Assembly (NCBI RefSeq): GCF_004027225.2
Contig: NC_044277.2
Location: 132,338,057-132,402,056, forward strand
Origin: Strigops habroptila
Taxonomy: Eukaryota; Chordata; Aves; Psittaciformes; Psittacidae
Length of the DNA: 64,000 bases
Direction: 5' to 3'
How positions within the stretch are numbered: position 1 is the first letter of the stretch; each line of letters opens with the position of its first letter. Positions 1 through 64,000 of the stretch are shown here, in pieces. The notes beneath the pieces are model-generated. The model searched no databases, had not been told where the DNA came from, and was given only the letters and a program-made list of their open reading frames with translations. A program made the translations under genes and the position numbers.

Positions 1-3000
1 CCTGCTCTCCCTTTCTGTGTTTTCACTACGGATATTACATTTGCCTTTACTTGACCAAACCTACATACTGTTAGGTACCACTGTTTCTTTTTCATTTGTT
101 TCCTTTGTTGTGTGTTCTCTTTCAGTGTCATTTTCCCTCAGCCAAGTAATACAAAGTTACTTTCTCCTGTGCAAAGAGTGTCTTTATGTGTTCCTCTGAA
201 CAATTTTCTGAACTAACCTCCATCTTTTGTTTTAAACAATTGATCCATGGGCTAAAATGGGAAAACAAAATAATCCCTCATTTAAATGATCAATGCAAAG
301 GAATGACTAGGGGAAGATGTTGATCGCTGCTGCAGCCCTAATCATCCAAAGTGTTAGCGCAATTCGTAGATGAGAGGAGGGGAAGAGATTTACAACTTTG
401 GGAGCTCCCAGGGAAGGAGGTCTGTAAGGAATGGCTCCCATATGGAACTGGAATGCTTTGTACACCCTGGCTTAGCAATTAAATTTACAAGCTGTTGCTA
501 AGTAGCAGTACCCCTGTAAACTCAGCAAACACTGGAAATGCTGTTACAAAACTAGGGACTTCATTTATTGCTTCTCACATTTCGATAGGGAGAAAGACAT
601 TAGCAGAAGGCTGTTCTTTGTACAGACTTCCCATTTGGAGAGTTGGGAGGTGTATTCTGATAAAAGATCTGTGAGCGGGTACAGCACAGCCCATTGGCAA
701 AGGCAGGGTTTTTAGCAGGGAGGACAAAAGATGGAACAAAACAAGCATTTGGATCTGAATTAGAAAATATGTGTCTAAAATGACTGGGAAGTAATTTACT
801 TACACACACATGCTTATACACATATGTATGTATATACGTACATTTCCCCTTGGAAAAAAAACTGCCTTTTAAATTCTTCTCAGTCAAGTTTCACTGAGAA
901 GAGTGAAACTTGCTTGACGGGCATCAGGGACCTGAAGCAAGGGAAAAAGTAGCCATCACTCATTCTTCATTGGATTTCTATGACAGAATGATCAAATCCT
1001 GTAGAACCTGGCATAAGCACATCATTATCAAACCCTGCTTTAGCATTTCTTAACTGATCACGGAGGCCGAGGTCCTTGGTGACTCCTGTTTTCTGGCACT
1101 GTTTGTAGTTATTTGACCTTTTCTCAGTGGATAATCCACACAAAAAGCCCTAATTACTTCCCCAGCTTTGAGCGGTCCAGCACTGTGAATAATCAATGAC
1201 ACTGATTTAGGTATTGCACAATCAGATGCTTACGGTGTTTAAAGAACATTTTTCCATTGACCTGCCTCAGCCGTAGGACAATACCAAGCACTGAAGTTGC
1301 TGTTGTAATCACAAGCTGGCCAAGTGACCTTGGGGCTCTGAAGTTGATTACTAGGGCCTTGATTTGAACAGACACAACACATTTTTAATGATTTCCTTAT
1401 TTTTATTTTCTTAAAACAGCACTTAGTCAGGATACATCTAGCAAGATACTGGTGTTCTGGCAGAATATAAATGTAGCTGAGTAGTTTTTTCTGTCTTAAT
1501 ATCACCTTAATTTTAATTTTGGCTGTTAGAAAGCACAGTGCCAGGGGGTATTTTTTCCAACATTTTATTTTACATTTGTATTTAAAAAAACAACACAGAA
1601 ACCAGAACAGGAGAAAAGGAAAACAAAAATTGCCTAGATATTGCTATAGACTGAAAAGTCTGTCAGAGGAATAGAATGAGGATTCTTAGAAATTAAACAT
1701 TCTCTTATTTGCTGGGTTCTTCTCCCCTGTTCACATAATATGAAAATGCAGTTCATTATGCTTAGGTTTAAGCTTACCACCTGCTCGGTTATTTCAGCTT
1801 TAAAAACTAAGAAGAGGGATGAGTCCTGATTTTGCCCTAGTTTTATTTAGAAGGAAAGCTTTGCAGAGGAGCTTTTTTGCTCCTTTTTTTGTAAGGAGCA
1901 GTTTGCTCAGGCAAAATGTGTGATGGAATACCAGATCATTTGGGGGTGACTTTAAATCACGTAAGTCTTCCACTAATGAGATAGAAAATAAAATGTGTTT
2001 GGTGGAGACAGGTATAATAAGAGAAAAAAGGGAATCCTCTTTGCAGTAGAAATTTCAATCAGCCAAGATAAAACTTTCCTCAGACACGTTTTGCTTTTGG
2101 TTTTGGGTTTGGTTTTTTTTGTAACAAAATCTATTTGTCCCATTGAAAGATGTATATTTCAGCAAAAGACTTGAAGGTTTACTTACTTGAGAATTTTGCA
2201 ATAATCAGCATGTTTCTTCAGAGAAATCCCAAGCAATTAGAAGCAAATACAAAACCAGGGGAGCACAGCACCTGCACAGTTTGAGGGAAGTCTGTGGGTA
2301 GCTCCACCATCTTTCTCCTTCCAAAGTACGGAGGAAGCCCTTCCTCCTCGCTGGGGGGATCACTCCTAGCATGGCAGATTCTGAAGCAGAAGCAACAGGA
2401 AGAAACACTTTTGTTCTGGAGTTTTTTGGTCTTCCAAACTTCCTGCCATGTGGGGAAAGGCAAACAAAAGCGTATAATAGGACCTAGGATAGTTTATCAA
2501 ACAAGAACCTGTGTGTGTCTTCTAACCAGCTTCCTCTCCTCTGAGGACACGACTGCACTTCTGTCCTCCCTCAAATAAAATTTCTTCTTAAGATACTTGC
2601 TTATGTTTGCAACCATCCTGATCAAGCCTAAGCAATGATATCTGAGGGAGTGGTTGGGGAAGTGCTTGTTGTAGAGTGTTTATATTGCATGTGGGCAATA
2701 TAAATTTAAGTGTTTGTTATCGTGTGGGCACAGCCTGCTTAGAATCTGCTTTGGTAGGTGCTGGTCAAGCAGCATAAATAACATTAACTGTCCTGAAGAG
2801 CTGAAGCTTTCCATCTGCATAACTCTGCTGTGGATGACTGGGGAAGAGGAACTGAAGAACAGGGTTCATCTGAGAGCTTTTTCCTCACTGAAAGACAGAA
2901 CAGGAAATAAATTGCTTACCACAGAAGAGGAATAGAATAATGCTGATGTTAGTATGGTTCTTGAAATGAAAACAGGCATTGCAATAAGCTCATAAAGAGG

Positions 3001-6000
3001 GTTAAGCAGAGTTGTTGGGACAGCCATCTCCTTTCCTGCTACATTCACATCCTCCCATGGTACACCATAGTGTCCTAAAATATACAAATTGCTGTTGGGT
3101 GTACTTGTGTGATCAGAGACTACACAATCCAGATAGGTGTTGCAGGATGGCAGGAGCAGAATGGCATAATTTTTAGGCAGAAAAATCCTGGAAAGGAGAT
3201 GTAGAAAGGGCTCTGAATAACTCAGCATTTGAGATTTATACTGCTCCTAGTGATTTCAGTTTACATACCTAAGCTCTTGAGGCAAATAAACTAACTTTCC
3301 AGTAATTTTTGCCAGTTTAATTTGGTAATATTTTTAGAACAAGCTGGTTTCGAACACTGTCTCCAATGAACTGAACGCAAACATGTTAATTATGAATGAT
3401 TTCATTTCAAAACAATTTTCTACATGAAGAATATTTAGGCTCAACCAATGTTTGTTTCTAGGGTGTCACAAACAATACTAAAACTTTTCTCTTTTAATTG
3501 CCTCATAATTGGTCAACACACTAGTTACAGACTGGTTCACTCTGCAGTCAAAATTACCCTTTTTCAAAAAGACATCTCTAATGCTAGTGAATGTGAGCTG
3601 AAACGGTGTGCAGCAGTGCAGCCTCTTCTTTCTAATGATTGACTGAATCTGTGTGCTGTCAGCCCGCTAGGGTATCAGCAGACTTCATTTGTCACAACGT
3701 CCCTTCAGATGATTGTACTGCGGGCAGAGACCAACTGTGCCCCAAATTCCCTAGAGAGGTACAGCTCTGGTTGAGGATTAACCTGCACTTACTTTTCAGC
3801 AGTTGCTAACCAGCGAGAGTTTGAAAACAGGCTGTTGATCCCTTTTTCCACAGTGACTCCGTTTCTTCATACCATATGGTTATGTTTATGTGTTCTGTTG
3901 AGGGAGATCTGTAATAGCTTTTAAGTTGGTGGTGGTGTCAGTGCCAGAGAAGAAGTTTTCTAGTGAAGCAAGAGGGCCAAGCTTGATTCTGGAGAAAAGA
4001 TGTTGTTTGTAAATGCCACTTTCAGTCGTTAAAGTCTTTTCATTCAAAAACTGCTCAGCTCAATTTCACGAATAGGAGATGACTATGGTAGTTAGGGTTG
4101 GCTAGATGAACCTTTTCTTTGTTAATATGCACACAAATGATCTTTCTTCTGTGCTGAATTCACTACTACTAAACTGAGATTAGCTGAAATTTAATTGAAA
4201 TAAATATTCCTCCTCCCAATCTCCTGGTTGTTCTTTTCTCTTCTATATCAGATAAAAATGTGAATGAGGCACTTGGCCTTATTTCTCCCAAGATCAGAAA
4301 TTCTCAAGTATTTTAATTTCTCATGTCTTCAAATTATGGGTAGCCCACTACCTTCAGTAATTTCCTGAGATGAAAGAAAAATTAGCTCTCTCACAGGCTG
4401 CTGTGGTGGGTGCCAACCTGAACATCAGAGCAGCTGAGGGTGGCTGTTCAGCAGACTTCCTTAGCAAGGTTTTTTTCATGAGTTCTGAGAATCAAACACA
4501 ACCTTGCTAATAAAAATAAGAAATAAAAAAAAAAATTAAAACAAATTTAAAAAATAAATAACTACTTGCCAAGCTGTGAATGGTCTTCTCCATGTAACTT
4601 TGTTATTAAGGAAATGATATCTAAATAGCAGGCACTTCACTATCCCATTCTGTGTTAGCGCTCAAGAGATATAGTCGCAGAGTGTTTACATACACTGATA
4701 AGACTGTTGATTCTGCTGAAATACAGCATGTTAAGTAGTAACTCGGATGAATAACATTTTTTCTGATTTATTGGTTCCAGTCAAATAAAAGCTGGGTGAT
4801 TCGTAGTGGAAATACAAATACAGTGGCACATCTTGGGAATTCACATGGGGTCAGATCTGAACTCTTACACGGGTCGGCAGCTGCCCCGAAGTTAGATGAT
4901 GGCACTTAATTCTGTGATAATCCTGGTTATTCAGTTACACCGTGATTCTTTAAAGGTGAAATAAAAGGTGCTGTCTGGATTTTTCCGCATTGCTGTGCAG
5001 TTGAACTACATACAGGGACCCTGGCCTGCAGGAGGGGGAGGAGAGTTCCTGCCTCTGTTCAGTGACAAAAATCTGATGGAAAAAACAGCTTTGTTATTTT
5101 GTACCAAGAGTAAAGGCAAATCTTTCATATGCCTCCTTCCCTTTACACCTCCCGTCCTCTGCTTTGTTCTGCTTTGAGTCTTAATGGAGAACAGCACATG
5201 TCTTATTTCTCATGACACATCTACAGCTGCTGAAACAGGCCTTAAAAAAGCCTTTTGCCATTTTATGCCTAATTTACATTTCTACAAAATGCTTTTGAAT
5301 CCCTTCAGAAAATAAATACTTTGAAAGAATGTATGCTTCCTAAATGCAACATTAGGAAGTATATGCTTTCTAAATATAATATCCTCATTTTTCTTCTGCG
5401 CATGAAATTTATTGTATCATCAGATCTGACTGAAATTTACAGTTACCCATAATGTTATTTTGATATATTTGATTTTTTTTATTATTATTATTGCATTGTG
5501 GAATAGAAAATGTGTTTATGGCTTTGTCCTATGAATATTTTTGCAGGAATTTAATCAATAAAGATTTTAACCAAGAAAGTTTGCAGTTCTGTTTTGACAG
5601 TCATCTCCCCAAATGCTTAATCATTTTGGCAAAAATAATTTTTCCTCCAGATAAATTTCCCTTTCAAAGCTCATATAACTGCTGCTTACTCAGACAAACC
5701 AGTCCTGAGAATCATTTCATTTCATTTGCATGAAATTCACATATATTTCCACAACATGGATTTAAGCACAGACTTACTGTAGAAGGCTATTGTTTATACG
5801 CCTTTTTTAAAAAGCAAAATGTGCTTAACGAGTGCCATGGGCTTCATTTGTAGCTAGGTTGATGTTGAATTGTTTTAATTTTCTCAGCCAGCAAAAAATC
5901 TCTTTTTCTGCAGATACCAGTTTCTGTTCTAAAATTAGACAGTGGAATGTTTTACAGAGCATTTATGCTATGATCTAAAGCAGAAAAAGGATAAGAGCTG

Positions 6001-9000
6001 TATAGCCCCTTTCAAATCCAGAGTACTGTAATGATTGTTATTGTGGAAACCCACAGAGAAATGACCCAAGCAAGATTGCTTCCTACGCAGGGATGGAAGG
6101 CCACAGGGATGTTCTTCTGCATGGACAGGATCATTCTGTGAAGATAAGACCATGTATTAAGGCTGTGATTAAAAAATAAAAAAAGAGAAATGCTCATAAC
6201 CCAAGAATTCTTATACATATTTTAAATACATATTTTCAATACATATTTTCAATATTATAAATTGGGATCTTATTTCTGGCTGCTTTACTCACATGGGTAG
6301 CCATTTATTCCACAGGCATTGAAATCAATAGGACCAGTTGAGCTGTGCTGTTGCCAGGATGCATATGAATATTTTATTGTACTCAAAGCTTAGGGAAGGA
6401 GACGGAAGTAATAAGGCAATTTAGAGAAGGGTTATTCAGTTTATCAGTGACTCCAATCTTGGAAACTTCCTTTTAATAACCAAAGTTGGGAAATTCCTGG
6501 CTTTTTATTAGCTGTACTTGCAGAAATTCAGAGGCAAACAGATCACAATGTCACTTCACAAGCTGGCTTTGAGGGAAGGAGGACAAAGAAAGAGCTATCT
6601 GTGGGGTGATGTATACCTTCTAGGCCTGTGCTTTGGGTTTTATTCACTTTCTAATCATGGCTTTTAATTCCAGAATTTGTTTAAAATGTACCAATAAAAA
6701 TACATCTCAAGAAAAGTGATGCAGGTTTAACGCAAGCTAGTATTATTCCATACAATGTCTGCTTTGCCTTCAGCCAGGTTTGATCTGCCATTTTCATTTT
6801 TATTCACTATGATCAGTATTTACACGATACTCCAGGACACACCATTCTTTTCAGAATTGTAGAAATTTAGAATAGTGAATTTGGTCTGAAGCATAAGCTA
6901 GACTTGGGGTTGGGTTGGGGGTAACTCTCTAGTATATGTGAACAGAAAGAGAAGCTGAGGAAGGTGGACATCGACACAGAGATAGGACATAACTTATCGG
7001 CAAGGGGAGAACAGTGAGTGGCTTTTAGGATAAGCGGTGGGATTGCTGTATATGGCTGGTTGTCATGTGTGGTGAACTGATCCCAGATGATTGCTAGCAT
7101 GTCCATGAATAGAAGCTAAAAGAAGCGGATCGTGTTTTCTGTCTGTCATCTTATTCATCAGCCCCCTATCTGTCTGTCCTTCTTCCTTCTCTGAGTTCCC
7201 CAACTACTTTGATCCAAGCCTGAGGGAGGAATGAAGTTCTAAAATATATTAAGTTCTTGAAGGAATCCTGAAAATTATCAATCATGTAAAGGAGGAAAAT
7301 CATATAATTGCATCTGCATGAGGAAGGGCCATGCTCAGCCCTTGATAGAGAAGCCAGGCACCAGCTGTCCTGCAAGGAATTTCTGTTACCCATATGACGG
7401 GAACTCACAGCTCATTCTCATAAAAAACATTCACAGACCTTTGACAAGGCTGTGCCTATATTCTGCCTTGATGCTCCCAAATCACCACATTATTCTCATG
7501 TTGTATTTGACTTGCAGCTTACTTATGCCAGCCATGCTTTGCATATTCCTGTTAGCTGGCATGGTCACTGTGCATTTTAACAAAGGCATCTGGAAAAATA
7601 GCCAGGGAACTAATACTATCTTTCTTTAACTTTTAACCTGTTAAGTTATGCAATTAAATCAGCACTGCCAATGCCTCCCGAATTTCTCTTCCATCATTCC
7701 ATACCTATTAGTCAGTCTTTGCTTGCTTAACACTACTCACCAAACACTGTTTTTCTGTATTCCTTCATATGTCAGAATTGTTTATTTCTTTCAGGGAGAT
7801 CTTCTTTATCATGTTGTATTAGCAGAAAGAGCACATCCATGTATTGGCGTTAATAGCACTGAGAAAACTAATTTTACAGTCTGCAAGCTGAATGAAAATA
7901 TCGTATCCACCAAAAGTGCTCTTAGCTTGCCCTGTGAAGTTACATCCTTCACCCTTGAAAAATAAAAAGTGCCGAACAAGAATCAACTTTGTATAATGAA
8001 GATGTTTCATTTAGACGCCAGGATTCAGGGGAGAGAGGATTAGGCCTTCTCTTTCTTTGTTAAATTAAGGCATCCTTGAACAACAGATAGAATATCTTTG
8101 ACTGTTCTAGAAAAAGAGTAAAAGAATCAACAAACTTGGCATGAATTTGTCCTTTTTTTCAGCTGGACCATAACTGATTTTTCTAGTGAAAAAACATCTT
8201 CTTTACAAATTGGGACCATTTGTATTCAGTGCTTCATTCTGTATGAGCATTGGACCTCAACAGCATGATATAGCTAGCCAAACCACTTGCCGTCATTATT
8301 GGGAATGATAACACATGGGAGTCTCAACCCTGGTGATAAGCTCATGAGGGAGGGAGTGGTGCCTAAATGCTCAAGACTCCAGGTATCTGTTCTAGCCAGC
8401 CATGGGGAGGTCTCAGATAAGCCTGTCATCCTGACAGGGCAAATCAGTGCTGAAAAGTCTTTGTGCTCCACAGGGCTCAGACTGGTTGGTAGGACAGAGT
8501 GATCTTCTGATAAGCAGAAGTGTCCTGCTTCTTCCAGCTCCCCTGGGTCCCACTTGGTCCTCTTGCACCTCATCAGCCCTGGGTGGGCCACCACACATCA
8601 GCAGTCATTGCTGCCGTGGCTGGGCTATGGCCCAGCATGTCCATGCAATGGTACCCATTCTGCCAATATTTGATACTGAAATGGCTAGGCTGGCAAGCTC
8701 CCTGCTACTGATGCAGGAGGAGTGGTAGAGTCCATTCCCTTTCCTGGTTGCCAGTCGTTCATATCAAAATGAAGCACTTTTATCCTAATAAAACTACACC
8801 CCTGGTGGCCTGGGAAAGGGAGGAGGACTGTACTGTGTTTTAAGCAGTAGTATGGTTCATGTGACACGTCTTCTGTGGCCAAAACACAATGTGCAATGCC
8901 AATACGTTACTCTTAACTCAGTTCACGCTCAGGGTTATACCTGTTTAACTGGAAAGGCAGATGCAAAACCTGTGTCTTAAACAGGCCCTTAGTGTCTGGA

Positions 9001-9600
9001 ACCTGTTGAACATTTCAGGCAGTAATAGTAATTAAGCTGCAAGTTTGAAAGGTTTGATTACATGATTTCAGCAGAGAATGTAGATTTGTAATCCTGCCTG
9101 TAAACATGAGAGTAGTAAAAGACACAGCCTTCTGCAAAGGATTTTTTTTAATGGTTGCCTATATCAAGAATACTTTACATGTCTTGAAATGAGACACGTT
9201 TAACTTCAAAAGGGCCTGATAAAGGTGATCACTTTGACTTTTTTCCCAAGCTGTTATCATGATTGTGAATTATTTTCTAGCATTTTGAATAGAAGCATTC
9301 CCAAAGGGATGACAAATTAGTTGATGGTGCTGCAAGAGAGGCTTTGCAGTCCTCCTGTTTTGAAGTTCCTAATGATGTGAGTTTCTCAGCGTTTCAGTCC
9401 TAGCTGCTGCTCACCCCATTCATTTAAAAGTTATGTGAAATGAAAATTATCCATAGGCTTTTCTTCCTTTACGCCTGCTCCCAAGAGCTGTGACCAGATG
9501 CAAACATGATGATGTGCCTGTGCGTGCCACTGTTGCTAAACTGTAAGCAAAGCAAGAGAAAAGGCTGATTTATAAAATAAACCCAAGGTGCTTGATGAGT
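1..9600. other. Intergenic, no gene seen
   Basis: AT-rich DNA with only short frames (up to about 120 codons) that show no domain, no codon pattern and no plausible splice pairing. Small structures noted: a perfect 11-bp stem with 6-nt loop at 885-912, a second short hairpin at 5336-5359 (CTTCCTAA/TTAGGAAG), and three near-copies of ACATATTTTCAAT around 6215-6253. No interspersed repeat was recognised. Confidence 0.75.
4498..4562 (+). repeat. A-rich low-complexity tract
   Basis: About 60 bp of AAATAA/AAAATT-type low-complexity sequence without a clear unit. Confidence 0.75.
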
Positions 9601-9677
9601 GAAATGTCAAGTAGATTCATGTCTGGCAAAGGACTCTTCCTTGTCCATCCTCATCCAATCAATGACACTTGAACCTG

Positions 9678-9691
9678 GGTTGACCAGGTCA
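9678..9691 (+). promoter_or_regulatory. DR2-like nuclear receptor site
   Basis: GGTTGA-CC-AGGTCA fits the relaxed RGKTSA DR2 pattern. A further AGGTCA half-site lies about 40 bp to the right. The same bases form the palindrome TGACCAGGTCA (9681-9691). It is far from HOXA1 (48 kb), so its target is unknown. Confidence 0.3.
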
Positions 9692-9699
9692 CCACACCA

Positions 9700-12600
9700 C
9701 CTCTGCTCAAAGCAGGGGGAAATTTATAGGTCACCTTTTTGAATGACAATCAGTACAAGAAGATATGGTAATCCTGCTGCCTTTCAAAGTGTTATTGTTT
9801 TACTATGCAAAAGTCTAGTGTACCATGCACAGCAGTACCTGCTCTCTATGTTCTTTACATGAGGAGAAACAAAAGACCTTTAGGAAACTATCTCCCTAGT
9901 GGCTCTTGTCTGATTAGAAAGTCCTCAGGGGATTAGCAGTATGAATTTCACAGCTTGTCCACCCCACTCCCTCCCGCCCCTCTGCATTAAGGTTAGAATG
10001 ATGTGCTTAGATCAAATCAGAAGGAGATTAAAGGAAAAGAAACCCCAGAGCAATTCTCTTTTGCATTTGAATGAATATTTGTAGTCAATAGTCATTTACC
10101 ATTGCTTTTTAAATATCCTTGAGTTTTAGTGAAACAAAGTTCAAATGCTGCCATAAGACAGTAATATCTTATACTTCCATTTTAGATTAGTTATATCATT
10201 TACATTTAATTTGTTATACTTGTACATATTTGCTGTTGCGTGTAATCCTTCAATTTGCTCAAGAGATTTCATCAAGTCCCCAAGAAGATCAAAAGCTTTA
10301 AAGGTTTTGTTTGCATTTCCATGTAAGACCTACTACTTTCTCACTGCAAAATGGCCTAGAGAGCATTCTTTAAACCCATGTTAACTGCCAACAGACAGAG
10401 CCTGCAGGGGACATCTTTGAGGTGTGCACGATCAAACAGAAATAAATTTTAACCTTTTGTACAACAAAGTGAGGAAAAAAATCCAATTTCCTATGAAACC
10501 CTCTCTACATTGCCTGTGAAATCTATTTCACCAAAGATGGTCTTTAAAAGGAGCAAACGATGCAGACAGGTTTCCTTAGCAAGGAGTTGTAAAGGATGTT
10601 TTAGAAAGCACAATATGGTACTAAAAGGAGAAAGATGGGAAAATGCTGTTCTAAGGTATATTCATTTATATCTGCATCTGTTACCAGATAGCTGTAATAA
10701 GAGCTGGTCCCTGCACTAGCATCATCATGTTAAGTAATATCATAAGTCAAACCACTGATTCTTCACAAAGGGTAAAATAAATCCCGCTTAATGCAAGCAG
10801 GAAGAGTCATGGCTGCAGGACTGATACGCAAGTAAAATCACTCTGGATTCATTTTTGCTCTCTTCTACAGCTGGATAATGTTATTTCTCTGACGGAGTAC
10901 AAATGAAAACCAAATTTAATCCAGCACGCTTTAAAACTTAAATAATCAGCTGCTGAAAAGGTAAAATAGAAGTATAGATCATGGAGCAGAAGGTGCTCCA
11001 GAGAGTGGATTAGGTTTTTGAGAGTGCTTGGCTTTCCATGTAGGCACCTGGTGAATTGGCTGCCTTTCAATGTGAGCTGATCAGTTGGAAGCACTGTGGC
11101 AGATTCGGCTTCCTCACTCTTTGCGCATTTTATTATAGGAGAAATCCATCACTAAACAAAACCTATGGAAACAATGCGCACACACAGCAAAGCAGATGTT
11201 CATTGCAGCCTTCCTAACTTGGATGTGTGAAGTTAAATGCTTTGCCTTACCGTGGGTTGAGCATGTAGCCCAATATGAAAAGCAAAAGCAAAGCAATGTT
11301 GTGTGCAGTGTTTAAAATAGCAGCTCACATGCAGCTCTGTATCTGTAAGCCTGTGGTGACAGAGTCAGGTTCAGATGTTTGAGGGCCTTGGAAAAGGGAG
11401 AAGTCTCTGCTTCTTCCACAGCCACCACTGGAGACTGGCATGGCTCCCTAACTCGGTGTTTACACAAACACTTTCCCTGGTATTAAAGCCAGCCAAAGGG
11501 CTTTCTGCAGGGCCTGTTTCTTCCTCTTTTCTTGCTTCCAGAGGTCACTCTTCCTCAGTGGTGCCAGTTTAGCAGTATGTGAGGTTGTGTCCTAAACTGT
11601 ATCGGTGCAATGACTGCAGGAGCTTGCTGTTCTTCCTGATCTCTTTGTTAATGGTGCTTTTGGACGTATTTAATCTAAAACAACTCACTGATTGACCATA
11701 TAGCAAAATTGCACTAATGGCTGCCCTTAAGCAACCATTGGAATGATGAACAGAGAGACAAAGGAGAAAATGATCAACGAGGATGGAACCCCTTGAACTG
11801 CCTTTGCTGCCAGAGAAAAATGCTCCCCTTTCACATTCCTAAACTTAGCAGTTACTGTGATTGCTCGCCTCTAACACTGCCAAAAACATACATCTGCCTA
11901 CAAATAACGTTAGCAATACAGCTTCCAGCTAGTGTTCAGGTCAGATAGGAAGCATGGCAGAGCAAACAAGTGCAATCAATGCAGATTAATGATGCCTGCT
12001 TTCATTCATGTCTAGGTATTTCATTGGTGCAGCTGATAACCAATCTTTCTTGCTTGTATTTATGCAAGACACATTTATTTGGTTAGCTTTTGGTTGATTG
12101 ATTTTGTACTTCTGCTTGTTTGGGTTTTGTTAGGTTTATTTCATTTCATGACAATATGGCTGATTTATTTCTGACAACAGTAGCAGTTTAATGCAAAACA
12201 TTATTGAAAGCTTCATATAACTTATGTTTTTAATTTCTGCAAATACCACCTAGATGCTGTAGGGAAAGACACTATATAAATCTTAAAGTTAAATAAATAT
12301 TTACTGTACAAGCGACTTGTGTTAATGAATATTGCAGAGGGAGCAGAGCACACAGATTCACCAGGAAACAACTGCACAGTATAAAACATCTTCCATGGGT
12401 GAAGGCAGATTTGACATACCTTCAGACTTCCTATGGGTTTATTTGCTCCAGTACGGCCAGATGGGGGGTAGTGCTCACTGACAGTCACTGGTGGGTGGTG
12501 GGAGGACAGCCTTCACTAAAGGTATGAAAGGTTGAGTTCAAAGCATAGAAGGACAAGTACAGATTGTGGCATGGGAGGAAACTGCAGGTAAAGTTCTCTC

Positions 12601-15600
12601 AGGAACAACAATGCAAAGAATACTTGTAAAAAAATATTGGTTAAAATACAAGACCAAAGGTACAGATCTCCTTTTGTCAGCAACGTTCCTGCTCATTTGT
12701 CTGTCTGTCTGTCTGCATTTTTGTACCTCATTCTGCAGGGCAGTATCTTAAAATCTTCCAGAAGTTAAGAGGAAAAAAACCCTAATTTATGTATCTCTTC
12801 TCTCATCTTCATCACAGGAATGAAACAGAGGTCCAAACTGCTGAGTCTTGTTTTCATCAGTTATATTGTTTCATAAGTTCTAGCCTGTGTGGCCAGTACC
12901 ACAAAAACATTGTTCCGTTCTCTTTTGTGTGCCTTTTGTTGCATGGGTTTATATTCCCTTTCATTCAACTACTCAGTCTACTAACAGTAAAACACCTGAG
13001 TTTATGCAAATTATTGTTATTTTGATTTTTATTACTCCTCTTCATTTCCACTCAATTTATCTGAATTTCTTCACTTCCTTGGTACATCCTTACCCCTAAT
13101 TTAAGAGATTAATAAAATGTGATCCCTATGGTTCTTTGCTGGGCCCTTTCATGTGCTTTGAACTTTCAACAATGAACAACAATAACTGGGACATTTTTGT
13201 TACCTGTGCCATTCTCTTACATGTCCCACCAGAGTTTTTTGTTTGATTGGTTGGAGGTTTTGCCATGCTTGCAGATGAAGCAGTGTATCTAAATGATTAA
13301 ATATTAATCACCAAAGTTTGGAGTCATCTCATGGCCAGTAAAATTGTACATTTCATTATTCAGTCTGGCAACACTGAGAAGGGAGATTCCTTTTTTTTCA
13401 TTGGTACATGAAAGACCCAGAATGAAATATCATTCAATAACAATGGAAGTTGTAAGGTGTGAGAATTTTCATCTTTGAGAGCATTTCATGAAGCCTTTGT
13501 TCAAAGATCTTGCATTTCTGGTGTTAATTTAGTGGAACAAACAATGATGAAGTTTTTATGAAGCCAGAAGGAGTTTAATTAGCAGTATTTTACATGACCT
13601 GCCATGAGAAGTAGTTCAGAGTATTCCCTGCCATTGTCTCAGATTGGAAGCTGGCATTGGGTAGGTGGTGAAATATCCCCTGGATAAAATTCAGTCTGTA
13701 TCTGCATCTTTGATGTCGAACTTTTATGACTCCTGTGATGCTGAGTAACAAGCTCAATTTGCATTCCAAGGCACTGAGCCCTGCTGCTGATATCTCGAGT
13801 AGGAGTTCAAGCCCCATAGAAGGAATCTCACTTAACATCAGTGTGAGCTTTAACATGCATTCCTTTTTCCTGTTGACCTCCTCTTGGGGGTTACAGTTGA
13901 GTAGCTAAACTTTAGCTGCTGCCTAGATATGTGCTGAGTGTTTGATACACATTGTCATCACAAGTCTGTAAGGAACAGTTGTGCACATTGCCTTTGAGTA
14001 TTTTTACACATGTTTTCTGATAAGTTATTGAGGATGCAAACACTTTTCTAAGCTCCTTCACCAGATACTAGGTGTAAGGGTAAGTAACACTTGAAACAAG
14101 GCTAGAAAACCATTTCCTGAAAAATGTCCTAAAGACTTTAAGAAGCACAAGTACCCCTTACATCTTCGTGTTCTAAAAGTCAAGGTTCAAGATTATGATT
14201 TTATAGTTTTGAACAACATAACACATTTTTAAATTTATCCTTTACACTATGTTGATTACAATGGCCAGATCAAAGGCATTTTCCACTTCTTCAGATGTGT
14301 CAATCCTGAAAATGTCTAGGTATTAGTACAAAATTTACTACTAAAGAGTCAAGCTAGTTAATTAACTACAGCAGTAGTACCTTGCAGCCCTGACCAGTTC
14401 AGGTTCTGTTGTTCTACAAACACATAGTGACACTCAGGCTTGAAGCATTTTCAGCTATATTGACAAAATCTACAAAAAAACAGGAAAAGACAGAGCATCA
14501 GAAATAACACTAGGCATAAAATTCATATCAGGTGAAGTGCAGTGAAAGAGAATATTTTGATGGTGATAGAGTCAGGAAGAGAGGAAATAAGAAGATATTC
14601 ACTACAGCTATCTCCGATTTAGGACTAGGCACTTAAAGGGGTGAAGAGTTACTGTCTGCTGTATCCCAGGTAGTCATCAGCCTCCCTGGTAAATCATAAG
14701 TGAAGCAATAACACCTTTCATTAGAACTGGTTCAAGAATTTAAAGACTTGATTAAGTAATAGCAGAAGTTTTCAAAGGTCCTGGGAAAGTCAGGCCCAAT
14801 TTCCTGAAAATCAGTAAGAAGTCAATGCCTCATCCCCTGTGAAAGTCCCAGAAGGCAAAAGCAGCACAGCGGCATGTTAAATCAGCCACCTTGGTAGCCA
14901 ACCTCCTAACATTTATCACTTACAGTTATGCGATAAACCTCCTACAGTCCTCTCCCCACTAACTGTGAGATTTTATGCCCACAGCTTACTCAGCGAAGTT
15001 ACTGGTTACTACTACTATCTTCTTCCAGACCAGCTGAATCTTGGATATTAGGAAGAGTCAGATACTGATGCTGCTTCTCCAGACTCTTGCACTGGGAACA
15101 AATGAGAAGAGCAGAGAGAAGAACTGCCTATGTCAGAACAACAGAGAAAGTGGAAGTATCATAAACTATGTTTGGAAAGAGGGAAGAAGGTGCAGGAAAT
15201 CTCAGTGAATTCTTGAAGTACATAAAACTCACAAGTGAAAGAAGGCAAACTGGAGAGAAGGTGATAGAAAGTTCAGGGTTTAGGAGTCCTAGAGCAAGCA
15301 ACCATGATCCCAGGTATATCCACACCCATCCTCTATGTAAAGCTCTCTGCGGACAGATGAAATTTCACTGAGAGGGCTTGTCCATCTGAGCGCTACAGAG
15401 AGGTTCAGGCTTGGCCTTGAAGAAATTCGTGCCTATAGTGATTTAAGGGTACCCTGCCAGTCAGTGCCCCACAGTACTGAATTAATGCAATTGGCTTTTT
15501 TCTAGGTGTGGAGAAATTGTTGCTTGATGTGCTGTGTTTGATTTAAATCGTTGCTGCCTATATGCATGGGAAAAAACAATATTCTGTGTTGAGAATGTAC

Positions 15601-18600
15601 ATTTAGACCAGAAAGGAAGTGAGTTTCCCTTAATCTTAATCTCCAGTCTGATATTCTGCCAAGAAGCTATCCTATAAGAGATATGGCATTTTCCTGAGTT
15701 GCTGAGCATCTTCACTCCTTCTTGGGACAGATCCATTCTCATTTAGACCAGTTTTCCACTGATCTGACTTAGCTGGCTTCAGCAGAGCTAGCTGTAGTGA
15801 CATTATATTAAAAGCAGAGAATTTAACTCATTGACCTCAGTATCTGGTGAAATCATTCAGCTCCCTGCATGCAAATTCCATTTTAAGGAAGAAATGGAGT
15901 ATCAGAGAAGGGATTTTTTTCTGTTGAGATATCTCCTGCCTTGGATGCAGTGAAATGTTAACTATGAGATCTAATGAGTGAAATGTGAGATCTAATGAGC
16001 TGCTGTTTCACTACTAATAAGCTAGATAAAACATGTAGATATCTACAAAGACATTGGAAATGGAGCTGAAGTACCTTTTCTTTATTTTCCAGACTTATCC
16101 CTGAATCCGTTGTGAGCTGTGCAATTGTTTCTCTTACTCTGCTCTGCACACCAGAAAAAGAGGAAAAGAAAAGAAAATCCTGGCCCCATAAAGCCTGTGG
16201 CAGGACAGTCAGTAATTTCAGTGCTGATGGTTTTCTTCTTTTGTTTCCAATTACTAGCCAGCCAATTACTTTTGTAACCAATTACTAGTTGATAGAAATC
16301 TTCCCTGCAATTCTTTCATTTTATCCCTTTAAATACACACATAATGTCTCATCTCTCATCACTTAACGTAGTTCATGGTAGAAAAAGTCATGTAAACATG
16401 AACAGATATTTTTTGAGCTTATGGACAAACAATATCAGTAAGCAGAAATGCAAATATTAGTTCAGTTTTCCTTCCTGATCTTTACAGAGTGCTATGACTT
16501 CACTGTTGCACAGCTTCAACACAAAAGAAAATCTAGCAGATACGCTATGAATATGTTAACATTAAATAACGAAGGTGAATAACACAGGTGGAAGAGAGGC
16601 TTCTCATTTAAGTTTCAGGTGGAAGATGGATAACAATCTTACTATGTTTCCAAGTTAATTCTAAAATATCCTCTAGTCTTTTGAATAAGAAACTACATCT
16701 ATTGCTTGCAATTTCAATTGTTAAAGGCTTATAATGTAGAATTTTATTTTTTCCTCTTCTCTGTAAAAGAGCTTTTCCAAATTACATACCAAAGACTTCA
16801 ACATATCTAGAAAGATATGGCAGCTTTTATGCCAAAAGACGTATAAACCTTTCACCTCTGAGGACATTTGTTTATATCATGGCCAGTTGTAGCCATTCTG
16901 CTTCAAATTTTTCAATACAACCTGGCTAAGTTACTCGTTTATTACCTTTGGCAATCAAAAACGCAATAAAATCAATTTGTGAGGGCATCTGTGTTCCTCA
17001 TTGTTGTAATGTTTTTGTGAGAATGTTGTGATTCTTCTACTGTCCACTTCTGTTGTGATGGTAATTATAAACCAAAATTATGTTATGCTTGGACAAAGAA
17101 TATAGAACAAGGGGACTTCAGTCCATCACAGAGCTTATATACACCGCAATATTCTAAATAATAGTTCCAGGTTTGTGTATTTAATGTCAATGAGAATGTA
17201 CAGCTACTTATGCCAGAATTCTATAAGGCCTTCATAAAATCTGAACACTGGTAAAACATGTATTTCTGAAAACACAGTCTGAGTTTGAAGATGCTTAATA
17301 TTAATATAATTGCTGTGTCTCATTGCCCTCCATTCAACCTCTCCAATTTTTTCAACAGAGGATACCTGGCTGTATTGAAAAGAGGTGTGGTTTTTAGTAA
17401 CCTTTTATAGGCATTTTGAAAGTAGTCCAGAAACCTCCAGTGGCCAAGAGAATAAAATCCACTTGCCTAATCTAACCTTTTACAAACATCTGCAGTCTAA
17501 GATGGACATGACTTCTAGGCTGTGAGTAAGCTAGTTTAGTCTTGGGTGTTGATGTTCATGAAATTGTTGACTTTCATAGAGCTACATGCATTTTTATTTC
17601 TGCCAAAGATGATTTCATGCCTTTCATCGCATCTATGTATACATATGCCATGCCTTTTAAATTACATGGTAGGTATATCAATCAGTTTGGCTTTGTCACA
17701 GACTACAAGGGCTCTTAAAGTGCCTTCAACAAATATGTTCATAATCCAAAAGAACTCTTCTAAAATCTCATACAAGATATAACCCTGGCTCTAACAGATG
17801 GAGGAAGGAGAAGAGTATAATGAAGTCACTAATGTTTGTCATTCATAGCATAAGAACACCTGCAAATTCTGCACACGCTTCTTCGTAGATCCAGGTAGCT
17901 ATTACGACAACATCTGTACCAGTCAATGTTCCTGAGACAATAGTCACTGAACAAGATCATAGCAGAGACCTTCTAACAACTTATTAGTAGCACTCGCTGA
18001 CATCCAGTGCTGGGAACATACACAGCAACGTTTACACGTCTAGCAATACATAGTCTCTACCCATGGGAAAATAAGACAATTCCAATAGGATTTCAGTATT
18101 GTCCAGAGAGGGACTGCATTACTGAGTTCCAGTGTTTAGGTTCATTGGAGAGATGAAAGAGGGTTTTCATTGCTTGCTGTCCACTGTTATTGAATCTTCT
18201 TATCTTATAATATAAATATATTTATATCTATATCAATCCATACAAGCACAATTCCTATCTATAAAAAGCCTGTATATTATCTAAACCAATTTCAAACTTA
18301 AAAGCTTTACTTTTCATAATATTTGTTTGAAAATATTATATAAACTATGATTATTTTAGTATTTGACTTTTCTTAACATCCATCTAGTCATTTTACAGGG
18401 TTTCTTGCATCAATTAATAGCAATTTTTTTTATTATTGATTATGGTATTTGTGAATTCATCAACAGAGAACTGTACAGTTATGCCCTAAAGGAAAGCTTT
18501 AAAGTAGTTGGATTATATTATGCAAATAATTAAAAAATATTTTTAAGCAGGCATTACTTCAGCATTTAAATATTGGCTATAGCAGCTTTAATATGCAAGA

Positions 18601-19220
18601 CAGGATGTTAGGTGCTTAGCTGATCCAAATGCCAGTCTATAGATTTGAAAGACTAAAGATCACATCACTGGGAGGTTGACAGAAGTGACACTTTGCAAAG
18701 TGCCAATGATTTATGCCAATGTCTTGCTTGATGCTACTGTTATAGACAGCACTGTCATTACAAAGTCCCTAACGACTTCAGTCTACATTTATGGTGCACA
18801 AATTATAGGTGAGCCCAAGGATCGAAACCTTCCTGACTTTTAGATTTCAATGACCAAGTAATTCTCACTAGGTTCGTTTCTTGTGTGTTGCCTGACACTT
18901 TACACTCGCTTTTCTATTTCAGCATTGCAATTAAATCAAATCAACACAGGCAAAAAATATATTCATTGTATGTTACCAAGCCTTTTTTAGGCTTCTTCAG
19001 CAAACACCATGCAAAATACACAAAACTTTATACTCCAGCAGTGAGCAGTAATGCAGCTCTAACTTTTTAATCAACAGAAATGGTGCAGCCACTTCTGCAA
19101 GGTGCCAAGGGCCTCATGCAAGCTGCTTGGGTCTGCTTGAGTCCTCTGGTTCCCAGTTATGTCAGTGCTGGCTAAAAAGGATGCTTGAGATCAGGAAGGA
19201 CTACACCTCCTTCTAAAGAG
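9700..19220. other. Intergenic, no gene seen
   Basis: AT-rich gene-free DNA. It holds a short TGTC repeat (12699-12715), a 14-bp palindrome TAGTTAATTAACTA at 14355-14368, three evenly spaced CCAATTAC copies at 16247-16285, and an AT-rich homeodomain-motif-dense stretch (about 18185-18620). Nothing codes. Confidence 0.75.
12095..12102 (+). promoter_or_regulatory. PBX-HOX (labial-type) site TGATTGAT
   Basis: TGATTGAT matches the PBX-HOX paralogue-group-1 type consensus TGATNNAT. It is isolated in the desert, and 8-mers like this arise often by chance in AT-rich DNA. Confidence 0.2.
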
Positions 19221-19224
19221 TACC

Positions 19225-19296
19225 TCTTGGGCTGGACTCTAGAATAAGCTTTCCGTGCTGTTACAGACTGACCACCTATGATCCTGTGATGTGTAT
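19225..19296 (+). mobile_element. Possible CR1 3' terminal scrap
   Basis: GGGCTGGACTCTAGAATAAG followed about 40 bp later by CCTATGATCCTGTGATG resembles the last 70 bp of a CR1 element. The match is short and diverged. Confidence 0.35.
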
Positions 19297-19299
19297 AAC

Positions 19300-22200
19300 A
19301 TTCTGATTTCGTACATTTTAAGCATCATTCCCATGCAACATTATTCCCCCTTTAAACAGGCCTGGAATGATTGCTGATACTAAAGCAAATTACAATGTTT
19401 GGGGGTTTTATTCTCTTCAGTAATTCTGTTACCTTAAGAAGACAGAAACTGAGGAATTAATTGCATGAAGCATATAGAAGTTCCCAGGTAACACTGGCAA
19501 TATAAGAGGATATCAGTTTAAATTAGGAGACAGATTGTTTCCCATGGCTGTTTAAAGTGAAGGAGTAAACTTTCCTAGGCTAGGACTTCTGCTCTAGCAC
19601 TGACAAAGCCAAAGGAACAGAGGAACAGCTGAGACCTTTAATAGATCTAGAAATACCAGGAACTGTAGGACATGGAGGGAAACACCAGAAGCAAACCTAT
19701 AAGTAGGTAAGCCATAAGATTCCACACCTCCCAAATAAAGTTCTCTCTGTTATTCCCAATCAGAGATATAATATTCCTGAGGGAATAATAATTTAAAAAC
19801 ATTGAGTGAAACTCTACAGGTTATTTTAAAACAAGACAGTCCTTTCTGTGTCCATCAAGCAACCTACTTTAGCATCTAAGAGCTGCCTAAGAGCTGAACT
19901 GTAGCACATATATCCTACTGTAGAAGCCATTCAGACTAAACATGCTAGAAAGTATCCAATTGCTTTGGTCTTGTGGTTTGCTTTGTAACCACAAATCCTC
20001 AAGAAAAATACAGCCCCATATTACACAATAGGATATATTCATGTCTGTGCTAGGACTTCCGTCAGTTTCCATTCCAGTCACTTCAATTCCCTGATGGCTC
20101 TGAGGACATAAATGCAACACACAAAACCAGCCAAGCAAACATACAAATGATGAATGTCTAGATAGAAACAATGTCTATCTCAGTGAATTTTTGTGGTGCA
20201 GCTGGCAGTATTCTGCAAATTGTTCACTCAAACATGTCATCCCAAAGTCAGATTAAGATCTTAACCAGAAAGTTATGTGTCCAAAAATGTGGGTTTTTGA
20301 CTGCCCTGAGTAAAGCTTGTGTGTATCAAGCTTATTACTATCCATAACAATGTTAAATACAGGGAATGACAGGCCTGTTTAATCTGGATCCCTTAGAAGA
20401 AACAGTATAAAAACAAGTGCACTGGTGTCTTTAGATCCGTTTTAGGGAAGGAGAGATAAAAAAGTAGTCATTCGATGAGGAAAGGATAACCTTTTATACA
20501 TAAAGTCTGCTCTGGCAGACCCCAGGAGACAAATAACTTCAGAAATGTTTTGATTCAACAACCATCCTTTATACAGAACACTTCAGGCAGGAGTCTCAAC
20601 ACTGTGTTTCAAACATGCTGTGTTAATATAGTTGATAGCATACTTTATATGAAAATAAATATAAAAAATGTTAAGTAGCTATTCTTGTTATAGTAAATAT
20701 ATATCAATTTAATGCTGCTATTCAGTCAGATGAATGAGAACTCACATCTACAGTTTTTATTTTTCTAAATTTCTGAAAAATATAAAATCACCATTTGAAA
20801 TTCTTTGATCTCAAATTCTGGTAACTTCATAAAAGGAAGTTCTAGGCAGTTAAGTTAATCTTTGCAAGACTAAAAGCTTAAAAGAAGGCTGAAAAGACCA
20901 TTGAAGGTCAGAATTTACATATTGATCAAACTGTAAGTTTATACTCTTGCAAACATGTAATTAACTTTGCTGTTATTGAATTTTGGTTCAGAACCAATTT
21001 TATTAGTCATAGTTTCACCAGTAATTCCACGGGACTGAAGTGTGAGTGACAGATATCTGTGATAAGGTAGAGTGCATATGAAGGTGTTATGTTTTAAAAT
21101 AGATATAAATCACCTAAAACATTTGTAATTTTGAAGAAAATGCCATTCATAAAAACACAACTTTTGGCAATAAAATGAAACCATCTTCTGAGAATTATTG
21201 ATCAGAAAGTGAAGTGAAGACTTATATAAAAGTTATGTTTCAAAGTTCCAAACCACTGGACCTTTCTCTATGCAATTTAATTTTGTAAGCTAATAATCAT
21301 AAATTCAGTGATAAAACAGCTAAAAAGTTTTTTTAACTTTTGTTTTCTGATAACCAAATAGCTAGAGTCTGGTAAAAAAGATACCTGGGAGGTTCAACCT
21401 CAAGTATATTGAAGAGATGATTCCTGTCCAAGCAGCAAGAAAGCACACATGGGTGAACACATGTTGCTACATGTAAGAATTGCTCTAGGACAGTTGATGA
21501 ACAACCTGGGATCTGTTCTGGTTATGCATCAGCAGCAGAAATGGTCATTTATATTCCCCTTGAATGAGCAAATGCAAGACTTGCTCCCTGAGACGTGAAG
21601 AGAATACTCAGGAACCAAACACGTCATCTCGAAGGACTATTCCTTTGCATCCTATCCCCAAAACTGCGCCACAGCCAGGGATATTACAGTCATGTAAATA
21701 AAGATTAAGGTCTCACATTCTTAAAGTTAGTCATAACAGATAGTAACAATGATCAATCATTGGTCCGTTCACCTTAGGACAAAGAAAGAGCAGAGGGCAA
21801 GGTTTTCTTTTCAGTGTCTCTTTGAACTAACAGACTTCTGCACTATCAAGATTTCTGTATCGTGTTCCTGCTGGCAGACACATAATGAACGTGCATCCTT
21901 CTTATCAGATCATATCTATCCTTCTTATTTGGGTACCCTGGGAGCTGGGTACCCAGAAGAAGCAGTAGGTTCTCCCTTCTTAGAGACTAATGAAGCTGTT
22001 TAGATAAGGAGAGAGCTGTTTGGACTTTGCTGCAGACTTGCATGCAGGTGGACTGGCATTGCTAAGAACCGAAATCCCTCACAGCCTGCAGCCAGACACA
22101 AGATGACTGTGACTCCTTTTCCACTTATATTGCCAAGTGAGAGGACCTGGAGACAAGGAAGAACTTCAGAAGTCTGCACGTGTGCTCTCATGTGTAAAAG

Positions 22201-25050
22201 ATGTGTAAAGCAAAGCTAGGTTCAGACCTGAACTCTTGAAATTACCATACCTTCTAACCAAGCATGCCCTTGCTTGACAAAATAGTCAAAAAATTGAGAT
22301 TATATTAAGCATTTCAGGAATGACTATCACCAAACTCAGCAGGTTGCTGTGCCTTCGATACACATTACCCCCAGCCATCATCTCCATGTCAATACAGCCA
22401 TCATCAATGAAGGCTTCACTCTGAGAAGGGAATTCCTGACTTTGCTTGTTATAGCAGGACCCAGAAGCACAATATCATAAAACACTGGAAAAAAATGACA
22501 GGATCTTTGACAGTATAAGCAGAACAATATTATGTCTTGTGGCAAAACGTAGCTGGTTGAAATGTGTTTTATTTCTGTTGAAGATAGGTAAGTTTACACT
22601 GCGAGAGAGTGTGTCATTGGATAAATGTCTACTGAAACCAGAATAAAAATGTAAAAGTGTTATGGTCTATCATCAGACAGAGCTAACCGGAAATGGCAAT
22701 ATTCCTTAGCATTCATCTGGCCGCATGTTCTCTAGATGGAGAGAGGTGATGTGTTTAGTTAGACTTCAGTTCCAAGATACGAGCTGTTTGCTTGTGGCTT
22801 CTGTGGTGGCAGCAGCAGTAGGCTTCTTGTTGTTTTAGCATCTGAACAAATTACTGTGTCCACAAGCAGCTGTCAATAAATCTTTTTTTTTTGTCTTCCT
22901 TTTTTTTTTTTTACTACAGAGAAAATGTGGTATTAGATTACATCAACTACCATGTTCATCAACCATCACATCTGAAATCACTGCATTTCATTACAGTCTT
23001 AGGCTAGAACCTTTCAGTTAAACCTCCCCATACCTAAATACACGAAGCAAGCCAGCAAAATGAGAACGTATGGTAGAGAGGACAGTCAAAGATGCCTCTT
23101 TTCTCGAAGTCTGAGCTCCATCTCATCATCTTTCAGAAGTTACTCAGTGTGATGGCTGTGAAAATTGACTGCCCTAGCTATTCTTCTGAACAACCTCCTA
23201 AAAAGCTAGGCTGCTGCTGCAATGTGTTTACTCTCCCAAAGTGATCCACCAGCCTAGAACTGTAACAAGCAGTTTTCTTAATGATGTGGTAGCTGTAAAC
23301 ATTGTATTACTTATAAATATATGGTGTTTAAAATTATTTAACAGCTATTGTACATTTCATAACTCATGCTATAACTTAAGAGCACCAAGAAATTGAAATT
23401 CAGAGCACAGTGTAAGATGACCTTTTTTATGCAAGCTAAATCAATTTTATACTCCTTAGAATTTGGCCCACTGCATATAAAAGAGTCCAAGCTGTCAAAA
23501 AGGGAAAGATATATTAAAAAAAATAAATAAATAAAGAAGAGATGTGCATTTTGGCAATGCCTTGTAAATAGGTAGATCCAGAAGTGTCTGTGAGGTTACA
23601 GCATAGACCTCCCTCCCTTCCAGCAGCTCCCAGCCAGTATATGCTGTCTGGCACATGAAGTGAGAGCACTTTACTGGTGAAGGACAGGACCCAGTCTAGG
23701 AACCTCTGCTGGACCTCTCCAGAAAGGGAGGGAAGGCATTGGAGGTGGCTGGTGACAGGGTAGCAGCAGGGAAGGAGCTGGACCTAGTCTAGCAGAAAAC
23801 TTGTTTTCTCAAGCAAGGCTTAGGTGTGGTAAATTAAGGAATGATGGCTGCAATTCTCTGCTTCGTTATGCCTTATAGTCACCTCAGTGGTTCACACTAA
23901 GCCAGAAGGAACTGGCTTTATATAGTGGGAATGCTGTGAAATGGCTCACTGAGCAACTGATGCTGCAGCATGCTTTCTGATGGCACAGCTCAGCTCCTGC
24001 AGTTGAACCTCTAGCTGCTTGGGGAAAGCAGCTTTACATCCACCACCCTAGAAGCCATTTGTATCTCTGAGGATGCTAGAAGGGGACAGGTCCTTCACTT
24101 GCCTCTGGAGTGTGTGTAACGCTGGTAAAAAAGCCCTGGGAGGAACTTACCCTATGTTTATGCCTCCAAAAAGCACAAAAATCAGATCAACAGGGTTGTG
24201 CTGTGTCTTTCAAGCTTCCTTTTCTCTCTTTCTTCCTAGTAGAAACAACAATAGATGGCAGGAGCCAAAGGGGTGGTTTCATTTAAAAGTTCTATGAAGC
24301 TGAAAGAGCTGGGATTTTTATCACTTCATTTTTACAAAATTCAGGATTAAATTCTGTGTTTGGTAACAATCGGGTAACTTCAGAGGAGTCAGCAGGCATA
24401 TCAGAGGGCTAAATCTGGTTCTTAATCATTAAGATATTATGTAAAGGAACATGAATAGAAACAAAGGCAAGAGAGTCTCCACTTCCATATCAATGTTCCA
24501 GATACTTTGCATTCATACAGAGCAGAGTTCATGAACTCTCTCTAACCATGTTAACAATCCTCTGGGTTTCTAAAGGAGCAGCAGGGGTTGGAATGAGAAG
24601 TCTCCCCATATACATCAATAACATCAGTCTTGACACACTGATGGGATTTCCAGGGGGTTCTTTGCTAACTGTGCCTGCTGAATCCTCTGCACCACTCAGC
24701 AGTGGTAGCTCAGTATGCCTTGCAGGGAGAAAAAAAAAATGTCTGAAGTTTGTAGTTGAAAACAAAGTGTACATCTGTGGTATGTGATTTCTTGTGCAAA
24801 AACAAGTCAGAGCGTAGACATTTCTCAGTGACTGATGTCAGTACAGGTGTCTTAAATGGATATTTTTACAGAAATTAAGCACAGCAACGTTTTGCACCTC
24901 ACAGTTTGTATTTCCCAAGATAAAAGTAAATAAAGTTAAGCATGGCTTCCTTTGAAAAATCAGAGAAGTACAATAGTCTCTCATATATAAAGAAGAATGG
25001 CATGTCTGATGATAGCTAACATGTTGTTATTTTTGAGGAAGTAAAAAAAA
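19300..25050. other. Intergenic, no gene seen
   Basis: AT-rich DNA with T-runs near 22885-22911. A 15-bp palindrome TTGGTTCAGAACCAA lies at 20983-20997 and a 16-bp palindrome AGAGTTCATGAACTCT at 24524-24539, the latter an IR0 of AGTTCA half-sites. A slightly GC-richer patch spans 23590-23800. No coding evidence. Confidence 0.75.
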
Positions 25051-25053
25051 ATC

Positions 25054-25300
25054 AGAATGACAGAACTGTGCCAGACCAAGGATCCACGTAGCTCGGTCCA
25101 GTCTCGCTCAGTGCCTGACACCCAATGATTAGAGAACAAGCATATTTTTTATTCAGTAAATCTTTTTCAGATCCAGAAATCCATAGTATAAGGACACCCT
25201 ATACACCCGCGTCTTTTTTATGGAATTGTTCTTGATAGCCTTTCGCCATGATTTTTTTCTAACTGTTTTTTGAATGCGTTTATACTTTCTGAGTCAGGAG
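25054..25300 (-). mobile_element. Ancient CR1 LINE 3' fragment
   Basis: In reverse orientation this resembles the old sauropsid CR1 3' end: CCAGACCAAGGATCCACGTA near 25070 and the TTTTTTGAATGCGTTTATAC stretch near 25270 correspond to the TCAGACCAAAGGTCC and TTCTTTTTTGAACCCAGTTA motifs of that family. It is heavily diverged, so older than the CR1 copy 650 bp away. Confidence 0.65.
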
Positions 25301-25579
25301 ATTGTATTCAGGACCAGATAGTCAGCTGCAGTTGATGGCATGTTCCTACCAAATAAGAATCCATTCCTTAGAAAATTCAACATTAATGTAACAACTGCTT
25401 CGGTTGCATAAATTTTTTAACTGACTCATCTTTCAATGTAAGCAATTTTTTTCATAATGGAAAAATAACCGTGTACCAAAATCAGGCATTTTTATATAGT
25501 GTTCCACAGTGATTCAACATAGTTTTGGAAAAATAAATCTTCATCTTGAAAATAACTTTAAAGATTTCCAATTCTGAAT

Positions 25580-25597
25580 TAAAAAAAAAAAAAAAAA
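25580..25597 (+). repeat. Poly-A run
   Basis: A homopolymer of about 17 A in AT-rich intergenic DNA. No retroelement body was recognised upstream of it. Confidence 0.8.
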
Positions 25598-25952
25598 GGT
25601 AGATTTTGCAGATTTATATATTGCAAATCTGACTAGTATAAAAGAAAATGTTTCAAAGTAGCAGTAGTACTCTATGTTTTATATGCTTTGAAACTACATA
25701 TATGGAGCTCCTATTCTGTATATCTCTTAAAAAAAAAGTCTAGTATAACCAAAATCCAAAAGATTATAATAACAAACTAATACGATCTGCTCTAAGCACA
25801 TCCAATAAAGTTTTCTTTGTGATAGTTTCACGAAACTGGAAGTGAAATGAAAATTCACTGTGCCTGTGATTAGGCACAAAATAAAACCCAATGCAGGTAG
25901 TGCTGTTGTAGCTGATGTTTTTCTCTCTTCATCCCAGACACATGAAGTGCCA

Positions 25953-26443
25953 TTCTGGACCACCTATACAAGAAAGACATTGACAAGCTGGAGCAAGCTC
26001 AGCAGAGGACCACTGAGGTCAGGGCTGGAACCAGTGAGAACAGGGCTCTTTAGCGTGGGGAAGAGGTGGCATTGGGAGGACATAAGGGCAGGCCTTCAGC
26101 CCCTGAGTACCAACAGGATAGTTCTTGAGAAAACAGAGGCAGGACCTTCACAGAGGTGTATGGCAGCAGAACGTGGAGCGATAGTTATGAACTGAAACAC
26201 AAGGTTCAGAATGGATATCAGAAAAAATACCTTTTCATGATGGGGACAGTTGAATACTGGAAGTTGCTGCCCAGAGAGGTTTTGCTGCCACCATCCTGGG
26301 AGGCATTCAACTGGATAAAACTTTCAGCCACTTAAGAGCTCTCATAGCTGACCTTGCTGTGAGCAGGAGGCTGAACTGGAGCCTGCCTGTGCTGCAGTTC
26401 AAGGCCCTGTCAGCCTCAGCTCTCCCATGATTCTGTGATTCTA
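25953..26443 (+). mobile_element. CR1 LINE 3' fragment (avian type)
   Basis: A 5'-truncated CR1 retrotransposon. Recognisable parts are the end of the reverse-transcriptase region (GACAAGCTGGAGCAAGCTCA), the motif GGAAGTTGCTGCCCAGAGAG, and the terminal ATGATTCTGTGATTCT typical of bird CR1 3' ends (26427-26442). The frame is broken, so it is an inactive fossil copy. Confidence 0.85.
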
Positions 26444-29400
26444 CATGTATCTGTGGCACCAACAGATACACGTAGATGCTCCATTGGCTCTCTCTACTAA
26501 GCACAGGCACATACATGGCAGCATCATGGAGAGCAGTGGGTTGAGCTGTGAGGGGAAATTCCCTTGTTGTTTTTGCACACCTTCAGTAGAAGTCCCCAAG
26601 ACGGTGAGACCAGTGTTTGCACCCACATGTCCAAGGTCTCCTGGCCCTTTTGGGGTGTAGCTGTTGCATCAGGCACATGTGCAGGCAGGAGGTGACTTGC
26701 CCAACAGGACCTTCTCCAGCCTCCATCCTTCCGCTGAAGAAGCTGACTTGCATGTGTCAGAACCAAGCTGGAAGAGGCTGTGATATGGTTAGAGAGGAGA
26801 AATGGAGGCAGCTGGGGCTCAGCTATGGTCAGGAGCACAGTGGTGTGATGGTGCAGACATGGCTTGGCCAGCTGATGGGGACAAGCCTACAAAGGGGGAC
26901 TGAAGTAGTCTAGCACATGAGCAACTCTACCTTTTCCTCCCAGACTTTTCCCAAGCTCTGGAGCTTCTTCTGCAAGAAGCACCTTATTTACGCAATTCCT
27001 TCAGTCATAGGGACAGCTAACAACATTGGGGTAATCCTAGACAGCCCTAAGAGCTCACCTGCTACGAAGTCTTTGCAAGATCATGGCTTAAGCAGTAGTC
27101 TCTTCTGTCATCTTCATTTTAATCATTCTCGTTTCTGCAAGCATGCCAGTGTTGGGGTGGAAATGCACCTCTGCAGTCTCGTCCTTGGTTTGCTGTGTGA
27201 CACTCTGAGCTACTTGCCAGAACCTGGTCAAATGCCAGGATTTCCACTTTGCTTTGCCTTAAATACTTCTTTAAACAAACAAAAACAAACCTTAAGTAAA
27301 AAGTGAAGTAAGTCCTCAGGCTCTAGGTGTCTAGGGTGGATTGATTGTACACATGGGAAATGTTGTCATAACAAAACAGGTGTTTCATTGTAATTGTGCT
27401 AAGTATCCTAACAAACAAGGTTCATCTGGCACAATTTGCCCAAAGCCTTCAGGGAACTTACAACCTCTATTTATAAGTGAGAGAGAAAAAATATTCTCCT
27501 TCAGCTAAGGCAGTGTGGAAAAATGGAAGCTAGCCATATGCATCCTTCTTCTGATGGCAAGTAGGACTGTTCAAACAGAGAGTGATCCTCCTGGGCACTT
27601 CTGCAGAAAGAAATAGCCTCTATTCCCTACCACGTCTCCTGTCCACACAGCCTGGCTGGAAACTGGTTCTCTTAACCTTAAACAACAGGAGAGGAGAGGA
27701 AGAACTGTAAAAAAATTCTAAACCCAACTTCATCCTGGTGAGTTTGGGCAGATTTTGTTTTGTGTAGATTTGGGGTAACTCAGTAACAGGGTGTATGAAA
27801 GACATGATGAAGGGAAATGTTATGGAGGAAGCAACTTTGCAAGTAGATATGGAATAAAATATTTACAAGCAAAATATGTAAAAGATAAAAGAAAGAATAA
27901 AGAGATTTGCTAGCTCAGGGGCAAAGGTCAGTGATACAGATAAATGCATTCATGTTTGTATGTTTTCTCACTGTTAAAACCCAAAACGTACTCAGCAGCA
28001 TATAATCATAAATCCTGACTGGATCAGACAAGTGTTTTTCATTGTTCAATCACCCTTACACCAAAGAGAGTGCTGACAGCTTTTGTAACAGGTGGCACTT
28101 GCTCTATTATGTGCTGCTAAAGAGTGAAATGGTATGGGCTGTCATCCTACTCCCAAGTATCATGCCTTAAATGTGAAAGGGCTTTCAGTGTCTGACTCAA
28201 ACTGGCAGTGTGATCTTCCTTCTTGTATCATAAACCTGTCTACAAAAAAAAATTTTTGGACTAAGTTTAATTAGGTAGATTTTTTTAGATGATTTGTGAG
28301 TCTGTGTGTCCACGGTAAAATTTTAGCTCTACTGAAATCAATGACAAAATTCATACCAACTGTAACAAAGCCAAGTTTTACTGAATTTTTATAAAGCCAG
28401 GCATTTTTAAATTTCAGAAATAATGTGTTAAGGAAACATTAGTGCCTTTGCCTAGCTGAAATTGGGAACTCCAGTCACAAAAAGTTTGGCTTTGTTCTTC
28501 CAGCTTAGCTGTCTCCTACACATCACATAGCAGTGTTGAAACTGGCAGAGAAAGGATCTTTCTTTCCCTCCTGAAAGCTTCCCGTGCCAGTCCTGCTGGT
28601 GAGCCTAGAGTAACAGCTGCGATCTCAAAAAACACATCCCTGATGGTAGATTCACTCAGGAGTGCTCAGGTTGCTGGTGCTCGGAAGCAGGTTGCTGGAG
28701 TATGGCTAGTCTCGTGTTAGATCTGTTCCTAGGTATGGGTTTGGATTTGCTCTTCCAGGGTAATGAACCCTTACCCTGTCATGCAAGAAATGCTGACGTC
28801 GCCAACAGTGTCTGTGGGTAAAATACCATCTGAATTAGAGTCATTAAACCCAGACATATCTCTCTGGGGTCAAAGAGGCAAGGAATTGCAATTCACACTT
28901 ACGGGTGAGTGAGCGCATAAATTATAGCTATTTAACTAATTCCTTACCTTACGAAGATTAATTGGACAAGGCTTTCCCAGAAAGCAGAGACATTTTGGAG
29001 GTGTTTGTATGTGGGAATACTTTCAGAGTCCTCACTCAAAACGCTACCACAAGGTCATTTCTCATTACCTAAACTTTCTGAATCATTTCAAACTGTGTAA
29101 TGGAGCCAGTATATCCAACACCTCTCTATAGCAAAGATAGTGTAATTCCCTGTGGTTCCACCAGAGATGCAGCAGGCTCCCAACAGCACAGGCAACTGCC
29201 TTGTGGACTGGCATAGGAACAGCTAAGGAGCACATGAATGAGCTCTGGTCCGACCTCTAGTAAGTGAAACTGAGTGTTTCCCGTGCAGCCCAGCCTTGGG
29301 GACAAACTGTGAGACACTAAGCCAGCTCTCTGTGGCTATATTTCCCTTAAACGTTTTTATTTCTCCAAACCTTGTGAATTTCCATAAAAATAGGACCTAT

Positions 29401-32400
29401 CCCAGATGACAGGAGTCAGGGTCTTGTATTTTATCTTCATGGGAACAGAGCATGAGGAGTTACTCACTCTAGAAGGTGATGTGCAATAATGAGTATGAAC
29501 CAGCACCACTTAGCCCCGGGAAGAAAGTATGAAGTCATAAGCTGTGCATTTGAAAGAATTAAAAAGAGCTATAGGAATCAAATACTATTTGTGACCAGAG
29601 AACGCCTGGTGGAACCAGAAATAGTTCTGTTATGCTTTCTTTCCTCAGGCTCACAAACCCCAGAGGTGTCTTGGGGAGTGGGTGGAGCTGCAATGTTTTA
29701 GTAAAGTCCTCTGGAATTTTATTAATGTGAAGGGTTGCAAATGCCTACAGTTCTTGTCATGTGAGCATCCGCATTCAGCTGTCCTGGATTTTAATGAAGT
29801 GGTGAAGAACATCAGCTATGTAATTCATGTGGCTGGTCTTTTGGCCTATAACAGGGTTTAGCAAGGTTAACATTATGTTCACGTTCAGGGTTTAGTGTTT
29901 GGCTTCCTGGAAAGAAAAGATAAGCAAAAAAATAATCCTATATTTCAAAAGGGATCAGAAGGACACTTGAAAGTGAAAGGAGTGGTTTGTAAATGTGGAG
30001 CACATGGAATGCAAAGGAAGGTTAGCCAGGAGATACAAAGGACAACGTGTTAAGAGTTTCATATCCAGAGACTTCATTGCAGGTCTCAGACTCACAGAAA
30101 GCACCGATTGCCCTATTTCATACCCAGTTAGGAAGAGATGAAAGCTGACTTGACTTTTTGAAACGTTTTTTGCTTTCAAGAGCAATTCAGGTCAATCACA
30201 CTGCTTAGAAAGAAAAAATGCATGCTGTCTGGAAGCTCCTTTATTAGAGCAGATAGTTTGCTTTTGGTCCCAGACCAGCTTTGACGGGAGCTTAGTCCCT
30301 GTGAAAGAGCTGCCTGTGTGTTGATGCCTCCCTCGGAGAAGCACCATGTCAGCTCAGGAGCAGAGCACTGCTACAGAGGTACTTCTTGCAGCCCAAAGAC
30401 AGCAGCTCCCTCCCAGGAAGCAAACTGAATTATTCTGTGTGCCACTGTTCCGATTTCTGGCCATAAATACCAGGCAGCATTCTGAGAATGGACTGGTATG
30501 TTGTCTTGTATCCTGAGCTTAGATTTAGTGCTCCTTCAGCATGCTTAGAAGTGGGAAGAGAGCAATTCCATATGTGAACCCTGCTCTGAACATCAGCTTC
30601 CTTTATAGCTACGGTCATGTTACATGGCTTTTCCACCCCAGTTTTCTTCCTCCCCCATCGCTGGATCTGGTACAGTGCTCCTTTTCTGCTCACAGAGGAG
30701 GACTTGGCATTTAAAAGGAAGTACACTGTGAGATTAATCATCACACAAGCACTCATCCTCTGCATACAGCCCTTTCTCTAGTCAGTTATCTGCTCTCGGT
30801 GTTTTGAGGTGGAGAATGGTCTTAGCCCCAGCTCTGCCACTGCTTGCTGGGGAATCACCACCTTCCTAGGCTTATATTTACCCTTCTTCTGATAGCAGTC
30901 TGAACAACGCAATCACAACATGTGACGCACCAGCAGATGTGCCAGGGACTCCCTCTCTCTGGCAAGACCATTAGAAGGGTCTGGTCAGACTTTCAAAGTC
31001 AGGCAGGGATATTTGTTGAATGCTCCTCAGAAACTGTCTTTCCAGCTCCTGCCCAGCTCCTCAGGAACTGTGAGTGTCACAGCTGGGGAGAGAGAATAGG
31101 CATGTTGGGCCAGGACTGTTGTGCAGTCGTTCTCCTATAAATGAAAAGGCCAGCTTGCCTGTGAAGATATTTGAATAGCATTTTTCCCCTGTGCCAGATT
31201 TCAAGCTGTATGTCATGCTGTCAAGCTTAGCAATCAGCCTGATTGTTGCAGACTTGACAAACAGGCTTATTTTTAGAACTGCTAGATATTACACATTGCA
31301 CTAGATCTCTCTTTCATGTTAAAGACTTTAATCTTCTGCTGGAGTTTCTTATTGGACATCTGCCCGGAATATGAAGACTGATCTTTCTCTTTTTTCCCCT
31401 CTCTTTGATAAAGTGTCAGAACCTCACTGAAAGGTGTAGATGACAGTCAAAGGATCTCAGCTGAAGTCATGCCTCTCCCACCTCTCATCCAAATTATAAG
31501 TAGGGGTTATTGGCAGTATGTTGAAATAACTTTACCTTGGGATAATAGCCTTTTGCTTATCTCCCATCTATCTGTCACACTGTCTAACTTCTGTATTAAC
31601 AGAGTCTACCTTTGGGCAGCTCACACAGTACAGTAGCTGTCATTCTGTCCTCACTCCTGCGTATTTAATGTAAACTGAACTAAAGTATGTTAAAGGTGTA
31701 CCAGGAAAGACAGTCATTTTTCCATCTCTTCCTCCAACAAAGTGAGAGGTGGCTAAAAGAACAGCCCTGCAGCACTCCAGATGTGAAGTAGCACAGTACA
31801 TATCATTACGGAAGAAACATTTTCTGCCTCAGGGGTCTCTTAGTAATTTTGACAGCAGAGGCACTCTAATCCCATGCAGAAGAGAGCAAGGCTAAAATAA
31901 GATGGGACCTAGTGAGTTCCCAAAATTAAGCCCCAAATGAGATACCCTGGCCCTGCCATCAAACCAGAGATTGCTGCAGACTATATTCCAGGACTCAATA
32001 TTGTCTGACTTTGATGGCTGGGAATAAAATAAGAGTAGAAAAGACAGAAAAGTTCACTTAAAAGGCTCATTTCTTTCATCCCAAATGTAGGGCTAGGTGA
32101 CAAATGACCCACGAAGACAATGTACTCTGGGAAGCTGAGGCCACAGGAGGCATGTGAGCAACTCCTTGACCAGCACGCTTCCCCCTCACTGCAGGAGGTG
32201 CTATCCAAACACAACAACAAGAGAAGGCAAAAAGGAGTGCACAGAACAACAAAACCTGACTGAAGCACCAAGATCGGCTATTTCTGAGAAGTAGAGTTCG
32301 CAACAGTTAAGCATCCTCCTCCCCAGGCTCACCTCTCCTTTGCACTGTGCCACAAGCTCAATCTAAAAAATGTGGTTCATATAAGAATAAACCAAGATGA

Positions 32401-33950
32401 TTATCATTAGCTTCATAAATTACTCTTTCCCCATATTTTCATTTATTATTTCTGCTGTCTTTTTTTTCTAAACATCATTCACTTGCTGCTCTCTTTTTTG
32501 TTCCATCCCCTCATTTGATGATGGACGGGTGTAGCCTTCTGACCCCTCTTTACTGATTCGAATTTTTAAAGAGGGATATGTGCAAGAAGTCTGTGGCATT
32601 TGAGTGAAAATGTAAACCTGTCATGTTCAAGGGAGTCTAAAAATCAAGGCAAAAACTGTCAAAACATGGCATAGCTTTTCCACAGGATATAATGTGTCCA
32701 GACGTGGAAGTCTCCTTAAGGAGGAATCATTATACCTTTATAAGGTATGTGATCTTTAGAGCTGCAAAGCTAAAACCTGCTAAGTCTTTGTGCATTTAAT
32801 CATATTCAAAACTCACCACAACCTATCTGTCTCTCCTAGCCTGCTGTCCAGCTGATCTAGCTGGTGACATGAGCTGATAAGAACATGCTCAGCAGCCAAG
32901 CTCCACACAGAACAAGTATCAGTGGGTTGCCTCATGAACAAGTCTGAGAAAAGGCAGAAGAGATACAAACAACAGGGAACTGGCCTGAGGCAGTTCAGGT
33001 TGTTAGCGGAGAGAGTGGAGCAGCCCTGAAACAGATGTAACCAACACCCTTCATCTGTAATCACTGTACAATTCTCATGACACAAGAGTCTGGCAATATG
33101 AGGATCTCAGCTGCTGTCAATGTCCAGTCCATGAGAAAACAGACAATGTGGCAAACCTCCAAGCATAGCTTTTCTTGATGGTTCAGCAAGTTAGTGTTAT
33201 ACTGTAGAGACACTTGGTTTCCAGCTACTGATCTCAGATCCACCTTTTTTTTTTCTAGTGACAGATGGGGACTAGTGTAGCTAACCAATATGCTTAATCT
33301 CTGGAGAGCAGGAAACATTTTATGCCACTCAACAGGAGGCTTTATGGATGCTAGAGGTCAAATTCACAATGGTATCTGAAAACCTAAATCCTACGGGGGT
33401 ACTTGACTTCCTTCTGGCCTTGGTGGGAATCTAGCCACCGGAGAGTTAGAGCTTAAATACCTTTGGGAAATTGAGCCTAGGCAGCTGACATTTAAACAAT
33501 TTCTTTGGGAGTTACTTTTTGAACTGTTCCCAAGTTTCAAGAATCCCTATTTCAGTTATAAACCTGGGCGGAGAGGGGTATGACACAAATTATAACAGTA
33601 TTTACAAAGTGAGCCAATAATCCTGCAAGTAGCAAGACAGCTACCTGCTGTAGAAATAATACTGGCAAACCTGTGCTTTTAAGCATAACATTGGCCTTTC
33701 CCCCTTAACTGTGTAGCTGGGAAGCTGTTTAGTGAGTGATATACCTATAGTCACAGACCCTGAGAGTCTAATACCCCATTCATTCTGTTTATCTGGAATG
33801 GTATTGGAGAAACTGAATTTTATCAGACCTGTCAATAATTCCACAACACTGGCATTTTTCCACATTTATTATTACAGTGTGCCTCTCATATACCACAGGC
33901 AGTACTTTAAAAATATTTGCTATGTCATCTCACCTGCAGGAAAAAAATGA
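26444..33950. other. Intergenic, no gene seen
   Basis: Gene-free. The first 900 bp, next to the CR1 fragment, are GC-richer and carry open frames up to 129 codons without recognisable features. The remainder is ordinary unique sequence with no repeats, RNA genes or convincing exons. Confidence 0.7.
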
Positions 33951-36900
33951 GCACTGGATTTCACTTTGAAATGAGGATGTCCAATATGTACCAAAATGTG
34001 TCACATTTTTTATTAATTACTTCCCACAAGTATTTCAATGACCATGGTTTAAATTAAAATTCAAGAGTGAAACAAGTTAGAATAAGGTATCGCCAGTACC
34101 TGCAAGGACACGGTCCCTTTAAGGCCTTGCAGTCGGCCCCAATTAACATTCCAGCTTTATTGCATGTACCTAGTCTGAAGAGAGTCAGTAGCCACTGGGT
34201 GTAGCATAAATTGTTGGCCTTCAGCAAAATGAACAGCTGAAATGCTCGCAGTACCTGACCATGCTTGTTAGGCTATTTGCTCCTTTAATCACCCGCTGCA
34301 CTCATGAATGCCTGCCATTCAATTATCTTCAAAACCTTCATCGTGTTGCTAGACAATAAAATGTGACAAGACAGGTATTACTGTGGTAAGGTCATCTGAT
34401 ATCTAGAAGTGTCCATTATTCCCTTCAGTGATTAGCTACAATTACTGCTTTAACCCAAGTATTTAAGGCCATAACTGTTTCATATATTCATCATAGGATA
34501 CCTTATGAGCTGGAGAAGTGTTCACGGAGGAAGGACCAGCACTTCCCAGCTGACTGTTCCCAGAGCAGCAGCAACCCCAGAGAGGGTGCTCCCAAAACTC
34601 TTTCAACTGCCAGTTTGCTCCTAAGACACAGCGCTTGCTAGCCTAAGGGTAAGCAGCCTGTATCTTGCCTGTGCTGATTGCAAGTGATACCAGATCTTTT
34701 AAGAAGGATCCATGTGCAAGACCAACCCTGAGTCATCTTTCTTGCCCTAAATCACTCCAGGCAGGTCTGTGGGACAGTTCAAGGCCAGAGATTAATTTGA
34801 AACACTCAAAACATCTCCCACAGGAGCTGCCACAGAAGCCACCAGAAAGGTTGCACTTGTATATGCAAGCTGCGTTGACTCCAAAGAAAGTAATGTTACC
34901 CCCCTCTGGTAACGCCTGGTCCCAGAGATACTGCAGTAACTTTGCAGTAATTCAGCTGAGAATTTGTAATTAGATGCAAGATTAGGCCATCTTGTTTGTT
35001 AAACTAACGCAGTCCTATTCTAACAAAGCTCCTTCAACCAATTTAGGACCAGGACAGGTTTTTGTTCCTGATGCCTGAAAACAGCAAGTTAGGAGAGTTA
35101 GAACCAATGAAGGATTACACAATCCCACGTTCCTTGAGTTTGGGTAAATTTAGTTAACTCCCTGAATTCGAATTCTTTGTTTCTTTCAGGTCACACCATT
35201 TATGGTGAGCCCTTCAAAAAGAGAGGGTCTTAACAGGCAAGCAGAGATGAAGGAGATAGGGCGGGCATTGGAGCAGTAGGAATGCTGATTGTCAAGGCAG
35301 GACAGACCCAGGGTTTAACATTTCTCGCTAAATCTAAATCACAACCGGGACCAAATAAAGGCTGTCTCTCTGTCTTTCACCCTGCCCAACCTAAGCCAAA
35401 CTCTGTTGAAAGGGAGAATTTATCCTGATCTTTGAGTTCAAAGGCAAGACACATTTCACAGCAGTGCTGCAGGAGGTGGAAATAATACCTGCATAAATTG
35501 GTAAACAAGAACAGCCAGCCTTTCACTGGGGGAAAGGCAGTTTCACAGGCACATTGCCAATTGAAACCTCTCTCCCACTGTGGCTCAGAGTGGCCCCAGT
35601 ATTCACTCTGCCTTCCACATTGCGTTCAGTGTGACAAACTAATAACCACAGCTGGCACTGCCGCTGGCAAAGTCAGCAGTTACCTCAAGCAGATGACTGG
35701 TAGGAATGGCAAAATAGCTTTTGAGTAACCTACCAGCAGAGCCCTGGAAAGTCAAGTAAGGGGATGTGGCAGATGTCCCACCCCAGTGGCATGGGAGTAG
35801 CAGGCCTGGCTCTCCAGGACTCGCCTCCATTCCAGCCCTTCTTTCGTCCTTCCCCATGTAGCAGCAGGATAAGCCCAGTCGTCCAACCTTGGGGCTGCAA
35901 AATTCAACCCTGCCAACACTGCTGAGAAGCTTTGAACTGGCCCTGCAGACAACATATCTCATTGCAAGAGAATGAGTTGCCAATTTTGTTTCTTGTGGTA
36001 CAATGAAACTTATTTAAATAAAATTCTGATTAAGACAGGAAGCTGTGGACTTGATTCACAGCAGGGAAAGCTGAAAACTGCTTGCTACATGCCGTTAAAT
36101 TACCGATTTCTGCCATTTTATTTTTAAAGCAGAATGCTGTTTGTTTGAACAGGGAACAACACGGCATGCACATCATTTTGGATAATGTGTATGCAAGGTC
36201 ACTTTGTTCATTTGATGTTATTGAGCCCAAAGTAAGAAACATGGGGAATTTTTTCCTCTCCAGTTGAGGAGTGTCTTTTAATATGTGGAAGTCAATGACC
36301 CTATGGCAGAAAAGATCTGTCCTGATGTGCAAGTGGTAAAGCAAGGTGGCCCACCTCACCATAAGGATCATGCAGCTTTCACCAGTCGTTGTCCTATGCC
36401 AGGGTAAAACAAACTTTGTAGCTCTCTCCTCTGTTCCTCCTATTTAAGTCATAACTGCTACATGGCACAGTTAGTATTTGCAGATCATTGGTTTCTCTCT
36501 CAGTTATGTAGAACCTGTTACACATACCAGGCACAGCTGGCAGAAGTTCAATTAGACAAACATTAAGATACCCTATAACAATGCACCAAAAAATTAATGC
36601 TAACTCTGAATAATTTGGCTCATTTTGGCCATATTTCCTTCTAAATATTATTCAGCTAATCACTTGTCAACTTTTCCATTGACTGGCTATGACTATTCTC
36701 TTGTTAGTCCATGCAGCTTTGCTGTAGCGGATCATTTCAGGTCATTTCCTTTTCCTGTTGGGATAAGCATGTGAGCAATCCTGAACAAATACTGAAGTGT
36801 ACTTCATATGGATAGTTGTATCTAGAGACAGAAACTCAAGAACTTCCATGGAAAATGGCTATAAGTAGAGCCTGATCATGATAAAGAAAATGCAGTTACT

Positions 36901-39200
36901 GTAATTCATATTTGTTTATCCTTTAAGCTTTTTTCCCAGATCTTCTTGAAAGAAATATTTTATCTCCCATCAGCTAGCTATCTGTGAGTTTGGGGCACTA
37001 GATCAGCCTACACCACCTGAGAATCTGGTCATTTTTGTACTGTCTGTACTCAGCTATGGCAGAAAGTCACAGAAAACATGTCCAATGCTTAACTGCTTTG
37101 TGTTTGTCTGCAGATCACAGGAATGTGTCATATATATTAACCACCATAACTGTTGTGTTCGTTTTCAGTACCCAGACAGAGAATTAATGGCATTGATTTT
37201 TAGGTATCTACATTTTAGATAAGGGTGCACTGCACAACATGGATGAGTTTGCATCATTGTGAGAATAAGCACTCAGCCATTTTAAAGCATTCCTTTGAAA
37301 CTGTTCCCCAGGCTTCTATAATGACAGAGGTTTATATCTGTAGCCGTATTCTGTAATAACAATTTGCAGTGAAAACAACTTCCTTTAGCAATACCCTGTT
37401 TTAAGGGATCCAGCTATGTTAGTGACATTCCCTTCCTCTGCAAGGCTACGAGGGGACAGTGATAGCCCACTGTCACTATTCTGCTGCAATTCTACTTTAG
37501 GCTGTGATGGAGAACAGCCAGCCCTGGCAGCTGCCACCAGGATAAGCTTTCATTTTTCAATCAGATTAGGTCTTTCAGCAGTTATACCCTGGGTTGCCTG
37601 AATGGCACACATAACATGCTGGAGAAATCTAAGGCAGGTAAATTAAGAAATGCTGTGCTGAAACTGTTCCTGCTAATCAAGGAGTTTTTTACTGGATTTT
37701 GGGGAGTATCTGCATGTCCCTTCTCTGCTGTGTGGCATTGTTACCTTACACACCCTCCTCCCCGTCCTTATTTCCAAGTAATTTTACATGGCTGTTAGTG
37801 CAAAATGCCATTTATTCCACACCATGAGTGCTTAGGTAGCATGCAGCTATGTGATCATTACTACCTAGGAAACCCTCTCTTCCTCACCAAAATATTCCTC
37901 CGCTTGTGTGAGATAAACAGACAGATGGAGGGATGAGAACAAAAAGTTGATCTAGGAAAGCAGAGAGGGTGAGGTAAAGAAGATAGGCACCTGGATGCAG
38001 GCTGCTACTTCATGGGAAAAGTTGTTTTCAGCTGACTGCTCTGTGGCTTCTTCTCTTCACCATAAGCATCAGATTAATGGCAGCAGTAGATATGAGTGGA
38101 TTATTTCAAGTTTAGTTAATTAGTTTCTGTGACAGGGTGTTTAGCCATGATGAAGCTTGGTTTTGCTGTACCTGGACTTTCTGACTGGTCATCTGAGCCC
38201 CCTGAACAGGGTGGAGGATGCTTAGTTTCCAAATGGGGCCACAAGCAAATTCATTCCACTCAATATGGGTACGACTTACTGAATTCTTTATTATAAGAGT
38301 CCTTAAGCGGGACCCTGAAGCTCTAAGTGACTCCCAGCTATGGACTCTGGTTATATGTCACTACTGAGGCCTGTATTACAATAATAAGCCATTGGAGAGA
38401 TTATTCATGATATGTAATTAAGATGTTGGTTAACCATGACACCCAGAATGAGCATTAGAATAATGACACTTTGCTAAATCTGTAGCAGTATTCCAAGCCA
38501 TCAAGAAATCAGTTTGATTGACAGATCAGATAATCTCTTTAGTAATCCTCTGAATTATAAACACAGAAACCCGTAACTCATCATCGAATAAGAGTATGCT
38601 GCAGTTATACTCTACAGTAATGGAGAACAATTTCACTTGGCTGGGTTTATCCACTCACTGTTTGCATAAGGTTCTTAGAGCACCTGTTTCAAAATAAAGT
38701 TTATCTTTTGCTTTACTAACGTCAGGCATATTCATTAATGTCAATGGCACGCTCTTGCATAGGTTCTGTTTTGGTTTGGTTTTTTTTTACAAGGCACTAA
38801 TGATGTAATAAAGATTAATTAGTGTAAGTTATAGTGTCTGAAGTGTATACCTTCAAGCTGTTAAATGTGTCAACGGAGATCCATTATGACAACAACAGCC
38901 ATATTATTCTCAATAGGGATTGCTCTATTTGCCAGTAGAGATGTGTGCATGTTAGTAAGACAAAACCAGTGAGAAGAGCCCTGATTTGAGTGCAGCTGAA
39001 ATAAGACCCTTGCTAAACGCAGCATGATAAGCCTTGATTTTGTAAACACAATTACTTTGCTTTCATCACATATTCCTGCTGGTATTATTTCATGTCATCA
39101 GCTATTTTACAGGCTTTTATTTGTCATCATACAATATCAGGCCAACAGAACACACTTAGCACTTCACAGCTTAAAAAAACAAAATCAACTTGGTGATTTA
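33950..39200. other. Intergenic with candidate conserved regulatory blocks
   Basis: No gene. Four stretches are repeat-free, homeodomain-motif-rich and look like constrained non-coding DNA: 34080-34390, 35985-36250, 36560-36760 and 38380-38760. The second includes AGGTCA-N3-TGTTCA at 36196-36210, a DR3-like pair, and the fourth the PBX-MEIS site. Constraint is my reading of composition; no alignment was possible. Confidence 0.4.
38515..38524 (+). promoter_or_regulatory. PBX-MEIS/PREP composite site
   Basis: TGATTGACAG is the exact PBX-MEIS/PREP heterodimer consensus. It lies in a repeat-free, homeodomain-motif-rich stretch (38380-38760). HOX cluster enhancers commonly combine PBX, MEIS and HOX sites, so this is a reasonable candidate for HOX cross-regulation. 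Confidence 0.4.
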
Positions 39201-40078
39201 TGAAGGATGAGTACTTGAACATCTAAATAGAATCTATGTATCCATATCAAAGTCCAGGTCTAGATGGCCCATCAGATGAAAAAGGTTAAAGCTCACCAAA
39301 TTTCTACAGCCAATAGCACGCAAGGGAGTGTTGTGGCTAACAGCACATTATATGCTTGGACACCCCATAGTACCGTTAAGGAGGCATCCACTCACTACCA
39401 GATCAGAGAGGGACGATTACCACTGCAAAGCCCAAATCCATCTGTGTCTATGGATCCATATTGACAATTAAGATATACTCCCACCATCTCTTCACTCAAC
39501 CATCTCTTTAAGTTGTTAGAAGATTTAAACTGATTTTAAGGCAATTTTCAACATATTTTAAAATAAACATGAAATGCAATGGTAGAATATTTGCTGCAAA
39601 CTTACTGTTTAAATATTGCAAACACGAGAAACAAATGCCTTGCTTGGGACATTTTGAGTCCATAAGCCAGTTATTAAAATTCAGTGTTTGAACTGGTTTT
39701 CAAAAAGGCTGGTAAATGCATGAGATGGGCAAGTCCTCACTACGCTGAGATGAGTATGTCTGAAAGTATTTCCAAAGCCCTCTCACCAGCCTGGCCCCAG
39801 TGTGGTATTCCAGCCAAATGGAACAGCCAGCTCTTCTCCACTTCCCAGCTTGTCACGCTCAAGGGTTTTCCTTTGTATTTCTCAAAGGAATATTTTCCCC
39901 ATGCACACTTAGAAATCATTTCTCAACATTGCTTTCCAAACTTGAGGTTTTACTTAGGAGTCTTCTGTGCATGGCATTCCTTGAATTTTGTGGGACTGCA
40001 GCTAGGCTAGGACACTGACCTTTACAGAAGAACATTCTGACATCAAAATTAGATAGCATCTTCTCCGGGGTATTTTTG

Positions 40079-40111
40079 TTTGCTTGCTTGCTTTTTTGCT
40101 TGCTTGCTTTT
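40079..40111 (+). repeat. (TTGC)n short tandem repeat
   Basis: Two blocks of TTGC units separated by a T-run. A simple repeat of no evident function. Confidence 0.8.
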
Positions 40112-43100
40112 AAGTGTAGCCTGTAAGAAGGTTCATTGTCTCACTGTTCTGTGACTCGAAGTTGGAATAAAGAATTTTCCTCCAAACTTCAGCAGAAAAA
40201 AAAAAAAAAGGTCTTTTATGAGCTGAGATCAAGTGCCAAAACTTTTAGCTCTAGAGAAGCTTGGGAGAAATTTACAAGTATTTGAAATTGAGGGAAAAAG
40301 GCAAACATGCCAAGAGCAACTTCCATGACACCGGGGGAAATGCAGTTCCTGCCTCTTTTCCTGCAATGGCCTCTAGTTAAATCAACTTCTTCAGAGCAAC
40401 GAATAGGGCTCAAGGCTAGATCTTCTGCTCACTTTATGCTGGCTTTTTGCTAGCTGTCTCATTCAGGTTCACCTTAATACAAGAGAAGGAAAGCAAGGAG
40501 GGAGACATGGGAAAAGGAAATATCTCTCCTTCCTCTCCTAAAAGTAATTGAATGACCATGCCGAACCTGCAACCCAGAAATACTTACCTCATCCACTCTG
40601 ATGGACTTATAGTCCAAGGGGACTTCTCTAGAAACTTGAGGGCTTCACAACACCCCATGTACACAGTTTCTGTCTTTTCTCTTGCAGTTGTGCTGGCCTG
40701 GAGCTGGGCTCAGCTGGTACTGAAGCAGCAGGATGACTGTTCATATCTTTGCTCTGATCCAGGAAATCTGGAGTAATTCTTATGCTTAGCTTTATACATC
40801 TGGGGCAGAATCACAAGTGCATGCAATGTCAGAGCCTAAGCAAGTCAGTAATACTGGGTAGCACACCAAAAACTGTTTCCCAGTGCTGTCAGGGACTGAA
40901 ATATTAAGGGACTATGCCTCAAGAGAACCATGAAAGCCCAAAACATTGTCTGTGTATCACTGACTGTGATCTGCTTGTTTGATTAAGATCTCAAGATTAA
41001 AGCTGAATAAGGGAGAAAACCCTTTCCACAAACCCTTCACTTTCTCAGAAACAAAGAGATTATTTTGCCCATTATGTAATGAAATCACGATTTTCTGAAA
41101 TAACATGAAGTATCAGGGCAACCCACTCTACAGGAGCACAGACTGCTATGCTGAGAGATTGGGAAGCTTTTGTAGATGAGTTAAAGATTCCCCTGAATCT
41201 GGCCAGTTCCAGGCCTTCAGGCACAGCTCCTGCTGATCACGCCTGTACCACAGATCAGGAATACTAAGAGCCGGTGTCTGGTTTTGCTTTCTGTAAATGA
41301 AAACCAATAGCAATTGCTACTGCACTGCTGATCAGCATCCATGTGTGCAAAGTGTTGCAAAAACAACTAAAGAGCCTTCGCTTTATAGGTTTGAACTCAG
41401 AATTAACACTAAGCTGCCATGAGGTTTCCTACCTTGGAATCCAAAGTTTGGAACTTAGCACATCTAAACTACAGCTCATGTTACTTTGTATATGTTAATC
41501 ATTCCTAGAGTTCAAAATATGTTTGTTTGCTTAATATGAATCTATTAATGTGTTGTATGAACATGTATTTATTGAAGATTATCATCTGTGCTTTGGCATA
41601 TTTAAAATCAGATGCACAGTTTATCAGACAGTTGCAGAAGATCTCTGTCTGGCTGCGACCCACTTAAGGATTCCAGCCATGTGATTTCCTTCCTTTTTTT
41701 TACTTTTTAAAATAATCACTGCTACTATTTGGAACTGTATCTTAAAAATGCCTCAATTATGTGCATTTCACAGTGAATGAACCTTTTTCTAATAACGGCA
41801 TTGCACCTGAAGTAATTAAATAGCTGTAGAGCTTATAATCACAACAGAAATTGAATTCTCAGTTAACATTTTTAAAGTCCTATTGATGCAGATTCCTACT
41901 GATTACAATTCCTATTGATTGAAAGCGATTTTAATCAGCTCAGTTGGTTTTTTTAGAGGATTGACTACAAAATAAATACTCTTTTCCCATGTGAGAATAT
42001 TTGCATTACTAGGACCCATACAGGGATGAAGCTTAAAATTCAGTTTTGGTTTACTTTCCCTAGCTGTCTCCCCTGGAAATAGAAAAACAACTCTTGTTTG
42101 AAGACACTTAGCACCATCATTTTAAATGCACGGGCATATCCATCTCCTATGGATAAATATCAGAAATTTTTTTAAATTCCATTTCTGAGACTGCCATACA
42201 TCTCAACCAGTTCAAACATCCACTTGCTTGGGTGCTTAAGCACTGAGCAACCATGGGAATCAGCTATCAAAAAATGAATGCTAATGGTTTATCAATGTAA
42301 AACCCAAATGTCTAATTTCACTACATAACTAGTTAGCTTTATGAAAGTCTAGTAATTTGTTCATATTATGCACCTGTAGTATTTGCCATTGTTATTTTTT
42401 TCTGAGATATATAAACTTTATGGCAGAGCTAACTAGTGGTGTGGAATAACTAACATGAGCCATTCAGATTAGTTCACCCTTCAGAGGGGTTGTGGTTTAG
42501 GATTTCTCAAACCTCGTATTAGTGACAGTCACAGCCAGATCAGCTGCCTTCACCCATGATCCACCCCACAGTGGTTATTGGTATTTTACCACAGATTTTA
42601 GTGGCCTAAATGAGAATTTCAGTGTGGAAAGCATGGTCTCTGAAGGCATCACTGTGACATTGCACAAACTGAACACCTGCCTGGGTGGGGACTATGAAAA
42701 ACCCAGTGACTGGCTCCATTTCAGAAGCATGAATTTCACCGCAGGAGTGGAAGTCCTGCCACCAGCTGCTTCTTCAAGGACACATGGCAATGAGCTTCAT
42801 TAAAATCATAAAAGAACTAACACTGAAGTCTGCATCCGAAGAGAAATTCAACTGCAAGCCAGTCAGATCTGTCCTATGGAGAATAAGACCATAATACATG
42901 GTAACATAACTGAGTCAACATTGTCCTAAACCACACCACCTTCCTATTTTTCACATGATCCATAAGAGCACAGGCAAGCCAAAAATTCCATCACAGCAGG
43001 GAGTACTCACTTTCTCTCACTCTCATGCACAGTATGGACAGGCTTGCAAAAAATGGCTGCAACAGGAGACCTGAACACCTGAACTTCAGTAAAGGGCAAT

Positions 43101-45742
43101 TGTCAAAATACTCTGAGTTCATCTTTAGATCTAATATCCTAAATGGTTCCTTTGCACAGTAAAATATCTTTGTTTAGGCATCATAGTGCACAAGTCTTCC
43201 TAGAAGGATCTTGGTTAAGATGAGCTGACATTCTGTCTTTTGGTCTTCTTCTTTAAAAAGACAGACCTTGTCTGTCTTTTAGCACCTTAACTCTCTATAT
43301 CGTTATTTACAATCAACTCCAGAATCCTGCAATATTGTGACTTCATCTTAGTGTCTAACCTCAGATGGGGAATGCACTTTGCTCCCCTGGTATGGTAATG
43401 CTATTGCTGAGGACAAAAGGTATAACATCTGCAAGTGTTTTGATAAATTGGATCACCTAAAAATTTTTTTAATTAAAAAAAAAAAAAAATCATGCTAATT
43501 AAAACCGTTTGGATAGTGTGATAGATAAATTATCAGAGAAACTGCAACATACAGAAAAGATTCAGGACCCAGAGTCTGGCCATTTCTTTAAAATTTCACA
43601 CAAGTCAAGATGACAAACAGATGGCACAGTTAGGAAAATCTAAAAGGCAAAATATAGCCCCCATGTCACTTTAATGATGCTTCTGCTTATCACAGCCTAT
43701 ATTTTAGATCAACTTACAAAGTATTGTTCTAAATCATACTCTCTCGAGCTCTATTTTCTAAAGACAAACTGGTCTGTAAAGATGCATCAGTCAAGCAGAA
43801 GATTAATTCCTGTTGTACCAAGTTGTTGTTTTTGGCACAGAAGTCAATACTTATAAGACAGAAAGCAGCTGTAGCATGCAAGTTAGCCTAGTGCATAAAT
43901 CTTTGCAGCAGGTTATAGCAAGATGATGATACTATCCACAGGTAACACGATGGAAGCACTGCCACAACAGAGCCTTCCTAATGGTGGTCATCCATTTACC
44001 AGTGTGAGCCACGCTAATGAGGTCACACTAATTCACTTCATGTCATTTCCCCTTTGGAAGCAATCAGCCCAAATATAAACCAGTAATACATTAGAAGAGG
44101 TCACCCAGAGCAATAGCTCTGTAAAGAGTGAGCTGTTTGTATAGGACTCCGAGCCAGATCCAAGCCTGCCCAGAGCAATAGGACGTGCAGCTACTGACAA
44201 CAGGGCCTGGGAAGCAGATTAACCCCCTGTCCCCTTGAAAGCTGGCTGAGGTGAAGCGGTTGCTCTCGGCTTTGCCTGTGGTGTGGTGCTTCATCCCGCC
44301 TCTCTCATCACCCCGCCACATCAGCTGTGGGGGCAGCGGGAAAGGCAGGGGGTTAACTCTCAATTTTCCTTCTGCTGATTGAAGCTTTTGCCTCCCTTTT
44401 GCCTCCCACCCGGTGATGCTGGATGGCAGTTTTGGGGAAGCAGCGGAATAGGGGCACGTCACTGCCAGGAGATGTGGCAGATGTGGTCCTTCCTCCCTTG
44501 CAGGAGGACAAGAGATTTGTCCTCTGGCAGACACACTGTTCCCCTTCCCCATCTCTCCACCTCTTTTCCCTGACACACCAGCAGCTTAACCACTGGAGGC
44601 TGGAGGGAGTGTTACTAACCACACTATTTTGGGGTTTGATTTTTTTTTTCAGGAGATGAGAAACTATGTGAAGCCCATTTAGGCCAATAGGACCATTCTC
44701 TTGCCTGCAAAGGGTTTCTTACCGGTGCCAGAGCTCCTGAGTCCAACCAAGGGGCTTGGCAGAGACTTTGCAGCTCTGTGCTGGGTGCTGCCTCTGCGGC
44801 AATGAGACACCCATCCTCCCTTTCCTCCACATCAGAGAGCTGGTGTGGTCAGCAGCAGGGTCAGGGCACGGAGGCGGGTAACTGACCCGCCAAGTGGCTC
44901 AGGCAAGCCCCTTCCTGCCCCAGCCTCAGCTTTCACATCTTCGACCTGGCAATCATTCCTTTCCGTGGCATACAATGAGCTCTGCAGAGGAGAGGCTAGA
45001 GCTGATCTAATTCTTCATGCACAAGGTTAAACAGATTACTTGTATCTCCAGCAGCCTTACTATCTGTGCTGAAATTGAGCATATCAGATCCCTTGTCACA
45101 GTGTTATCCCTAAGACTAGATGTGAAGGAAGTTCAGCTTGGAAAGGTACTCGGGTATTTCCCTTCTTGAGAACCCTGTCACATCAAATTGTGGTCTCCTG
45201 GCACTGTTCACATGAGTGCAGTTACTCACATACAAGGCCATATGCAGTTTCAAGCCCATGGCTTTCTCTGTAACCACTGCTGCACTTGTTCTGACATTTC
45301 CAGCCTCACTTGAACCAAATTATATGTGGTTTTAGGCGAAGATGTTCAAAATTTAATGTCGAATAGATGCAGATTGAGCCCACATGGGAAGCAGGAAATA
45401 TAATAGAAATGTGCAACTCCATTATATGAATTGATCAGTGTACATTCTGCATGCTTTATAAATTTCACTAGCATGATCATCTGTTTCATTCCTAGAAAAG
45501 AAAAAGCTAGCGAATATGAATTTCTGGAAATAGGCAGCAGAAAGAGATTGACTTGAAATAAACAAAATAGTTGAAATTAAATTTTCTTGGCAAGATTTGC
45601 TTGTGTTGTTCATCAAATAAATGTACATTATGTCTTGCACTATTACTCAGCTGTGATCCTATAATGTGTTTTCTGCATCCTGTCAGACATATGATCCTTT
45701 GTCCCATAATAGACCCAACTATCTCACAACCAGCTGAGCTCA

Positions 45743-45759
45743 GGGTCATCCCAGGGTCA
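45743..45759 (+). promoter_or_regulatory. Second perfect DR5 (RARE-type) element, distal
   Basis: GGGTCA-TCCCA-GGGTCA, two identical consensus half-sites five bases apart, the preferred RAR/RXR arrangement. It lies 12.3 kb beyond the HOXA1 stop in otherwise gene-free sequence. It sits between a moderately GC-rich block (44.1-45.0 kb) and a GGAA microsatellite. Chance occurrence cannot be excluded without conservation or binding data. Confidence 0.55.
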
Positions 45760-47141
45760 GGCTGGTTAAAGATGGATGTCAGTTCACTGCCTGACTCACA
45801 GATGCACTTTAAATCACCTTTATCTTACTTGTGCTGATGCTTTCCAGCCATCACTGTAGCAGGAGCTGTAGCATCTGTGTACGATGTAGGGAAACGTCTT
45901 GTAGCATCCCTGAAAATTTCTCCGTGAATATGCAATGTGCAATATGCCCAATATAAAGCAAGTGCAGCTTTATAATGTGAAATGAGAACTATTTCAAATT
46001 CCTTTATGGAAGGTAGCTAAACCACATGGTTCTCACCCATCTTCTAAATGAAGACAAAAATTCAGAGTGTGAAATAATCACCTTTCAGATCAGAAATATA
46101 ATTATTACTTAGCCTGAAATTTCCAGCAAAAGGAGTATTTGCATAAGAAGAACAGATAATCTGGGAAATGCATCACCTGATGTTTTTATTGTGATAAATA
46201 CCTCCCTTCAGTTCCTGATGTTATACAACTTCTTAATGTTTGTCACTAGTCTCCAAGGTATAGAAGAAAGACAGGCCTTAATTGTAAATTTGCACATGCT
46301 TTATTGCCAGTGCAATGGCATGAACACATTTAACAGGATTGTCATTCCAGTTAATTATGCTGATTCTGACATGTACCTATCACGTCTAAAATTGATAGTG
46401 CTTTTCAACCAGTTAGTAGCATTACAATATGTTGTGCCTTTCTCTCTAAGGTTAAGCATGTTAGGGGCCAGAGAATGGCAGGAGGAAAGAGTCTCTGCAT
46501 ACTAAGTAAGTGCTGCTAGCTCAACAGCCAAACCTCCTTCTAAGAGAACTGTAGATAGCTCAACCCCAGCACATGTTCTGCATTTCTATGTGTGCTCCAG
46601 CCTCAGCCCACCTGCCCCAGGCAAAGACAACAATCTTCATTACACCTAATAGTAAACAACACTGCCCCAGCCTCTCAGAAACTCTTGGCCTTGTTCACAA
46701 TGTGTAGTGCTAGGCACCCAAGCAGATGGTAACACTTATTAAAGATATTAAAGCAGAAAAAAGACAGCAGAAAAGGAGGCAACTATTAGAAAACACTCTG
46801 TGGCAAGGGAAAAACAATTTCCATGTTTTCCCTGCAGCAGAATTCTGAGTCTGTAAATTCCAGACTGAAGAAATTGGGGGAAGACTTGAAATCAACAGCA
46901 AACTACAAGCAAATATCAGAGAGCAAACCACCACCCTTACCCTCAGCAGAGCTATCATTGCTTGTATTAAAGACTCACTTTAAAACCCCTCACTGAAAAG
47001 GCAGATAGGAATCTGGGGAAACCATACGTCCTCCTTTCCTTCCACACATCTGAGTATAAATCTTGTGGGTAATCCCAAAAGGGAAATGGAGGTACATATA
47101 TCTTACAGTCACACCTGGCTGACAAGGGTAATATTTTCAGA

Positions 47142-47424
47142 GGAAGGAAGGAAGGAAGGAAGGAAGGAAGGAAGGAAGGAAGGAAGGAAGGAAGGAAGGA
47201 AGGAAGGAAGGAAGGAAGGAAGGAAGGAAGGAAGGAAGGAAGGAAGGAAGGAAGGAAGGAAGGAAGGAAGGAAGGAAGGAAGGAAGGGAAGGAAGGAAGG
47301 AAGGAAGGAAGGAAGGAAGGAAGGAAGGAAGGAAGGAAGGAAGGAAGGAAGGAAGGAAGGAAGGAAGGAAGGAAGGAAGGAAGGAAGGAAGGAAGGAAGG
47401 AAGGAAGGAAGGAAGGAAGGAAGG
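47142..47424 (+). repeat. (GGAA)n microsatellite, about 70 copies
   Basis: An almost pure GGAA array of about 283 bp. One extra G near 47286 shifts the phase of the second half. Because the 12-bp codon period contains no stop, long false reading frames (GRKE or FLPS repeats) appear on both strands; they are not genes. Arrays this long are unstable in length and offer tandem ETS-type GGAA cores. Confidence 0.98.
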
Positions 47425-50400
47425 ACGTTTGCTTTTGTAAAAAATGGATTAAAAATAATTGTCATTCATTTTCTACCACATTATCCACATGCCTTTTAAA
47501 GAAAAGCAAGTTTTAGTGTTACATCCAAAAGCGCAAAACCACAGGTGATGAGACTCAAGCTAGAGTAGACAGCGCAGACAGGAAGAAACCTAGAGGAATT
47601 ACAAAATGCATTAGGGAATAGCAACTCTCTTGAATGGTCATGTGAAATGCAACTTGGAATACCTCTCCATGCACTATAGCAATTTCACATTGTGCCTGGG
47701 AAAGGAAAAGGTATTACCACCAAAGTCTCTGTTCTCTATGCTGTCCCCCTGCTCCTGCCCAGCTGGGGCAGCAGTCTCTCCTTCCAGCTACGCCACTGCC
47801 CTATAGCAAATATCCTTGGGGACAGTAGCAGCAATGGCCTGCAAAGCCCGTGCATGGTGGTCCCTCTTCTTTCTTCACATCAGCCTTGCCTTTTTGACCA
47901 CTTTCATCCCAACCTGGATTAAAGCGCTGGCTGCACCAAGGGCTGGAAAACTGGAAAAGCTTGGAGCACCAGTGAACAGATCTTGAAGAGCTTGTCTCAT
48001 AGGTGTGGATAAGCATCTGGGAAACATCTAGATAAAGCTTTTTTTTTTTTAATTCTTTTACATAACAGAGTAAGCTGTGTGCAAGGAGAGATTTCTTCCC
48101 CCAGTTTTCCCAATAAGAACTTCTGCAGCTCTTCACCTTCTGAGTGCACCCAGAATTCATTTTGCTGGTCAAGAAAAAACGTATTTTCAGTAGTGGTGCT
48201 CTGGCTAAGTACACATCCTCCTGTTTACACATGAAGGAATGCCCTTCCGATAGTGTAGAGCGTGGTGCCTGCCTTCAGACAAACTCACATCAAGCAGGTA
48301 CGTCTAAAGACAAGGCTGCTGACACACTTCATTCCCTTCTCCCTCTTCTCTGAGCTCAGATAGTGCTCACCCCCTGAGTAGTGACTTTTGGGGCTACTTC
48401 CACAGTCCTTTTTCTGAGAAACTCCCCACTCTAACTGCTAGGGCATTTTATATAGCACAAACATAGCAGGAGTTAACCTTTTGTGATGAAAGAGAATTTT
48501 CTATTTGGTGCCTGATGGCATTTTTTACTTTAAACATTTTACTACAGCAAAAAAGTCCTTCCCTCTGAAATATGACTGATAAATCTTAGATTATTTAATC
48601 TTCACTGAAATGCAGATTGTTTGGAGTTTTTTTCTAAAGGCTGATATATATTCCTTGCCCTGGAAAATATTTAGAGACAAACAAACCTAATTTTAAGGCT
48701 CAGGCCAGACTCCATCACCTTTAGTGCTGCTGTTCCAAACTGATATGGAATTGCACTAAACAAAAGACCTGCTTTCAGGATTAAAAAATGAAAAACGTGC
48801 CTCATTTCCATGAATCATCAAGGACACACCCATGCACCCACAGATCACTCTCTTCCTTCAACACAGGCACCTCAGACACATTAGCACATGAGCAGCTGTC
48901 AAAGGTGCTTCACCAAGAATGGCTTTTGAATTTCCCATATGAAGTAGCAGCATCCTTCTCACTGAGGTTACACACTGAGTGCAGGCACCAGGAGTACAGG
49001 TGACCCTGTACAGATGCGCAGGGACTGCCATCCCACGAGGCTGAATGCACACGCTGCCCTCGAGGAAGGGGCCAGGTCCTTCTTGTCTCCTCTCAGACAA
49101 CACACATTTGAATGCTGTTAATATTGCTCAGCTCTTCCATATCCTGGATGGTGTTTTGGTCTTTAAGACGAAAGGAATTTTATGAAATAATGATCTAAGG
49201 GTTGAAAATGTGCAAAGGAGGGAGGGAACGTGACAAACCTCACTACCCATGTAAAAGGTTGTTTTGCTTCCAGATCAAAGGGGAGGAGGCCTGATCCTGC
49301 TCCCATGCTAGATAAGCAGATATCCTGCAGGCAAGCAAAGCTGGCAACAGGCTGAAATCGTGGTGAGAGTTAAAAAACTTGTTTTTCTATATGCACAACA
49401 AACCAGAAATGTTGACAGAAAAGCAAAAGAACATCTGCTTGTCCTGATCTATGAACGCTTTCCCTGGCTCCATTAACCTCCATTCTTTCTCTGTCTCTCT
49501 TTTTTCCTTAAACTGAAAATTATAATTTTAAATGTTCAAGGCTTTCATTTCTCTATTAATCAGATTAAATCTCCTTAGACACAGTTAAAATACTCTATGA
49601 GGTGCTTCGACCAAAGATCATTTGCCTTGCAATTAGAACTCATTTTTAATACAACAGGAGGGAAATAGAGAACCACAGCTTTAGAATCAATATAACTATA
49701 AATTACATGGAAAAGGAAACTGTAGCATCCTAGCTTGAAACAACAGATTTATTATCAAAGTGGGTAGTATTGTATCGACAGAATACATAAGGTTTATAAA
49801 GAAAGAGGGAAGGAGACACACAGAGAGAAATCAATGTTAACATGGGCTCACTGTTGCTTTAAATGCTGCATTTGTGGTAATTAATTTTCACTTATTATTT
49901 TAAATTGTAAAATGTCACATTGAGAAACGGTTAGTGGCTCAAAAAACCCTCTCTGCAGTATTTTCTAAGGCAAAACTCTATAGATTTTAATGAAAAAGGT
50001 CTGCAGAAGATGGTCCCATTATGTGTTCTGTATTTAATCCTGGTTAAGACAAGTTACTAAAAGGCTTCCTCCATTCCCGTATTTTGAACAGCAGCATAGT
50101 TAAGGTTGCAACTAAGATTTATATGTAAACTTAAATGGTTTGCATTTATTTTGATTCACACCTACTGGATGTCGTGACAAAATTTAAATGCATCATCTTC
50201 CCCTTTCACAAGCAGGATTCCCCTGTGGTTGCTCATATATACAGCACAAAAAAACCTTGAATGTCTGACCATAAGATTTCTTGTTATGTTTCCACTGCTT
50301 TCACTGCACAGTCTGCCCTGCTGTCTACAGTTAAAAGCAGAGGGGAAATTTTTGTCGATCATTGAATACAGAGTTTGCAGTTAGGGCCTGATCCAGAGCT

Positions 50401-51284
50401 CAGGGTAATAGTTGTGTCTGCTACTGTTCCAGCTCCTGCAAAAGTGGGACTCAACCTGTATGGCTGACTGGTCTCGAAACACATCACTGTGCTCAAAAAG
50501 GGGAATATATGGAGATTATCTGGATTTCTAGAATCTCTCACTTGACTTGCAATCAAACCATTTTGAGACTCCTGTTAGAGGAGTCTCAGCAGAATATTTA
50601 GTGTGTTTGGGCTATGTTAATTATATGCTTTACTGTGCCGTTCAAACCCTGGGGTGAGAAAGGTGTGATCTGAAGGGAGAAAAGTTTCTCTTTTTCCTGG
50701 ATTAACAGGTTCAATGAGGCTAATCTTTTGATTTGCAGACCAGAAAGTCCCAGGTGAGCTGAATCTTCCTGGGAAATGAGCCAAAATAGGTCCCACTCAA
50801 AGCTGATGTATGTGTGGGGTCAGGTACAAGCCTCTGCTAAGATTAAACATCTGCTAACATTCTTCAAATGAATCGAAGTTCTGTGGGAACATGTTCCTAT
50901 GGATGAAGACATTGAATGTTTCCTGTGCAGTGTGAGCTGAGGTATGTCACTGAAGATAGGTCTTCTCAGGCCCTTTTTGCCTCTCCTTTTGTTTTCATGA
51001 GCATTGCCTTGCCTCCTAGCACTTTCAGAAATACAAAAAATAAAATACTGGGGGGGCAGATGGTAATAAACTGCAAAGCCCCACGGGCTCCTGCCTGTCT
51101 GCAATACCCACTTCCATGTCTAAACATATTGTTTGTGCTAACACTGTTTGCTGGAAGGAGAGTTCCTCCAAGATAACGTTTCTTGCACAGTGAAATATGC
51201 ATGACTCTTTGCTGGCTCACCTTGCATGGGATCACCTTTCAGTTTCTAGACAGTGGTTTGATTTTCATTCTTTTTCTTCTTCTT

Positions 51285-51321
<37 letters not shown>

Positions 51322-52130
51322 TTTCCCCAGCATAGCATGAGGAACATAACATTACCCCAACCAATGCATTCCATGAATGGATATTAAATCCACTGATACT
51401 ACAGAGCAGTGCTGCAGGGATTTTATTTCTTGCAAAATAGACTAGTCTGGTTAAAGTCTCCACCATTGCTGGGTGCTAATGGGAATATTTTATGACTATG
51501 CTACAAAAATAAATTGAGATTTGGGTGGCATTTCCACTGCAAGTGATATTTTGGAGAGGAGTTAGTTGAGGAGTAAACTGTTGTAAAAGTCAAGAAAAAG
51601 TTTTGTTTTACTAGTACAGAGGAGATTCAATTAAAACTGCCTACAAATCCCCACCCCTGTGGCTTAGCCCCTTCCATAACCTTCACCTTCTTAGGAAGAT
51701 AGGGAGAAGTCTGGACAAGTGGTTATTCTCTGAGACTCCTCCAGTATGCTCCCCCTGCTCTGTCCCCAGATGGAGTCTGTGAATTACACAGATGTGTTTT
51801 GCACCTGAAGGCTCGCTGGTGTACAGTGGAAGAGAGGTTCCCACTCCCTTCCACCCCCCGTTTCCACCGCAAGCCTTACCCTCACCCCCGTGTCCTTTCA
51901 TTACTTAACGAACCCGGTCTCCTGTGTTTTTTCTGCTCTTTATTCCGTGTCACCGGGGCTGAGTGACTGCTGAAGATGAGAGGGGATGAGGAGTGTGAAG
52001 AGGGAAGCTTCTGCCTTTGGTCTGAGCCTGACGAGGAATGATGAAAACCACATGGGCTATGAAAAAGTCCAGTCCAACTTTCTGTTTACCGAGCTCCCTA
52101 GAAACGTCAACATCTGTCACCAAGTTACCC
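47425..52130. other. Intergenic, no gene seen
   Basis: Unique, mainly AT-rich sequence between the first GGAA array and the CpG-spotted proximal domain. Apart from the poly-T run at 51287 and a short T-run near 48040, I see no repeats or genes. Confidence 0.7.
51287..51315 (+). repeat. Poly-T run (29 T)
   Basis: An uninterrupted T-run in a longer pyrimidine tract that ends ACTTTTTTTCCCCAG at about 51330. It could be a retroelement tail read from the minus strand or a simple repeat. It also mimics a strong splice acceptor. Confidence 0.85.
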
Positions 52131-52543
52131 CTAGAAGAGGCACCCCCTTGCTACGGGACCCGGTTGGCAGGTCCCATCCCTCTTCCCCCAGCACTGCCTG
52201 GACCGGAGGGGTGTTGACAGAGGCAAGGGGAGGTTATCCGGGATTTGGTGATGGCTGTATTAATAGACAAAGGACACCAGAAGCGATACCCCTGCCTCAG
52301 CCCTGCCATGCCACCAGCAGCGCGGGGGGGGCCGTCGGGCACCCCGGCTGAGCTTGGCGTTCGCCGTCCCTCCACCGAGGACCCGCGGAGAGGCGCGGAG
52401 CGGCCCGGCGGCCGCAGCCCCGCTTCGTGGTTATTACAATGCACACAACGAATTTTCCTCGTATTAGTCGTTTCCCGAAGATCAAACCCGAGGACAGCTG
52501 CGAATGCAATCGATCCCTACAAAATGCGTTAGCGAAGCGTTCA

Positions 52544-52550
52544 ATCAAAG
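52544..52550 (+). promoter_or_regulatory. TCF/LEF-type site ATCAAAG
   Basis: ATCAAAG matches the TCF/LEF core and lies in an AT-rich segment with retained CpGs (52425-52610), a composition common in conserved enhancers. Wnt-responsive early enhancers are known 3' of mouse Hoxa1. A single 7-mer is weak evidence. Confidence 0.25.
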
Positions 52551-52610
52551 TAGATATTTCCTTGGATTTATTTCTTTTTTATGTTTTAATAATCGATAGC
52601 ATATTGCTTC

Positions 52611-52635
52611 TTTTTTTTTTTTTTTTTTTTTTTTT
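52611..52635 (+). repeat. Poly-T run (25 T)
   Basis: A T-run followed by CCCCTTCC, at the edge of a CpG-containing conserved-looking block. Confidence 0.9.
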
Positions 52636-53019
52636 CCCCTTCCTGGGGGCAAGTGTCCCTCCGAGTTACAACCCCGCGTAGGTTAGAATTAGAAAATGTA
52701 CAAATACTTATGCGCACAGCCAGGCGTATCCGATAAAAAGAGCAACCGCTGCGCAGCGCCGGGACGCCGGGCAGGCAGCGGGCGACTCCCCCGGCTCCCG
52801 ACCGCTCCGACACTTCCTACACGCTCCAACAACTGTTGCGAGCGAAACGCTCCATGAGCCCCTGTATTTTCCTAATCCCTCCGCTTCCCGCTGGCTACAC
52901 CACATCTTAGACTCTTGTGAGCACAAGAGTTGGTGGCTGAGGTTGGCTTCGTGTTCTCTCACTGTCCCTCGTTTGGGCTTGTGTTTGTTAGTTTTTTGCT
53001 ACTTTTACTTTCTTGGACA

Positions 53020-53400
53020 GGGAGAATATTTGCAATACGTTGAGTTTATATTTATAAACTGAGCACTTGGCCAAGTCATGAACTAGCTGCCGGTTTCATC
53101 GTAATCGAGGTTGATCATTATTCGGGTATATTTTTAGAAAAATCAGTAGTCCTGATTTAACATTTTCAAGGTAAATAGATCGGGAAGCCAAAAAAATTCT
53201 AAAAGTAACGGCTGAAGCATTCTCCCTCTGGAACAAATGCTTAAAATTTGTCACTTCCCTATAAAAAATAGCGCGGAAGCATTTTCCGGACCAATTTCTG
53301 CTCGTATTATTGGAATGTGTAATCCTTCTGACGTTGCATGGCAAAGAGTACTCCTCGCATGATCAAAATCAACAGTTTCACACCAAATTCTTAGGCAGAA
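53020..53400. promoter_or_regulatory. Candidate conserved non-coding block
   Basis: AT-rich, repeat-free sequence with retained CpGs (for example near 53100, 53265 and 53330), immediately before the purine tract. The composition resembles HOX-flank enhancers; conservation is untested. Confidence 0.3.
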
Positions 53401-53571
53401 GGGAAAACTTCTTTTCCCCAGAGTTCCCGTTGATTCCATGATCTTTCTGAGCTTGAAACAGGAGTAACTGTGACCTGCAATATTTTATGACACATAAACT
53501 ACAAAAGAATAATGTCAACAGTGAAAGTCGGCCAAGTAATGTGCCTGGGGAAAAAAGGAATGTTTGCCTTG

Positions 53572-53952
53572 GAAAATGAGAAAGAGAAAAGGGGAAGAGA
53601 AAGAGAGAAAAAGTGAGAGAGAAAGAAAGATGAGAAGACAGAAAGAAAGTAAGAAGAGGGAAAGAAGAGAGAGAGGAGGAGGGAGGAAAAGCGAGAAAGA
53701 AGGAGAAGAAAGAGAGAAAGAGAGAGAGAGAAAGAGAGGGAAGGAAGGAAGGAAGGAAGGAAGGAAGGAAGGAAGGAAGGAAGGAAGGAAGGAAGGAAGG
53801 AAGGAAGGAAGGAAGGAAGGAAGGAAGGAAGGAAGGAAGGAAGGAAGGAAGGAAGGAAGGAAGGAAGGAAGGAAGGAAGGAAGGAAGGAAGGAAGGAAGG
53901 AAGGAAGGAAGGAAGGAAGGAAGGAAGGAAGGAGAGAAAGAGAGAGAGAGAG

Positions 53953-53999
<47 letters not shown>

Positions 54000-54004
54000 G
54001 AAAG
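53572..54004 (+). repeat. Long homopurine (GA-rich) tract
   Basis: About 430 bp in which the plus strand is nearly all purine: degenerate GA-rich sequence (53572-53738), then GGAA units, then GA and GAAA units (53933-54004). Homopurine mirror-type tracts can adopt triplex (H-DNA) structure and affect nucleosome placement. Confidence 0.93.
53739..53932 (+). repeat. (GGAA)n microsatellite, about 48 copies
   Basis: A pure GGAA array inside a longer purine tract, about 1 kb from the HOXA1 3' RARE. The repeat-derived reading frames on both strands (161 and 218 residues) are artefacts. Confidence 0.98.
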
Positions 54005-54019
54005 CTTTTTAATATTATA

Positions 54020-54800
54020 TTGCCCTTTATTCATACATTATTAATTTAACTATTTATGTATTCCCTTTCTGTGGTTACAAATCTACTGCGGTCTCACAGA
54101 GCTAATTGCTAAGGGAAAACAAACAAGCCATTTTGCTCCTAAGATTACACGGAAAAACATTCTGAAACGATTCTTTAAAAAAAACCTACAGACTCTCCAA
54201 AACTACAGACTACGCCTCCCCCGGTTGCCCTTCCCGGCTGCTCAGGCTCTCCCGCGGCCCCGGTAGGAGCCTCCCCGGCGCCCGGCCTTTCGTGCCCCGG
54301 ATCCCCCGGTATTTCTTCTCTGGGAGTGGGATGAAAAGCAGTTTTTCCGGTGAAAACCCGCTCGAGTCTATAGCCCAAACGTGAGCTGCCATTAGAGAAG
54401 TACTAATAAATCCCTATTAAGCATGCATTTATGCAGTGATTGTGTGAACTTTGGCCTTTGAAGAGTCCCTGCAATTAGCAGCGACGTCCATCGCGCTTTG
54501 CCCAGCTTTCTCTCTACCCTTTTCCCATCAAGGATGGAGAGGGAAGTACGGCCCCGCCAACGCCTCCAACCTCCACACCCGTCGCTGCTGGGGGGTGCTC
54601 CAAGTATCCTCCCTCTTGCCTCTGGACCCCTCCGTGAAAATGCGGATCCCTTCTGGGGGGGATGTTTCCCGCACTCCCGATACCTCTCGCCGAGGGTACC
54701 CGCCTTTACGCCGGCGCCGGGTGCAGCGCGGGCGCGGAGGAGAAGCTGGAGCTTTGCCGTCTCCGCAAAAGAGAGGAAAGTGGTTAAAATTTAGTAAAAT
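54020..54800. other. CpG-spotted proximal 3' flank
   Basis: An AT-rich conserved-looking piece (54020-54180), a CpG-dense patch (54215-54335), another AT-rich piece with the DR1 site (54390-54490), and a second CpG-dense patch (54540-54760). Open frames of up to 137 codons reflect GC content only. This alternation leads into the RARE enhancer. Confidence 0.5.
54445..54457 (-). promoter_or_regulatory. DR1-type nuclear receptor site near the RARE
   Basis: The minus strand reads AGGCCA-A-AGTTCA, a DR1 suited to RXR, COUP-TF or HNF4 homodimers. It is about 490 bp beyond the DR5 on the side away from HOXA1. The overlapping CTTTGAA is also TCF/LEF-like. Motif evidence only. Confidence 0.4.
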
Positions 54801-54889
54801 CGGCTCGGTAAAAATGAGCAGAAAGTTGCCACTGCCGGGGAGACAGCGAGAGGGAGAGGGATGAGTCTGTAATTGTTGCCTTTACCAAG

Positions 54890-55130
54890 GCTGTGAGATT
54901 AACTGGGATTTATTCTAAAGTGACCCATCACCGAATTCATTTCTGCTTGAACTTTCGGTGAACCTGAGATTAAAGAGGGGAGAGCAGCTAAGCAGTTTGT
55001 TGTTAGCTGCCTTTTCAACAGCCCTTTCAGACTGAGTAAATATTGATCGGTTTCAATCTGATTGCCCCAGAGGAAAACACAAAAGCATCTCAATAGCCTC
55101 CAAAAGTAAACTTTAAAGGTGAACAGCAGA
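54890..55130. promoter_or_regulatory. HOXA1 3' RARE enhancer core
   Basis: Non-repetitive sequence around the DR5 with an intact RARE and nearby AT-rich homeodomain-type and half-site motifs (for example AGGTGAAC at 55117-55124). The mammalian 3' Hoxa1 enhancer has conserved elements flanking its RARE. The extent given here is my estimate. Confidence 0.6.
54948..54964 (-). promoter_or_regulatory. HOXA1 3' retinoic acid response element (DR5)
   Basis: The minus strand reads GGTTCACCGAAAGTTCA: two RGKTCA half-sites as a direct repeat with five-base spacing, the RAR/RXR recognition pattern. It is 3.1 kb beyond the HOXA1 stop and about 4.6 kb from the promoter. This matches the known 3' enhancer RARE of mammalian Hoxa1 in sequence type and placement. 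That element drives the early retinoid response of HOXA1 in neurectoderm. Confidence 0.92.
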
Positions 55131-55339
55131 AATGGTCTTAAGTATGATAGGAAGATGCTAAACTCCGTTAGCCATTTGGACGCGGTTTGGGTTAGGGTTT
55201 TCTTGACGCGAGCGGGGTTTTTTCCTCCTCCCCTTTTTTTTTTTTTTTGTCCCCCTGAGACTCTAGAGATAAAAATTAAAATAAATTTTAAAAGATATAT
55301 AAACAAAAGGATCCCTTAGACCTGAAGGGTAAGTTAGTG

Positions 55340-56900
55340 TTTCCATCAGGCCAGAGCACACTGTGATTTATTTATTTATTTAGCGATATCTTTGTGGTAG
55401 AAACTGCAAGGTAGAGATTTTAATTTCTCTTTCCCACACTCGCTAAACCGAAAGGCTGATCGTATCGAAATAATAATAATAAGGCTAACAAAATGAGCCA
55501 AGATAGGGAAATTTGGGGTGACTTTGCTTGAAATTGGTAAGGACTGCAAAATAAAGATAACCCGGTGTTTGGGCTTGGAAGAAGAAGGGCTTCTTTGCCG
55601 ATGAATCGCTCACTGCAAGATTGACGCTCTGACAAGTGTCTTGTCTCTCGCATTTAGGCTATAATTTATGGCCGCTCTTTCTAACGCATTAAGTCAACAC
55701 CCGGGGAGCCGGGATGCAGATCCGGATTCCAGCAATGTTTAGATCCAGATTTCGATATTGACATGCCCTCATTGGCATGCAAATGCCACTTTAACACATC
55801 CAAGTCTCTGGAAGAAAGCCATCTGTTTTGCTTTGTGGCTTTACACTAATAAACAAAAGGTAAAGTATATAGCAGGCGGGGAAATGAAAGAAATAGGGGC
55901 ATCGGCGGGAGCCTTTGGAGACAGCCCTGCTCCCTTGCAGATAGGTCGGCTCTTGATATGGCCGCCGCGCCTTGCAAATCAGGGCTTGTCTCTTTTGACA
56001 CCGAAGTGAAGAAAATTTCGTTGCCTCTCTGCGGATCCCGCAAAGCAAATCCCCCGTGTGCAGCCCGGCCCCGGGAGAAGCCCGGGAGCACCCAGCCCTC
56101 CGCAGCTGGGCCAGGGGAAGGAGATGCTACGCGTGTTTGCACTGAAATTCAAGAAGCATCAGTGACTTGAGACACTCCCGTCCAGCTGAGCATGTCTCTG
56201 CTCCCTCTTGCCACCCGCTTGCTCTCCACACACGCTCCCCCCCCCACGCCGACCCGACCCGCTGTTCACTTGACATCCCTTGGAATCTTACTATATTTAC
56301 CTGCCAGAACTTGCTTTCCCCTCATCCCTCCCCCCAAAAAAAGTGGTGGTGGTGGTGAATGGGCCGGTGAAACACCACAAGCACCCTGCCAAGCACCTGG
56401 GAGCCATCTCCCAGCTTGGCACCCACCAGCCACTAGGTTTGGGCGCCTGGGACAGGTCAGCGGGAGGGAGAAGCTGGACCAGCTCAGGGCATGGGCTAAT
56501 TGGATGTGCAGCCCTTGGCGAGGGGCCTGCGATGTGAGGAAAGACTGGTCTAAGACAGTTTCTGCTTTTGAAGGGTGCTCTGTTTATATAAGTGTCAGCA
56601 TCCATCCCGAGGTGAAAAGGTTAGCACTTGACCCAGGAAGTTCTCGTGTTTGTGCTTCAGAAATAGAACAGGATCATAAATTCCTCCCAGTTATGGAGGA
56701 GGGAAAGGAGGGCCTGATATTTCCTAAAAATATTGTTATTTGAGCATAGGAAAGGAAGAAGCTTTGTGTTATGAGTAAGGCTGGACAGCCAGGCTTCTGA
56801 CCCCGGCAAAACAGCTCATGAGGAGTTATGCTGGGAGACTTTTCCTCCCTTTCCCCCTTGGAAAGGCCCCAGCAGTGGAAAATAAGGGAAACCAAACTGC
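55340..56900. other. Flank between RARE and HOXA1 3' UTR
   Basis: 55340-55860 is repeat-free with a short ATTT repeat (55375-55382), CDX/HOX-type TTTATGG near 55667 and the POU octamer. 55960-56120 is CpG-rich. 56120-56900 is ordinary sequence with frames open by composition (for example 56192-56743 plus) but no protein features. No gene is called. Confidence 0.5.
55774..55787. promoter_or_regulatory. POU octamer within a short palindrome
   Basis: ATGCAAAT (55777-55784), the perfect POU octamer, is embedded in GGCATGCAAATGCC, whose 5-bp arms are inverted copies. It lies in non-repetitive DNA between the RARE and the HOXA1 3' UTR. POU factors such as OCT4 bind early HOX control DNA; use of this site is inferred. 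Confidence 0.35.
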
Positions 56901-56913
56901 TGAGCCCATCCCA

Positions 56914-56932
56914 TGACTCAGCGCTGACGTCA
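56914..56932. promoter_or_regulatory. MARE half-site plus CRE pair downstream of HOXA1
   Basis: TGACTCAGC at 56914-56922 (AP-1/Maf type) is followed two bases later by TGACGTCA (56925-56932), a perfect CRE that also extends to the GCTGACGTCA CRE-type MARE half. The pair lies about 40 bp past the HOXA1 polyadenylation signal. Candidate binders are large Maf, AP-1 or CREB/ATF proteins. MafB acts on group-3 HOX genes in the hindbrain, but a role here is inference. Confidence 0.45.
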
Positions 56933-56974
56933 CACAGAGGTAGGCAAACGAGGGCTACCTGAAAGTGGAATATA

Positions 56975-56980
56975 TTTATT
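56975..56980 (-). terminator. HOXA1: HOXA1 polyadenylation signal AATAAA
   Basis: On the minus strand the sequence reads TGTAATAAATATATTCC, a canonical hexamer about 1.08 kb after the HOXA1 stop. A T/GT-containing stretch follows within 60 bp. Cleavage would fall near 56955-56960. Confidence 0.75.
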
Positions 56981-57581
56981 ACAGACATTATAAGGACCCG
57001 TAAATCCTGGCCTGGCTTCCATCACCGGTGGAATCCCAGAGCCTTTCATGATTGTACAGAAAATCAGGAGGACATTTCGCTCACACACGACAACTGATAG
57101 AACTCAGTGTACCCGCAGTACAGCAAAGCACGGTGCATCATGCAATGGTCCGGACACCAACCACAGAAATTATACATTCATTTGGCCATTCGTCACATTC
57201 ACAAGTAGGTTGAAAAGACATCAAGTCTAAAGGAAGGTTAATAGGAAACTAGGAAAAGGTGAGGGTTTTTTTGACAGTTATACCCTTCGGTTGAGCATAA
57301 TCCAGCACAGCTTTGGGGGAAAGGGGGCAAGTACACTGGGTAAGGTTTACAAAACCTAGTGCAATTGAAGCCTTGTTTGTCACATTTAAAGAAATAGCGC
57401 TACTTTTTTTTTTTTTGTTGTGAGGTATCTGCTTGAGCTTAAGACGTTTACTTGATATGGTCATCAGCTTTACCAATATAAAAGCGGATCCAGTTTGGCG
57501 AATGCACTCACCCTGCTTAACCTGATAATTGAAACATCATTTCTAGAAAAATCTGTAAAAAGATAAATCTCTTGGACAAAG

Positions 57582-57589
57582 TATTTACA
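57582..57589 (-). promoter_or_regulatory. Pumilio-response-like element in the HOXA1 3' UTR
   Basis: The mRNA strand reads TGTAAATA, matching the Pumilio consensus UGUAHAUA. It is 67 nt downstream of the miR-30 match, close enough for combined post-transcriptional control. This is motif evidence only. Confidence 0.4.
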
Positions 57590-57655
57590 AGCAACAAACT
57601 CATAGACACGAACAAAGAATACATTAAATTAAGGGGATGAAAGTCCTATAAGTCG

Positions 57656-57663
57656 TGTAAACA
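57656..57663 (-). promoter_or_regulatory. miR-30 family 8-mer seed match in the HOXA1 3' UTR
   Basis: The mRNA strand reads TGTTTACA, the perfect 8-mer target of the miR-30 seed. It lies about 400 nt after the stop codon in the AT-rich part of the UTR, a favourable context. Use in vivo is inferred. Confidence 0.45.
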
Positions 57664-58061
57664 CTTGCAATAGTGCATCTCTTCGTGAGGTTATGTACCC
57701 TAGATAACCTGTCTGTCACTTAGGGAAAATCGGAGGACCGTCCTTGCAGCAGAGGAGGATGACTCGTGTGCCAACACAGATCCTCCAGCAGAAAGGGTTT
57801 GTGAGGGTTGAGGGGAGTGGGGGAGAAAACCTCATGGCGCCGGGACCTGGCCGATGGGAGGCGAGCAGGCGGCGGAGCCGGTACCCCCGGGACCAGGCGG
57901 CGTGGGAAGGGGGAACTGGAGGGGGAAGGGGGGAGCCGGAACCTCTCGGGGAGAGCGACCGACCAAGGGACCGACCGGGGCACTGACATAACGGCGGTGA
58001 ACGGAGGCGAGCTGCGCTGGCGGGGCCGTCGGGACGGGCGGCCGTCGGGGCGCGGCGGGTC

Positions 58062-59464
58062 TCAGTTGGGGGCAGCGAGCGTGTCCGAGGCGGCGGAGGA
58101 GGCGGGCGAGGCAGTGCAGGGCGAGGAGCAGGACTTCTCCGAGGACTCCTCTGCCTTCTCCTCGCAGCCAGTGGGGGTGGCAGGAGAGATGGGTAGTAGC
58201 CCCTCTTTCTCCCGCTTCTTTTGCTTCATCCGCCGGTTCTGGAACCAGATCTTCACCTGTGTCTCGTTGAGCTGGAGGGAGGCAGCAATTTCCACCCGCC
58301 TGGCCCTGGTCAGGTACTTGTTGAAATGAAACTCTTTCTCCAACTCGGTGAGCTGCTTGGTGGTGAAGTTAGTTCTGACAGTGTTGGGCTGCCCCACGAA
58401 GCCATACTCACCAGCTTTGCCTGCGAAGGGACATGCAACGGTAAGTAAGCGCGAATGATTTATAGGCGACGTAATCAATATGTCCACACCGGCTAAGCGA
58501 TAGGGAGCAAGAACTTCTTAGGATAAGGGGGAAGCCCCGGCAGGGTGAGTGATGGAGTGCGAGGTGCTAAACCGGAGTCAGCCCCTAGTGTCAGAGGAAA
58601 CTTGATAAGTGGTTTATGAATTACAAGAAATATGACCGCAGGAGAGGCGGAGAGAGGGAGGCTGGAATAAGCGGCGCTGGCTCCCAGCGCCGCGAGCAGA
58701 CAGCAGCGGCTGCTCCCAGAGGTGCGGGCCGGCCCACCTGTCCGGCACCCCGCGGGCACCGCGCCGTTTCCCTCGCACCCACGGCCGAGAGAGGGAGAGA
58801 GGGAGAGGAGCGGCCCCCGCCCCGGCTCTCCCGCCGGCCACTGACCTGTTTTGGGTGGGTTTCTTTTCACTTTCATCCAGTCGAAGGTTTGCGCCGGCGG
58901 CGAGGTCTCAGCGGAGGGGGAGCGGGCGTTTTCCCGGTGGCCGGCGTGGAGGGGAGACAGGGCATGGTTGTATGTGCCCAGGGACAGGTTCTGCTGCTCC
59001 TGCCCGTACGGGGGAGGCACGTACTGAGCGGGGCCCCCGGCGTAGCCCTGGTGCGGGTGCTGCGCGGCAGCGGAGGTCGAGGAGATGCTCCCCGAATAGA
59101 CCGCCGGAGCGCAGGGGGGGAAGCCGCCTCCCAGCTCCGCGTCCTGCCCCAGGGGGTAGGGGCCGTATGCCGGTCCGAAGCCCTGCGCGCCGTAGGTCGG
59201 GCCGCAGCCGGGGTGCGCGTAGGACACCCCCAGGCCTCCGTGGTGCTGGTAGGCGGCGGGCTGGGCCGGGGGGTGGTGGTGGTGGTGGCGGTGGGGGCTG
59301 ATGGGCACCCCGCGGCCCGGGAGGAAACGGTCCTCCCCGCTGCAGCTGCCGGCGCTGACGGCGCAGGGCTGGAAAGTTGTAATCCCGTGGTCGGGGTGAT
59401 AGGCGCGGGCGGCGCAGGCCCCCGCCTCGCCGCCGAGGACGGGGTACTCGAGGAAGGAGCTCAT
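58062..59464 (-). CDS. HOXA1: Homeobox protein Hox-A1, two coding exons
   Basis: Anterior (labial-class) HOX transcription factor. In vertebrates it acts in the nucleus with PBX and MEIS/PREP partners to pattern the hindbrain, inner ear and neural crest. Exon 1 CDS is 58846-59464 and exon 2 CDS is 58062-58420; joined they give 325 codons plus TGA. The donor reads ACAG|GTCAGT and the acceptor CTTCGCAG|GC, splitting a Gly codon at residue 207. Visible parts: N-terminus MSSFLEYP, a His tract (H58, R59, H60-64), the PBX-binding hexapeptide TFDWM at 193-197, and the homeodomain at about 218-277 with W265 and N268 as homeodomain positions 48 and 51. The tail is Ser-rich and ends LAAPN. Human HOXA1 is about 335 residues, so length is normal. 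The ATG at 59464 is fixed because an in-frame TGA lies seven codons upstream. The preceding codons read D-A-A-R, matching the mammalian extension D-N-A-R, but the extension's own Met codon is AGG here. Confidence 0.98.
58421..58845 (-). other. HOXA1: HOXA1 intron 1
   Basis: A 425-bp phase-1 intron between the hexapeptide exon and the homeodomain exon, the usual position in HOX genes. GT is at 58845-58844 and AG at 58422-58421. The exon 1 frame stays open for 117 codons into the intron, stopping near 58493, so an unspliced message would encode a 323-residue protein with no homeodomain. Confidence 0.93.
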
Positions 59465-59539
59465 CCTCGCCGCGTCCCTCTGTCACGCCGCCACCGGGTC
59501 TTCAGCGTCCGGCGGGGCCGCGCCAACTTTCCCACTTCC

Positions 59540-59720
59540 TCCATGGGGCCGGCAGGAAAATGACACGAAGGTACAGGCAGCGGGCAGGCACGTGGGGGGC
59601 GGCAGCCAATGGCTGCGGCGCCTGCGGGACTTTCCCGGCTCCTGCCGCTGATAGATCGCCGCGTCGGGGGCATTTAAACGCCGAGCGCTCCGACGGCGCT
59701 GCACGGCACGACACCGCGGG
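59540..59720. promoter_or_regulatory. HOXA1: HOXA1 promoter region, probably bidirectional
   Basis: A CpG-rich stretch directly upstream of the HOXA1 ATG. It contains a CCAAT-centred palindrome (59602-59616), a PBX-HOX-type TGATAGAT (59649-59656) and a TATA-like palindromic TTTAAA (59673-59678) usable on either strand. A minus-strand start about 30 bp from TTTAAA would give a 5' UTR near 180 nt. A plus-strand start would fall near 59700, where a divergent HOTAIRM1-like transcript is expected. Exact start sites cannot be read from sequence. Confidence 0.6.
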
Positions 59721-60079
59721 GCAGGGCGGCGGCGGCCGCCCCCCGGGGGAACGAGGGGGGGCCTAGCCGGGCTGTCGCCCCGCCGCGACCGGGGTCCCGC
59801 CCGTCGGCTGGGAGAGGAAGGCAGGATTGATGCGGAGGCTGCGCCGGGCCCGCGGAACCCACCGTCCGTCCCCTCCAGGGTGAGTGCTGCTGCAGTCAGG
59901 GTGCCCCTGCGCATCCCCTGCTGTGGGCCCTGTCAGGCTGGCGCTGGGCACCTCTGCCGCACACATCTCCCCACCCCATCTCCCGGCCGGGCCCGCGGTG
60001 GGGGGTGGCTGAATCCGCGGTACGGGTCGAGGGGCTGGGGAGGAGGGCGGCTGGGACAGCGCTGAGAGCATCAGCCCTG

Positions 60080-60250
60080 GAGACGAGGATGGGGATGGGA
60101 CCGTGGATGTGGTGTGGAGTGCTATGGGAACGAGGACGGAGACAGGGACGGTGTTGAGGATAAGGCAGACAATAGGGATGGAGCCGAGGATATGGATGTG
60201 GATGAGATGGGATGGGGATGGAGATGGGATGGGGACGGGCCGAGGGATGT
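60080..60250 (+). repeat. Degenerate GGGATG/GATG minisatellite
   Basis: Imperfect repeats of GGGATGGGGATGGAGATG type with interruptions, about 170 bp, in the flank between HOXA1 and HOXA2. It keeps reading frames open (Asp/Gly/Met/Trp-rich), which I treat as artefacts. It would lie in the first intron of the candidate lncRNA. Confidence 0.8.
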
Positions 60251-61499
60251 CGCTGGTCCTGCCCCACCGCAGTCCCACCGCGACGCCACGCCAAGAGTTA
60301 AAGGGGCTTGTCCAGCCGCATCACCAGGCGGCCGCGGACATTAGCATGGAAATGAGCCGCTTTTGGGACTGACGGCCATTGTGCTCCCCGGGCCCACTGG
60401 CCTCCCCCTGGCCCGTATCCTTGCTCCCCCCACACCTCCGCAGGGCTCCCCCGCACCAGCCCTGGGGTGGGGTAGGGGAGGAGGAGCAGGGTCAGGGGGA
60501 TGGATGGTTGGGCGGGGGCCCGCGGGCTCCGCAGCCCATCTGCTGGGTCCCCGCGGTGCCGCTGCCGCCCGCCCTGGGACCGAGCAGGGAAAAGGCTGCC
60601 CGGAGTGCCGCGGGTCGCAGCCCGGCGGCCCGGAGAGGCGGCCCGAGCAGGGGCAGAGGGGCGGCGGGAGGCGCAGGGCCCGCCGCGATGGCCCCTTTGT
60701 CCCTGCGCTCCGCCACCCGGGCCGGCAGTGGCGGGAGGTGGCAGATGGCCAGTGGCAGAGGTGGCCCCAGGACCCTTGGGAACCGCGCTGAGCATCAACT
60801 CAAACCTACCCCTCCCCACTCTCACGGAAAAATGAAAGGGTCCGTGGATAGAGAAGGAGGGAGGGAGGTGGGATGCGGGTTGCGACCTCGTATTCGGTTT
60901 ACGTGTGCGGAAAAGGAAAGAGGAGGTAAAGGCCGGGCATCCGTCCATCCCGGCTCACCCAGCCGTCTGCAGGGAGAGAGGACGGCACCAACACGCTTCA
61001 GAGAGGCGTCCTGAGAAACGTTACCCTCGGGGTTAGATGAATGGATGGAAAGTCATGTCCCCTGCCACCAGCCCCAGGAGGGGCTATCCCCTCTATTTCT
61101 GCAGCTGCATTTCCAGCCGACTCCTGTATCCCTCTGTTCTCACGCTCAGTTCTTGCTTGGTTTGAAATCCAAAAGGCTCCTCTACGCCGCCACCTCTCCC
61201 TGCTCAAGAGCACACACACACAAAACCCTCAAGCTCCTCCCTCCCACATGAACTACAATATCCTCTCCTAGGTGCAAAGCTCTCCTACCACCATTAGGTC
61301 AGCCCTTACACCATGCCACCTCCATGGTCTCTCTACTGCCAGGCAAAGTCAGAGGGTTGGTCTCTCCACGCGTCTATCCGTATGCCCTCAGTATTTCTAT
61401 TTGTTCTGATTTACTACGCGGGCACGGATGGTTAAGAGCCCTCTGGAAAGGTTCCGTTTCTTAAACTCCAGGGGGATAGGGTAGAGGACAGGAGCAACA

Positions 61500-61620
61500 A
61501 CACTCCAGAGGCATTTATGTCATTATACTGCACCAATTTTGGCTATGGTTACAGCTATAAACACATTTATTTCATTCTTGTAAACCAGTTGTGATAAATA
61601 CTGTGTAAAGCAGAGAAAAA
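61500..61620. promoter_or_regulatory. Candidate conserved non-coding block, HOXA1-HOXA2 interval
   Basis: A repeat-free AT-rich segment with several homeodomain/CDX-type TTTAT cores, within the presumed lncRNA intron. The judgement rests on composition and motif content alone. Confidence 0.25.
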
Positions 61621-61879
61621 AGGCAGGCCGCTGGGACTGTTTACTAATAAAAAGGCTGGCATCTTTTCAGTGCTTTTTCAGCCAGCCAAGGAAAAATATA
61701 TTTTACTATAAATAGATCCATTTTACCCGTAAATTCCTCCGAATCACAGCCCTTCTCTCGCAGTCTCCAGCATTCTGAAATCCTTTTCCCTCTCCTTTTT
61801 TTGTGCCATTGTCTCTTTTGTTGCATTGTCTCTCTGCCGGGGCTCTGGGGCTTTGATGCCTGTACTGTGCGTGCGGGCA

Positions 61880-62100
61880 ACATCAGTTGCCCGGCGAGGG
61901 GCTGCTTCCGCCCCTTCCCCTTTGCCCGCCGGCCGGCCCGGCCCCTCCGCACTCCTCTGCGGCTCCGCTCCACGTTTCCTGCCCCAGGACTGGGAGCGAT
62001 CCCGGCGATTTAGGCTTTTCCGTGGGATCGCGCCCCCTCTGTGGCCCCAGGGCTCACCAGGAGACTCGGAGGCGACTCCTGCTCGCTGAGTCCCCCACTT
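61880..62100. other. Small CpG-rich block upstream of HOXA1
   Basis: A CpG- and GC-dense segment separated from the main HOXA1 island by about 1 kb of lower-GC DNA. It could be a secondary promoter or lncRNA exon region. No transcript signal distinguishes these. Confidence 0.4.
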
Positions 62101-62369
62101 ATTTAAACAGAGTTTGCGAGAAGTTTAAATCTCGTATCGCATTTTCCTTTCCCTTTTTTTTTTTTTTTTCCCCTTTCCTTAAGCGTTGCCAGCATCCAGA
62201 ACTCTGGGCACAAAAGAAACCCCAAGCCCGTACGTGCTCTTTGCGGTCCCATTTAACACAGTGGCAGAGTTAAAACGCCGGTGAGGCTGCTAATTCTCCG
62301 CAGGGACAGGGCTGGAGCAGAGAGGAGGAGAAGAAGCAGGCCCGAGGTTTAGCCGCGTCCGCAGCTCAG

Positions 62370-62570
62370 CCAAGCTGTTGTTTTAAAAGAGCAATAAAAA
62401 TGACTTATGACTAAACGCCTTCTCACTTAATGGTTTTAGACGGGGATCCCCAGCCCCGGCAAATACGTAAGAGGATTTTTATTTGTGCATGTGTTCCTGC
62501 AATTGATCTCTTTGATGACATTCTCATTCATAGAAAGAGTTTGATTTATGACTTTCGGAAGAATTGCGTT
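62370..62570. promoter_or_regulatory. Candidate regulatory block between HOXA1 and HOXA2
   Basis: An AT-rich, non-repetitive block inside GC-rich surroundings. It carries TGACTTATGA near 62401, a TCF-like CTTTGAT near 62509 and a PBX-HOX-type TGATTTATGAC at 62542-62552. Motif clustering and composition suggest an enhancer; conservation is not tested. Confidence 0.35.
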
Positions 62571-63125
62571 CAGCCCTTCCAGCTATAACCCACGCATCCC
62601 AGCTCCACAACGTGTTGCAGGGCTGGGAGACAACACTCCTCACACGGACAGACAGCACAAACCCCACTCGCCCGTGTAATGTATCCACACGCACTCACAC
62701 ACACACAGGGAGACGCGATAGCACCCGCCCGGGATCCTCCAGCCCCGGAGCGGCAGAGCCTCGATGGCATCTGTTGCTCGGTTTTAGCCCGAAGGACGGG
62801 GCTCACCCTGAGTTTTGGGGTTCGTTGGCCGGGTGGCAGGCAATTTGGTGGAGGATTCTGAAAGCCCATCTTTGCTGCCTCCAGCAGAGAGGGGGGAGCC
62901 CTGAAGAAATTGTAACTTTAAAGGTAGAGTTTCTCCTTTTCGTTATCAGTCCTTCGACCCGCAAGAAGGTTTAAAAAGAAAAAAAAATATCTTCTGTTGT
63001 GTCCCTGCCCCGCTCCTCAAAAGGACGGAGTGGAGGGGCTGATTCCTCCCTACGTTTTTTTCCCTGCGTTTCTGCCACCCTTTTGATTTTACAGGCACTA
63101 ACTTCTCCATTTCCTCTCCTTCTAG

Positions 63126-63615
63126 GGCTGATTTCTTGGACCACTCAGCACGCGAGAAGTAACCAAGCCCCTTCTCTGTGAGCTCTGATATTTTTAAAGA
63201 TATGCTTCCTGAAACAGATTGCTAGCTGCTAAGCACCAATTTCTAGACAAACAGGATTCACACACACCCCCCAATAAAAAAGCTTTTCGAGTATGTAACA
63301 GACTAGTTTCTGCAGAGACGCTTATCCTACTGAGTCTCTCTTGTGTTTTCCCTGTAACAGAGAAAGTGCTCGTTCACGCTTTTGTTATAGCTCAGCATTT
63401 CCAAGCTTTGTATCCTCACAGAGATAAGATGCTACATTTATACATTAAAAGGAAGAGGTCTCCATCAAAGCTGTGAATGATTTTAGTTTGTCTGGTGTTT
63501 TTTCTTTGCTTTGTTTTGTTTTGTTCTGTTCTGTTCTTTTTTCTGCATGAAAACCCTTGCAATAAAGAATGTGAACATATTTTCCCTCTCTAATAAATGT
63601 CCTAAAGTGGCAAAA
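63126..63615 (+). ncRNA. Candidate terminal exon of the HOTAIRM1-like RNA
   Basis: A pyrimidine tract (63102-63123) runs into TCTAG|GG, giving a strong acceptor at 63124-63125; a second usable AG is at 63093-63094. The exon continues to AATAAA at 63561 and again at 63592 without a convincing open frame. It ends roughly 150 bp before the opposing HOXA2 polyadenylation signal, as in mammals. Splicing is predicted only. Confidence 0.4.
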
Positions 63616-63708
63616 GGGCAGAGCTCCCAGTCAGAATGCTGGATTTTGATTATTAGTAAATTAGTAGTACAAGGGACGGGAAGGAATACCCATCATGTTA
63701 TCACTCTT

Positions 63709-63757
63709 GAAAGGAGAGAGAAAGAGAGAGGGAGAAGAAAGAAAAAAGAGGAAGCTC
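63709..63757 (+). repeat. GA-rich low-complexity spacer
   Basis: A purine-rich stretch separating the candidate plus-strand lncRNA end from the HOXA2 polyadenylation signal. Confidence 0.75.
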
Positions 63758-64000
63758 CTTGTAGCAAACAAGAATTTATTCTACCAAAAATACTTATGAC
63801 AATGCATCCTAATGCAATACAAAAATAAAAAGAAAGTGAAGATACAATTCCTATATGATCACTTTCTTACAGACCTCATATATTGCTTTAATAGAAGAAC
63901 CTAGAAGGTGGCTAGGTAAAAAGCGAACACAACTAAAACTTCGTAGGAAACGGCAAAAATGGTATAGCAGAGGGAGGTAAAAAAACAGAAAATACTGACC
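63755..64000 (-). other. HOXA2: Distal part of HOXA2 3' UTR (cut by window end)
   Basis: HOXA2 is the next gene 5' of HOXA1 in every vertebrate HOXA cluster and is transcribed the same way. Its 3' end is expected about 4 kb upstream of HOXA1. This AT-rich non-coding stretch fits, with minus-strand AATAAA at 63775-63780 and an alternative ATTAAA at 63887-63892. The HOXA2 stop codon must lie beyond the window. Identity is from position and not from coding sequence. Confidence 0.55.
63775..63780 (-). terminator. HOXA2: Putative HOXA2 polyadenylation signal AATAAA
   Basis: The minus strand reads GGTAGAATAAATTCTTG, the last canonical hexamer before a GA-rich spacer (63709-63755). It faces the plus-strand AATAAA of the candidate lncRNA, so two transcripts would end tail to tail here. 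Confidence 0.5.

Follow-up and report, generated by a model that had tools for sequence, protein, structure and literature searches.

A second DR5 match on the 3' side of HOXA1 in Strigops habroptila is an ordinary candidate and may be a chance match

We analysed a stretch of 64,000 nucleotides (C1:132338057-132402056, hereafter the window) from a genome totalling 1.1486 Gb and found that a DR5 at position 45743, on the 3' side of HOXA1, is a sequence-valid candidate of a known kind and an ordinary one. We lean towards reading it as a chance match in noncoding DNA that would lack any conserved enhancer function by itself, and consider this likelier than a working auxiliary RARE; such gradings reflect our judgement of the points set out below and were not computed. 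The chance reading is preferred because of the genome base rate, the simulated windows, a below-median match score and the absence of the site from published tables. We counted against it that two of the three DR5s in the wider landscape are published RAREs, that the site shares a 5 + 21 layout with the classic HOXA1 element, and that a weak DR5 lies nearby.

The window fits the HOXA1 locus, with its 3' flank pointing to low coordinates. A 141-aa ORF at 58062-58487 (-) contains a homeodomain (Pfam PF00046) whose best PDB match is HOX-B1 (1b72), and on the ORF, the Pfam domain and the PDB match we annotated 58062..58487 (-) as the HOXA1 homeodomain exon, the ORF start being possibly intronic. 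Eight more homeodomain exons lie within 80 kb past the window end, and a full-length Rfam match to HOTAIRM1 conserved region 2 (225.6 bits) lies at 62355-62574 (+). The original prediction had described GGGTCA-TCCCA-GGGTCA at 45743..45759, about 12 kb beyond HOXA1, as the partner of the classic RARE some 9 kb off on the opposite strand. Sequence (GGGTCATCCCAGGGTCA), coordinates and strand (+) were all exact. The DR5 is 12.3 kb away from the HOXA1 stop codon at 58062, on its 3' side, and 9,188 bases separate it from the classic element (GGTTCACCGAAAGTTCA, 54948..54964, (-) strand), which is identical to the mouse Hoxa1 entry in Table 2 of PMC7259794. It is a direct repeat of RGKTCA hexamers with a 5-bp spacer, and its 17-mer has a single exact copy in the whole genome. 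Between it and HOXA1 lie two long tetranucleotide arrays of GGAA type, at 47141-47425 (71 copies) and 53739-53933 (49 copies).

We evaluated how often such a site is expected. RGKTCA-N5-RGKTCA occurs 3,058 times genome-wide, or 0.17 per 64 kb, against 4,439 for a reversed control pattern, and GGGTCA-N5-GGGTCA, a subset chosen after 45743 had been seen, occurs 286 times (0.016 per 64 kb) against 909 for its control; the control counts are rough because their base order differs from that of the DR5 patterns, and tandem arrays add to the RGKTCA DR5 and GGGTCA-pair counts alike. A near-identical GGGTCAGTTRTGGGTCA array at C1:618986-619656 inflates the genome-wide DR5 counts. The rough controls gave no sign of DR5 enrichment in the genome. 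The number of RGKTCA DR5s expected per window was 0.23 by dinucleotide shuffles (at least two in 4 of 100 shuffles), 0.11 from half-site density and 0.09 in 300 third-order Markov simulations (at least one in 7.7% and at least two in 1%). The window itself contains RGKTCA direct-repeat pairs, across spacings 0-30, only at spacings 5 (two), 17 (one) and 21 (two). Two DR5s per window are unusual, yet one of them is the long-known element; a single extra DR5 per 64-kb window is unremarkable by itself.

Match quality was scored with a DR5 matrix built from the 11 distinct DR5s of PMC7259794 Table 2, ignoring the spacer. The 45743 DR5 scored 16.7 and ranked second in the window, as its best DR5 match below the classic element. 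Among 60 first-order Markov windows, 17-18% contained a match as good as this, depending on whether the Hoxa1 sequence was in the matrix, and 41 of 60 other DR5s on the same contig, with a median of 17.2, equalled or exceeded it. Half-sites of the form GGGTCA are permitted; in the 3' position, ten of the 11 distinct DR5s in Table 2 of PMC7259794 have a half-site with A as first base, where 45743 has G. With a score below the median and this 3' half-site, the element is valid but not perfect, and the words "perfect" and "optimal" originally applied to it were overstated.

Under the chance reading, the pair would have arisen by chance and would lack a role in vivo, and HOXA1 would owe its retinoid response chiefly to the classic element at 54948. 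Binding of 45743 by an RXR-RAR heterodimer in vitro is still probable, judging from its RGKTCA half-sites and 5-bp spacing. PMC3091300 reports at least 150,000 high-similarity DR2/DR5 matches in mouse that lack significant RAR binding, and gives about 65,000 surplus predictions against 500 true ones, an excess that makes motif matches alone poor predictors. If the site is neutral, it illustrates how little a DR5 match close to a retinoid gene proves, with some three thousand of them in the genome.

GGGTCA hexamers are common to many nuclear receptors, which favours a reading in which receptors tolerant of spacing (NR2F/COUP-TF, RXR homodimers, orphan receptors) would use 45743 and the site would not be specifically retinoid-responsive. 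We regard this as improbable, given that the spacing is exactly 5 and that the window holds no DR0 to DR4 RGKTCA pair. Repeats with nuclear-receptor sites are also known in other vertebrates, so the motif could have been brought by a transposable element. This seems to us the least probable reading: the 401 bases around 45743 match only themselves in a genome search that skips very common words (a high-copy family is still compatible with this), the 17-mer is likewise unique, 45400-46100 holds no tandem array and only short two-copy repeats (11-16 nt) plus one 11-nt inverted pair, and two short motifs of the CR1 repeat tail are absent from the window. With no further copy found by a search of that kind, a transposon origin was set aside.

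Neither did 45743 appear to be a duplicate of the classic RARE. Their flanks showed no detectable homology, with 31% identity in register outside the half-sites, and aligned no better than random pieces of the window (score 10, p = 0.25 in DR5 orientation; score 8, p = 0.84 on the direct strand). A noncoding RNA gene at 45743 was rejected on finding no Rfam match at E <= 0.01 in 40000-58000, and an IMG/VR scan with a 27-mer gave no match. Two small resemblances between the sites are possibly chance. CTCA stands immediately 5' of both DR5s, each on its own strand, and TTAAAGA, which has 23 copies in the window, occurs at 45766-45772 (+) and 54970-54976 (+); read along the + strand, it follows the 45743 DR5 after 6 bases and the classic one after 5, despite their opposite orientations.

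We then placed the site in a 204-kb landscape, made up of the window flanked by 60 kb on its 3' side and by 80 kb of HOXA cluster sequence, with 1,703 N. This contains three RGKTCA DR5s against 0.26 expected per spacing; as a control, the other spacings from 0 to 30 give a mixed picture, with three DR9s, two each of DR2 and DR21, and one each at seven more. The DR5s stand out by which elements they are. Besides the classic element and 45743, the third DR5 lies at C1:132415047-132415063, between the third and fourth homeodomain exons. By the usual HOXA exon order, these exons are presumably HOXA3 and HOXA4. The sequence of this DR5, GGTTCAAGAAGAGTTCA, is a letter-for-letter match to an element in Table 2 of PMC7259794, and the classic element is 22,043 bp away from it in this genome, against 22,107 bp in mouse by the coordinates of that table. 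Two of the three landscape DR5s are published RAREs conserved to birds. They are the two Hoxa1-associated RAREs that Table 2 marks as conserved to birds, and its Hoxa1 entries hold no counterpart of 45743. The excerpted text of PMC7259794 further places a RARE and a peak bearing DR5/DR2 within the Hoxa1 3' untranslated region; both lie towards the gene from the classic element and are therefore not 45743. Table 1 of PMC4009813 has one Hoxa1 3' DR5 row, and 45743 is absent from its Hoxa1 entries. Titles and abstract openings of the matching literature listed do not mention a second Hoxa1 3' DR5, and the excerpted text of a chick ATAC study (PMC7895974) yielded no statement on the 45743 interval. 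Published tables of this kind either start from mouse or cover elements already known, so a bird-specific RARE is compatible with them.

One feature that counts against the chance reading is the layout around the two HOXA1-side DR5s. Both have a third same-strand RGKTCA half-site after a 21-bp gap, starting +38 from the first half-site: AGTTCA at 45781..45786 (+), 3' of the 45743 DR5, and GGGTCA at 54921..54926 (-), 3' of the classic DR5. The window has no other triple of same-strand half-sites within 60 bp; positions 9670 and 26349 each have a mixed-strand one. Third same-strand half-sites within 60 bp accompanied 8 of 60 background DR5s, none of them at +21, and 2 of 27 DR5s in third-order Markov simulations. 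From half-site density, a random DR5 has about a 0.1% chance of matching the exact offset of the classic element, although the real surprise is smaller because the match was spotted after the fact among several features, and the layout rests on two sites. A weak DR5-like match, AGGTGA TTTAA AGTGCA, at 45803..45819 (-) ranks fifth in the window by the DR5 matrix; a second weak DR5 less than 80 bp away was likewise found for one of 60 background DR5s. Between the 45743 DR5 and its third half-site lies AGATGGATG (45770..45778, +), which we take to resemble a HOX-PBX site. It does not fit TGATNNAT, which is absent near either DR5, and a HOX-PBX/MEIS partner code was rejected despite the presence of AGATGGATG beside 45743. 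The single paper found in a literature search contained the string only inside a PCR primer, which lends the resemblance no support.

Accessory half-sites are present at some known RAREs. The genome has two one-mismatch copies of the classic element. One, L086 (C1:137721573), has an extra same-strand GGGTCA 24 bp upstream, and the other, L087, has no third half-site. We take L086 to be the RARB2 promoter; at its positions 1471 and 1501 are a DR5 that departs from the classic element by one spacer base (GGTTCACGGAAAGTTCA) and, upstream, an imperfect DR5 (GGGTCATTTGAAGGTTA). The 21-bp gap does not amount to a general rule, because L086 differs and L087 and the HOXA3-HOXA4 DR5 lack such a half-site. 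That the HOXA1 3' domain would carry two independent RAREs on one plan (DR5 + N21 + third half-site, two helical turns), with an accessory half-site that is functional and spacing-constrained in early-acting RAREs and was reached twice without homology, we consider unlikely.

The main alternative to the chance reading is that 45743 would be a working auxiliary (shadow) RARE, reinforcing RA induction of HOXA1 or of 3' noncoding transcripts in parallel with the classic element; we hold this as a real but lesser possibility. RXR-RAR would occupy the DR5, helped by the third half-site two helical turns away, and in the simplest mechanism retinoic acid would bring about corepressor exchange and so reinforce transcription of HOXA1 or nearby noncoding transcripts. 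One study gives a Kd of 1.7 nM for RAR/RXR on a DR5 element (PMC12489474), and DR5 was the most activating of several spacings of one DR sequence tried in mouse ES cells (PMC8643627). The site lies in the HOXA1 3' domain, where mouse has RAR-bound regions and RA-linked enhancers: by their excerpted texts, PMC4510006 reports RAR/RXR-bound regions with direct repeats found by ChIP (Heater-associated H-AR1/H-AR2), PMC6649716 an RA-linked enhancer about 150 kb from Hoxa1 on the 3' side, and PMC8643627 the Hoxa1 3' side among loci with RAR-bound regions or RA-linked enhancers. GGGTCA, moreover, is the 5' half-site in several conserved RAREs of PMC7259794 Table 2, the 5 + 21 layout is common to 45743 and the classic RARE, and the RARB-like promoter L086 too has its upstream GGGTCA. 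Set against these points are the base rate, the below-median score, the atypical 3' half-site, the absence of 45743 from the tables of PMC7259794 and PMC4009813, and the missing third half-site at L087 and, within about 80 bp, at the HOXA3-HOXA4 DR5. The mouse elements also lie at other distances by the excerpts cited, the Heater at about 50 kb (PMC4510006) and the enhancer at about 150 kb (PMC6649716). If functional, the site would give HOXA1 a further retinoid input besides the classic RARE, which it could buffer as a shadow element, and the importance of accessory half-sites two helical turns away could be tested on it directly.

We finally compared 45743 with known retinoid-responsive systems. 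It shares with the GGTTCAAGAAGAGTTCA DR5 its class and its place inside the HOXA landscape, whereas that element is conserved to fish per Table 2 of PMC7259794 and lacks a third half-site in the surrounding 80 bp or so. Like mouse H-AR1/H-AR2 in the excerpt of PMC4510006, it is a direct repeat 3' of Hoxa1; those regions are about 50 kb from Hoxa1 and ChIP-bound, whereas 45743 is known from its sequence. The classic Hoxa1 3' RARE differs from it in half-sites, spacer, strand and position, 45743 lying on the opposite strand and 9.2 kb further away and being absent from the published tables (PMC7259794, PMC4009813). GGTTCACCGAAAGTTCA was found once in the genome, at window position 54948, and 45743 does not match that sequence. 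In this genome, the two HOXA1-side sites nonetheless agree in DR5 geometry, in lying 3' of HOXA1 and in being followed after 21 bp by another half-site on the same strand. The DR5 of the presumed RARB2 promoter (L086) differs in that it is a promoter element with its extra half-site upstream (24 bp), and resembles 45743 in combining a DR5 with an additional half-site on the same strand, some two helical turns off.
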